From Antedon bifida (Eukaryota > Echinodermata > Crinoidea > Comatulida > Antedonidae), in assembly GCA_963402885.1 (NCBI GenBank), contig OY727093.1, positions 8,381,501 to 8,445,500 on the forward strand: DNA of 64,000 nucleotides, read 5' to 3'. This document shows positions 1 through 64,000 of this stretch, one piece after another. The position numbers and the translations under genes were made by a program. Numbering within the stretch: position 1 is the stretch's first letter; every line of letters starts with the position of its first letter. The notes under the pieces are model-generated. The model searched no databases. It was not told where the DNA came from and worked only from the letters and a program-made list of their open reading frames with translations.

Positions 1-1141
1 TCATCATATTGATGTAGAATTCTATAGATCTCCACGACAACTTAGTTTTCATAAAAAATTGAAATTTAATTATTTTCGTACAACAAAATTGATTAAACTA
101 AATAGTGAAAATGATACTGTGATACTTTATAGGTTTGTAATATCAGGGAGTTGTTCTAATTAACAACTCTCTTGTAATATAAAGCATATCACTTTATAGA
201 ATAGACCAAAACGTCCGAGATACTTTTTAGCTAAAAAATGGCGATATGGGTCCATGATTTAACCATGGGGGTACAAATATATACCTCCATGATTTAACCA
301 TGTTTTAGTACAGTGTCATTGGTTAACTTCGATAAATTAAAATGAGAATGTATTTAACTAATGATTCGATTACAATCATACAATTATAAATACCACAACC
401 TTTAAATGCCACAGGCCTATAACACTTTATTTGTATACATGTTTGTGGGTACAGTATTATTATTAACCAAATGCGTCAAAAAGAATTTTGTAAGTGGTTG
501 CCCTACATAAACATCTTGAGTTCACGCGTCTATGGCGAACTTAGGACTTTGAAGGGGAGGGGAAGGCACGAATAATATTCGAATAAATAAAGTCTAAAGG
601 ACGTGGAAGGGGAACAAACAACGAACATCCTTTAAAAATCACATAATACACATACCACAATCGTCCGATACTACAAACCTTTTGTAGTGTGAGTCATTTT
701 TTAGTCAAAATAGCGATTGACATTTATGATGTACCCGTATGTCATCAGTATCACCAAACATGAGACCTACAATATTTAACATTACTGATTTTCAACGCGT
801 GTCACGAACCTGCCACGAAATACAGAGTAGAACAAACAACATTCATGTCAAATTGTGAGTTCTTCAAATACAATACGATTTTCGCGAGATTAGTGAATTG
901 TGTTTATGGTTTGTGATTGTTTTGGGTTTACGTGTGTTGATAAGTTGTACAAACATGCACACTTGTATAAACAAAGATATTTATTTAAATCTCTATTATT
1001 TGAACACGTATGATTAGCTTGATGTTCAATGTTTGTGGTTACAGTTTTTTTTTTCATATCTCATCGGTAATCAATTGTATAAAGAAAATGACAATGATAA
1101 GCCTTAATTTGAAACCAAAAAGTCTCGAAGCATATATCACG

Positions 1142-1221
1142 GATCTATAAATTATAATAGGTCCATGATATACGCTTCAAATACTTGAAGTATGGACCTC
1201 TATAATTATAATTTATAGGTC
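1142..1221. repeat. Imperfect inverted repeat
   Basis: The left arm begins GATCTATAAATTATAAT and continues to AGGTCCAT. The right arm starts ATGGACCT and ends with the reverse complement of the left start. The arms are about 25-30 bp around a short centre. It is probably a decayed palindromic transposon relic, with no coding content. Confidence 0.6.
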
Positions 1222-1360
1222 TATTATTGAAGAATGAAGCCTCAGTTAATAGTAAATTGGATGTGTTTATAGGGTGGGTGTAAACATATTTAGAAAAAAC
1301 TCAAATCAATCGGCGTATTAAGGTCTTTTATGTAGAAACTTTCCTCGAAAACCCCTATAA

Positions 1361-1440
1361 AGCTCTGTCTACACTATCAAAACAAAAAAAAGTGATGTGG
1401 GCACATACCATTTCTTTGTCATAAAGTTTGATACAGAGCT
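1361..1440. mobile_element. MITE copy a (AGCTCTGTCTACACTATC family), short
   Basis: Terminal inverted repeat AGCTCTGTCTACACTATC at the left; the right end is shortened to a TTTGATACAGAGCT form. It is flanked by TAA on the left and TTA on the right. At about 80 bp this is the smallest copy in the window and has lost most of the internal module. Confidence 0.75.
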
Positions 1441-3357
1441 TTACGCGGACAATTTGTTTTTTGTTTGTTACGGTACTTACATTTTATTTTACAGCATTTT
1501 TCTTGTGAGTAAAAGTTACTAATACGGTACCCACAGCCGTAGTATACCGATTACATAAATCGACAGGTGACGACCACTTTTAAAACTACATAGGCCTATA
1601 CTAAATTTGTTACATTTTTGTTGGGAGTCAAATATTGCAGGTACTAGGCCTATATCGACTCATACCCACAAAGTCCACATGCTAGCTGCTGATGAACAAC
1701 AAATTAGATTAATTGATTGGATGATCAGGAAATTGTATTTTTAAGACTTTGCTAACTCTGGAAAATTAAGAATATAATATAAGAGCATTTCGAGTTTCAT
1801 TTTGAAATGAAGACAGTAATTTGAGCCCCGAGTACCTGATCAGATCATGAGGAAAAAATAATAAAATAATTTTTGAATCCTCCATGATGATCAGATCTTG
1901 CGGCTAATCCTAAATCTTTTCTGTTTTGAGAGCCCTATCAATTAATATTCCATCATTCGGTTTCTTTTGTGTTATTGGATATTCTTGTCAAACTACCGGT
2001 ACATCGAGATTCGATTTGAAGCCATTTTTTGTTGAATTATGAAACGTTACCGCCTTTGCGTGGGTCATGTTGTTACCTTTTCCTCTCAATCAACATTGTC
2101 GGCAACATAAAGATCCAATAATAACATAATTCAGACAAAAAAATATGTTTTTGTGATTTTGAATGTACTATTTTAGTCATGATGTTTATGTCATACATAC
2201 TACATTATGGAGCATTCAAAGTTATTAGGGATTGTTGCGTTGATCGAGCATAACGTTAGTAAATGTTAGGAAATTTCGATAAAATAACTAGGCCTACTGA
2301 AATATTGTTACTTCCTCTAGCCTTAAAGAAGTCATGGCGAGTCTCTTGACAATTCGTCCGAAACGACCATGATTTGTATATATTTAGGTTAGGATTTAGG
2401 CTGCAACAACAATGTATAATAAATCATATTTTGAATGGGTCAGCTTGTATAGCTTTAATCAAGTTATTCCCTTTTAGTACCAAAATAAAGTGAAACAAAA
2501 ATAGGGCCTAGTGCATAATGATTTATTTTATAAAAAATAACCAAAAAACAGTCATTCAACCAAAAACCTACAGGTATATATGAATTCCAGACAACTATAA
2601 ACTTTATATAAAATTTTTTTTAATCACTTTTTTTCGATCCAATCTTTGATCAAAGAACAACTATTAGTACTATTATGTGACATCAAAATGAATAGGCCTA
2701 TATAATAATGAAGGCCTGGATATAAAAGGAAGTAATAAATCTCTGTCACGGCTTATTAGAACAAGGATTATTAAACAGCATGTCATGTTGTAAGTTTTTA
2801 TCTCATTTAATTGTTGATCTAAATGTGTATAATATCCCTACAGGTGTGTACGGTTTCCCTCCTAACCAAAGGTGAAATTAATGACTTTTTAATGTCTAAT
2901 AATAAATAACATGTACACACCTGAATGTCATTTAATTTAAATTGAAAATGCGTTTGCTGAATGTAATCGAATGTAAAAACACTCGTATATCACGTAGTAC
3001 TACAGTGTAGGCCCGTCGTTGAGGTATCTAAAATAGACCGCCAGCCAGGGATAGACCCTTTGAGCACTTTGATCTTTAGAACGATATATCACCACTTGTG
3101 CTTAGGTCTGGCTTCAGGGGTTCAAAGCACTCAATAGAAGAACAAAAGCTTGATTGATGTTATTCGCATTAAAATCTCTTCTAATAAATCGGATTTCAAG
3201 ATAGGTATTATATTCCCTTATGGTTAATTATATACATGTTTTGTTCTATCGTCTACGCACATGAGTGCCGTTTTCGAACAACAAGGGGAAGGTTTCGATA
3301 GAAATGGCATATTTAAAACTAATAATTGAGTTTTAATTATAACATTTTTTTAAACAG

Positions 3358-3591
3358 CACTGTAGAAGAGTTAAAAAACCCTCTTTTATTTTATTAATTT
3401 TCACACTGTAGAAGAATTAAAAAAACCCTCTTTTATTTTATTAATTTTCACACTGTAGAAGAGTTAAAAAACCCCCCTTTATTTTATTAATTTTCACACT
3501 GTAGAAGAGTTAAAAAACCCCCCTTTATTTTATTAATTTTCACACTGTAGAAGAGTTAAAAAACCCTCCTTTATTTTATTCATATTCACAC
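3358..3591. repeat. Tandem repeat, five copies of a 46-47 bp unit
   Basis: Units begin CACTGTAGAAGAGTTAAAAA at 3358, 3404, 3451, 3497 and 3543. Copies are 46 or 47 bp and nearly identical, differing in a C/T run in the middle and a few bases. There are no spacers between units, so this is a minisatellite rather than a CRISPR array. Confidence 0.9.
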
Positions 3592-4548
3592 TTTCAAATA
3601 ATAATAATAATCTGCGGAATGTACACGAATTTGACCTAATTAAGTTTTAACTCAATATCCTTTAAAGTACTTGTAACCATAATTAAGTTTGCAGATCTTT
3701 AGATGTGGAACTTGAAGCGCATTACAATCATGCGGAGCATCATTTAAATTTTCTGTCGGATAGGACAAACGAAACGAACAATTAACTATGATAAAAGAGT
3801 TCATTGTGACATAATTGAAACATCATAATGCAGGTGTCAAGATGAAGGCAAACCGCTAAGTGTTTCTGTTAAGTCACCACTCCAACTCAATTATATTTAT
3901 CGCATTTCTTTTAAGTCTCCAATTTACACTTATATTTTTACTCATAAATCTGGTAAAGTTAGCATATTCTGTATTAGCATTGGCCTTTGTTTAAAGACAG
4001 AGTTTGAAAGATGCTATTTTTGTAAGCTGTCACACGTTTAGTGTCGTTTCATCACCTGACATATAACAATAATACAGTAATGTGCTGTGCAAACAGTGCT
4101 ATATTGTTGACCACACCTGCGGGGGCACTCATCAAAGTAGTCTTTGTTCTAAACTTATCAGTTTCATCAGAAAGAAGTGACTTGTAACAAGATCTCATAT
4201 TCAGCATCCTATCTGATATTCAACTATAATATATTATTAGTAATTATGACAGTTTTGTGATCGTATCAAGTGTGCCGTGGTGGCGATATCTATTACTGGT
4301 GTGTTATCGTAATCATTTTAATTTTTTCCGTTATTGATATGAATCTATTATATAAATATTGTTTTTAAGTTGTTATTGTTCACAAAATAAGTTTTCTCTC
4401 ATAATTTTCTCTATTCAAAACACACAACCTGAAGTCGGTGAGACAAAAGACTAAATTAATACAGGTATCTTCTTTTTAGTTTGTGAAACTGAAAAGCCTG
4501 CAATCATTATATTGATGATCTAAAATAAACCTCATAATACAGATACAG

Positions 4549-4576
4549 CTGAGTTTTCTAGATCTAGAAAACTCAG
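4549..4576. repeat. Perfect 28-bp palindrome
   Basis: CTGAGTTTTCTAGA is followed directly by its exact reverse complement, with no loop, centred on the internal AGATCT. A second weaker CTGAG-type inverted pair follows within 40 bp. Function unknown; it could be a transposon scar or a dimeric protein site. Confidence 0.7.
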
Positions 4577-5810
4577 ATATATCTGAGATCTGAGTTTCCT
4601 AGACATCCACAGACACTGAGAAAGAATAACCCGTCCGATGTTGGTGCTTTCTCGGTGGTTTTCGTTCGTTCTTTGGGTTTTTATTCATTATTTACTAAAT
4701 AAATAAATAAATATTATTTTAGTTTTTTTGTCGCCTTTTTTATTCGAATTATTCTTTTTCTATCCTTGTATTGTTTGCATTTTAGCTTCCTTCAAGTTGA
4801 TCTTATTTAAGAATCAGATGACATGAGGAAATATAGTTCAAAATAGTACGTAAACATTTCCTCGTGGCATTAAGTGGTGTAAAGGTATCTAACTATAGCC
4901 TATTGTTTTTGTGTCAGGTACAATATTCATGGCCGGAGGAAATGACTGACGTCTGTCATATACTTCTGTTCCTTTATTATTCAACGCGTACATATTGGAT
5001 AAAATATAAGAGTAGGCCTATACATTTTTACAGTATTTGCTTATAGATATTTGTTTAATGATTGATACTTTTTATATAATATACTTCTCACGTGTTGTAT
5101 ACGTCATAGCTATACTTTCGTAGCAATGTTGTTCCTGCTGTAATATTAATAAGCTGTCGTATATTTGTCAATAAGTCCGTCGTTTTTCAAGTCAAATGAT
5201 TTCTTTGATTCCTATGCTGTTCGATTTAATTGTCCATTTCTTCTTTCGTTATACATTGTATATGGTTCGCTATAAAATACAATACAAGATAAACTTCAAT
5301 TCATCATGTAATTTTATTTACTTTTTTTTTCAATATACAGTAGATTATTTTTCAGTAATAAATAAGGATAATATAATTATTATATTTTGTTTACTTAAGA
5401 CAAGCATACACACGTACATATTAGCCAATCCAATGTAGGATACACTAACATGATATTATCATCAAATGTGCTTATGTTATCTTATTGCACTAGCATGAAC
5501 AATCAAGCCGTTATTAGCATAATGTAATTATTTATTCCATGATTTTTGTTTCTATAGTTGCCAAGTAGGCGAGTACTGAGCACTAATAACATTTTGGAAT
5601 CCTTATTACGATGACCATTATCCTTAAACAACTCAGAAACTGACTTAAATAATACAGATTACTTAGCACATTTACAACGTTGTATTTACAGCGTAGGGTC
5701 AATAACACAATTTGTCAACAATATTGTTCGATTCGGATACATAGAAATATGTTGTAAAAGAATGGAAAATCTGTAAGATTTCAGAAATTCCCTCTCAACT
5801 TCGAACGTAA

Positions 5811-5927
5811 AGCTCTGTCCACACTATCAAACTGTTTGACAAAAAAGTCGGTAGTAATACGACATCATTGTGTTGATGGCCACGTCACATTTTTTTGCCA
5901 CATACAATTTAATGTGTAGACAGAGCT
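5811..5927. mobile_element. MITE copy b (AGCTCTGTC family)
   Basis: Both ends are present, AGCTCTGTCCACACTATC on the left and a matching right end closing with CAGAGCT. Both sides are flanked by TAA, consistent with a 3-bp TWA target duplication. The interior has the GACAAAAAA run typical of the family. Confidence 0.8.
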
Positions 5928-6125
5928 TAACAGTAGGCCTATTATAATAGAACTTACATCTACAGATTAATACTTTTTAAAGGAAATTTTTCAACAACTG
6001 TATACTTATCATGAAGTACTAGGTATGCGTGGATACGTCTTAAGTACTGTAATGGTTACGATAATGTGATATTGCAAAATATATTAATGGGCGATCTTTC
6101 CTCTGTAACTATCGTAGAAAACAAT

Positions 6126-6131
6126 TTTATT
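6126..6131 (-). promoter_or_regulatory. Candidate polyA signal of the CDK inhibitor gene
   Basis: AATAAA on the minus strand, about 385 nt below the acceptor of the last exon. It is the first canonical signal I noted in that direction. Confidence 0.4.
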
Positions 6132-6294
6132 TTTTAATCGACCTTTCCGTGACTTCTTTATAACTTTATGAATAAATAAATTAAACTTTATACGTACAGT
6201 ATTTACAATGAATGTGTTACTAAAACACTTAAACATAGATTTGAGTTATAATATAACTTTACAGTATAAGCCAACTTCTCCTGGTTTAGCCTCT

Positions 6295-6330
6295 TTTGGC
6301 GGGAAAACCAGAGCCAGACTTGGCGGGAAG
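6295..6330. promoter_or_regulatory. Pair of E2F-like sites
   Basis: TTTGGCGGGAAAA at 6295-6307 matches the E2F consensus TTTSSCGC/GGCGGGAA. A second site, CTTGGCGGGAAG, lies at 6319-6330 in the same orientation. Both fall inside the probable 3' UTR exon of the CDK inhibitor gene, an unusual place for promoter elements. They could serve an enhancer or an unannotated start. Confidence 0.4.
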
Positions 6331-6999
6331 AATGCTCTTATGTAAAAGTTACAATACTATTTTGTGGTTAAATATAGCGTGATGTTTCGTGTCTGTCATC
6401 GTGCCAGCACATTGGTAGACCTTTTTGGCAGTTCTCCAGCAACTGATACGGCAACGCCTGGGTCTTCTGAGCCCCTCGGGATACTTATCGATGTGCTGTA
6501 CCGTACCCTCCTGACCTGCAAAGATAAATAAAACGATTTTTAATAACAATCTTTTAATTATGCAATTGTCCACGATAAAAATAACAGGTGCAAAAGTAGA
6601 AATACGATCTTTAAATGAGAAGAGTTGATTGAAAAGGTGGTATAACCGCAAGATAACGCTAAATTACATAGGTAGGTATACAACATCGCTATAACCCATT
6701 GTATGCAAATATTTTCAAGTGAATTCAACCATTTAACACGAAGACAGATTTATCCCGAATAATAACAAACGCGAACTTTTCGACACGCCTTTGAAACGAG
6801 CAATACAGGTACTTGTTGTTTTGATTCTTTACAAATCCAGGTCTCGTTTTATCAAGTTACCCAACGTGACAAAATTGCAGTTTTTCATTTAATGACGTCA
6901 TCACTGTACATTCAAACGATTGTTGAGAAAACATAAAACGAAGCATCTCTTCGTAGGCCTATATAAATTAAGCCGTATTCATTTTGATTGGCTGACGTG

Positions 7000-7127
7000 T
7001 TCCCCTCTGTTCCAAGTGGTCCGTAGCAGAGGGGAAGACGCTTTTCTCTATCATTACTAAATTAGGTAATGCCACGCTTCCCTACTGACACGCAGAGAGT
7101 CCGTGAGGTAGAAATAATTTAGTAATG
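7000..7127. repeat. Two neighbouring inverted repeats in CDK inhibitor intron 2
   Basis: TTCCCCTCTG (7000-7009) pairs exactly with CAGAGGGGAA (7027-7036). CATTACTAAATTA (7052-7064) pairs exactly with TAATTTAGTAATG (7115-7127). The block is more GC-rich than its surroundings. It may be a decayed foldback element. Confidence 0.5.
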
Positions 7128-8964
7128 TTGACCCAGTAATTACACGAATACAGCAACCGGTTTTGAATCATCTTTTTTTTAACATTATCAATTTATCAAA
7201 TACACAATCGTATGTGATTATTCTTTGTCAATTAAACTGGACATATAAACAGTACATTTATCATCGCCGCCGAAATGCGGATTGGAACGTACCATTACCT
7301 TATTTGGTTAATGAAGCAAGTTTACTACTCAACGCGTTTGGAACGTTTTGTTTGACGCGTTATCGTCCACCACAACATTTGACAGTCAGTAACTATTAAT
7401 TACAGTATAGTTTATTAAGAATTATCGGGAGATACTGTAATAAACAAGAATATTGTGATATATTATAGTGTTGTTTTTCAATAAACTACCCGCAATTCGC
7501 GGGGAAAAACTGGACTGAGCCACAACAAAAAGTAGCTTACGATCACGTCTGTTTAATAACACGTGAAGTTAGAGGGTAGGTAACGCAGCTTGTGGTCTTG
7601 AAACACACGCGAAAACGCCACGACAAGCATCTCCAAATAAATTACCAGCCCGTCAATCACAGCAGCGTTAAGAAATTACAATTTACGAACGAGATTTGCT
7701 ATAAATATTCCGTTACAATACTGACGTGACGTTATTTTTTCTCGAGTCAATGTTTTTTGATTGATAGTCAGTTATGTGAATTCAAAAAGAAAAATTCCCA
7801 AATAAAGAGAATTTATTTATTAAACACTGCATTGCGAGATGTGATGAACCAAGACTATTTAAATTGGAAGACAACAAATATAACTATTTTTGTAATTCAT
7901 ACAAAAAAAAACAATCGTCAGTTCTGAAAACAACGATGCTAAACAAACAATAGTTTTGATTATAGTCGATTGCAATCGGGAGATGTTCCCAAGTGAAGTT
8001 CGTCTAGTTGGAAGACAACGCGACCAGGACGCGTCCAGAAAGAATGCAATCCTTTGTTCTAACGGTAAGAAGAATTTACAGAAATAACAAACACGGATGG
8101 TGTTATTTCGTGGACAGTCGCGATCTGAAATCATCATCTTCAATGGTATTGTGATTGTGCGTTGATCATGCTTCAGCGATTTCTTGCTATGCAAAGGTAC
8201 AAACAAAAACAACTCTTGTCAAATTGCGAGTGTATTGTATACCCCTCGATAGGTAATCATTTTGACAATCAGCTGGTTTTGAGAGAAAATAGGACAATCA
8301 AAAGGGATTGATGCTTTTTGTTAAAATCGGCAGCTTTTGAAATGTTCATTTATTAAACGTTTTAATAAAATGTTAAACTCAACATAGCAAAATATAAGAA
8401 TCCGTTTTATTATATTGTTCATTTCCTCATTTCTATTTATATATATATATATATATATTTATGTGCAGACTTATATTACGACGCGCGTTATGGATTATTA
8501 GCTTGCTTACTATTCAGTTAAAAGGTTAAATAACAATCTTAGAAAATTAACAAACTACGTAAGCGGCATTATAAATATAAAAATAGAATGCTGTTATATG
8601 ACTGTCATAAATCATTTATAAGTCGCAAAGGTTAGTTTGTGCCATAAATCATTTTTGGATTTACTTCTAATCTATGTGATTACGTGTTGCACGAAACATG
8701 ATAAAGAGTGATTTTTAAATTGCCATATTGAAACTGCAAATCGAAACAACAAGGTCTAGATGTACTGTTCAGAATCAATATGACTTTTCATTTATTAAAA
8801 CTGTACATATCAGGAGAGTAAAGATCACTGATATTGCTCAACAAGTCATGTTTTACTTTATTTATTATATGATAGCCCTGCTGTAATGCAAACATGTAGC
8901 TTTTCCGCATGTAAATAACATCAAACTTTTTAATTTCTTTAATGTAAAGTACATACCTTTATAG

Positions 8965-11801
8965 TTAAGCACTCTTGGTGTTTGTATGCGATTGTTGTTT
9001 CGTTGTCGACGAACGTGACATTGATCTTTCATATAGTTTTTGCCTTGGTCTGAATACTAATCTGCGTTTTGGCAAGAAATCTGAAAAGCAGAAAATAAAT
9101 CTTGTTAATTATCTAAAAAAAATTCTGAAAATATTTGAATGTATTTATGCTAAAGACAAACTCCGAAAGAGCAATAAATCTGCAAATTAGAAAATAAATC
9201 TTGTCAATTATCTGAAAATATATTTCAATTTCTGAAAATATTTGAATGTATTTATATGCTGAAAGACAAACTCCGAAAAAGGGCCAACCCATCGTTTAAG
9301 ATTGTTCGCAATACCAATATTTATCTGAAGATAAATCTTTACAGCATTACTGTACTCTTCAATAAATCATGGAGAAATAAGTTAGATTAGATTAATCAAA
9401 CAAAAACAACCAATTCCTTCTTTATTATTCCAATCTATTAATTATATTTTAGGATTCCATTTCTTCCTGTTCCGTTTTTAGAATCGAAGGAAATAATATA
9501 TTTAGGTAAATTAACAACTGATCAGGAAATCCTATGACGAATTTATCGAATACTAACCGACAAGTTACTACTGGAAATTAGAAAATGTTCCAACAAAGCG
9601 ATTTAATTCTTTGTTCTTAAAATCAGGTGCCGTATTGACAGAATAAAAAGGGTATTATTTATTCAATGTACTCCAATTTGAAGGATTACACTCGATTCAA
9701 TAGAAAAGAGATCTACACTCTATCATCAATCAATATTCAGTAGAGTTTTCTCTACAAAGGAAAGCTAAATATGCATGAAATTTACTCCAACTTCTGCTTT
9801 GTTTACAGTCAACTATATTCTGATGATGATGTGTTATTCTTTTACGGCTGGCACGTGGCGCTTGTCAAGCCATTGGGCACCAAAGTGCCAGCAGATGTTT
9901 CCCAGGAGAAGGCTCCCGATGGCAACCGAAGGTGAGCGTTGATTAATGAGTCCTACCTCCACCAATCCCCACGGCCATTTTTAATTAACTCGTGTTCCTT
10001 CACAAGCGATAGTGACCCTTCACAGCAACCTATGCTGGTACTGCCATATGCACTATTTTTTCCTTAACAAAGTGCCCAATATTCTCAAATAATTGGCTTC
10101 CCACTGAATTACACCATTAATTGCTATTCCAATGTAACTCACAATTAGTTGAATAAATTTGTCTTTTATCATTCATTATTATCTTAACGTAAAACGGTAA
10201 TGATCATAAAAATTGTAAAACTATCTCAAATTCACAATGAAGTAATTTAATCATAAAAACTGCCGGCAGCCCTCCAAAACAATTTTGATTCGTTTTTCGG
10301 GGAGATAGATCTTACATCTCGCAATGTTACAGGTACCCAACATTGGAAACACAAAAATAGAATTTACAGTAGATAGCAGGCCAGCATTAAAAGTACACTA
10401 AACCCAGGGTATTTTATCGTGCAGATTAAACAGACTATTTTTATAATATGATACATTAATCAATCATATTGGAACCGGAAAATTGGGACTGCGAAAAAAG
10501 AACAAATAAAAGCAAATACAAGGTGACCTTGATTTGAAACCTAAAGCTTTACTTGTTTGTCAAATAAGTAGAGCCTATTCAATATTCGCGTGCATCAAAT
10601 ACTGTGTAACTAAACTATCTTATGTATCTGACTTTTCAATTATAGATAAAGTTCCTTCTACAGTACATAATAATATGAAAGTGTATATCGAAATCAATAC
10701 CGAACCCAGCCCAGGGTAGCTAAAAAAACCCTAGAAAATCTGGGCAAGTTTAGACACGATAATAGCATCAACGCCCGATTTCGAGGGATGACTTTTAAAG
10801 TGTTTGATTGGTCCTTCTCTGGGCTCAACTTTGGAATGATTTCTTCTGGTAATGTGCAGTTTTATTGCTACAACTTCGGGTGGTACGCAAATTTGGCCAT
10901 GCTTCAATCTTTATGAAATAATCCTCAGTCAGAGGCTCAGTTTTCTTTTATATCGTAATGTGATAACATGGATGTAAAGTTTGCAGCTTTAATTTACTCC
11001 TTTTTCTAGAAACGAGTTTACTCTGTTTATGATTGATCTTTCTTTGTGTATTTATCTCTAAATGTGCCTTTACAGTAACTTAATTCCAGGAGTAGGCCTA
11101 ACTAATAGATATCCAGACTCGTCTTATAAACTACACATTGTTTTACTTTATCATCAACAACTTATTCGAGTTGAAACACACTAGTATTTTTTCATTTTTA
11201 GAACATCTAGTACAGAATGAAAACAAAAATCTGTATTAAAGCATAATGTAGATTCGAAAAAGCAGAACCCTGAAAGAGAATTTGAATTAGAGGTACATTT
11301 TTAAATTAAATTACCAGCTTGTAGCCGATTCTTACCTGTAATTGTTGTCTGTTTATATTGCTTTGGTGTTTGTGATGAACTGGACGGTTCTTCTTCGTGC
11401 TGTGTAGCAATCGGTGAAGTTACAGTACTACTACATTGCATTGTTTCGTTATCTAATCCATTGTTTTCTGTCGAATCCGGTGAGTTTGTTGATAACGTAA
11501 CAAATTTAGTTATAATTTCCCGTGTTCGATACATGTTTGAACAGGATTTTCCGTCTAACAAACTCCATTCCCAACGACTTGTAGAGTTATTTACTGGCAT
11601 TTCGGTATCGGGATCTAGTCCTAAAGATTCGAGTTTCTTGCGATCTTCTAAGCACGATTGCTTTAGCTCATTCTTCAACCAAGCGTCTGTAGCTGCATGA
11701 TCTTCGCTCGTCGTGCCAAATAAATTCCTTGCAACTCTCGACTTTGCTACTCGTCCTGGCCTAGAACCACACACTCTTATTTTATGGACGTCAACAGTCA
11801 T
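8965..11801 (-). CDS. CDKN1: p21/p27-type cyclin-dependent kinase inhibitor
   Basis: Nuclear inhibitor of cyclin-CDK complexes. Coding exons are 11336-11801 and 8965-9080 (the exon continues to its donor at 8957), joined in frame to give 193 aa; human p27 is 198 and p21 is 164. Residues 22-92 form the CDI domain: cyclin-binding RNLFG at 25-29, a helical linker, WEW at 77-79, and a Tyr at 91 where p27 inserts its 3-10 helix into CDK. The middle is Ser/Thr-rich. Across the intron the sequence becomes QTTITDFLPKRR (151-162). This matches the p21 PCNA-interacting box, with the Thr-Asp pair and a basic residue at +4 that define a PIP degron read by CRL4-Cdt2, and a KRR nuclear signal. The start is the first ATG after a TATA promoter. 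A third, non-coding exon lies at 6515. Family assignment is very secure. Whether it is orthologous to p21 or p27 is not decidable here, because a single invertebrate gene predates their split. Confidence 0.93.
9090..9285. repeat. Tandem duplication of about 100 bp beside CDK inhibitor exon 2
   Basis: The segment starting AGAAAATAAATCTTGTTAAT near 9090 is repeated from about 9189. Both copies share TTTGAATGTATTTAT and AAAGACAAACTCCGAAA blocks. The duplication begins about 10 bp outside the exon 2 acceptor, so it enlarged the 3' end of intron 1. Confidence 0.75.
9810..9931 (+). other. GC-rich island: candidate antisense exon or structured RNA
   Basis: A clearly GC-richer block in AT-rich intron 1 of the CDK inhibitor gene. 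On the plus strand it has a strong acceptor (TTTGTTTACAG) and a strong donor (GAAG then GTGAGC). One frame is open throughout and reads ...FFYGWHVALVKPLGTK..., 122 nt, phase 2 in and out. The minus strand also has an open frame across it. It can also fold: GCTGGCAC pairs with GTGCCAGC, and GGCAC/GTGCC closes a CAAA loop. I recognise no protein or RNA family. It may be an exon of an unannotated gene, a domesticated repeat core or a non-coding RNA. Confidence 0.35.
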
Positions 11802-11879
11802 CTTTAAATCGTTTAACTAACTCTAGTGCTTGTTGGTATACAAATGAAGCTTGGTTTGTACGTACCAAACGTAAAATAC

Positions 11880-11990
11880 ACTCAACTAGCCTTGAATTAC
11901 CACTGTATTATATAGTCTGTATTGTCTTCTACAACAACAACGTTTTCCAGCGATGCGATTGGTTGTTGATGCAATTGTCTGGGCGGAGCT
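11880..11990 (-). promoter_or_regulatory. Core promoter of the CDK inhibitor gene
   Basis: Reading the minus strand: a GC box (GGGCGG on plus, 11981-11986), a CCAAT box (11958-11962), then TATATAATA (11906-11914), in that order towards the gene. A start site near 11880 would give a 5' UTR of roughly 80 nt before the ATG at 11801. Spacing is textbook for a TATA promoter. Confidence 0.6.
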
Positions 11991-12049
11991 TAAGGGGGTG
12001 GATGTTAGCCGTGTGATTTTGTCCACAGTTGTAAATTAAAAAGGACGCG

Positions 12050-14560
12050 TTCGACGTAATCCCAACATCTGTTTGTGTGCATTCATTGTTTTTATTTACT
12101 CACGTAGACGATAGAGGGCGTTTTATATAAATTCATTTCTAGTCTAGACATGCATCTAACCACAAAGTCAGGAACGTGCCCAGACAAGATTAAAATAATT
12201 TAAATTTCAAAATCAAAGTAATTTAAAGATAAACTACAATTAATTGTCAATATTTGGTATGGTACCTATTCAGTTTATTTAGTGGGCGATCCGAAAATAA
12301 CTTCAATATCAAATCAAACGAATTATCTTTCAACCAATAAGTTTGTGGAGCTGCTATCGCCATGGTTTGATATAGCTAGGCACATGTGCTACTAAAACAA
12401 ACTCCAAAATGAGGTACCATGGTCATAATGTTTCAATCTTAAATTTATTCATTAAACATATTGAATTTTGCTTTTATATTAGTATTATTAGTTACCGAAA
12501 TTGCACAATCACTATAAATTGACCAATCAAATTGTAATCAAATAAACAAACTATTGACCAAAACAAAAATCTGTATAAATCATTTAAAAACCAATTGTCT
12601 TGGAAAGAAGAATGCAATATCTCCATTCGTGTAGCTTCTTCTTTTAGTATTACACTTGTTTTTTTCTCAAGCTTATTTCTACATTCTTTTTTGCACTTTT
12701 AATTTGATTGAAGGCCTATAAGTTGATTTTGATTGGTTGATTGTACATCTGCGAAGACAGATAATATACATAAGTGCATGTTTTTCTTAGAAATCCCATG
12801 TAAACAGACTAACATTTTACGAATTAAAATTGGTAGACACCATGGTTTGGTTAGTAGGCCTACAGACCACAAACGTGCAGACGATATACTAGAGGGCGCT
12901 ATCTTGTTTTCTTTTCAAAATGTCATTTTCACAGTATAATACCATATGACGATATGACTCTTATTTTTTTCTTTTTGGCCTTTTTTTATCTCACTTATTT
13001 TATATGGCATATTTTTATCAACTTGAAATAAATAAATGCAATCTTTCTCATTTAATTACGGATGAAGAAACCGTATTTGGTAGAATACAGGCGAAGAGCC
13101 ACCGAGAGAGCAACCCGATTATTTTCTCCCGTGATGGGTACGTGACGGTTGTGTCACGATCACATGATGAATAGGCTGTTGCCAATGCCAAGTTACCAAG
13201 TACTGAATATATCGACAAGAAATGTGATACCAATTGCATTCACGTTTATTGATTTGAACCCGGACTCAATGAATAACATTGAAACTGTGTTGTTAAGGTC
13301 AAACACAAAGTGTAACCTTCGGTATCGGTTGTAAGCGTAGAATCAGTTTTCTCGCTTATTGATTGGGTCCAACCTTGATCTTATTTGGCTCATTTCCAGT
13401 AGGCCTATGCATGCTACCCGTGTAAAATTAAATTTATGATTTATATAGTAATATATCCATATGAATATACATGATTTCATAGCAACCCATTAAAACAAGC
13501 AACAATAAGTAGGCCTACATGCATGTATTAATGAATCCATTAATCCATGGTACATGTAACTAAAGTTCGCTGACCTGACCTTCAATATACTACGAAAGTT
13601 ACAAGTACTGTACTCGATCCAATCCAATCAATATTTCAATATTGATGTGTCTCGTCAAGATGTTCATTGTTACATTTTGTACGTGAATGATTAGGACAGT
13701 TCTGTCAATTCTAAGCCGGGCTATTAATAGACATATGAAAATTGATGCGCATGTGCCTATATTCAGAATTAATTTGATGAAATCAAATGAAATCAAAATG
13801 AAAATGAAATATTCAGAATTGATTTGACATCGAATGCTTGGGTCAATGTTCTTTCATTACAATATATGAAGTTCTTACTACAATTTCTTAACTTACTGTA
13901 ATGTAGTAGGCCTACTACTATTTCTATGGGAGCTTCCGGTGGTAGTTCTCTGTCGAAATTTATAAAGATTCATGTAGTGAGCTTCTATAAAACTCAACAG
14001 CAACTAGACTCGAGGGATTAGATTTAACGTTTAAGGGGCTTAATGGAAATAAATCTCTGAACCAAAAAGTCAATCCCATGAATTAATACAGTAATTTGCT
14101 TGCTGATTACCGTAAAAGGGAATTGTCTATAATATGCATGGGTTACGTAATAGACGGACAGGTCGGATCGGCAATAAGAGCATGATAATATAGAAAAAGA
14201 GCTTTTATAGGCCTAAATTAGTACATCCTTGATTTTATGACTATCAAAACAAGCAATTCAATATTTATACAATAATGAAGGAAATAGAAAATTAGTGTTT
14301 AGTATTATGCCTACACTACATTTCCATTTAGCGTTATACAAAATTCTAAAATCAGAGGCCTCAGTTATTTTGGATGAATTACAGACAGGTTAATGTCCAT
14401 CTATGTATGCCAAGAGGCCTATTGTCCAACTCTCTTTTTAAAACAGTAATTTAATATAAGAGGCATATAAATAATTAGCTTCACAGAATATTGAATGTGC
14501 CAATTTATATCTGGAATTCAAATGATATCATTTATGGTACTGATTTTATGTTTCTCTTTT
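12050..14560. other. Intergenic stretch with no supported gene
   Basis: Open frames here are short and lack convincing splice sites. TAGGCCTA motifs recur (about 12857, 13401, 13511, 13907). A short ATCAAATGAAATCA-type near-repeat occurs near 13780-13820. Nothing else stands out. Confidence 0.5.
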
Positions 14561-14569
14561 TAAATTAAG

Positions 14570-14659
14570 CATGGAGCTGACAGGTTTTCCCGCGTTTAGA
14601 GACGGAATCAGATTTGGATTAAAATGCGATAACAATGCAGCAAACTTGAAGCAAAAAAG
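14570..14659 (+). other. Candidate coding exon of an unidentified gene
   Basis: An ATG at 14571 opens a frame reading MELTGFPAFRDGIRFGLKCD and continuing to a strong donor, AAAAAG then GTAAGA, after 14659. A modest acceptor precedes the ATG. Codon use is less AT-biased than the flanks. TTTTCCCGCG inside it also resembles an E2F site. The phase out is 2, the same as the island at 9810-9931. No following exon could be fixed with confidence, so this may be chance. Confidence 0.3.
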
Positions 14660-16390
14660 GTAAGATTTAATCCGTATTAACGTTAAATCTGAAGTCGAGT
14701 CATTGAATCATTGCACTGGCTATCTTTTTGTTACATAGTATAAAGGTATCTGTTGTTGTATTGTCTTATGGTTAATCAGGAATGTGTGGGAACGTTAACT
14801 TAAAGTTTACAATGAACAAGAGTCGCAGGATTAGTGATTTAGTTTAATGTCCGATTTTCAATTTATAAACTTAAAAGGTCTAACGCTCTTAACTTGACCA
14901 ATTCATCTAAATTGGTGATTAGCCATAATCACGTATTTAATGTGATTTTCGTGGCCATTGTCGGAAACCGTTATAACGGTGGGAAAACATTTTCGCGCGT
15001 TTTACATAACTTTTACGCGGGTTTTTTGTTTTGTTTTTGTTGTGCATATTTATGTAGCACACATTACCGCAAAATAATAGGCCTACAGAAAAAAAGATAA
15101 CGAAATTAAAAGTCAAGGCCAGCAAGCTAGGCTGCTATACACTCTGGAGGAGTGAACATTTTGACGACACTGCTCATTGTGGATCAAGGATTTCGAGATA
15201 GTAGTGGGTCTAAAATTAAGAATTTTTGGAAAATTTATGTGGGGAGGGCACATGGTCTTATACAATTTACTTTCCACATTACAACTGAATGTCTACAAGG
15301 TAAATACTATTCCGACTTCATTCAGTGACAGGAAATACTGTGAAAATGAAAATTGCCTGACCTACAGCCTATTTTAAAGCCCGGAATCAATATTATATGT
15401 TCTTTATTGCGAGACATTTAAAATAATAGTAGGCCTAATATTTAATGAAGATCCAAACTGCAAAAGACACTCCACATAAGCCTCTTTCCTCTTGAGGCGG
15501 CATGCATTATACAGTAGACTAAAGAATGTGTTCTAACTGTACGTCCCCAGTGGTTTTTAAGGAGATGAGCCTACAGATCAGCTGCTTTAGCGACCTTCAA
15601 TGGGTTTTTTTTAGCGCAGCATGGATTAACAAATTTTAAGTTTTAACTACATTACAAAAAAAAACCAAAATAATACTGCTCTTTTTATTCATTTTTAAAG
15701 AGTACTACTGTAGACCTAACAATACAATAAGTCTTTTTTACAATTTAACAATTAACATATATAAACCACAAACCGAGTACTTTAAATAGCAAGGACAACT
15801 TATAAATTGTATGGCACGTATGCTATTTTGTATTTTTTTATCATAGAAAATAATTAGGGTCATGCATTATTTATGATTTATACCTTAACTAATATCACAT
15901 TACTGTAATTTAAAATTTGTTGTGTTTAATTTTTTCGATCCTCATGTCACAAATATAGTAAACAACAGTTTTTATAGTATGTGAACTTTATTCAATCAAT
16001 CATAATCATTTTTTAGTCATAATAATGATAACCATAATACCGTGTAGTACAGTAATGTTTACGAAAAAAATAATAATTATAAGATAAATACTGTGATTAT
16101 TTACAATAATGATAATAATAAATATAGAATAGTGATTATTTTTAAGTTTATCAGTTCCACAATGAATGAATTTTTCCGGAGGTGCTCAGTCATTTTTATA
16201 TTACTAGGGTATAGTAACCCACGAGAAAAAAAGTTATCCATAATAATACGATTGTTAGCTAATAGAAGCCTTGTTGGGTACGGTTATAACTATAATTTAG
16301 TTTTTCATGAAACTAATACTACAGACCGTCTATGTGTCCATAAGTATTGTTTGTGCGATCGAAAATAAAGAAGAAGAGAAGCTAAAAATG
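14660..16390. other. Stretch without a supported gene
   Basis: Contains an open region at about 15126-15299 that ends in a GTAAAT donor but lacks a credible acceptor. AT-rich DNA fills the rest. The 3' end leads into the probable NAGS promoter. Confidence 0.45.
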
Positions 16391-16399
16391 AGTTTGCTG

Positions 16400-16920
16400 C
16401 CCTCTTGAAGTTTTTTAAAATTCGATTGATATTCGATGATCGATCAACAACCGCCGCCGACAGAGAAGATTATGATGCAACATGGTTTAATAAAGTAAGT
16501 CTTCTTCGTCGTCAAAAGAAGCTGCTGACGGGGAGAGAGGAGGTGGTCTATGTTAGGCCTAGAGAAGTAAGTTGTTAAAGTTAATGTAACGTTGTTGTCA
16601 CATCTAGGCCTATGCCTAAATTAGAATTGGGCACATAGACCTACAAAATTGTTAAAAGATAATTATTAAAACTTAAAAGCTAGGCCTAGAATATGCCGGT
16701 AATTCTACTAAATGACCATTATTTAGTATGGTAAGGCCCCAGTCTACTAATAGGCCTAGGCCTACTACTAACTAGGCCTACTAGGCTAGATGGGTTTTAG
16801 CCGGTTGCCTAGGCTATGTTTGATCTAGGCCTACCTATACTATACTCAGGCTCAGAGGCATCCTGCTTCTTGTAGGCCTAGCCTAGGTCTACTAGCTAGC
16901 TAGATAGCCTAGATAGTTTC
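16400..16920 (+). promoter_or_regulatory. Probable NAGS promoter and first non-coding exon, with dense TAGGCCTA cluster
   Basis: Two strong donors, AATAAA then GTAAGT (after 16495) and GAGAA then GTAAGT (after 16566), could end an upstream non-coding exon that splices to an acceptor at 16994. From about 16550 to 16900 the octamer TAGGCCTA and its variants occur more than ten times, sometimes overlapping, far above any other part of the window. Whether they are a simple repeat or regulatory sites is unknown. Confidence 0.4.
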
Positions 16921-17040
16921 AGAACATTTACAATCAATCCATAAAAATAAAATACAATAATGAATAATATTAATATGAATAATTCATTTTCAGAAATCTT
17001 TTAATTTTGATTTTGATTGTTTTTACAACCAAAACCGCTG

Positions 17041-17112
17041 ATGCAATTATTAGCTCTTCGCAAGTCAAGCTTTTGGCATCGCCGAATGCATTGCCTGTTG
17101 GTGGAAAATTAA
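17041..17112 (+). CDS. Upstream ORF in the NAGS leader (23 codons)
   Basis: ATG at 17041 opens a frame of 23 residues starting MQLLALRKSSFW and stopping at 17112, 33 nt before the NAGS start and out of frame with it. A second minimal uORF (ATG plus two codons) starts at 17120. Both lie after the leader acceptor at 16994, so they should be in the mature 5' UTR. Translational regulation is inference; the peptide itself matches nothing I know. Confidence 0.4.
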   Translation: MQLLALRKSSFWHRRMHCLLVEN

Positions 17113-17145
17113 TAAAGCCATGAATATTTAACCATATTTAAAAGA

Positions 17146-20100
17146 ATGTCACAAATATTAGCAACAGTGAGGGTGTGTAGATGTTTACGACGCAAGTCTG
17201 CATTAGCTACAACCAGTAATGTCAGGAATTATATATGTAAGCCTCTCCTTGGTTTTCAAGCAGTTAAGGAAAAAACTGTGTTAATTCAGCCAAAATCTCG
17301 AGGTTTTATTTTACACTGGCTACGATGGAAAAGTGACTATTTACAAACACTGCCCCACCTGAGTCAGGGAAAGTATACTTCAAATGTAAACCACGATCTG
17401 AGACGTTTTTTAGAAGAGGTATGTACTGTATGAAATTTGTTGCCTTTATAAATTTAATACTGATTATTACTGAACTTGGTAATACAAATAAAAAAAAAAT
17501 ATTTTAAAAACCCAGCCATTGACCATTTGTATATATTAATAATTAAAAGAATTCCATTACTTACAGTTGTCTACATGAACAGCTTTCACATATCACATTA
17601 CATTGAACTTTATTAACAGAAATTAGTTTACAGAAAGGGATACACTTAGAACTGTCACTCTGGCCGATCCTATCTGATTTCTTTTATTTTTATGACCTAC
17701 CTTTTTTGATCATTTTCTTATTTTCTCCCTGTTTAAGTATTGTAATATTGGTAAATGGAAATGTAAGTGTTTTTGTTTCTTTAGATTGGGACAGATCCAA
17801 AAGAGGCAAGATATTGGCTCAAACAATTTCAAAACATCGATCAAATGCGTGCTAAAATATTCGCTGTTGTACACGTTCATCAAGATATATTTCAACAACC
17901 TAAGATGGCAAGATATTTTCTTTTTTTTAATTTAAGAATCACTCTTTTCAATTGTTTTCCTTCTCTCTTTTTTATATTCACTTTTTTTTTAAGCAGATGG
18001 AGTTACTATATTGATATGAGTAATGTGTACTCTATTTGATCCCTAATCATAGTAGCTTATAGTAGGCTACATTAAAATAAGGTTAAGGCCAAATAAAACA
18101 ATTGTTTCACCTCTGTTATCAAATTTTAGAGGCTCATACCTTTTTTTATTATTTGTTGGGTTTTATTTTCTTGAAGAAATTGATTGTTTAAAAAAAGTTA
18201 ACCAAATAAAACATTCAATTTACCATCAAAAAGTTTGGTGATATTTAAATAATATACCAAAACATGAAAACGATAATATCAGTTTTAGATGAACTAAATA
18301 GTAAAACTCCTCATAAAAAAAATATTTTTTATTTGGGCTAAAGTTATAGATACAGTAGAGTCCCTGAATATTTAATGGCAATATAAATCCTCATTGTATT
18401 ACTGATGATACTAATAGTTATAATGAGATTACTAGAATGACCTTAGTACTGAATATGAAGTTTATTTTTCTGTTTTTATTTCAGCTGGAAGCATTAAGTT
18501 CCAATCTTTCTTTTCTTTTTCGAAATGACATGATTTCATTAATTGTGCATGGTGCCACGTTTCCAGCAAATAATCAACCCACTTCAGATGAATTACAGGT
18601 GATTAAAACACAATTCATGCATAATTGAAATTTATGTTTTTTGATAGATTTTATGGAACATTTTTATATTTGACCTAAGGGACCATATTAAAATTATTCT
18701 ACTGTAAATAACTATATTTAATTTATGCATAACTTGCTTTATGTCAATTTTTTAGCAAGCTTTTTATTAGGTAAGCATACATCACTGTATTGCAGTGACT
18801 GCGCCTCATAAACTTCCATGTTAAAACAAACACATATCATCTCATAAAGAAATTAACCTCTATGAGTTACTGCAGTAACTGCAATAGAATAATTTTGACA
18901 TTTATTAATAATTAAAAAATAAAAATTAAAAATAATTGTTAGTTCTTGTAGCTGTCTACAGTACTATGTACACGGTTTATTACTGAACAGTACTCCCAAT
19001 GATTTATATACAGTAGTAATATGTACAATTTGTGATGACCTTACAATAGATTGTAAAAACTGACTTTGAAAATTTGTTCAATTTCAAGACACAAACACCC
19101 TTTTTTAGCTTCTTTTTTCCTTTTTTTTACCCCTTTGGTCATCACATAATTACCCTGCTATATAACCGATTGTAATGCCACCCACGATTTAAAGGTATTC
19201 AAACACAATGCTTTGCTAAATCCATTGTTAAAATGCAGTGAAGTCCAAACTCCTTATTTTGCCAACTTTCATAACCAGGACCTTGAGAATATCGTCCATT
19301 ATATAAGATTTATTCAGATGCTTTGCCTGACTTGGTATGGTAAACCAGGGAAGAGTGATATTACAATTTGTAATTTCACTCTTCCCTGGTTAAACCAATA
19401 TAGTCCAGCAGCCATAATAGACAATTAATGTCTTGTTCAACTATGACAATATAAAGTACTAATATACTATAATAATTGGATATTTTGTGGTCAAGTTTAC
19501 AAAACATTAAAGTTTACAGCAAATCATAAAAAAAAAAGTATTTATATCGACGGGTATATAACTGGGTCAAGTGGTGGGTATTATACCGACTCTGGTATAA
19601 GCCCACCACATTTGAGAGAGATGCATGATCTGAGGGTCAGCAAGTAGTGGATTACTGTATTATTACTACAGTAGCCTATATCATCAACATGGATGAAAAT
19701 AATAATTACTCTGAATTTCATAGGAGAGTTTATGCTCTATGATGAGCTGGGTTTATAACAGAGTCTCTTAAACAGTTAATGCTTAGATAGGATGTAGTAC
19801 GGCATTAGAAAATATTTGCCATGTTATGTGAGACACGTAATACATCCACTGACATTTCAAACCATCAGTTTGTTCCAAACATAATACCATAAGGTGTCTA
19901 CAATTAATTTGCATTAGAATACGTTAAACAGTACTTGCATAATAGTACAGGCAAGTTCAAGTGGCAATTTGTACATCAAAGTATTAATATAATATTTCAA
20001 GAGTTGATGATTTTTCTGATGAAATAATGCTTTTATATAGATCAAGTTGTTTAACATGAATATTCATGAGGACTGAGAGTAAATCAGTAAAGACAGCAAG

Positions 20101-23100
20101 TGTTGGACTCTGAATGTTAATTACACTAACAACAGTAAATTAAACTGAAGTTAGATTTGATTTCAGGTGACAGCCATTGCGTTGATTAATATTAGCATGT
20201 CTTCCTCTTTACTTTCAGTATCTTAAATTATATTTTGTTTTGGTATTTTCATTTGATATTACATAGGACCATGTCGTAATACATAAGCAGACATGTTGGA
20301 ACTCATTTTAGTTTGATTTTCTTTCTGTATTATATAAATTACAGTATAATCATAATAAAACAAAATATTTATTTTAATTTTTTTTTTATTATTTATTTCA
20401 ACTTTATTTATAGAGGCTAATCCTTTCAGCTGGGGGTGGGGAAGTGCGGAATTCTTCAGGGACCCTCTAAAATGTCAATAAAATCCACATTAAAATGATT
20501 ACCACCCCCAACTCAATAAATTTTAAGGTTAAAAAGATTAATACCCAACCCACATCTTATATTTCTTTGGAAAATCTGTTTTCTTAGGCAAGTCGACGTC
20601 GGGTTAACCAAGAGACAATGACTATGGTGAATTTTCTACAGGCAAGCGGAACGCCAGCTCACCCGTTATTTCCAGGGAGCAATGTCCTGAAAGCCGAAGC
20701 AACGCCTGGAAGTAGCATGATGGGAAAGGTCATAAATGTCAACACAGATCCATTACAATGGTGCTTAGGGTGAGAAAGTATTTAAATTTATTAATTTAAA
20801 CATTTAATTTAACATTCAATTTCGCCTGTATCATCCATTAAAGCTTGGTCAAATCTAACCTCTAGCCATCAGCACAAACTCTGTGGTCTGTAGGTATGAA
20901 TGCTAGGCTAGTGATCTAGAGGTTTTGGGTTTGAGTATTACTTGTGTGTTCTCAATGTACAACAGAGTAAATCTCTCACTAAATAACAATTAACAACAAA
21001 TGTGTAACACATTTAATTTAACTTTACAATCAATTGTGTTAATGATTAATGCATTTTACGTTAAAGGTCAAAACTTGAATAGCGAAAGCTGATTTATTTT
21101 GGTCTTTTTTGTAATTTTTGTTAATGAAGTTTTTATATTATGTTATGAGAGTGACAAATAAGGTATTTACATACACAAACAATCTACACACATTAAATGT
21201 TGATGTGTCTCAATCATATGCGAATTCAAGGGGGAATCCCCTAAACTTTGCAGATTGTAATGCAAAAGATCACTGTAGGCTTCGGCATCTAAAATTTGCA
21301 ATTTTTAGACCCTAGCCCCCACCCCCTATTTCAAAATCCTGGATCCGCCACTGTCAGTGCTAGTTTTTAATATTACTTTAGTAATAATAGTAGTTGGTAC
21401 AGTATGTTAGTGGGTGATAGAGTCAATTATAAGTTAATTGCAGATACACATAGCTTCTAGTACTGCAGCTGTATCTCAATAGGTTGAACCCACTCAATTC
21501 AAAAAGGTCAAGATTCATACACAATTACTGTACTTTGTTTATTCAACAATTTTTTTATATATTTAACTATTAAGTGTTTAACTGCTCTGTGTATAGACTA
21601 TTTTATAATAGATAGATTTAATACTAATCAACACACTATAAGCCTCACCAAGTGTAACAATTATTGTGAAGGTGAACTAATTCTAATAATATAACTGAAA
21701 TCCAAAGGTCAAACTAAAATAAATTGAAATGGAAATGAAAGGATAAAGTTTATAAAATATAAAATTTAAATAAATAGTCATTACATTTCTGTGAATAAAC
21801 AGCAATCATAAATATTGTTGACCTTTATTGTGCCCCTTAATTTATAGGATAATTCTGTAACACTATTACAAAAATATAAGAGTGTACAAATTCCACTCCG
21901 AAAAAGCTCCTTTCTGCCTTATAAAGTAATCTCATTAGCTCTTATGAAGGAATATAGTTCTCCGAAGCTTGACATTTCTTTCTTACTGTTTTACTTTATA
22001 GTTTAATGATTTAGCTATTTGCTCTCCATTGAGATTCAGCCACAGATGATACCCACAGCATTGCCATTTTTTCAGTGCTTATTATTTCTGTATTGAGATC
22101 CAGCTACTAATGATACCCATAGCATTGCGATTTTTATATGATAATTTGCCTTTGGATATACAGTAAAACTAAAAGAAATGATTACTATAATTACTATAAC
22201 TCAAAGAGTCAGTTGCCCCTTAAAAAACATCGAAATACAAAAAATATTTCGATGTTTTTTAAGAAGCAACTGGCTCTTTGAGTTATAGTAATTGTTTTGC
22301 TTTAGTTGCCCCTGACCATTGTGCTCTGTTTCTGTTCTGTTCTGTATCTGTGTTTTGGTCGAATAAATAAATGAAATGAAAAAAAAAATTAAATAAATAG
22401 AATATATAAAAAAAACCAAAATTGATATGTGTCAATATTAGCTAAAATTAGGTATGCTTTAGAAAAGCTTAGCAGCAGTTAAAAAATTTTAAAATGCCAT
22501 CTAAACAAAAATTAATATATATTTGTAGTGTATTAATTGTTAAATTATTACACACTATTACAGTGTTAATAATAAATGTAAACATATCTGTACTGTAACA
22601 TCAACAGAGGCATGAGGCCTCCAACGCTGGACTTCTGGGAAGAGTGATTAAAAACGATATTTTATAATAATGGTCCTAAATATTGAAAATCTTCTTAGAA
22701 TTTAACACTTTATATTTAGCTACATATCTTCATCCAAAGATTTCTAGGCTTATTAAATTTTGAACTTGACCAATCCTATGTGGTTTCACATTCTCTTTCA
22801 CAGTAACACACGTTTTTTTTATACCATACCAATCATATCAAGTTTAATGCTCTGTCTGATCAATCTAATCTAATCAAATTTTATGAGACAAAAAAATGTG
22901 ATGTGCCCATATATGGACATGATGATGTCATAGCACTACTAAGTTTGGGCATATCACTGCCATATTTATGCACATCATACTTTTTTTGTCAATCTAGTTT
23001 GATAGTGTAGACAGAGCTTAATACATTTTACATACTCTTTTGGTTTATATATTTTCAATTCATTATGTTATGTATTGTTTAGGTGTGGTCATATGCCAGT

Positions 23101-25796
23101 AATAAGTTCAATTGGTGAAACGTCCAGCTCGCAACTGGTCAGTGTTGATGTCCATCAAGCTACTGCTGAGCTAGCCAAGGCATTGCAGCCGATGAAAGTT
23201 TTATTTCTCAATGATCATGGTGGTATTACAAATGAGAAAGGAGAGGTAAGTACAGTCATCAACTACACACTGAGATATGAAATGTGTTTGTTTGGTTTTT
23301 GAGTTGAAAGTAACCCATGTTTTCTAAACCAAGTATAAGCCTTCGGTAAAGGTGCTGAGTGTTACTTATCCAGGAGAGCATGTACTCGTAGACAAGGGGT
23401 GGATCTAAGGCCCAACTATATTTAAATTTCAGTAAAAAACTCCAATAAAATACATACAGTTGACCGGATACTTTTCCAGACATTTCTAAGTCCAAAAGTT
23501 CCCACAATTTTTTTTACACATCCAGAATACCAGAAGGTGTCCATATTGGGATAGTGGGCTGTACAACATTAGGTTTTTTTCATTACTTTGTTTAGAATTT
23601 GGAAAGTAAATTACATGTTAAATAGTCACATAATATAAATTTCAAGGATAGTGAGATTAAATTAAATTATATTGTTTTATATATACATATATTTGATTCT
23701 CCTCAGGTGATTGGTGAGATCTTAATTCCTGGTGATCTTGAGAAAATTTCAAATGAGATATGGTACACTGATGCAACTGAACGTAAAGTAGAATATATGA
23801 AAGATTTGTTGGAACACTTACCGAGCACATCAAGCGTGGTCATCACATCCGCCACCACACTTCTAACTGAGTTGTTTACTAGACATGGTAATTATTACTA
23901 TTTTTAGATGTGTTAAGAAAATGAATAAACTTTGTATAATAGACTATTGTCCTTAGACACCATTGGAAAGACCCAAAATGTCTGTTTTCTAATAGAAATT
24001 CTACATTTCAGGACCTCTGGGACTTTTATTCTTTTCACAGCTTTGAAACGATGTAGAAAAGTTTGATTTTGAGAGTGATTAATAAAAAGAAAATGACTTG
24101 ATTGTTAATTAATTATTGTTAAAATTGTTGTTTCCTCTAGGCTCTGGTACACTGTTTAAGAATATGGAGCCGATACATGAATTAACGAGCCTAAACGATG
24201 TTAACATTAATCGATTAATTGATTTAATGTCAAGGTATTAATTTGTACTTAACTCTATGTGTTCCTATCCACACTGGTTCAGCCCTTTCCATCTACCAGT
24301 TTATAGATTTTTTAACAAGGAATCACAGGATGGATAAAATATTTTATAATTTATCATGCTTATAAACTAAGTCTCATTTGAGGCTTAGGAGTGGAGTTAA
24401 AGGAGTTGTTAGTTACAACCTGGCACTAGGTCAGGATTGAACAATGGACATTGGGATTAGAAGGCAAGCATGTTAACCACCAAGCTACAGCTCCACTACT
24501 TTTGTATTATAAATTCATTATTTAATACTTCATAGATATATAAAAATGTTGATCATAGTGAACAATCTTTTTATTTGGTGATATTTGCATTGTTAGAGCT
24601 TTTGGGCGACCTTTGAAAGAAGAGTACTTTCGAGAGATATCGGACCGACTTGACACAATTTACATTTCGGAAAGTTACAGCGCAGCAGCTATAATAACAA
24701 ATGAGGCCGGCACCAGTGTTCCATACTTGGATAAGTTTGTCATTAGTACACAATCACAGGTATCATTCAACAATTTGATTAAATATTTTTCTGCAACACC
24801 CACCAACTGAATTTAAATCATTGGCAATTTATGTACTGGGGTATTTGCTGAAACAAAACAAAAACATATTATTTCTGTAGGTTTTTGAATGAAATTAATT
24901 TTTAATATTCTAAAAAGTTGTTTTTGTATTATTTAGGGAGAAGGCACTAGTGATATGCTGTGGGACGTAATACGAGGCAAATTTAAGAACCTGTTTTGGC
25001 GGTCACAACATTCCAACAAGATCAATCCGTGGTAAGAATCATTTTTAAAAATCTCTTTTGTACCAGTGGTCAAATATTCCAATTTTTTAAAGCAAAATTA
25101 AGTCTTAAAAACTTTATTTTAACATTAATGATTTTAGTTTTTTTACATAAACTAAGCAAATATTTAAAAAAAAATTTCAAACAATTTAGTTTGTTCAGTA
25201 AGATAAAAAGAACAGGTTTGATAAATAAGGCCTTCACTTAGGGACTTAAGGAGCCAATGTCCTTAAGCACTACAAGGTGTGTGTTAAAATAGCCACAAAT
25301 ATAATATTAACATTTCAGTGTTTTTATCTCACAAACTTTTTAGTAGAACAGAACCATTTACTTTTTATGACCTGTTTTTATTGTTTTTTTTGGTCAAATA
25401 AATAAATGAAAGTAAATTTACTTTTTATCAAATACTTATAAATGAGGTCTCTAATTTAAAACATAATCTAGCATCATTGACGTTTATCGTAAGTTATCGC
25501 AGGATAGGAGCTGAATATAGAATCTATAATCTTTGTACTTCATACTTGAAGCAACACCATTGGTCAATATTAGGGAGCTTATCATCATCACACCATCTTA
25601 TTTCAGGTATTTTAAACGTTCTGAAGGTAGTTGGAGTAACAGTAAATGGACTGTGTTCTGGTATGGAATAAACGACCCTAAGCTTTCATATAGGCTTGTT
25701 GACTATGCAGTGAGACTGAAGACTTCCTTTATTGAAAAAAAACAAACATCATCTTTGCGTCTACCATCTAAGATGGAATCGACTTCAAAAGTGTAA
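17146..25796 (+). CDS. NAGS: N-acetylglutamate synthase, mitochondrial
   Basis: Makes N-acetylglutamate from glutamate and acetyl-CoA in the mitochondrial matrix; in urea-cycle animals this activates carbamoyl-phosphate synthetase I. Exons: 17146-17418, 17785-17907, 18485-18598, 20588-20769, 23083-23245, 23707-23887, 24141-24234, 24597-24759, 24937-25031, 25607-25796. All junctions keep frame; product 525 aa (human 534). Residues 1-45 are Arg/Lys-rich with few acidic residues, as in a mitochondrial presequence. An amino-acid-kinase-like domain follows, with family blocks DPLQWCL, FLNDHGG and SSVVITSATTLLTELF then GSGTLFKN. The C-terminal NAT domain carries ISESYSAAAIITNE, PYLDKFV and the acetyl-CoA loop QGEGTSDMLW, then LFWRS, NPWYFKRS and FWYGI. 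Intron 2 begins GC instead of GT. The leader holds two uORFs. ATTAAA at 25979 may be the polyA signal. Confidence 0.97.
19343..19391. repeat. Hairpin with 16-bp perfect arms in NAGS intron 3
   Basis: AACCAGGGAAGAGTGA (19343-19358) pairs exactly with TCACTCTTCCCTGGTT (19376-19391). Pairing continues imperfectly outward with TTGGT/ACCAA and inward with TTACAA/TTGTAA. Size and shape would fit a transposon relic or a microRNA-like precursor. Confidence 0.6.
19571..19609. repeat. Short strong hairpin in NAGS intron 3
   Basis: GTGGTGGGTATTATACC pairs with GGTATAAGCCCACCAC around a 6-nt loop, with one bulge. The stem is GC-rich for this region. Confidence 0.6.
20873..20960 (+). mobile_element. Possible decayed tRNA-derived SINE head
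   Basis: TCTGTAGGTATGAATGC followed about 30 nt later by GGGTTTGAGTATTAC resembles degraded polymerase III A and B boxes in tRNA order. It is similar in layout to the better copies elsewhere in this window. Weak evidence. Confidence 0.25.
21215..21347. mobile_element. Fragment of a CAGTGGCGGA-ended DNA transposon
   Basis: The right end reads TCCTGGATCCGCCACTG. Its reverse complement, CAGTGGCGGATCCAGGA, is a typical DNA-transposon terminus, and the same terminus with changes bounds the nested element at 58388-59393. A stretch of C-rich sequence (CCCCCACCCCC) lies just inside. No intact left end was found. Confidence 0.5.
22191..22291. repeat. Foldback: 47-bp inverted repeat with 7-nt loop
   Basis: Left arm 22191-22237 and right arm 22245-22291 are inverted copies with about three mismatches, around the loop CAAAAAA. 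The outermost bases are TTACTATAACTCAAAGAG and their complement. Near-identity of arms suggests a recent origin. It sits in NAGS intron 4. Confidence 0.85.
22300..22392 (+). mobile_element. Retroposon-like 3' tail
   Basis: Ends TTTTGGTCGAATAAATAAA then an A-rich run. The same GGTC-AAATAAATAAATGAA ending recurs at about 25388-25410 in another NAGS intron. A shared 3' tail with an AATAAA core and polyA fits the end of a non-LTR element or a SINE. The 5' limit is unclear. Confidence 0.35.
22848..23018. mobile_element. MITE copy c (AGCTCTGTC family) in NAGS intron 4
   Basis: The left end is diverged (TGCTCTGTCTGATCAATC); the right end is canonical, GATAGTGTAGACAGAGCT. TAA flanks both sides. The interior carries the family's CATATATGGACATGATG module. 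It ends about 65 bp before NAGS exon 5. Confidence 0.8.
24424..24499 (-). mobile_element. tRNA-derived SINE fragment in NAGS intron 7
   Basis: On the minus strand, TAGCTTGGTGGTTAACATGC is an A-box-like segment and GTTCAATCCTGACC is B-box-like about 30 nt later. It is closely similar to the head of the SINE at 63147-63314. Confidence 0.5.
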
Positions 25797-26248
25797 TAAT
25801 TAAATTGGCAATAATCTATGGTTTATTAACCAACACTAAACCAGAATTTTTTTAAATTTATTTTTTCAATATCAAAATATTGCTATTCAGTCTCTTTAAA
25901 TTTTTATTTTTGTATTTCTTGTATAAAGTTGGCTAAGAAATGTTCACCATCTATCGTTCTTGTCCTGATGATTGAGAAATTAAACGTAATGTGCCATAAA
26001 TCTATTGTAGCGAGCTTTCCATTTGATGTTGAAATGAGACAATCATAATCTTCCATCTATAGTAAGTTTGACTTCTTAGTATTTGTGACGATCAGGACCT
26101 TCCTGATACTTGCTATCAACGAAGGAGCATAAGTTTAATTTCCAACATGGAAGGAAGAAAGTTTAATATCAACATAAAACGAAGAAAGTTTAATTCGGAA
26201 GCAGAAGAGAAGTACAGTAGATGGTCAGTGACCAATTTCAAGTTCAAA

Positions 26249-26371
26249 AGCTCTGTCTACACTATCAAACTGGACAAAAAAATGTGATGTCTCCATATAT
26301 GGACATGATGATGTCATATCACTACCATATTTGGGCACATCACTACCATATTTGATAGTGTAGACAGAGCT
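26249..26371. mobile_element. MITE copy d (AGCTCTGTC family)
   Basis: Both terminal repeats are present. The interior includes CATATATGGACATGATGATG and a doubled CACTACCATATTTG module. TTA follows the right end. Confidence 0.85.
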
Positions 26372-27082
26372 TTAGTTGGCTTTAATCTTTTCAAATTCTT
26401 CCTCTTTCACTGTATTACAACTTTTATATCTTATCTGATCATTTGGGTTCCAATAGGTTCTGTGTTTCTGTTGCTTATTAAATCTATACCTTCTGATAAC
26501 TATTCATTATTTCTGTGCAATTTTTATATCCTGTGTGAATCGTTACAGACACAGGGTAGGTTAACATAGACCTTTCAAACTAATATTTATTATTCTACTA
26601 AATTGTTTATATTTTATCTATTCTGGAAGTGTGTGTATAAATTGGTATATCTTAAACAGGCACCATTTTGAAATTATTTAACAGGAAGGTAAACAAAAAT
26701 AAAATAATTTATGTTATTGATTATTTGTCTGAATGACATCAAACACTGCAAAACATCAATTTCATTTAGAACCATTTAAGCATAGAAAACCAAAAAACTG
26801 GTATGTTCAATGCGCTAGAGTTAACTTCGTTCCATGCATGATTAAGCAAATCCGAATCGCCTCAGAGTTACATCAACAGTACAGTAAGTGCTTGTGTGAA
26901 CAGTGTTATGTCTCCGTGTTTTTCACAACGATATAACTTAAATGTAACTCTGATCAATTTCAGTACATTTACAAAGCTAAAGCTTAACTCTGATAGAGAA
27001 GGAAATGTGTAAACACAGCTAATCAACTAGCATTGAAACAAGATGTCTTTTTTTCCAATCTACTAGTACTACAGTATTAATA

Positions 27083-27234
27083 CAGTAGATGCCCTTATTC
27101 AGGAGAAATATATGTTTTCACCATGGAGTAAAGAATATTCTGTTACTCCATGGTTTTAACACTATAGCCAACAAATATTAGAGGACATCCTATAAGTAGA
27201 CACTGTTGTATCCATCAATAAATTGGTTCTACTG
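27083..27234. mobile_element. Mariner-like MITE relic
   Basis: TA, then CAGTAGATGCCC on the left; GGTTCTACTG, then TA on the right. The TA flanks and CAGTAGA ends match the 48230 element. The interior has a hairpin from ACCATGGAGTAA and TTACTCCATGGT. Confidence 0.55.
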
Positions 27235-27377
27235 TATTGTCTTTATTATTTATCATGCTTGTTATGCATGCTAACATAAGCAGCTAACAAAACTGTCTGT
27301 TTACAGTTAATACAGGTGATTATTGCATCATTCAATTAATGTAATAGGAAAGGAAGTTAGACAAAGAATGGGCTACT

Positions 27378-27428
27378 GGTACAATCATAGAGATATTATA
27401 GTGGACTATAATATCTCTATGGTACAAT
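27378..27428. mobile_element. Minimal foldback with 8-bp target duplication
   Basis: GGTACAAT occurs at 27378-27385 and 27421-27428, exactly bordering 35 bp that form an almost perfect palindrome (CATAGAGATATTATAGT and its complement around GG). An 8-bp duplication is the hallmark of hAT-type insertion. Confidence 0.6.
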
Positions 27429-27836
27429 ATAGTATTCTAGTGCAGTAAATATTTGTACATTTATTATCCAACTTAATACATGTTACATTCAATATAAACA
27501 AAAGCCTTGGTTAGAATAAAAAGTCTTTGGTGCTGATTACTTAAATATGTATAATCTAACATTAAATAATAAATTAATGTTTGTGTCTTCCTTAATGTGT
27601 GTATACAGTATATCCTAACAGGTATAGGGAAATATATTAATGTATTTTGGTAAAAATTATAACAACATATACAAAAAAATAAGGGGTTAAAATAGCTTGT
27701 GTTTTGGGTGGGCTTGTTTACAAAAATATTTTTGACATTACTGAAAAAAACATTTTTATTTTTATTGTATGTTCTTGCAGATGAGTAAATTCTAAATAAT
27801 AGTCACCTTCTGTATTATTGTTTTCATTGAGTTTTA

Positions 27837-28262
27837 GGGTCTGTTTCTGCTGCATAACGCAAATTAACCGTTTATTTTAAAATGGATTAAAAATAACAAG
27901 ACCGTTCTGTTCAATTTGTGCTCCGAAATAACCAGTTAAATCAATGGGTGGTCGTTGACAAAAATTGTTAGAATTACCCAAAATGCAATTGGTCCTGGCG
28001 GTTAATTCAAACGTTACCGCCGTGTAGTTGACTCAGGGTCAGCAGCTGTCAATCAAATAACCGTTATTTTGTGTTGCAACTAAAAGTTGCACAGCGATAA
28101 CCGGTTATTGAATGGGTGTTTTTAACCGGTTATTTTGCGGTGCCTTTTAGACGGTTACCAACCGGTTACCACAAATTTGTCCTGTTTCTGCTCACAAGAA
28201 AATGGAGTTAATTTATTCACACCGATTTTAACCAATTATTTTTATGCAGCAGAAACAGGCCC
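27837..28262. mobile_element. PIF/Harbinger-like MITE, 426 bp
   Basis: The ends GGGTCTGTTTCTGCTGCATAA and GGGCCTGTTTCTGCTGCATAA (right end reverse-complemented) form a long terminal inverted repeat. TTA occurs on both sides (27834-27836 and 28263-28265), the target duplication of PIF/Harbinger elements. There is no ORF. The interior repeats AACCGGTTA-type motifs in both orientations. Confidence 0.85.
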
Positions 28263-28971
28263 TTAGAATAAGAAAACCAGTTTAATAATTAGGTAGCTTT
28301 TGATTTGGGACGACCAAGAAACAAGTGAAGTTTTGGTGAATTCTAGGTCGAGAGGATGATCATCGACACAATATACATGCAGGTTGTAAGTTCTAGGTCG
28401 TTAAAAATCGAAAGTTTTTTATTATCTACATGTGCTAAAAGAGATATTTGGTGACAGTGTTTGGTCTGTATAGACTCCTTGTTCATTCAGACAAGAAAAC
28501 ATGTAAAGGTCTCCAGTTGGTGGCACTGGTACAATGTGTACAGCATTTAGAAATGTCTTCTACGTGTGTTCATTGTAGATACAGTATATAAAGTGTTATA
28601 AAAAGAAGTTAACAGGGTTTATATGCAATAAAGTATGGGTGTCTGAAATGTGTTTACTTTACTTTACCTTTATTTTGTGATATGCATGTGTACAAGGTTC
28701 GGTATACTTAGTGACATTGGCATCGGAATGTTTTACTGGTAATTCAGTTTCTAAGCATGCTCTGAATGACTTTACAACTACATAGTCGAGTAGTCCATTG
28801 TGAAAGGCCGCTGTTAGATATACAGCCTTTCGTTATAAATGTTTATAATCGATATAAAATGTCACTCGGAAGCTCATAGAGGCAGTGTGGTACATGTTGC
28901 TACAGTATATTCATCATAATATACAGTAGTCACAAAGTCATAAACGGCAACAATATGGTAATACTGCTGTA

Positions 28972-28977
28972 TTTATT
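28972..28977 (-). promoter_or_regulatory. PolyA signal of the coiled-coil gene
   Basis: AATAAA on the minus strand, about 50 nt past the stop codon at 29029. The distance is typical for a short 3' UTR. Confidence 0.5.
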
Positions 28978-29028
28978 CTCTTATACTGAAACAAATGTGA
29001 TATCATAATGTATTAATGTTAAACAAGT

Positions 29029-32000
29029 TCACTTTTTGAAATTTGTTATTGGAGGAAAAAGACTTGCTAATGGCGGTACGGAAGGAATTTGAGACATCCG
29101 TGATGGCTGCCGTGACTGGGCATTTGTGTCTTTGGAAAAGTCTCCCATTCCCAGTCGTTTCAGCACCCTGCAAAATTATTTTAAAATATTTTTACCAACA
29201 AAAACTGAAAATATTTTATCAAAAATAATTTTGTAACTACGGTAATAAAAATGAAGCAATTTATTGTCTAAAAATAAACTTACTCTCTAGCTTGCTGTCT
29301 CCTTGAGTTCACGTCCAGGTCAAGGGTTCGTGGTGTTGTGATGTATGCTGGGAATTGATCAAGGTTCCCAATTGGCTGAAAGTTAAAAATTGTTTATTGA
29401 ATAAATATCTAAAGTTGACAGCAATGTTTGTAAAATTGAGATAGATGTACTATCCTACCTTCCAAACAGGTCCTCTTGTACCTATTAAAGCAACACTAGT
29501 TCCAATGACATCTTTTGGTTTATCTGGTATCCTCATATGTACCCCGTGTGGTCCCGTTGTGCGCCCATGTTCACGTATTTGTTGTGGTTTTATGTAGATC
29601 AGAGTTTTTGTAACTGGCTTAATCATACTCATACCAGTTTCTTCTTTAACAGCATCAAAGCTAAAGAAAAAACATAATTTATGAATATTGTGCTTCCACT
29701 GACATGGCTTTGTGGTTTAACATTTGCAAATTGTTTTTCACTATGTGCCGCATGGCTATGCAGTTATTCTAACTATGATTCTATGCTTGTTTATATCTAG
29801 TACTGAGCTTTAACCAAATGACTTTTTTACTCAACAGCTGCATAGCTGAATGGCACGTCAACTATATCAAACATTAACTCTTTTTTAGAAATTCCACCAG
29901 ATATGTCAATGATGGTCACAGATATATTTTATTCAGTTAGTTAATTTGTTGTAATTTTTGTTTGAATGAAGCTCTGTCTACACTATCAAACTAGTTTGAT
30001 GAAAAAGGTGTGATGTGCCGAAATATGGTAGTGATCTACCCATATATGGTAGTGATATGACATCATCATGTTCATGTATGGGGACATCGCACAAAGTTTG
30101 ATAGTGTAGACAGAGCTTTAGATTGTGATGTGATTCCTGCTAAATTTCTTACATAGCAAACATTTGTTCATAAAGCTTTGTTCTTTGTATTTTAAGCTGT
30201 TCCTTCTTGTCTTGCCATTTCTTGATTGACTGGTTGAAAGAAAAAATATCATTATCATTAGTATTTACACATTAGTGTTACCATCTAAACATTATGATCC
30301 ATTTCAAAACAATGTTGTGTAGGGGTACATAACAGTGGATATAAAACAGGGGATTCTAGTAGTCTTTACCTCTTGCATGCGTTTCTCCATCCTGATGAGA
30401 AAGCCTTGCAGATATTTCTCTTGGTCACCAGTTGTCATCGAAAGCTTCTTCATCAATTGTTCTAAAAAAAAATTAACATTCTTACTTTTACTTATAATAC
30501 ACATTCCATTAACTGTTTGGGATAATTAGAGGGGAGGAGGTGGGTTTCTCCCTGTATACTTGAGAGGATATGTACCTTTCTGGTCCTGTAGTTTCCTAAA
30601 TGTAATGTAGCGTTCAAACAGCTGTCTTAGCCTCATTTCTGGAACTTCCATTGCCTGTGTTATAACGTCTACTGTAATCTGAAAATATAGCAAAGTTATA
30701 AATAAGTAAATATTACTGAGTAGTTTTGGAACACATATCTTAACAAAAGCCATGATTAGGATCTATGAGTCGATCTGAGAGACCATGTTAATAGCTGCAT
30801 ACTTACTGCATGAAGTTCCAGTGATATCTTGTTTTCCTTTAATGCTTCCTCCAATGTTTTTAGATTTTTAAACTGATCAGCTACTTTCAATTTCAGAGTA
30901 TTTATATCATCTTTCCTCACCTAAATTTAAAATGAATAACATAGTAGTAAAATATGTGGTTGAGAAACCATAGCCATTGAATTGGCACAGGTTCAAGGCA
31001 TGAACTCTTCGACCACAGGTCTAGTGGAGGAATAAGTTCTTGGATAAGAATTTCCAGTGTACACATCTTGATTGTGTGCACACAACCTGGTGCATTTTTT
31101 TCAAAAGGATAGGGGGTTACCCTGGTATTCTTTACTCCATGCCATGGTGTAGTGCATCATTTCAGCCTCTGTCATTGCAGACAGACAAACAAATACTGTT
31201 GGTCACCATTTTACTGAGTTCAGTTGTAATACCTGAGTGGCACCAGATGACATCTTGTTGTTTGCCATTTGCATCACCAGCATTTGTTTGTTTTTCTCCT
31301 GTTCTGCTAGATTTCCTCTCATTGACCGTAACTTGGAATCACGCTGTTTTAACTCCTGTCGGAAAGCAGTTTGTCTAAAGTGACAAACATAGTGTTTTTA
31401 TTCAATTACAATGTGAACGGCAGAGCAGTTTGAGTAGGCCCAATATATTGTAAGTAATTTCCATGCCTCAACCATAATAACAGGATTTCTAACTAACTAC
31501 ATTGATATCTTTACCATCATTGGCAAAGATGCTGTACTCTATTGCCTCATTCTTCAGGTGGAACATATCAAACTAGTTTGACAAAAAAAGTGTGATGTAA
31601 CATCATCATGTCCATATATGGGCACATCACATTTTTGTTCACATAAAGTTTGGTAGTGTAGACAGAGCTTAAGATAAAAAAAACTACACCATTCAACAAT
31701 GTCTGAAAGTCTGGATTGTAGCCTTTGTAGGAGTTGCTTTTTGTGTGCTCTGTGCCTTTAGAGATATTGATTCATAATCCATGATGACTTTATTATTCAA
31801 TAACAGAAATTCATAATAGTTACACTTCTTTCATCTCCCTTTGAAGACTACTATTGTGAAGGATGAGCTGCTTGTGCCTGTCCAATAAAGCCTTGTATTT
31901 CTCTTCCTATTGAATAATAGTAAAAAGTTTAGTGTGTTAAGCATAATGCTCCACAAAAGGAAAAGAAAGAATTAGTTAATTGTAAAGAAAGAATGTACTG

Positions 32001-35000
32001 ATGAAATGAAATCTGTACTGTATTTAAGAATTATGATATTACTACAATAAAAGTAAATTAACAATTGTTACTGAATTAATTTTTTACATTTTTTAATTTA
32101 CCTGTATTCTTTTTGTTTCTGATATCAAGTATTCCAAACCATTAATCTCCTCGTGCATCTGAAATATTAAACAAGTAAAATTCCATGTAAATAAGAAAAT
32201 TTAATATTTTATTTTTTATTTACAGTAATTCTTATTTTTACCATGTTTATTCTGTCATTTGCTTGATTGTTTTCTTTTCTCAATCGTTCTTTATCATCAT
32301 CAGCCATCCCATCATGTAATGGTGATCCATGTTTTGGTGCCATTGCTTCTTTAAGTTCAATCCGCTACAAAAATAAGAAAAAAAAACAACATTTAGTTTA
32401 CTAAAGGTTGGTTCACACTAGGATTTTGTGCTGCGCCTAAATGTTTGCATTTCAGTAGTGGAAACTATTAGGTAGATTTATAATTATTAGAATTCACTTA
32501 CTTTATTCATCAAAGCCTGTGCAATCTTTATTTCTAATGAAACCAACACTGAAATAAATGCAATAAACTAAATATATTTTCAATTATTCTCAAAATTGTT
32601 TACAAATAGAAGAAAACATGTTCATAAAGGATTATTTCAGGATAATTTTGTTTTATATATTAAATTAAATCCAAAGACAGATTACTGAAAAACCAACAAA
32701 GCTGTGGGTAGCAGTGACTGGTTTATATTAAACATTTATATTTATAAACCAGCCAAGTGTCTCAAACAAAGTCTAGCATGACTGTGGCTATAGAGAAAAG
32801 AATTTCTATAAACTTCAGTACTTACATTCTAAAGCATTTCCCGACATCATGTTAAGCTTAGTTTTTATGTCGGTTGGTTTCTGAAATTAATAACAAATTG
32901 TTGAGAAATCATGATTACTTTTCCTATAATGCAAAAAAGAACAACAGAAAAACAACTCACGTCATCAACTTGTAAATTATTGGTAAGTTTCACCTCATGT
33001 GCTAAGTCAAGCAGACCTATTGTAAAGAAAGTAGAAGTCATAGTTACAAATTTACTGCCTCAATCTTCTACATAATGTTTGTATTTCAATATTGTGTGTT
33101 GTTATGAATTTCATATTTTTTCATGAGAAAACTCCCTACACCATTGTGTAATATATCAATCGTTTGACTTTTCTTTGACTGTTCAGTAACAGTCTGAAGC
33201 TCTGTCTACACTATCAAATTAGTTTGACAAAAAAGTGTGATGTGCCCAAATATGGTATGTTTTTTTGTAACATAACATTTGATAATGTAAACAGAGCTTA
33301 AAGCTCTAAATCATTTTCAGAATTTACCTTCTTTTTCAAAGATGTTCTCCAGACTATCTTTGAAATGATTGATAGCTCGCAGAAGATGTAGACTGACTCG
33401 ATGTATGCCTGCCAGTTGAACCTTCATATCTTGTTCCTGTTTCCTCAGTGCAGCATCACATCTTAATTAAAAACTTTACATTTTAGTTGGCTAGGACTAC
33501 CATTTGAATACAATAAAAATCTCTCCTAATAAAGAATGCCATTGTCATAGTCAACAAATCATTGTCTGACATCATGGTCATATTCAAAGATATCATTTAT
33601 TATGATCTTTGTGTGTGAATCAGGCTTGAAATGCTGCCTGGTATATATTGTTCATTTTACTAATGCAATTTGTGTATTTTAAACATATTTACCTTTGTTT
33701 TTCTTTATGTAAATGATCTTGTAGTTTGTGTATTTCTAACTCGTAATCGGCCTTAATACGTGATGCCATGTGGCGATAATCAGTTGGTGAATTTGGCAAA
33801 GCAATCATTTCTACTGGTGATGGCAACGTAGAAGCAGCGGTGGATGTACGCTTCTTTATGTCTGCAATCAGTTCGGCAATTTTTAATTCCTAAATAAAAG
33901 TTCAGAAAAATATTTTGTGGAAGAGTGGGGGAAAAAATGAAGATTTCATTAAAGTGATCAAACTGAATTTGATGTTAATTTCAAAATAGTGTACTAACAT
34001 GAACACTTATTAGATCAACCTTAACTTGAAGTTCATTTTTCAATCGACGAACTTCCGCCTCTAACTTGTCAACCTTAAAAATAAAAGCAATTTTCACTTA
34101 TATTTTGGAAATAATCAATGTAATAATCCATTGTTAATAAATTATCTATTGTAATTCTAAACTTCGCAACTTGGAAGGCAACCTGTTTTTACCTCAGATT
34201 TGTAATCATTTATACGTTGCATGTACTGTTCCCGTATTGATTCCTGTCGGCTATTTTTTGCCTCTGTATCTTGCACAGTGATGTTCAAGCGTTTTTCATA
34301 TTCATGCTGTTTGTCTAAAATTTACATAAAACAATAAAACTTTCAACAACATAAAAACAATCATGGGTATACTAAACAGTAATAATTTGAAAAAATAACA
34401 TCAATAAAATAAAAAATAAAAATTTAAAATAAAATTGATGTTATTATTGAAAATAAATAAAAATAGTAGAACTAACATAATGCATCGTCTAACTGTGCTT
34501 CTAAGTTTTCTATTACTATGTTTAGATTTTCTATAGTGTCCTAGAACAAAAAACATAGTGTCACAGGTTAATATGTAAATTACCACATCATAAAAAAATC
34601 TCAAGCAATTTTTAAGTTGCTTGTTCACCGTAGAAGTGAATTTACTACTTTAGTGTCGTGCCAACACTTATTTTTCATCTTCATTTTATTTCAACCACAT
34701 CCAACAGCGAAAAATCGCCAATTATATGATGCCTTCAAAATATTTAAATATAAATATAGACAATAAAAACACATGAAACATTCAACAAATGGCAAAATTA
34801 GATAGATTTAAGAACTTTATATTTAACAATTGACAAACTGTCAAAAAACTTATCGAAAGTCTTATCTTTAATAGAAATTGAATTGTAAAGCTTACTTCAT
34901 GTTCTTTGATAGTGGCTTGTAATGCCTCAATCTCATTTGCCAGTTTTGCTTGAATTTCGGCCATTTTTATCTCCAAAAGTTTGAGTTCTTCTGCTGCCTT

Positions 35001-38000
35001 TTTATCTACAGTTTGACAAAATCATTGACTTATTGTTAGATTTATATTGTTATGTCAGTGTTTTAGTTAATTATTTTCTAGAAAATAGGTTTCATCAACC
35101 TAGATTATATTATATTTCAAATGATTGGATTGAGCAATATGATGATCCTCTAGAAAATGTTGAAGAACTGCTATCTTCCTTTCCTTTTCCATTCTTGCTT
35201 GTTATTCTTTATTGCTATTTACCTTTTTGGTTTTTAGCTTTTTCTTCTTCATTCAACAGTTGTTGTTCCTTATCGTTGGCCTTCTTCAAAGCAGCGAGTA
35301 CTTTTTCATAATTCTCCTTCATTTCTTTCAATTTTTGCTTAAGCTCTGTCTGTTAAAACCCAAAAATGCTGTTTAGTTTAAAATTATAGAGTCACCATAC
35401 TCCACGATGCCCTCAAATTTCATTTTAAAGGCAGATCTCATTTAATAAAGCACACTAAATATCTTAATATAACAAACAATTAGATCCTAACAACACCACA
35501 ATAGCACATTACCTCATTCATCATACCACTCTTATCTTTTGGTCTACTGCCTCAGTTTATAAAAATAATACTTTCTATTTTCTACGGAATCTTGTTCACC
35601 AAAATGTGATAAATTGGAGGTAAGTAATTTTTTCAAAATTCAATAAAATTAAAACAAAATGAGTACCATTTTTTGGTTTTGTTTTTCTGTGAATTTCTCC
35701 AGGGACTCAATTCGCTGATCTTTCTTTTTTAGTTCTTCATCAATACGCTCGTTTGCCTTGTTGATATGGTTAACATTTACCTGTAAATAAACAAGTAATA
35801 AGTATTAAGTTAGGCATAATGTTTCTGGTTTTTTCTTGATCTATATCATTATTACAGTTATTATTACATTTATTTTATTAATAAATTTATTAATTTCAAT
35901 TATTTCTACCTCAAGTTCCAAAATATTTTGACTAAGATGGCCATTTTCTTGATTACGCCTCTCCATGGCAATACACATAAAATTAAATTGTTTCAAAGCA
36001 TTACGACACACTGAAAAAAAAGTATGCATTTAAATAACGAAAAAGATTTGTACAAATTATAGACATGCCCTCCAAAATGTTAACTGATTTGCACTCACTG
36101 TTTCTGTCATTGTTTGTCTTAGCTGTTTTGGTTGCCTCTTCCAAGGCGTTCTTTACCTCAAGTGATGCAGCCTTCCAGTTTGACGCATCTGCCATCAGAG
36201 CTTTCTCTAAGAAAAAGAAGTTTTTGCTAAAGTTGTTTTTACTTTGTCACCTTTAAGGCAAGTAAAAAATTAATGTGATTAGTGACATGTTTGATCATAA
36301 AACAAGTTCTGGTACAGTGGAAGTTTGTTTGTTTTTTTTTGTACCAAAGACACTGAAATTGGTATTTGTGATTAATAATTAATAGTATAAACTCTCTATA
36401 GATGTAATACAATCATAACATCAACACCTATATACCTAAACTTCGCTTACCATTCATTGGGTCTCTATTTTCCTTTGCTCTTGATGTAACCATCATTTTT
36501 CTGCGAGTTGTGGCACTAACTGTTTCTTGTAGCTCAACAGTTTCTGGCAATACAATCCTACAAAAAAAGTCATTTTCTATAAAATGCACAGATTATAATT
36601 ATTATTTTTAAGAATAAGAGTGAAAAATCATCAACTTAATAAAGTTAGATATAGGTGAACTTAACTAAACAAATTCTTTTCAATCTTCAATAAGATTATA
36701 AAAATCAGGCATTTTTGTCACTGTGTAAAAGAGTTTGTAATGTTGTGCTTACTCTTCTGTTTCTCTGGTGGAAAGGTCATTCATTGTTTCAAATACTTCT
36801 TTACTAAGAACTTTAAACCTTTCAACAACCTTCTTCACATGTTTCTTATGATCATTCACCGCATTCCTGCAAAAACAAAACAGCATCAGAACAGGCGGTT
36901 CTCCTTAATTTTCTAAATGGGCCAATGATTATTTAATTGTCCAAATGGGCCAATGATTATTATGAATGATGATGAATATAATGGTAAAAGAGGAAGTTTA
37001 TAAGGCAATTAAAAAGAATTGTAGGTATATGAAATGCAGTCCAGGATTTGTGAGAGAGGTTTGCTCTCTGTTTGGGATGGGTACACTGTATTGTGGTAAG
37101 GGGTTTATACAGTTTGTTTATAAAACCATCTTACATAATACTTACATAATGTTTTGTTCTATCGTCATCGTTTCATTATTCTTCTCCAGTAGTTCCTCAT
37201 CACTAACAATTATTTTCTCCTAATTAATTTATTAAAATGTGTTTAAATATATAAGTAAATCAAAGATGAGGCCAACTTTAGTAAATACATGGAAAGTTTT
37301 GATGACATCTACAGAATTTTGGAGACTTACCGGTACTGTAGTGGTGAGTGTTTTGCCTCATGCAAGATACACTTTAAAAAAGACTTTGTGGAAGTTTCTA
37401 AATTAGACTGTCTTTTTAAAGTTAAGTTGTCTGTTGTACTTATGGAACGCCATGTGTGCCAAAATGTTTATTTTTTACAAATCTCTAAAACTGAAATTAA
37501 TTGCATTTCGATAGTGAATTTTTAATTTGGTAGAGTCAGTCATCTGCCGAAGCTATTCACGAAATTGCAGTTTGTATTTTATACATACCACAGTTGTGTG
37601 TACATCAAATAGCCAATCGCTGAATTCTTCTACTAATATCTCCCGACATAGGCAAGTTTGTCCATATTCATGAATAATATCCAGAATTGTTCTTTTATGT
37701 AACATCTAAAATATATAAGAAAGTTAAATGTTAGTAAAAAGGTTCATCTGGATCTCTGTATAGTATTCAAATAATTTTTCTTTTGGATCATCCAAAAGAA
37801 AAATTATTTGAAAAGTTAATTGTTATATTCATAGGCAATCCAGCAGCAACTAAACTTAACACTATCCAAAATATACTGTTCTACAATAACAGAACACATG
37901 ATATTAGTCCTGGTTATAGAATTGTGCATGTGAATAAAGGTGATGATGTCATAAACGATGATGATGTCATAAACGATGATGATGAGAATGAACTACAACA

Positions 38001-38918
38001 TACTTCCTCCCTTTTCTGTTTAGTGTTGAAACCAGGAGGTCGTCTTCGTCGAACTTCTTCCAAAGCAATCTGCAAAAGATGAAATAAGACAAATATATGA
38101 AAGTCATCTGAAGAAATATATATGTTTTTGAAGGACAAGGTTATTTATATAACTATTTATATTTCAATGTTTAGGGAAATTGATTAGTTTCAACTATTTT
38201 TTAGCCCTTCTCTTGATATATTATGTTACAATGTTTACTTTATATATTTAAGTTTACATGGATTTATGTAACACAATAACAACTTACTTCAGATGGAGTG
38301 GCAAAAAGATTTGTGCTAATTCCATAATGAGCAAGTGCCTAGAAAAAAATTAAAAAAAACACCTGATTGAGTATTCATCATTGAATTGAATAAAAATTGA
38401 ATAAAAATTCAACCAAAACAATAGATGGTCATCATCTTCACACGGTCACCATCATCTTCACAAGATGGTCATCATCTTCACACAGTCACCATCATCTTCA
38501 CACAGTCATTATCATCTTCACACAGTCACCATCATCTTCACACGGTCATCATCATCTTTACACGGTCACTATCATCCTCACACAGTCACCATAATCTTCA
38601 CAAGATGGTCATCATCTTCACACAGTCACCATCATCTTCACACGGTCACCATCATCTTTACACGGTCACTGTCATCCTCACACGGTCACCATAATCTTCA
38701 CATGGTCACCATCGTCTTCACAAGGTCACAATATTGTTTACCTTTTTTACTCGATCGTGAATGATTGCAAGTTGACTCTGTGCATTCTCCTGAATCCTGC
38801 GTCTTTGTTCAAGGTCCAGGTTGAGGAAGATCTCTCTGACATCCTTTTCCACCTCAATGTGGTAGCTTCCTACCTTCTGTAAACTCATCTTCTCCCCAGG
38901 TGGTGGTCGACGTGGCAT
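29029..38918 (-). CDS. Large coiled-coil protein, 31 exons, family not recognised
   Basis: I could not name this protein. Exons: 38742-38918, 38288-38338, 38004-38069, 37589-37705, 37146-37219, 36753-36866, 36451-36557, 36099-36206, 35910-36010, 35667-35780, 35223-35349, 34896-35005, 34477-34540, 34193-34314, 33999-34073, 33693-33889, 33328-33461, 32961-33016, 32826-32880, 32502-32548, 32242-32364, 32102-32158, 31824-31906, 31233-31374, 30807-30920, 30576-30678, 30370-30461, 30153-30229, 29459-29660, 29284-29375, 29029-29167. Every junction keeps frame; product 1079 aa, starting MPRRPPPGEKMSLQKVG. The N-terminal 140 residues are mixed and partly helical. The bulk (about 150-920) is Lys/Glu/Leu/Gln-rich heptad-like coiled coil with a loop near TSTAASTLPSPVEM. 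The C-terminus is Pro/Gly/Arg-rich and less helical (TTGPHGVHMRIPDKPKD, FPAYITTPRTLD). A ciliary or cytoskeletal structural role is plausible, but this is inference from composition only. Three MITEs sit in its introns. It is head to head with CSRNP. Confidence 0.85.
29970..30117. mobile_element. MITE copy e (AGCTCTGTC family)
   Basis: Complete, with both inverted ends and the internal CATATATGG/ATGATGTC modules, in the intron before coiled-coil exon 29. TTA follows the right end. Confidence 0.85.
31565..31669. mobile_element. MITE copy f, left end truncated
   Basis: Starts inside the terminal repeat at ATCAAACTAGTTTGACAAAA and ends with a canonical GTAGACAGAGCT. In the intron between coiled-coil exons 23 and 24. 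Confidence 0.75.
33198..33298. mobile_element. MITE copy g (AGCTCTGTC family)
   Basis: Both ends present. Its right border lies only about 30 bp from the donor of coiled-coil exon 17. Confidence 0.85.
38425..38727. repeat. Minisatellite of about 20 bp units in coiled-coil intron 1
   Basis: About fifteen units related to CACACGGTCACCATCATCTT run without spacers, with CGG/CAG and ACC/ATT/ATC variants and occasional AAGATGG insertions. The array ends about 15 bp before the donor of exon 1, so unit-number change could move close to a splice site. Open frames over it are repeat artefacts. Confidence 0.9.
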
Positions 38919-39780
38919 GTTAGTACATTAAATACTTCACTAAAGTATATACATTGACAATCTCTTATTTAATAAAACACAGGTTACATTTTTTTTGCAT
39001 GGTAAGCACTTGATTTACTAATATTAATAAAAATATGTCTAAAAACCTTGTATTATTGCATGGAGAATAAAATTTATTCAGTAAAACACCGACTAACATG
39101 GGTTGATCGTCAGTAATGTTACCATGGAGTTCGATGATATTATATCAAACTTCAAAAAGTCGCGCGCGATAACTTATTTACATGGTTACGGGACGCCCAT
39201 ATAGGAATATATCCTCCATGGTTACGCCATGTAACCATTAGTTTCGGATGTTATTATCAAAAAGTCGCACGCGTTGTTGTTGGCAGCAGCAGCACCCAAG
39301 AAAATTATTTTGTTTCAGCACGTGCACATTCCATTTGTGTTTATTGAAGCAAATCGACAACAAGTTTAAAATACACAAAATGTCACACTTCATGCACACG
39401 CATCAATGCTCTTATTGGTTCTGATTCATTTGATATTATCATATAAATATTGGGGTGTTTTCAGTGTCGTTTATTACAAATAGATGAAATTTGCTTTGAA
39501 AATTCGGTGCAATTTTTAGAAATGTTGTATCAAATTCTATAATAATATTTTTTTAGTATTTAAATTTATATGTAAATAATTATACAGGGTAATATTAAAA
39601 TAATATATAAATTATATATCCCTACATTTAAATAGAATATTCCATACGTCATAAATAATTGGAATAATTCATCTCAGCCATGCGCACAGATTACATGATT
39701 GTGCTTCCGGTTCGAAGTCTGATGCTGCTCTGTGTAGGTTGAAAAGATAAAGCTGGATAAAGCAATCTTGGTAGACAATG
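38919..39780. promoter_or_regulatory. Probable bidirectional promoter, coiled-coil gene / CSRNP
   Basis: The coiled-coil gene starts at 38918 going left. A candidate first exon of CSRNP ends at 39780 with donor CAATG then GTAAGA, and could splice to an acceptor at 43402 ahead of the CSRNP start. Palindromic ATGGTTACG/CATGTAACCAT sequences and CGCGCG steps lie at about 39160-39270. Confidence 0.4.
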
Positions 39781-41377
39781 GTAAGATTTTAAAATACAGT
39801 TTTGAGCTTACTCTGTAAACACAGCGTGTGTAGTGTGGTGCTATGTTATTCCGTAGATATTTAGGTCAAGTGTAAAAGGTATTGTAGCAATGATATATCT
39901 GTGTGGACTTGATTTCTGAATGATTGTAATAATTGACTTTTTCAAGCGAGTGGCGATGGTGTATTGGCTGCTGTAAATATGTGACAGCAGTCAGCGTGTG
40001 CGTAGGCCTAGCTAGCTTTCCATTGAAACGTTGTTCTAGGCTAATAATAAAAGAGTTCCAAAGGCATGTACATTTCTTGTAAATAGTTAATAATTCCTCA
40101 TTTCTTTTGTTTCTTTTACAGCCTTGACTCTCACGTGGTTTCCCTCTCACGTTAGGCCAATCCAATATTGAATGAAGGAGAATTAATTTTGTAACATATT
40201 GTTGTAGGCACTAGCCTATAGGCCTAGTCTGTGAATCTGAATTTTATTTAAATTTTAAATTTAATATTTCTGTATGGAGCACCATAAAAGAAATACTTAC
40301 TACAAAAAACTACTTATGTAAGTAATGTTGACTAAAAAGTGATAGCGAGTATAGCAGGCCATCTAGGCTAACCTGTCCTGTTTACTAGCTAGAGTAGTAG
40401 TAGAACTCAATATATAGTCCAATATATACAATATTTTGTTTTATTTGCTGTGTTATCCTGTATTATTATTGCACTGATGAAGGGCTCATGTTGCCCAAAA
40501 TCTCTGCTAATATAGTAACTACAATTGCCTTTTTAAAAATGATAGCTAGAATAGTTAGATTTGTTACAGTTTGTGGGTCACTTTGTGGGCCAAACCAAAA
40601 ATTTATAAGAATAATAATTTATACAATATAATAATATTGGGATACATTTTAATAGTCCTACCTGTCAATTTTCATGGCTATTCTGTAATAGACCAATTGT
40701 TTGGGTGATAAACAAATCCACCCAACAAATAATATTAATAATAATAACCAATAAACCTTTTATTGACCTTACAGGTAGTTACAGGTCATTGTTGTGTAGT
40801 GGCTTGTTTTAGCACAGATGTGAAATTGAGGCTACAGTAATTAATTAATACTACAGCAGTACTGTACTGTAACACTGGCCTCTCCCAACCTACATAAAAT
40901 AATGTTCATAGAGTTATAGGTCTACTGATTTATGTAACTTAATGAAACCTTAAGACTGGGAAAGCAATATAACCACCCAGGACCAAAGAAAAATCCAGAA
41001 CTAGGCTGGACTATACCTTTATCCCTAAAAATTGTATTTATTTAAAAAATTCATATTAGCACATGCTAATAATCGTATTTGACCTGATAATTTTAAATAC
41101 CCCCATTTGTTATGTTAAATATTACATTGCATTTCATTTTCCATCTCATAAGGCTTTGTGTACTACTGTACCTTCCTTCCGTTTAATTCTGTTTTGTCAT
41201 GGTGAGGTACAACAATTAAAAACATACATTTCCTAAAAACATTTTTGCTGCAAATTAATTATCAGTTTTACTAAGTAGTATACTGTAAGACATACAAGTA
41301 TATTTTTAAAAATGATTTTCGATACATTTAATCTTGTATAGTTTTTTTATTTTTACCATACTGTACAGTATATTTTA

Positions 41378-41523
41378 AGCTCTGTCTACACTATCAAACT
41401 AGTTTGACAAAAAATGTGTGATGTGGCCAAATTAAATATGGTAATGATATGACATCATCGTGTCCTTAAATGTACACATAACATATTTTTGTCACATAAA
41501 GTTTGATATGTGTAGACAGAGCT
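41378..41523. mobile_element. MITE copy h (AGCTCTGTC family) in CSRNP leader intron
   Basis: Complete copy with both ends and TTA on both sides, the clearest 3-bp target duplication of the family here. Confidence 0.85.
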
Positions 41524-43402
41524 TTAGATATTTTTCAATTGAGTATTAATTTAATTAAGTTTTCTGATCTAGAGCAATATACAGTGAATGTTTATACACA
41601 TAAATACTGTACTACAGTATTAATATTATGAGCATTTTTGTATTTCACATCAAAACAATAAATCATATGTTTTCTACCTCAGGAATCTTTGAAAATGACA
41701 ATTTATTAATGTATACAGTTGTTATTTGATGGTACACTACTACTACTTAAGAGAAAATTACAAAATAGCTTTTTAGTGTGTGCGATAAATCATTGTATAG
41801 AGCGAGTTTGAAGGTTTAGGGTCAGACATACATACATGCGATTCAGAGTCATTATAATGTATATAAAGAAGAATTACTGTACATTCAGTTACCGAAAATA
41901 AATATTTTAATGTTACATATCAATTTAACTATGTTGTTGATAGGACAAAAACATATTGTACAAATATTATAAACACTTGATGTTTCGCTTCTGAGGTTTA
42001 GCTTTTCTCTTCACAAGGTGCAGGATTGGTTCTACTATAGCATGGAAATATTATTTATGAATACTCGATGTTTTAAAAATTAACAATTAATCATTTGGGA
42101 CACAAGTTTATTATTTTGTAAATTGTCTACTAACTATACAGTAGTTTAGTATGTTCTCTCTTAGTAATTATATTTGGTGAAAACGGTATTTAGTTTAATA
42201 TTTAAATCATTGTTGTAATGCAATTACATAGCCTTCAGCTACATTTTGAACAGTATTATTACAACTGAATAAAATAAAATTTACCGAACAACCATCTTTT
42301 TTTTTCAAACACTAAATTAAGCATAAAATTTAATATATTAAAAAATAATGGATGTTCCTTTAACAACAACATTATGCGCTACTATTCTGTCAGTCCTTGT
42401 GGATAAAAAGAATGGGTCACATGATCAATCAGTGTGTACTAGTGAAGGGTAATTAGCATAGAGGATATTAAGTCCCCCTTGCTAATACAAATGGGCTGTT
42501 TTACTTAGTGCTATCCAAATATCTAGCTGTCACACTTTTCCTGTTTTCTAATTTTGTAACTTTTTTTATTCAATTCATGTTAAATTCAAGAATTATCAGA
42601 GGAGAAAATTAAATAGCGATTTAACTAAATATATAAATAAATATTGTATTTTTAATCGTTTTTAGTGAAAAATAGCATTGTCTGAATTCTGTACAGTACA
42701 TAACTAAAGGTTTTTATTGATTATAATTATGGCACATTTATCATGTTCATTTGTGAACATTTTTTACTTACTGTACAAGGCAACAAGAAATGAGGCATGT
42801 CCGAGATGTCACTGAATGTGTAACATCCAAGGCATGTCCCTACTCATAATGTGTATCATACCATCCAGGGTATTTCCTCACAATTTGCGATAAAATTTAG
42901 CCTGAAATGAACAACACACTACGGTATATTCTACTGTACCTGTACTGTACCTCTATTTTATTTTGTGTGCATTCATTTCAAGAGAAAACGTGGTAAGATG
43001 GGATGTCACAATATTTTGTTTCTTGACTCTTGTAATAGGAAAACAATATCTTTTTTTAGAAAAAGAAATTATAGTACTCACTGTAGAATAGTGTTAGTAT
43101 TTTCAAGTACAGTACTGTACTATGTTTGCTGTACTGTATGCTGTATTGCTGTGTAAGATTTTCCGTCTAGGTGTACTGTAGCCTTGAGGAATGCCATTTT
43201 TTTTTTGAAGAATGCTGAGTTGACCCCTTGACTCGACCTTGCATTCCTTAAAACTGAAAAACTGCCAAATAAATTCAACTGTCATTATGTCAGTATTTTG
43301 TAATAAAATTAATTTACCATTTCTGTAATTAATGACATTTAAAGAAAATTTATGATATATTGTACTTTACTTGTAACATTGTAATTTCTGTTATTTTTGT
43401 AG

Positions 43403-43450
43403 ATGTGATTTAGAAACATTTAATTAGTTCAAACAACTCACCGATAACTC
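43403..43450 (+). other. CSRNP 5' leader segment with minimal uORF
   Basis: After the acceptor TTATTTTTGTAG the exon opens with ATGTGA, a start codon followed at once by a stop. 42 nt later comes the CSRNP ATG. If this acceptor is used, ribosomes would meet a start-stop element first. Confidence 0.4.
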
Positions 43451-46400
43451 ATGGAGGCTACGTGCGAGAATATGGTGCTAAAACGTAAACACTCCCCCAC
43501 CCCTGTAGGCGATTGGGACAACTCGGAACATAATGGAAGACCCAATTCCCCATCATCTAGTGCTGATGAAGCGTCTTGTAAGTATAACAGTACACTATTA
43601 TCAAATTAACTTTTAAGCATGTAAAGCTCTGCTTACACTATCAAACTTTATGTGACAACAAAATGTGATGTGCCCATATATAGACATGATGGCATATCAC
43701 TACCATATTTGGGCATATCACTACCACATTTGGGCACATCACACTTTTTTTGTCAAACTAATTTGATAGTGTAGACAGAGCTTTAGATTAGTAGCTAAGC
43801 ACAAAGCTTGATTCACACTAGGATGCAGTGCAATGACATACTGTACACGTACAGTAATTCAAGTTATTTGACAATTGTAAGCAACAGCTCATCATCTGAA
43901 TGGATGTGAATTATGTTCTAATTCAATTGTTGTCTTTTATAGGCGAGTCAGCACAGCCAAAGAGAAAGAGAAAGAAGCAAGTAAAGTTTAATGGAGTTAC
44001 TGTTTACTATTTTCAAAGATCTCAGGGTTTCACTTGTGTTCCAAGCCAAGGAGGGTCCACTCTTGGTAAGGATTTCTTCTGATCATTTGACATTGTAGGC
44101 CCGGGCCTTATATTTGTTTGTACTGCAATGACAAATTTATACTGTAATAGAGTGAGTGGATTGTTGCTACTGACAATTGTAACATTCTTGTATCTTGTGT
44201 TATCTTGTGCCAAGTTTTCTAATTTGTCTTCATGTATATGATATAACACAGTGTAAATTGGTATGGAATTGTCCAATTGCCTGACACGTTGAATGTAAAT
44301 CATTACAGACCTATATGGAACTAAAATAGGCACTGTGAAGTTGTGTATAGTTTCTCTCATGCATAGTCATACTGTACGTAATGCCTTCAGCTAAAGGGTA
44401 GTGCTAGGTAGAATAAAGAAAGTGATCACCTACTGTAATCCACCTCTTGCTAGCATAACTACTGTATGTCCATGTGTTTCATATCATGAAATGGGACCTG
44501 TCACATGCTATAACAAAATTATTTTGAATTTTACAGGAATGGAACATATTCATGAATTTAAAGAGAATTACAGTTTGAATGCCTTTGCTCTGGAACAAGA
44601 TCGACAACATCGGGAACTTTTAAAAGAACAACTCTTACAAAGAAAACAACGACAAATGCTTGAACAAAATGAATCGGAACTGTTGGATAAAAGCATACAA
44701 GAAATTGCCGACAATGAACTAGCAACAATAAATGTAGAAGAATACTACTTTCTACAGCCTGTGAACACAAAAAGACGAAGACTTATGCTTCGATCAGCAG
44801 GCGTGACCAAAATCGAAAGCTGGGAAAAATCTGAATTGAAGAAAATCCGGTTGTCTCGTGAAAAGTGTGGTTGCGATTGCAAAGTAGTTTGTAATCCGTC
44901 AACGTGTGCTTGTAGTTTAGCTGGAATCAAATGCCAGGTTGACAGATTATCTTTTCCATGTGGATGTAGTAAGGAAAGCTGTGGAAATGTAACTGGAAGG
45001 GTTGAATTTAACCCCATTAAAGTAAGGACTCACTTTCTACACACTTTAATGCGTTTAGAGGTTGAAAATGGAAAAGTGTCCGAAGATAGGACTGATAATG
45101 ACACTGATTATACTAAACTGGAAAATTCAGTTTATTTAGATGAAAGTACTGACCGAGTTCTTGATCACGGTCAATGTAAAGAATGTGATTCAATACCTTA
45201 CTCGGACTATAGTGATCAGTATACATGTGATCAATACTTAAATGGACAGAAACCTGGTGAACAGGGTCAATTTATTCAACAACTAGACTCAAATAGTACT
45301 CCTATGAACTTTTCTTGTACAAATACAAATATTCCACTTGATCTTCAATCTCATAACAATTCAAACAACCAGTGCGATGGTAATTATGATGGCGAATCTA
45401 ATCACAATACCTTGAACATGTCTATCAACAATTTGTGCAATGTTTCCCAGTCGGATATCGGCGATTATGCCAGTACCACATCGGATGAAAGCGTGACCTC
45501 TGAATCAGATTCAGAACCTCCGTATGTTCATCCAACAATCTCTGTGGAAAATACAGACTTTGGTTCTACTTCTTCAAACAACATCGAGAAAAGTATTTTT
45601 CAAACACCTGATTCTTCACCGGAACAGCAATACACTAAGTTGATGCCCCTTGACCTTTCACATGCACTAGGTGATTTTGACACTTGTGGTGCCTCCCCAA
45701 CCTACACACAATTGAGCACAACCTCGCGGTCGTGTCCCGATGCATATTATTCCCAGGTTTCTCACGACTCATACACAAACTATTTAACAGACTGCCATCA
45801 TTTCTCCAGCAATGCATCCAAAGCTGAAAAAACATGCTTCCAGAAATTGAACACAATCACTTCTTCTTGTACACTTGGAAGTCATTCTGATTTTGGTTGT
45901 GGTGGTTACAACTTAAACGATTCCAGACCGTCTACAGAACATACAGCAGACTCTAATATGCAATCTATTGACCAATCTGCATTATATGAGGATGAATCCA
46001 CCGTTGATTACTTCAATGAGAATGCAAGTGGACAAGAATACAAAAAGGGTACGAGTACAGGTGTACATTTAAAACATTTTGAAACCGAGAATATAAGTAA
46101 GGTGTCTTCTACTGTCAAAGATGGATGTTTTAAGCAGGAAGTCTGTTTACCATCAAATGAACACGGTCAGAATTTAACAGGTGATTGCCAAACAGCTTCT
46201 CATTTGCAGTTATCTGATAGAGAAGAAAATAGTAAGTTTATTGTAGATAAGCGTGACATATCTTCATCACCTGCCAGTTCTTCTAACATACCATTTGTTG
46301 GGTCACAGCAAGATCAAGTGTGTGTGGAAAAAGGGCAAATATCTGAATCATACGCGACATCTGCAGACAACCGGTTTATTGTTGAAAAGATTGATGTGTC

Positions 46401-47493
46401 TTCATCATCTGGTGATTCTTCCAACATACCATTTGTTGGGTCATTTCAAGAGCAAGTGTGTCTGGAAAAAGGACAAATATCTGAATCGTACCTGACATCA
46501 GATTCACGTTTAACACCTGAACCAGATGTAAGTGAATCTCTCTTATTTGATGTTAATTCATTTGAAGAATCTCGGAAAATACAATATCAAGGTAGTGGGC
46601 TTGTAGAGCAATCAACATCACAAAACTGTTTATCAGAAAAGCAATTAGCATCTGATAATGCATCAGAATATTGTCTTAGTAGCAGAGATAACAAAACTGA
46701 AGAGTTCTTGGAATTAACTAAAGCACAAAGTGATATTAACAAGGTTGACATTCCATTGAAAGAACCAGTTGACAGAGAAGCCAATCTAGATTTACCTTTT
46801 GACTGCCAACTTCCTCAAGATAAACCAACAGCTGATGTCAGTTTGCAGCCCCTACCAGCAGCTGATAACAGTTTGCAGCCCACACCAGCAGCTGATAACA
46901 GTTTGCAGCCCACACCAGCAGCTGATAGCAGTTTGCAGCCCACACCAGCAGCTGATAGCAGTTTGCAGCCCCTATCAGCAGCTGATAACAATTTGCAGCC
47001 TGCACCAGCAGATGACAGCAGTTTGCAGCCTCTATCAGCAGCTGATAACAGTTTGCAGCCCACACCAGCAGCTGATAGCAGTTTGCAGTCTACGCCAGCA
47101 GCATGTAACAATGTGCCTGCACCAGCACCTGATATAAGTTTGAATCCTATACCAGAAGCTGCCAATAATCTCTTGCAGCTCACATCATATGATAAAAGTC
47201 TACAACCAACACACGCTGACGTCAAATTGCTGCAGCCCACACCAGAAGCAGCTAATAATTGCTTGCAGCCCACACCAGAAGTGGCTGATAATTGTTTACA
47301 GCCCATATCAGTAGCAGATAATTGCTTGCAGCCGACCTCAGTTTCAGCTGATAAATTTTTGCAGCCCACACCAGCAATGGCTGATGATGATTTACAACTC
47401 ACACCAGCAGTAAATAGCTGCTGTATATTTAGTAAAAACACAGTCCAAACACTACCTGACAACAGCATTGGAACAACTCAAGAAACTGAATGA
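43451..47493 (+). CDS. CSRNP: Cysteine/serine-rich nuclear protein (AXUD1/CSRNP family)
   Basis: Nuclear, probably DNA-binding transcriptional regulator of the AXUD1/TAIP family. Exons 43451-43577, 43943-44065, 44537-47493, all in frame; 1068 aa, much longer than vertebrate CSRNP1-3 (about 550-600). Family blocks in order: basic [18 protein letters not shown], then [17 protein letters not shown] (residues about 48-85), a Gln/Glu-rich helix, [20 protein letters not shown], and the cysteine-rich domain at about 194-232 ([20 protein letters not shown], then [10 protein letters not shown]), ending [20 protein letters not shown]. The rest is Ser/Asn/Asp-rich and apparently disordered. It contains an internal duplication (about 650-738) and a tail of 10-residue SLQPTPAAD-type repeats (about 850-1050). 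A MITE lies in the first coding intron. AATAAA at 47641 is the likely polyA signal. Confidence 0.96.
43625..43782. mobile_element. MITE copy i (AGCTCTGTC family) in CSRNP intron
   Basis: Full-length, with the left end AGCTCTGCTTACACTATC and a canonical right end. The interior has the doubled CACTACCA-ATTTGGGCA module. It lies about 50 bp after the CSRNP exon 1 donor. Confidence 0.85.
46239..46500 (+). repeat. Internal duplication in CSRNP coding sequence
   Basis: Two in-frame copies of about 45 codons: [20 protein letters not shown]... and [20 protein letters not shown]..., each followed by VGS, a Q-rich link, EKGQISESY. They lie in the disordered region. Confidence 0.85.
46840..47420 (+). 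repeat. In-frame 30-bp repeats encoding SLQPTPAAD units
   Basis: About nine tight 30-bp units (GCTGATAACAGTTTGCAGCC-type) from 46840 to about 47110, then looser degenerate copies to about 47420. Consensus SLQPTPAAD[N/S]. Unit length is a multiple of three, so the frame survives copy-number change, and it also leaves the opposite strand open by chance. Confidence 0.9.
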
Positions 47494-47640
47494 AAAGTTG
47501 TCCAGAGACTTGCCATAAAAATCATTCAAAGAAAAATTAGTTTTATTCATATTTTTAATTGAGATTTCGAAAAAAAAAAAGTATTTTTAATCTATAATGA
47601 GAAGAATGGATATCTTTTAGAAATTTAAACTTTACTACTC

Positions 47641-47646
47641 AATAAA
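47641..47646 (+). promoter_or_regulatory. PolyA signal of CSRNP
   Basis: AATAAA about 150 nt after the CSRNP stop codon. Confidence 0.45.
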
Positions 47647-48229
47647 ATGGAAAAACGGTACTGTACCAACTATCAATCATGCTGAAATTTTTATTTATTT
47701 ATATTTTATGCTATTTGTCGTTAAAAGCATATTTTCTCATGTCTTGCATTCAATTGGTTGTTTATTTACGTCTATTTTAAGATTACTTTATGAAAGTAAA
47801 TTTGGATAAATCACTTTTCAGTTTATTTCCCTAAATTATGATGAAGATTTAGCATGACAAAACCCACAATCATGAAAATAACCTGAACAATATAATAACA
47901 ATGATGACGAGTTCCATTTCTGCCTCCTCTAACTGTTATTAATATGTGTAACTGGCAATCAAATGAAATATTCATGCCGAGGGAAATTGAAATTTCCTGT
48001 TTTTTACCTATTATTAGGTTTTGACTATTTTGATGTGTTTTTTCAAGATACAGCTTACCGCAAGACATATTCAACCTGGTTTTATTTCAAAATAAATAAA
48101 AATAACGTTTTGTTTGGCTCTTAGAGCAGTCTGTCTCAATAGGGTAACACAGTTTGATGTAGTTATCGATATGTTTGTGAGTAAGAGTATATATAAGTAT
48201 ATAAAATGTGTACATCAACTCAAATTTTA

Positions 48230-48372
48230 CAGTAGAACCCATCTGAAAGGGCAATTTCAAGACCCCTTAATAAGGTTTGTCCTATAGTCTTAAAACATGT
48301 ATTTGCCCTTGTTCGTTTTATAAGAAAGTGTCTCCTGCTGAATAGGAGTGTCCCAAAGGATGAGTTCTACCG
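48230..48372. mobile_element. Mariner-like MITE, 143 bp
   Basis: TA, then CAGTAGAACCCATC on the left; GATGAGTTCTACCG, then TA on the right. The terminal repeats match at most positions and the TA flanks are the Tc1/mariner target duplication. No ORF. Confidence 0.65.
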
Positions 48373-50076
48373 TAATTGGTATGTTGCTCTATGGATCCAA
48401 ATGTACAGTACTTTTAAACAAAACTTAGGTTCAGAAAAGTTAAAATTAATTTGTTTTTTTAGTTGTTTCAATGACCAATGTACCCACCTAAGTTGCTAGG
48501 TTTTATGAATATTTATTATTTGATCTGTTTTTCAGTTATTAGGGTACCACCTTTTATAACCACCTAAATTGTTTTTAATAAGATTACTCACATTTGTAAG
48601 TATCAATGTACGATAGGCATGTGAAAGCAAAAACTGATATATAAGCTGTTATATTATGTCATTTAGGTTAAGAAAACAGTGTTGTAAAAATGCATTATTG
48701 TTAATCAAAATATTTATTAAAGTGCTTTGCTGTCTGGATAAAATTTATGCTAAATGTACGCTTAGTTTAATGAAACCTTGAATGATATTTAAAAAGTTGT
48801 ACCGCAGCGCACAGGGGGTGCCAGTTATCAGTTTCTAATGAAGGTGCTTAGTTATCGTATCCTAAAAGGTCCAAAATCTTATATAATAATAATAAAACAC
48901 TTTTTAAAGACATATTTAACCAGCACAATTATGAACAGTACTTTTGGAGAGCTGATGTCTATTTTTTTGTTGGTTAGAAATTATAATGTATTACAAGAGG
49001 CTTTTTAAATTTATTTATTTAATATTGTTAAATGTGCTTAAGATATGTCAAATCGTAGAAAGGAAAATCTACACTTCACACTGCATAGGGAAGTATAGAA
49101 AGACAAAGAAAATGTGAACAAGTATGACAATAACATTTTATAATTTATTAATACACTATAAATTACATATTTATTTGTATTATCCTCTTGGAAATGTGAT
49201 TATGGTTTTATGAATTTTAATGTAAGATTCATGCTTCTAAAAAGGACCAAGACAAGTACATATTAACATAAAAATTCCAAAATCTGAAACAAAACTTTAT
49301 GAAAGTTATGCAACCTGGTTTTCATAAAGTTTACTGTATAAATTACAGCTATACACTTACTTGTATTAAAATTTAAGGCTGGTATTCATGAAAGGGGACT
49401 ATCTTTAGTCCTGGACTATCCTAAGGTTTTAATTTGTTGAAAAAAATTGTTGTAAAAATGAACCTTAAATAGAAAATTAAATACAGTATAATGTAAGCAG
49501 CTCAATGTTCCTGTTCAAAGGGGAAACAAATGTAAAATGTACTTCCTAGCTTTGTACAAAAAAAAGCAAATGTGTGTTTACTGCTCGTATTTTTGTAGCA
49601 TCATTATTATAGCTATTAAACTAAGCACCATTCAAATTGTGTATACCATACCTGCCAATTATAGTGAAAATGTATATCTTCCTAAATGATTTTCTTTCGT
49701 TTTTTAAAGTAGTAGTTTCTGAATTTCATATTACTTTATTTTCTTTGCCACAGAAACTTCTTTAAAACTATTTTTGTTGGTGCTTTACATTAGAAAGAGT
49801 GTATTTTTCTTGAGACAGTAAATATGTGCTTGTCATAAAGTTTAATTTTAGTCGGAACTATTGATATGCTTTGTGCAATTGATGTAATTATATTATGGTG
49901 GTTTCAATGTTTAAATCTTGTCTTTTGGTTTTTGTTGTAACAAATGTTTTCCTATACACTACAATCTGGTATTGAGAAAGTAAACTCAACTGTTAAGAGA
50001 AACTGGGGTTCAAGTATAGTCAGAATTGTCATCAAGAGATTAATAATAAAGATTTCATTCGAATGGCACCAGGGGA

Positions 50077-50343
50077 CTACAGTAGGTGCACAGCTTCAGG
50101 GAAGAACACCCATGTGTTGATATGGGCCTCCATGGTTAAATAAAGTTGAATTGATGTTCCAATTACATATTCCTTCGTAAACGCGTCCAGCAGCCATTTA
50201 ACAAGCGCCCTCTCATCAGTCAACGACAGGGCTTGTATGAACCAGGAAACTGGGCCTTGGATTTGCAAACGTGAATATCCTCCGATTTCAGTTAAATATG
50301 TAAAACATAATATCAGACGAAACTCAAGCATTGTTAAATACAA
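50077..50343 (-). other. Isolated 88-codon open frame, status unclear
   Basis: Starts MYLTMLEFRLILCF and includes GPVSWFIQALSLTDERALVK and WLLDAFTKEY. Base composition is richer in GC than the flanks. It is not needed for LETMD1, which ends at 50564 with a good C-terminus. I recognise no family; it could be a pseudogene fragment, a small gene or chance. Confidence 0.2.
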
Positions 50344-50459
50344 CTTTTAATGCATTCAAACAGTCGGCCAAACTAATGAAATTGTGACCGTAAACATTTA
50401 TTATCCTTTTGTATAAAACGTATTTCTATATTATATGAATGTAATTTATGGCAAATAAT

Positions 50460-50465
50460 TTTATT
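50460..50465 (-). promoter_or_regulatory. PolyA signal of LETMD1
   Basis: AATAAA on the minus strand about 100 nt past the LETMD1 stop codon. Confidence 0.4.
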
Positions 50466-50563
50466 TATATTGCAGGTAGTGTATATGTACTGTATTCAAA
50501 ATACGATTAGTTACATATCGGTCTTTTTCAAACTACAATAGTGCCAGTAGCTGGGTACATATT

Positions 50564-53500
50564 TTATGTCTTCTTCATAGCAAAAATGTTTCCATTAGCC
50601 GGATGGTTGATTACTAACAAGAATGCAGCATATCCAGATAACGTCATCTTATTTTCTAAAACCAAACATACATGAAAATAGTATTTATTTGTATATAAAT
50701 TATGATAGCTTTGTTTTGTTTTTATATATTTAGGCAAATTTCCAAGGATAACCATAAGCGAATTCATTCACTATCCTCCTTAAAGGTGGCAATCCTGTTC
50801 ACAAGACAAACATATACACAAGATGCTCTACACAAACAAAGACTTATTAAAAGTATTTGGGAGTGGAGGTGTAAATTGTCATTAAAAAAAATATGACAGG
50901 ACTTGAACCCAGGACCCTTGGATTGGTAGCCAAACATCATAACCACCAAGCTTTACTAGTAGACATTAAAATTGACTTGGTAAGTTACTATATATATATA
51001 TATATGAGTATTATTAGGTTTTCTGACATGTGGAAACTGGATACTATTGAGTGTCCAATAGCTTCCACGGTTGTACTTACCAGACATGTTTGTTGATAAT
51101 TCTATCCAATTCTGCAGCCAATTTATAAAAACTTGGTCAGTTAAACCATCACTTGAATAGAAGCCACGGTCAAAGCAAATCTGTGAAAATAATATATGAA
51201 TATAATGTTTAGTTTGTGATCCAACTATTTCACATAATTTTGTCCATTAGAAATGATCATTTAAAACTACTGTACAAGTAAGGGAACCATTAGCAATGAT
51301 ATAAAGTTCTGTCTACACTATCAAAGTTAACATGATGTGCCCATATATGACAATGTCATATCACTACCATATTTGGGCATATCACTACCATATTTGGGTA
51401 CATCACACTTTTTTTTTCAAACTAGTTTGATAGTGTAGACAGAGCTTAACAAAAATCTATAATATAGATGTCTAAAGACATTTGTTTTATATTTTTATTT
51501 AGGAAGGTGTATTGCCAAGATGCTCCACGTAAGTGAGTAGAGAAGTTGAACTTGAGACTATGAGATTGAAAGGCAAGCACAAGTTGTATATCTAAGTTAT
51601 TTCTTTGTACAGTACCCTCTGAAGCTGCACAAGATCCAGTTTGTGAAGGTCGTTGTCCATTTTGATTCCTTTATCTATCGTTTGAAGTTCGGTCAAGCTG
51701 AACACAAGTCTACGGCGTAAGAAGAATGATGGTTGGAGGTATGGATTTATGGATAACAGCTTACATATATCTACCTGTGTAAAGATAAAATTAAATTGTA
51801 GTATAATTCCAGTTTCCTAACACTTTGTGACTTAAAGGCTTTTAAACTCTACAAAAGGTTGAAATACTATAAAAAATAATCCTATGTACCCTTTCCCAAT
51901 TGGTTTGAATTGTTGTTACTTTGCACCTCCCCATACTCATAGCCCCATAATTGATCTATTTATGTATGTGCAAAAATGATGTTTTGGTTAACAAAGCATT
52001 GGCAGTTGTATAGTAGTAGTAGAATCTGCAAGACATTGGAGATCTATACAATATGTATGGATATTGATTAAATGCAATGGATGTGTATGTAAAGCTGGTT
52101 ATGTAAAAACTCCGATGCTTTTCCATCATTGGAACAACCGTGCTAAACCAATTAAATGTGAAACATACTAATTGTTTCCTTCGTAAATTAGCAACGTTCA
52201 ATGATTCTTCAAACAAATTTCTTGAGTTGAGTAAATCTTGTGCGACAGTTGCTTTCCCCTGTTCAATCTGAAAAATAAATGAGTATCATATCATTTTAAA
52301 TATAATCACACAAACTTGGTTATCAGACCAGAATTGCAGCTCACACCGATTCTTTTATTCCTACAGGTACTCATGAAGAAGAAGTAGTCTATCTGACTGT
52401 AAAATGATTTAGATTTAGTCTGACAGAAAGATTGACAGAAATGATGTACTGTAAAGCTAATCCTTAAATGATGATTATTGTGGATTATGATGGGTATGTA
52501 TTTTATTATGAGCTGGACAGTTTAGTTAATAAACTTTTTTATATTTATTAAATATCATCGAGGAAGGTTATTATTGGACATGGATGGTAGCCATCATAGG
52601 GGGTAATTATGCTGGGGTATCCATCCTAGGGGGTAATTGGTGCTATAGTGATTATTTCAGTCTGAAAAGTGAAATAACCTACCCTTGTGATTATTATATC
52701 GAGCATTTCCTTCTCAGCCTTTGTCCTGCACTGTGAATTTTTTAGATGTTTTAAAACTTGTGGGTATAATTTAACTCGGCGTTTCTGATCATTTACCCTG
52801 TATTTGTTCTGTTGTTCAGCTGTAAAGAACTGCTGACTTAGCAGTAGGCGCGGTCTTAGTGCTCTGTTTATAGAAAGAATATTTTCATTAGATAACTCTG
52901 AAATCTCAACTGTAAAATTGATTTGGATTTTGTTTTTGTTTATTGCATTTTGAATTAAATGAAATCAAATATTTTGGGACAAAAGTGTATTGTTATGCTA
53001 AAATAAGTAGGAATATTTTATCTTTCTTCTACTACTTACACAATAACCAGAACAGCATAGAACACAACTGGAAAGAGGCAAAGTATCAGTGTTGGCGTCA
53101 CCTTATAAAGATCTCTACGATACTATAAGAAAATAAAATCATTGAATTAAAAGAAAATGAAGTACATGGATTGCCCCTTGACCAATGATGTTAACCTTCT
53201 GTTAACCTTTGACACACCAACAATAAGGTAGTAAAACTGAGGTCATTAGGCAGACATCCATTAGCAACTAATTCACCAGGAGACATATTTTTCTGCCAAT
53301 GTTTGTTATCCATGTTTTGGATGAATCAGATGAACTAATTTGATTATGTATATTGATGTTTTCCCCTTACCTGTCTAATAAACATAACATCTTTCCAAGG
53401 TAAATCCAGGTAAGATATCTTATTTTCTTTCATCTTTTTTCGTAAATGTAATCTATATTTAGTATCATGCCATGTAGTTTTTGCTCCTGAAAAAAACAAT

Positions 53501-53959
53501 TTAATTATTAGTGTTCTTAAATATTAAAATGGTTATGACAGAAATTGAACAATATACATTGTTATTGGTCTTTTATTATTTGATTGGTTTGCTATTAGTG
53601 ACTTGCAGGGCAATACTATAAAGTTGATACAGTACTGTACTAAAGAATTGATCATTGAAGGGAAATGTACTTGAAACCCATCTCCCCTCCCCCCTTTCAA
53701 ATTTGAATATGTACTAACCTCCTATAACCTGCATGTTCACTTTGTAATACCTTGGAAAACGTTCCCTGATATAGTCAAAATATTTCTGTTCATATTTTTT
53801 ATACACTCTTAGCAAACCAGTACTGTCATTCTTCTCATTTTCACGTGTATTATATTGTGACGTAGTACAGAATCCAAGTGTGTTGAGTCTATTTTTTAGA
53901 CTAAAACAAGAGATGTTAAGAAAAGATGATCCAATACAATGACAAAGCGTTATCCGCAA
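50564..53959 (-). CDS. LETMD1: LETM1 domain-containing protein 1
   Basis: Mitochondrial inner-membrane protein of the LETM1-like (ribosome-binding domain) family. Exons: 53719-53959, 53371-53486, 53040-53122, 52683-52863, 52169-52267, 51616-51774, 51081-51180, 50564-50655; every junction keeps frame; 356 aa (human 360). Family blocks: YFDYIRERFPRYYKVNMQVI, a basic helix, LDLPWKDVMFIRQYRRDLYK, a hydrophobic membrane segment LILCLFPVVFYAVLVIVAL encoded across exons 3-4, LRPRLLLSQQFFTAEQQ, PSFFLRRRL, then GLTDQVFINWLQNWIELS and a C-terminal hydrophobic LSGYAAFLLVINHP. The start is the first ATG of the open exon; residues 1-40 (Arg, Ser, Leu, hydrophobic) fit a mitochondrial targeting signal. It is head to head with TMEM163. 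A SINE and a MITE lie in the last intron and the one before it. Confidence 0.93.
50797..50955 (-). mobile_element. tRNA-derived SINE copy in LETMD1 intron 7
   Basis: Shares GTTCACAAGACAAACATATA and most of the following 150 bp with the copy at 63147-63314. On the minus strand it shows a TTGGTGGTTATGATG A-box region and a GGGTTCAAGTCC B box. The tRNA head is truncated at the high-coordinate end. Confidence 0.75.
51305..51446. mobile_element. MITE copy j (AGCTCTGTC family) in LETMD1 intron 6
   Basis: The left end is AGTTCTGTCTACACTATC, the right end is canonical, and TAA flanks both sides. The interior has two CACTACCATATTTGGG modules. Confidence 0.85.
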
Positions 53960-54530
53960 ATTGTAGTAGTAGGCCCTAGCCTATATTATATATAAATAAC
54001 CATAACGAACTGTACAATCCGCCACAACAGCTGTAGGGGGTCTGTAGGTGTAGATAGGGGAAGGCCTCTCTAGGCCCTGGTTTAGACTCCATGCACAAAC
54101 TGTATTAGTATAGAGGAGACTTAGGGCCGCCTACCTCGCCTATAATACAGAGTTCGGTTATGTAGTAAGTATGCCTAGCTAGATGGCCCCGACTACAGAA
54201 TATTACTAATCTAAAATTCTATTAGAATACATTTTTTACCAAATTAAGTTTAATTTCACATTTTTTGATTCTAAAAAACCGTATTGTAAACTTAAATATG
54301 CACTTTTATTCGCTCTCAAGAGAGAGGTGGTTGTACTAAAACAACTCATTTTATTTTACGCGATTGTTTTGATTTTAATGCTACTATAGAGGGCGTCTCA
54401 AAGTTTTGACCAATACCCGTCTCTCTTTATTATTCGTGGTTTTCTCACGCTGCTGAGCGGCTGAACGATCGAGAGTAATCAATAAAATAAATCCAACAAT
54501 TATTTATTTTCTGCACCACCACAACTACAG
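53960..54530. promoter_or_regulatory. Probable bidirectional promoter, LETMD1 / TMEM163
   Basis: LETMD1 starts at 53959 going left. A likely TMEM163 leader exon ends at 54530 with CTACAG then GTAGGC. Between them are GC-richer blocks near 54000-54130 and 54440-54480. No TATA box was evident. Confidence 0.4.
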
Positions 54531-54623
54531 GTAGGCTATCCATGAAATGAAAGTGGATTATAGTTTTTTGTAGAACTTGTCAGAGAAATGCCATTTCAAT
54601 TCAATATTGTATCTTAAGATAAA

Positions 54624-54654
54624 ATGCACCAACTCGATCCAAACTTGACTGGTG
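54624..54654 (+). other. Possible alternative first coding exon of TMEM163
   Basis: ATG at 54624 reads MHQLDPNLTG and runs into a strong donor, GGTG then GTAAGT, after 54654. The phase (1) equals that of TMEM163 coding exon 1, so it could splice straight to exon 2 at 56710 and give a shorter N-terminus. Confidence 0.3.
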
Positions 54655-55375
54655 GTAAGTTCATAAGCTAACTTTGTGTGTGTGTGTGGTGTCGCAAAAG
54701 TAAGACTGGCGATAGGGCTACTACTATTGCTACTACTGCTACTACTATACTGTACGAGTATAAATACTACTCAGTCTTATGTATGATTTGTAAGTTTAAG
54801 ATTACTGTTTTCACATTTCATTTCATATACCGTGTAAATACAGAGTGCATACAGGTTTTGTAACATATTTTTTGGCATTAAACGTACTCATAAAAATGTA
54901 CCATATTTCACTCTCAATGGTTTGTCCAGGGGCCTGTTAATTTGCCAGACTAAAAATATACCCTATTTTCTACCTTTTTCCTAAATTTTATAAAAGCCCA
55001 TCCTAAATTGTTTTGTTGCTGATAGGAAGAGGAGAAGTTGTAACATTTCTTTCGTCAACTTTTAATTAAGACCTGAAATTATGACAGACTTTAATTAAAT
55101 GAAACCATGTTTTTATTTTATATTGAAAGGAGTAAACTATATGAAATGGTTGTGTTTTTTGGTGGTGGAAGCTGCATTTTAGTTTAAAGCAATATTTTGC
55201 TTTTAAGCTGCCCCTGCCCAACATTTTTCATCTCCATGTTGTATTGCTATTATGCTGGTCTAATAAAAAATGACCAATCAAGTCTGACTGTAACACATTT
55301 TGGGTAATGATTATCAAGACACACCCTAGCTGTTCCGCAACCGATTATATTAAGACATTTCTTACTCTGTTATTT

Positions 55376-56024
55376 ACCTCCGCCAAGCAGGTATATGTAT
55401 TTATCGATCGTGTGTGTTTGTTTGTTTGTTTGTTTGTCCGTCTGTTTGTTTGTTTGTTAGCAGGATTCTCAAAAAGTAATTACAAGATCTTTACCAAAAT
55501 GAATGTACAGATAGATATGTGGTCAAGGACCATTCCATTAAATTTTGGGACCATGGTCCCAATTCTGGACCACTTTTTAGTATACTTTTCAGACCTGCTA
55601 ATGTTAAAAGATAGGACAGAATTTTTCAAAAGCCGGCGAGCAGTCTTAAAGTAACAAGTAAACTGAAATTGCATTTTCTTGTCCAAAAAACTTCATTTTT
55701 GTACAAGAGGCAAGAGTTATTTGTGATTTGTAATTTTAAAACATAATTTGATTTAATGTGCACGTTTTTTGATGCGAGTAGTTTAAAAAACCTATTTCTT
55801 TTCAAATTCACTCGTTTTTTATTTTTACGTTGCTGTTCTATTGTTAGTCAACTGAAGCTATTGTTAATTTAAAGGCTTGTTACATAACCATTACACCAAA
55901 CTCGCATACGCATGCTTGTAGTGAAATTAGCCTAAATCACAAACAGCATATATATTCCCGGAGAAATCTATGTAGGAGAATTTTACAGTAGGCGGAGGTA
56001 TGCACTCTCGGAGTGGCTTTCTAG
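55376..56024. mobile_element. Helitron-like non-autonomous element
   Basis: Bounded by ACCTCCGCC (55376-55384) and its exact inverse GGCGGAGGT (55991-55999). Past the right repeat is a hairpin, CACTC-TCG-GAGTG, 5 nt, then CTAG before T. This is the Helitron 3' signature of hairpin plus CTRR. A (GTTT)n microsatellite lies near the left end at about 55415-55460. No transposase or Rep protein is present. It sits in the TMEM163 leader intron. Confidence 0.55.
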
Positions 56025-56416
56025 TTACTATTTTAATGTTATGTAAGAAGTATAGGCTTACAAAATTAGGGTTATGGTTTAAAAAGGCCATTAAATTTTA
56101 AAATATGTATATTAATTACTACTATTGTACTATACCTTGTACTGACAATTGAACAAAGAAGAGCAATGCCATAAAACAAAGGTTTTATTCTTGCATTCTT
56201 CTAATAAAGTTTTTTTTTTTAATTAACAAAAATAAGCATTTCGTTGTTGAGTCCAAGTTTATATTTGCAGATTTTTTTCCTGGTATTTCTTTTAGGTATA
56301 TTAGGCACATTATTTGTTGGAAAGTTATCCATTTCATTTTAAAATGTTGTTAAATTTTTTATGACAGCCATGTGAAGTGATGCCCTTGAAAATAAGGGGT
56401 TGAGATATTTCCAGCA

Positions 56417-59400
56417 ATGTCAGAGAAATCACCTCTGCGAGAAAATGCTTCACCTATACACGCAGTAACCGCCAACGGACATCCTCAAGAAGACACACAA
56501 AAATATGAAGAGTTGACGCAAACTGCAAATGGTAACACAGGTAATTTAAGTTTCTAACCTCAGCTTACTTGTCACATCACGGCAAGGGACATATCTCTAT
56601 CCAATGCGCAAAGCCGACTTCATTGTGTCGCACATTGAATGCGGAACAGTGCATACCAACATTTGTGTGTCAAGTGTCAAATAAAATACTTTAATGTTTA
56701 CTTCTTTAGATTGCATTGATGAAAACCATCAACTAACAATAAAACAAGCAGCAAGATGGCGGCTGGCTGCACTTGTAATATCCTGGATTTCTATCATACT
56801 AATATGCATTTTAGGAAGTCTTAGTTTTGGTATGTTTTACAATTTATTTTTATCAACTACAGAATCTCAAATGCATTTCATGTCCACCAAAATAATTTGT
56901 GAAATGAACAATCTGTGAACTTATTTTAAAAATATGTTTTGATACTAATTTAAATATAGCTATTCATCACATATTATTTATAATTAATTTATACATTTTC
57001 AGTTGCTTATAATTTGTTGTTGATTTGAGTTTACTTAGCTATTCATTATTTATTATGTTTATATTTTTTCATATTTGTTTATTTAAAATTAGATTATGTA
57101 TTTTCATTTGTAGTTAATTATTTGTGTTTTCATAATTATAGTATCAATTGTTTTTTTACAGCTGTTTCAGTAATTACGAAAAGTGCAGCAGCATTTGGTT
57201 TTGGGGTGAGTTCTTTATAGTGAGCATTTATTTGGCGTCAGGGCGGTAAATGAAAGGTGGCAGTAATTTATACAAAATATTAAACTGCGCATGCATATAA
57301 CCTTTGTACACTCTGTATTGTTCTGTCTGAGAACAAGATGGAGCAAAGTTTATAACATCATGTTGAAACAATAAAAAATAGCCACTAAGTATGAAGCAAC
57401 ACACATACGTGGTAGGCCTACGTTTTTCATTTTTAGTTATTAGCTAAAATAAAACGCCATAGTATGCATAAACTGTGAATTCATTTTGAATTTATTTTTA
57501 AAAGAGAAGCAGCCTCCTAAGCCTTCTTTAAGACTTTGATTAGGTGTTTTTAGTTCAGCCTTTAGAACTTTGCTAATTTAAGACCTAGCCTTCTGTCTAA
57601 CAGAGAACCTACTCAAACATGCCTACAAGGTCTGCGACTTGGGATGAGGATAATAACAACCTTCACACTCTGGCAATTTACCAATTACAATTTTTGTGCA
57701 AATGCACAGATAATCTTGGAACAAAGATTAAATAATGTCAAAAAGTGCATTCTAATAGTAAGCCGATTATACATTTAAAATATACATTCAAAATTGAATT
57801 CAGTAGTAATGAAAATGTATAATGCAGTAGAAGTATAATGGATATAATATAGAGTAGAATGACAATTGTTAAAAAAAATCCTTTTGATTTATTTGTACTT
57901 TTTCCACTTGATTAATGAAGTATGAATGGCACAAAGTAAACCAAAAAGGATGCTAGGCAAACACATATCATCAAGCTAAAATTGTCAAAAAGTTGTATTA
58001 TTTTTTTGTAATATGCTAAATCCACTCAAGATACAGGCCGTCGCAGTTTAATGTTCACACCAGGGTCAGATCAGGTTATTTTAAATGGGGACCACAAACA
58101 TATAACCACTGTAAGTTTTATCCCATTCATAGATTAGCTTGATTCTTTTTCTGTACACATCCCTGCAGTTACCGAGTAATAGACATTTTCAAACATCACC
58201 TTAGCTGTAGCCTGTTACTGGCATCAAGTACGTAGTGCTAACAGTCTAAAGCCTTGTCTACACTATCAAACTTTATGTGACAAAAAAATGTGATGTGCCC
58301 ATATATGGACATGATGATGACATATCACTACCATATTTGAGCATATCACTACCATATTTGGGCACTTTTTTTGTCAAACTAGTTTAACAGTGGCGGAAAC
58401 GGGGGGGGGGGGGGGGGGGTGTTGGATGGGGGGTGGTGTGGGGCGCACCTTTTATTAGAGGTCACCATTGCCATTGCTGTCATGCGAAATTAATTGCCTA
58501 TTTTCACCTGAAAAATAAACGCATTTTGGTCCCTGGATGTAAAATGATATTGATGCGTGTATCGTACCCATACAGCGAGCTGGGGCACAAACGATTCGTA
58601 CAAAGTACACTGCCATACAACTGCGTACGTAGGCCTACCTATTGTTTAGATCGCTGGCAGTCAACAAGCATAAAGTGTATATACGTCAAAAATGGAACGC
58701 TGTTGTTACCTACAGTATCTGTGGCTAGTATAGTGTATCATCAATACCTATTTATATTTATATATCTAATTTCCTAAATTGATGTAAATAAATATTGAGC
58801 TATAAACATTACATTTTGCGCTTTTTTTGGGGCTTCTCCTAGATGTACGTTCGTATTGAACTTGAACGCAATGCAATCAAAACTAAATACTGAGTGAATG
58901 AAAACCAAATGTTATATTGTCCTTCAATTAGTCACGTGTGTTTATTTGAGGGAAAAAGTATGATCGTTTTGCTCATTGGTAGCTACATATGAGAGTGTCT
59001 TTTCCTGCAAATTAGAGGTGCCATTTGTCATGAATTTTATGTGCGAGAGTACCATTTCCGGCCATCTGGGGCATCATTTAACAAAGTTCGCTTCGCCACA
59101 GGTCCTGTCGACGGCCCTGAACAAGCACCTTTTTCCGCTGACTTTCGCGAAGCGTCATGTTGTGACGCTTTTACTCAAAATAGGCCTACGGGGAAAATGT
59201 CACCATTTAATAGGCTAGTACCTCTGTTTTCATATTTAAAATATCAATTTTTAGTACATTTATAATAACGTGAGAGTGCCATTTCTGACCATCTAGGTGT
59301 TATATTTCAAAATCGCCTCAACGCCAACAACAAGTTGGTGCGGACTCTCTACAGTTGCGCCTCCCCTTTCACAAAATCCTGGATCCGTCCCCATTTAATA

Positions 59401-62400
59401 GTGTTGACAGAGCTTTACATTTGGCTTTTTTATGTTAAATAATAGATTATCCAGTGATATAAATATTGTGTTTTTTGATAGATGTGTTCAGCGAGGTCAA
59501 TGTTCAGAATATAACACTTTGTGATTTTCAGTAGTGTGACATTTTATTGTTAATTCCAAGGTTCCATTTTGTTTCTACCTGTTCTTGCTTAATCAGGTGA
59601 AATGTATTCATTTATAAAATTACAGTATGATCAATACATGTGATACCATATTTATGGATTTCAATATCTGAACCAACAGAAACTATTTTATCAATAGATC
59701 ACAGAGAAAAATAAAATTAGGCCTAGTAGGGCTCAATGAACCGAGGTATTTTTCAGTAAGGCTAGTAGCCTCTAAATTTAGCTTATTTCCCTGTCCATCT
59801 TGGACAGTATAATCAATACATGATATCATTTATGGATTTCAATATCTGAACCAACAGAAACTGTTGTATCAATAGAGAAAAATAAAATTAGGCCTACTAG
59901 GGCTCACTGAACCAAGGTATTTTTCAGTAAGGCTGTAGTAGCCTCTAAATTTAGCTTATTTTCTTGTCTGTCTTCTTTCTCATCTTCCATCTGACAAATC
60001 GTTGCTTTCTGTTCCATTGTCTCCTCTTTTTTTTTGGGCCAAATGTTCACCTACGATTCTTTTTAAATTAATATAATAATAGCAACTTAATTTATTCAGT
60101 AATGTGATTTAATCATTTATTCAAGCACTTTGAAAAATAAAAGATGTATAAAAATCAAACTTTGAATATAGGCATTTTGTATTTTTGATAAAGTTATTCA
60201 CTTTTGCCAAAACAATTTAACAATTAATGACAAAATAAACAGAATTAAATATAACCAAAACCCAGATTTCCAGACTATGAGTTTCAGTTTTTCCTTTTAA
60301 ATTTGCATTTTATCAGTAATTAACTTTTTATTTTGATACATATTTTGGTAAAAATAACTAATAAAACAACTGTTATTAAATGTCATTAAAATGGCCTAGT
60401 AATTTTTTTTTAAAGGGAAAATTGGAAGTGTACATATTTTTCACCTTTCTAATTTTTCAAACTAACCCCACTTTCAAGAGTTAATGAACAGATGTGCCTT
60501 TTTCATTAGTAGGTATCATCGAATTCTGTGTTAAATGGTCACCATCCACAAAAGACATTCACCTCATCAAGGCCCTTCTCGGTCCATTGATTTTCTGCAC
60601 TGTGACTTTCACACATTACTAGATTTTTATATACAATTGATTGAAAGAAAGCTTTATGACACGTTATTAACGACTTTGTATTCACACGTTTAACATTTTT
60701 ACAGTGAATCGTTCAATAGTTTTATTGCGGATGGCACGCTTGAATCACGTAGCGCCAGCACTTATTTCACAATTTATAGGCCCTGATCCATCCCTACCCC
60801 TCTACATAAACTGTATAAAAATAATTTGTTCTTAACTTATCAATGAGTGTTACAAATATGTTTACATTTACATTGTTCTTTTTTTGGTTTTAACGCACTA
60901 TCTTTGAGTTCATATGCCAACATGTTTAGCTAGTATTGTCTCGTCCTGTGTTTCAATTATGTTTGTACCATGTATTAATTATTTTGTTAAGGTGGCCAAA
61001 TACTGTACGAGCTTTGCTCTTTTTTGGTCATCCTTCCATTTTTGAATATATTCATTACACTATGTTTTATATTGGAAAATAAAAACTGAAACTGAAACTG
61101 AAACAAAACAATACCCTACTCAATGTGCCCGAAATTACAATGCAAAAGATAGATAGCACTTATTTTACCTTAGGCCCTTGGCCTCTTATCTGCCACTGAA
61201 CCGTGAAGCAACAGAACGAATAGAAAATCTAAAAGCTTTTATGAGCATCATTACTATAACTATAAATTACATAACAAATGAAAAAGAATTCCTCATGTGT
61301 GACAATTGTTATTACTTTTTCTTTTAGTTTGATTGTATTTTAGATATTTTTACTTCAGCAATAGTGATATGGCGTTTTTATGGATCAGTAGGAACACTGT
61401 ACTCTGCAGAACGAGAAAGAATGTAGGTGTATGGGTCATATTTTTAATCTATTGAACGAATAAAATATGGTTATGAAAAAGTAATAGGTCCATTTAAAAA
61501 AAACACATAAAATAACCGATCTAAAATACGGTTTTAAAAAAAGAACAATTAGCTGTCAAAAAATTCAATAATGGTTTCCATGGAGCAATTTTTTAAGCCA
61601 TTTTTTTTTTTTTTTGGTATTTGAACAACATTTATTTTTTTTAAAGTGCTAAATTTGTGCATTTAAACATTTATTAAGGTAAATTATACTACTATTTGTA
61701 GAAATCAAATTAGAAGTAATATACATAAACAAAAATCATATAAAGCAAAAGCAACATCAATAATTAAATTAGTTTTTCTTTTCATTCATTCATTCATTCT
61801 ATTTATCTGGTTTTATTTATAGGTCCTTGATATTTCTTGGTATTATATTCACCTTGGCTAGTATCTCTATAGGAGCAAGAGCAGTTGTAAACTTAGCATC
61901 TGAAACGCACACTATTCCTGTAAGTAGCGTTTGATTAGAAATCACATACAAAGCTATATCAAAGAATAGAGTGAGGACACACTTCATAATTTTTCTGAAT
62001 TCGCACAATGAATTAACATCAGTGGGGTAACGCAGAGGCCTGGCCCCTGGTTTAGCCTTGTGTGTTTTTAGCATTTTTCGACATATTTTAATGCCTTTTT
62101 TTCCTCAGGGAAATCAAAAGCTCCTTAATAATTAACTCCATCCCTACCCCTCATAAGCAAAACACAATACTGTACTCAGAGTTCCCGATAACCAATGAAT
62201 ATTCAGTAAACCCTATATATTTCAACAGCATTCTTTTCTATTTGATTGTGATAATTAACCTACCAAATAACAAAATCAGTTTGTTCTACTTCTATATATA
62301 AATTTACCAAAATCAGACAATGACTTACTTATAATCCTTTAAAAAACCTACTCAATTTTAGGAACAATAAGTTTGATTTAAAAGTAGTTTTAGTTGAATG

Positions 62401-63979
62401 ATTGTCCATTTTCAATCAAAGATATGGTTCATTTAATGGGTCATGGCCTTTTATATTGTATAGGCCTAGTATACAAAATACAGTAAATACAAATACTCCA
62501 TTTTTGTATGGTAAAGTATATTAATATGCAGAGGGCGATGCCATAAAGCAGACATTAACTTTGTGGGATTGACGGAAAATGCTATACTTAACATTAATAA
62601 TGGGAAGATCAGTGCCCGAGTACAACTGACTCATTCAAATTTGAATGAAAGCAGTCTACCATTAGACCACATGTGCTTTACTTTAAATGGTTGTTCATGG
62701 CATTCCCTATAAATAGGCCTATATTAACATTGATATGAAACAGCTAATTTTGCATTTAAAAGACAAATTGACCGAGGACCATATTTTTACAACGTATTAG
62801 GGATGTACATATGAATTCAGAACAATCGCGAGATTAAGGATATCGCCGCACGCGCACGCCATACCGCCGTCGCCGTAATTGCTGTGACGTCACAGGTGCA
62901 TCGCAAAATCTACTTAATGAGTTAAGCAAAAGAAACAATAAAAAAATCAACATTTATATTTTTTACGATTTATTTACATAAGTGTGTTTACTAGAAATGT
63001 TCACGATTTGCCAAACTTTGCCAGAAAACTCATGACGTAAATATGGTCCTCGGTCAAGTTGTCCTTTAACAATTTTTTTTTGTTTTTTTGACCATATTTA
63101 ATGAGGGTGATCCATCCAGCATTTGCTGATCATTGTGAATCATTAGGTTCACAAGACAAACATATACACAAGATGCTCTACATAAACAAAGTCTTATTAC
63201 AAGTCTTTGGGATTGGAGTAATTTTATCCTTGAAAAAAATCCCGACGGGATTTGAACCCAGGACCTTTGGAGTGGTAGCCAAGCATCATAACCACCAAGC
63301 CACAACTCCACTCCAATTAGTAACACTGTATTTTGTTGTTGTATTTGTAGCACTTCTCATTATATGTGTTAGCAGCAACAAGTGGCGTAATATGTTTGGT
63401 GTTAGCACTGATTAAATTTGTTATTGCAAGTAAACTAGAAAGTCGCAGTTTAAGGACAGATGGTAAGTGATATAAGATTATTTTGTTTTATTTATTATTT
63501 TTACATGAAATAGAGCCTGAACTATTTGAAGTGACTAAACAGAACTTAATAACCAGAAGTTGTTTGTTCCCTAAACCTTTAAATCAGTTTTTTTTTAATT
63601 GTTTTCTTCAACCTTTATATTGTACATTGTGTTTTTGCACATTTTGAACAAATAGCTGTTCATGTTTATGATTTGGAAAAATGTTCACCTAATTTCCAGT
63701 AAACTATCTTCTTCTTTAGGACATGGCAAATATTGAAAATTGGAAACAAATTTAAATGCTAACAGAAAGAAACAGTTACCCCAGGTCTTAGGAAAATCCA
63801 CTCTTTTTTAATGCAGTACAGAATGTTTATATTTCAGCTCTGAGTTCATTAGCTGGTAGTGTACTTGGATTTAGCATTCTACTAAGCACAGAAGTGATAA
63901 AACATAACGATGAAATCTGGTACTTAGATGAGGTTATAGCCATTGCAGTGGGGCTATTTCTTGGTGTATATGGTACACG
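56417..63979 (+). CDS. TMEM163: Transmembrane protein 163 (zinc efflux), 3' end outside window
   Basis: Multi-pass membrane protein related to cation-diffusion-facilitator transporters; human TMEM163 exports zinc. Exons: 56417-56540, 56710-56829, 57162-57205, 61328-61422, 61823-61919, 63351-63462, 63838-63979, all in phase. The last ends in phase 2 at a GTAAAT donor, so at least one further exon lies beyond position 64000. About 245 residues are seen. Family blocks: ARWRLAALVISWISIIL, SVITKSAAAFGFGFDCILD, TSAIVIWRFYG, SAERERMSLIFLGIIFTLAS, KLESRSLRTDALSSLAGSVL, GFSILLSTEV and WYLDEVIAIAVGLFLGVYG. The DCILD pair in the second membrane helix corresponds to the two zinc-binding aspartates of the human protein. 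The N-terminal 40 residues are polar and cytosolic in type. Introns hold a Helitron-like element, nested MITEs and a SINE. Confidence 0.93.
58250..59414. mobile_element. MITE copy k (AGCTCTGTC family) split by a younger insertion
   Basis: The left part (58250-58387) has the degenerate end AGCCTTGTCTACACTATC and normal interior. The right end (from about 59394) reads TTTAATAGTGTTGACAGAGC. The middle is occupied by the element at 58388-59393. TTTAA borders the insertion on both sides. Confidence 0.8.
58388..59393. mobile_element. DNA transposon relic nested in MITE copy k
   Basis: Begins CAGTGGCGGAAAC and ends GGATCCGTCCCCA, degraded versions of a CAGTGGCGGATCC terminus. It is bordered by TTTAA on both sides, so the target duplication is TTAA or TTTAA, as in piggyBac- or Kolobok-type elements; superfamily not certain. 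A 19-G run at 58401-58419 follows the left end. Open frames inside are short and match nothing. Confidence 0.65.
59622..59974. repeat. Tandem duplication of about 175 bp in TMEM163 intron 3
   Basis: Copy 1 is about 59622-59803 and copy 2 about 59804-59974. They share GGATTTCAATATCTGAACC, AATAAAATTAGGCCTA and GTATTTTTCAGTAAGGCT. Differences are scattered small changes. Confidence 0.85.
60720..61110 (+). mobile_element. Possible non-LTR retrotransposon 3' end
   Basis: A T-rich non-coding stretch ends TTGGAAAATAAAAACTGAAA, followed by a short (CTGAAA)n array. A terminal AATAAA plus a short repeat tail is typical of LINE 3' UTRs. No reverse transcriptase remains. Confidence 0.4.
62760..63065. 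mobile_element. TTAA-flanked MITE, 306 bp, in TMEM163 intron 5
   Basis: TTAA occurs on both sides (62756-62759 and 63066-63069). The ends match as inverted repeats of about 27 bp that include GACCGAGGACCATATTT. The TTAA target suggests a piggyBac-type origin. The interior is CpG-rich, with a GTGACGTCAC palindrome (CRE-like) near 62885. No ORF. Confidence 0.75.
63147..63314 (-). mobile_element. tRNA-derived SINE, near full length, upstream of TMEM163 exon 6
   Basis: Read on the minus strand, a tRNA-like head (GTGGCTTGGTGGTTATGATG, then GGGTTCAAATCCCG as B box) is followed by a tail ending GTCTTGTGAAC. It matches the LETMD1 intron copy over about 155 bp. The head ends only about 36 bp before the exon 6 acceptor at 63350. 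Confidence 0.8.
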
Positions 63980-64000
63980 GTAAATTGTTTACAAATTTTG

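Follow-up and report, generated by a model that had tools for sequence, protein, structure and literature searches.

A Cip/Kip-type gene of Antedon bifida with a putative p21-type PIP degron, split at an intron position common to human CDKN1A, CDKN1B and CDKN1C

The minus strand of the window (the whole 64,000-nucleotide stretch of DNA analyzed here) holds an open reading frame that resembles a cyclin-dependent kinase (CDK) inhibitor and that stops inside what looks like the PIP degron of p21. The locus therefore raises the question of whether a downstream exon completes this degron and, if so, whether the interrupted arrangement is peculiar to this gene or inherited. Reasoning from the DNA and from printed human data, we give a probability of roughly three in four to the following answer. 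The locus would encode a CDK inhibitor of the Cip/Kip type whose C-terminal tail is like that of p21; the Asp codon of its PIP degron would be interrupted by a coding intron homologous to those of CDKN1A, CDKN1B and CDKN1C; the protein would be destroyed in S phase on PCNA via CRL4-Cdt2, and perhaps also following DNA damage; and the tail would be ancestral, with p27 having lost the PIP residues. The coding part of the proposed gene comprises the following features.

11336..11801, minus strand: coding exon 1, running from the ATG through codon 155 and including the G that opens codon 156, placed by translation and donor.
11562..11726, minus strand: CDI-like region, residues 26-80 (Pfam coordinates; genomic positions by arithmetic).
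11336..11351, minus strand: first half of the candidate PIP degron, QTTIT plus the G of the Asp codon (coordinates by arithmetic).
9081..11335, minus strand: predicted phase 1 intron splitting the PIP box Asp codon as G/AT, placed by donor and acceptor scores and by the corresponding human introns.
8965..9080, minus strand: predicted exon 2 as far as its stop codon TAA, reading (D)FLPKRRLVFRPRQK..., with the second degron half, an RRLVF motif and a basic tail.
9061..9080, minus strand: second half of the candidate PIP degron, the last two bases of the D codon, then F L P K R R to B+4 (coordinates by arithmetic).

Exon 1 supplies 466 nt of coding sequence (155 codons plus G), including the CDI-like region and the first part of the degron, and ends at a near-consensus donor, CAG/GTAAGA, which falls at the 99.9th percentile among all GT dinucleotides of the minus strand. 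The preliminary description had this exon ending in QTTIT plus one base, and its frame and coordinates were right. The acceptor preceding position 9080, ATTTATTTTCTGCTTTTCAG, is pyrimidine-rich and ranks 6th of 538 downstream AGs under a generic splice matrix. Beyond it, exon 2 continues exon 1 in frame (phase 1) to a stop codon whose end is position 8965. The joined coding sequence is 582 nt long, and its conceptual translation is a product of 193 amino acids that reads ...SSSSQTPKQYKQTTIT-D-FLPKRRLVFRPRQKLYERSMSRSSTTKQQSHTNTKSA. From the splice sites and the reading frame we infer that QTTIT is joined to DFLPKRR by splicing.

It is very improbable, in our judgment, that positions 9080-8965 are a chance open frame and that the real second exon lies elsewhere. 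Tails of this kind do arise by chance: when 6585 AGs on both strands were compared with the post-junction tail of p21, DFYHSKRRLIFSKRKP, the 9080 site came second with a score of 33, and an unrelated plus-strand AG at position 18 scored 38. Five downstream AGs, moreover, have a higher acceptor score than the one at 9080. Only 1 of the 538 downstream AGs is followed by a reading that opens with D[FY] and has a basic pair (2 of 538 under a looser pattern, and 2 of 541 under a differently worded basic-pair rule); since a first-order Markov null satisfies the loose rule of D[FY] and a basic pair 0.44 times per run, that rule is weak evidence by itself. Against a chance frame, when the 11.3 kb downstream was simulated 300 times with a first-order Markov model, a p21-like continuation arose in 2 cases and such a continuation with a comparable acceptor in none, under a null that is generous (0.81 comparable acceptors per run versus 6 in the real stretch). 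The junction codon and phase also agree with those of three human genes, as set out below. The earlier proposal that 8965-9080 is the in-phase exon starting DFLPKRRLVF is thus borne out by the acceptor, by the open frame to the stop codon and by the chance controls.

In the joined product, QTTITDFL occupies residues 151-158, with TD at PIP positions 5 and 6 (QTTI-TD-FL) and arginine at both B+3 and B+4. By the published rule (PMC8871960), a PIP degron has T and D at positions 5 and 6 of its PIP box and a basic residue at B+4, and in human cells B+3 is important as well; the TD pair and the basic residue at +4 that had been noted earlier are both present. The word "complete", which the preliminary description applied to this degron, is too strong. 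The canonical PIP box, Q-x-x-[ILMV]-x-x-aromatic-aromatic, fails because position 8 is Leu and is matched only when that position is relaxed; like this strict pattern, two ELM-like Cdt2 patterns found no match in the tail. In a curated set of 83 motifs from 77 ligands, 43% lack one of the two aromatics (PMC6881253), a figure that concerns PCNA binding and not degradation, and Leu at position 8 therefore need not abolish PCNA binding.

These departures bear on an alternative in which the tail is a PCNA-binding PIP box without degron activity, as in replication enzymes, Leu at position 8 or the shorter linker blocking recognition by Cdt2. We consider this unlikely. Although position 8 violates both the canonical and the two Cdt2 patterns, the tail does have the TD pair and the basic B+3 and B+4 residues on which recognition by Cdt2 is reported to depend. 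The pathway itself probably exists in this animal, whose genome holds Cdt1, with a PIP-like frame at its N-terminal end. A degron of the p21 type is the reading that we retain.

The rest of the tail is also of p21 type. A PDB search with a 31-residue stretch around the motif returned three matches, all of them p21 peptides, at E values of only 0.4-0.58. The flank downstream of the motif carries a charge of +6 over 16 residues, versus +6 over 13 in p21, and the flank upstream +2 over 8 residues, versus +4 over 5 in p21, whose affinity for PCNA is reported to be strongly affected by charge. The RRLIF sequence of p21 has been reported to act as a ubiquitin-independent degron (PMC11476297); RRLVF resembles it and, by analogy, would act like the RRLIF box. 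A Skp2/Cks1 degron formed by the QTPK stretch (residues 144-147) was considered and rejected, since its pattern fails at two positions: SQTPKQ (Q144-Q148 region) lacks the acidic residue at -2 and the Lys at +3 of the p27-type phosphodegron [DE]xTPxK, which has no match in this protein, and the C-terminal EQTPKK of p27 accordingly has no counterpart here that fits.

Membership in the CDI family was more weakly marked at the N terminus. The Pfam CDI profile aligned to residues 26-80 with 17.2 bits and an E value of 0.0057, short of the curated cut-off of 25 bits. An RxLF cyclin-binding motif is present at the start of the domain (RNLF, residues 25-28). As for the WNFDF-type CDK-binding aromatics, no W or F was aligned to WNFDF in either the p21 or the p27 alignment, and the corresponding stretch reads LGLDP in the register judged best by eye. 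The human p21 and p27 letters used for these comparisons agree with the PDB, for p27 along the whole sequence (7b5l) and for p21 over residues 8-85 plus the tail peptide. Residues 1-100 aligned to p21 with a z score of 5.3, reached by 0 of 500 shuffles, and to p27 with a z score of 3.1, reached by 4 of 500; full-length z scores were 9.6 and 1.3, respectively, and those of the tail 7.8 and -0.7. The claim of a "p27-like CDI domain" did not hold, in that the raw local score of residues 1-100 was 50 to p21 versus 42 to p27 and the Pfam match itself fell below its cut-off. Searches of wider scope were silent: the whole protein had no match in the PDB up to E 10, and PF02234 gave no match at E <= 0.001 in this genome, missing the present gene as well, or in 14 control genomes.

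Among known inhibitors, human CDKN1A (p21Cip1/Waf1) is alike in being a CDI protein with a QxxhTDF tail and a basic B+4 residue, followed by RRL[IV]F and a basic tail. Around the junction the two read QTTIT-D-FLPKRRLVF here and QTSMT-D-FYHSKRRLIF in human p21. The present protein differs from p21 in having Leu instead of Tyr at position 8, a linker one residue shorter, a less basic upstream flank and a much weaker CDI domain.

The main result concerns the intron. As deduced from printed data, the coding intron of human CDKN1A, CDKN1B and CDKN1C lies inside an Asp codon in phase 1, the split codons being D149, D159 and D274, respectively. For CDKN1A, a repair oligonucleotide for the RRLIF region of exon 3 is printed as ...CTCTCCTCAG then ATTTCTACCACTCCAAA (in full ...CTCTCCTCAGATTTCTACCACTCCAAA; PMC11476297). 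We read TCAG/AT in this oligonucleotide as the acceptor, by which exon 3 would start with the last two bases of the D149 codon. For CDKN1B, exon 1 is reported to end within the Asp159 codon, and c.475 corresponds to 158 codons plus one base, that is, to phase 1. For CDKN1C, c.820G>A is D274N (PMC6713069), and an intron 1 splicing variant is written c.821-2A>G (PMC9367242); the exon therefore ends between 820 and 821. The present gene splits D156 as G/AT, and its exon 2 begins ATTTCT, as does the human CDKN1A exon that lies past the intron and completes the PIP Asp codon. A phase 1 intron in an Asp codon is thus common to the four genes, and in p21, p57 and the present gene this Asp is PIP position 6.

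Two of the human paralogues complete the comparison. In CDKN1C (p57Kip2), residues I272, D274, F276, K278 and R279, which are mutated in IMAGe syndrome (PMC6713069), fit the spacing of the PIP motif, and D274 is the residue split by the phase 1 intron. Like the tail proposed here, p57 has a PCNA-binding site that controls its stability; mutants of this site are stabilized and impair S-phase entry (PMC4389716, the available portions of which do not name Cdt2 or CRL4). The central PAPA repeat region of p57 (PMC4389716) was not seen in the present protein. A PDB search with a provisional p57 tail sequence gave 2 weak matches, neither of them p57. The C-terminal QT box of p57 likewise has no counterpart that we could see in the present protein. 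CDKN1B (p27Kip1) is alike as a CDI protein whose exon 1 ends in the Asp159 codon in phase 1, and it differs in having no PIP box at the junction, which reads ATD/DSSTQNKR (letters matched to PDB 7b5l), in line with the earlier statement that vertebrate p27 lacks this box.

Because the intron sits at the same place, in the same kind of codon and in the same phase in the human genes, inheritance from the common ancestor of CDKN1A, CDKN1B and CDKN1C is suggested. The simplest view of the split degron is that Cip/Kip genes inherited it; in p27 the intron was kept, and the PIP residues were probably lost in situ. The preliminary description of a degron "built across an intron" therefore stands as to the in-frame split; it does not stand as a peculiarity, since human p21 and p57 share the arrangement. 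Among the open-access papers listed on the evolution of the family, none was seen to state the shared Asp-codon intron or an ancestral p21-type tail.

Among invertebrate Cip/Kip proteins, Drosophila Dacapo has already been described as having a PIP degron (PMC5586379), and the present gene adds to a known type. Xenopus p27Xic1 and p16Xic2 are CDK inhibitors with a "specialized PIP box" (TD, basic +4; PMC3655096), to which the present tail is likened by description. Turnover of Xic2 requires PCNA binding and is promoted by added Cdt2, although this vertebrate protein did not readily bind Cdt2 in pull-downs (PMC3655096). In the available portions of a paper on Oikopleura CDK inhibitors, a PIP box is mentioned for E2F1 alone (PMC3973624).

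The gene probably extends beyond position 8965, and two further features are predicted.

8957..8964, minus strand: predicted untranslated end of exon 2, 8 nt, preceding the donor AAG/GTATGT.
6105..6515, minus strand: predicted 3'UTR exon 3, placed by an acceptor and an AATAAA; its 3' end is approximate.

The donor AAG/GTATGT, 8 nt past the stop codon (intron from 8956), lies at the 99.4th percentile of minus-strand GTs. The acceptor at 6515 (CGTTTTATTTATCTTTGCAG) ranks first of the 538 AGs downstream of exon 1, and an AATAAA is found 3' of it at 6131-6126. The gene may thus have a second intron after its stop codon, as in CDKN1C, for which a variant is written c.951+2 (PMC12604900); with a protein of 316 amino acids (951-nt coding sequence), that notation means that CDKN1C has an intron where its coding sequence ends, like the one predicted here.

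The strength of the 6515 acceptor also bears on regulated splicing, in which some transcripts would run from exon 1 straight to 6515, skipping exon 2, or would keep intron 1, and so yield a stable inhibitor without the degron. Splicing to 6515 would open a 55-codon phase 1 frame after exon 1, and retention of intron 1 would yield the short tail GKNRLQAGNLI. This seems to us quite improbable: a Pfam search with the 55-residue frame had no hit up to E 0.1, and a 3'UTR exon is the simpler account of the 6515 acceptor, because exon 2 has a good donor of its own 8 nt past the stop. Exon 3 was also considered as the source of a known domain, and neither its phase 1 peptide nor its plus-strand reading had a Pfam match up to E 0.1. 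Splicing through exon 2 thus remains our preferred reading.

Elsewhere in the window, a frame of 1032 amino acids at 44395-47493 (plus strand) encodes a cysteine/serine-rich nuclear protein (CSRNP_N, E 9.1e-68), the C-terminal part of which contains, by eye, many similar 10-residue repeats. A tandem array of period 46 occupies 3358-3592 (5.1 copies, 95% matches). An open frame at 52626-52964 (minus strand) has a sub-threshold LETM1-like match (16.6 bits versus a cut-off of 25.3), and one at 38405-38764 (plus strand), made of HTVTIIFTRS-type repeats, is likely to be an in-frame reading of a simple DNA repeat.

To judge from its motifs, the tail would most likely serve to have the inhibitor destroyed on PCNA in S phase. 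Splicing would complete the degron, the tail would dock on PCNA loaded on DNA, CRL4-Cdt2 would read TD together with the Arg at B+3 and B+4, and the inhibitor would be destroyed in S phase, possibly also after DNA damage. Two genes that bear on this pathway were found in the same genome. One is PCNA: two of its exons, joined by hand, gave a PCNA match to 71 distinct PDB sequences, the best 60 of which are all named PCNA; the joined exons contain NIDKEHLGIPDQEY at what we take, from human PCNA, to be the position of the interdomain connecting loop. A Cdt1 gene is also present, and the open frame upstream of it contains MAQSKVTFYYGSRKK, a PIP-like N terminus with basic B+3 and B+4 and with F instead of D at position 6. 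This frame, at 6151-6882 of L006 (reverse complement), includes MAQSKVTFYYGSRKKS, in which the usual TD reads TF; we infer from its position that it is Cdt1 exon 1. The putative Cdt1 N terminus had no match in the PDB. Cdt1 of this lineage may be able to do without the TD pair, which the CDI protein keeps.

The preliminary description had proposed an ancestral protein that combined a p27-like CDI domain with a p21-like degron. Its degron part is strengthened by the shared intron, whereas its p27-like CDI part is not supported. We lean, without great confidence, toward an ancestral deuterostome (perhaps bilaterian) Cip/Kip gene that had the full p21 tail, a PIP degron plus RRLxF split in an Asp codon, together with a second intron just past the stop codon. 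From such a gene p21 would have kept the ancestral state and p57 the PIP box, whereas vertebrate p27 would have lost the PIP residues in place and kept the intron.

If this is true, PCNA-mediated destruction in S phase would be the ancestral control of Cip/Kip proteins, and the mode of p27, without a PIP box, would be derived. The intron would offer a fixed landmark for aligning the fast-evolving, disordered C-termini of these proteins across animals, a task at which sequence similarity by itself performs poorly. In disease, variants at the final base of the exon have been reported for both CDKN1B (c.475G>A) and CDKN1C (c.820G>A; PMC6713069). In p21, in p57 and, as predicted, in the present gene, a single splice event completes the degron.
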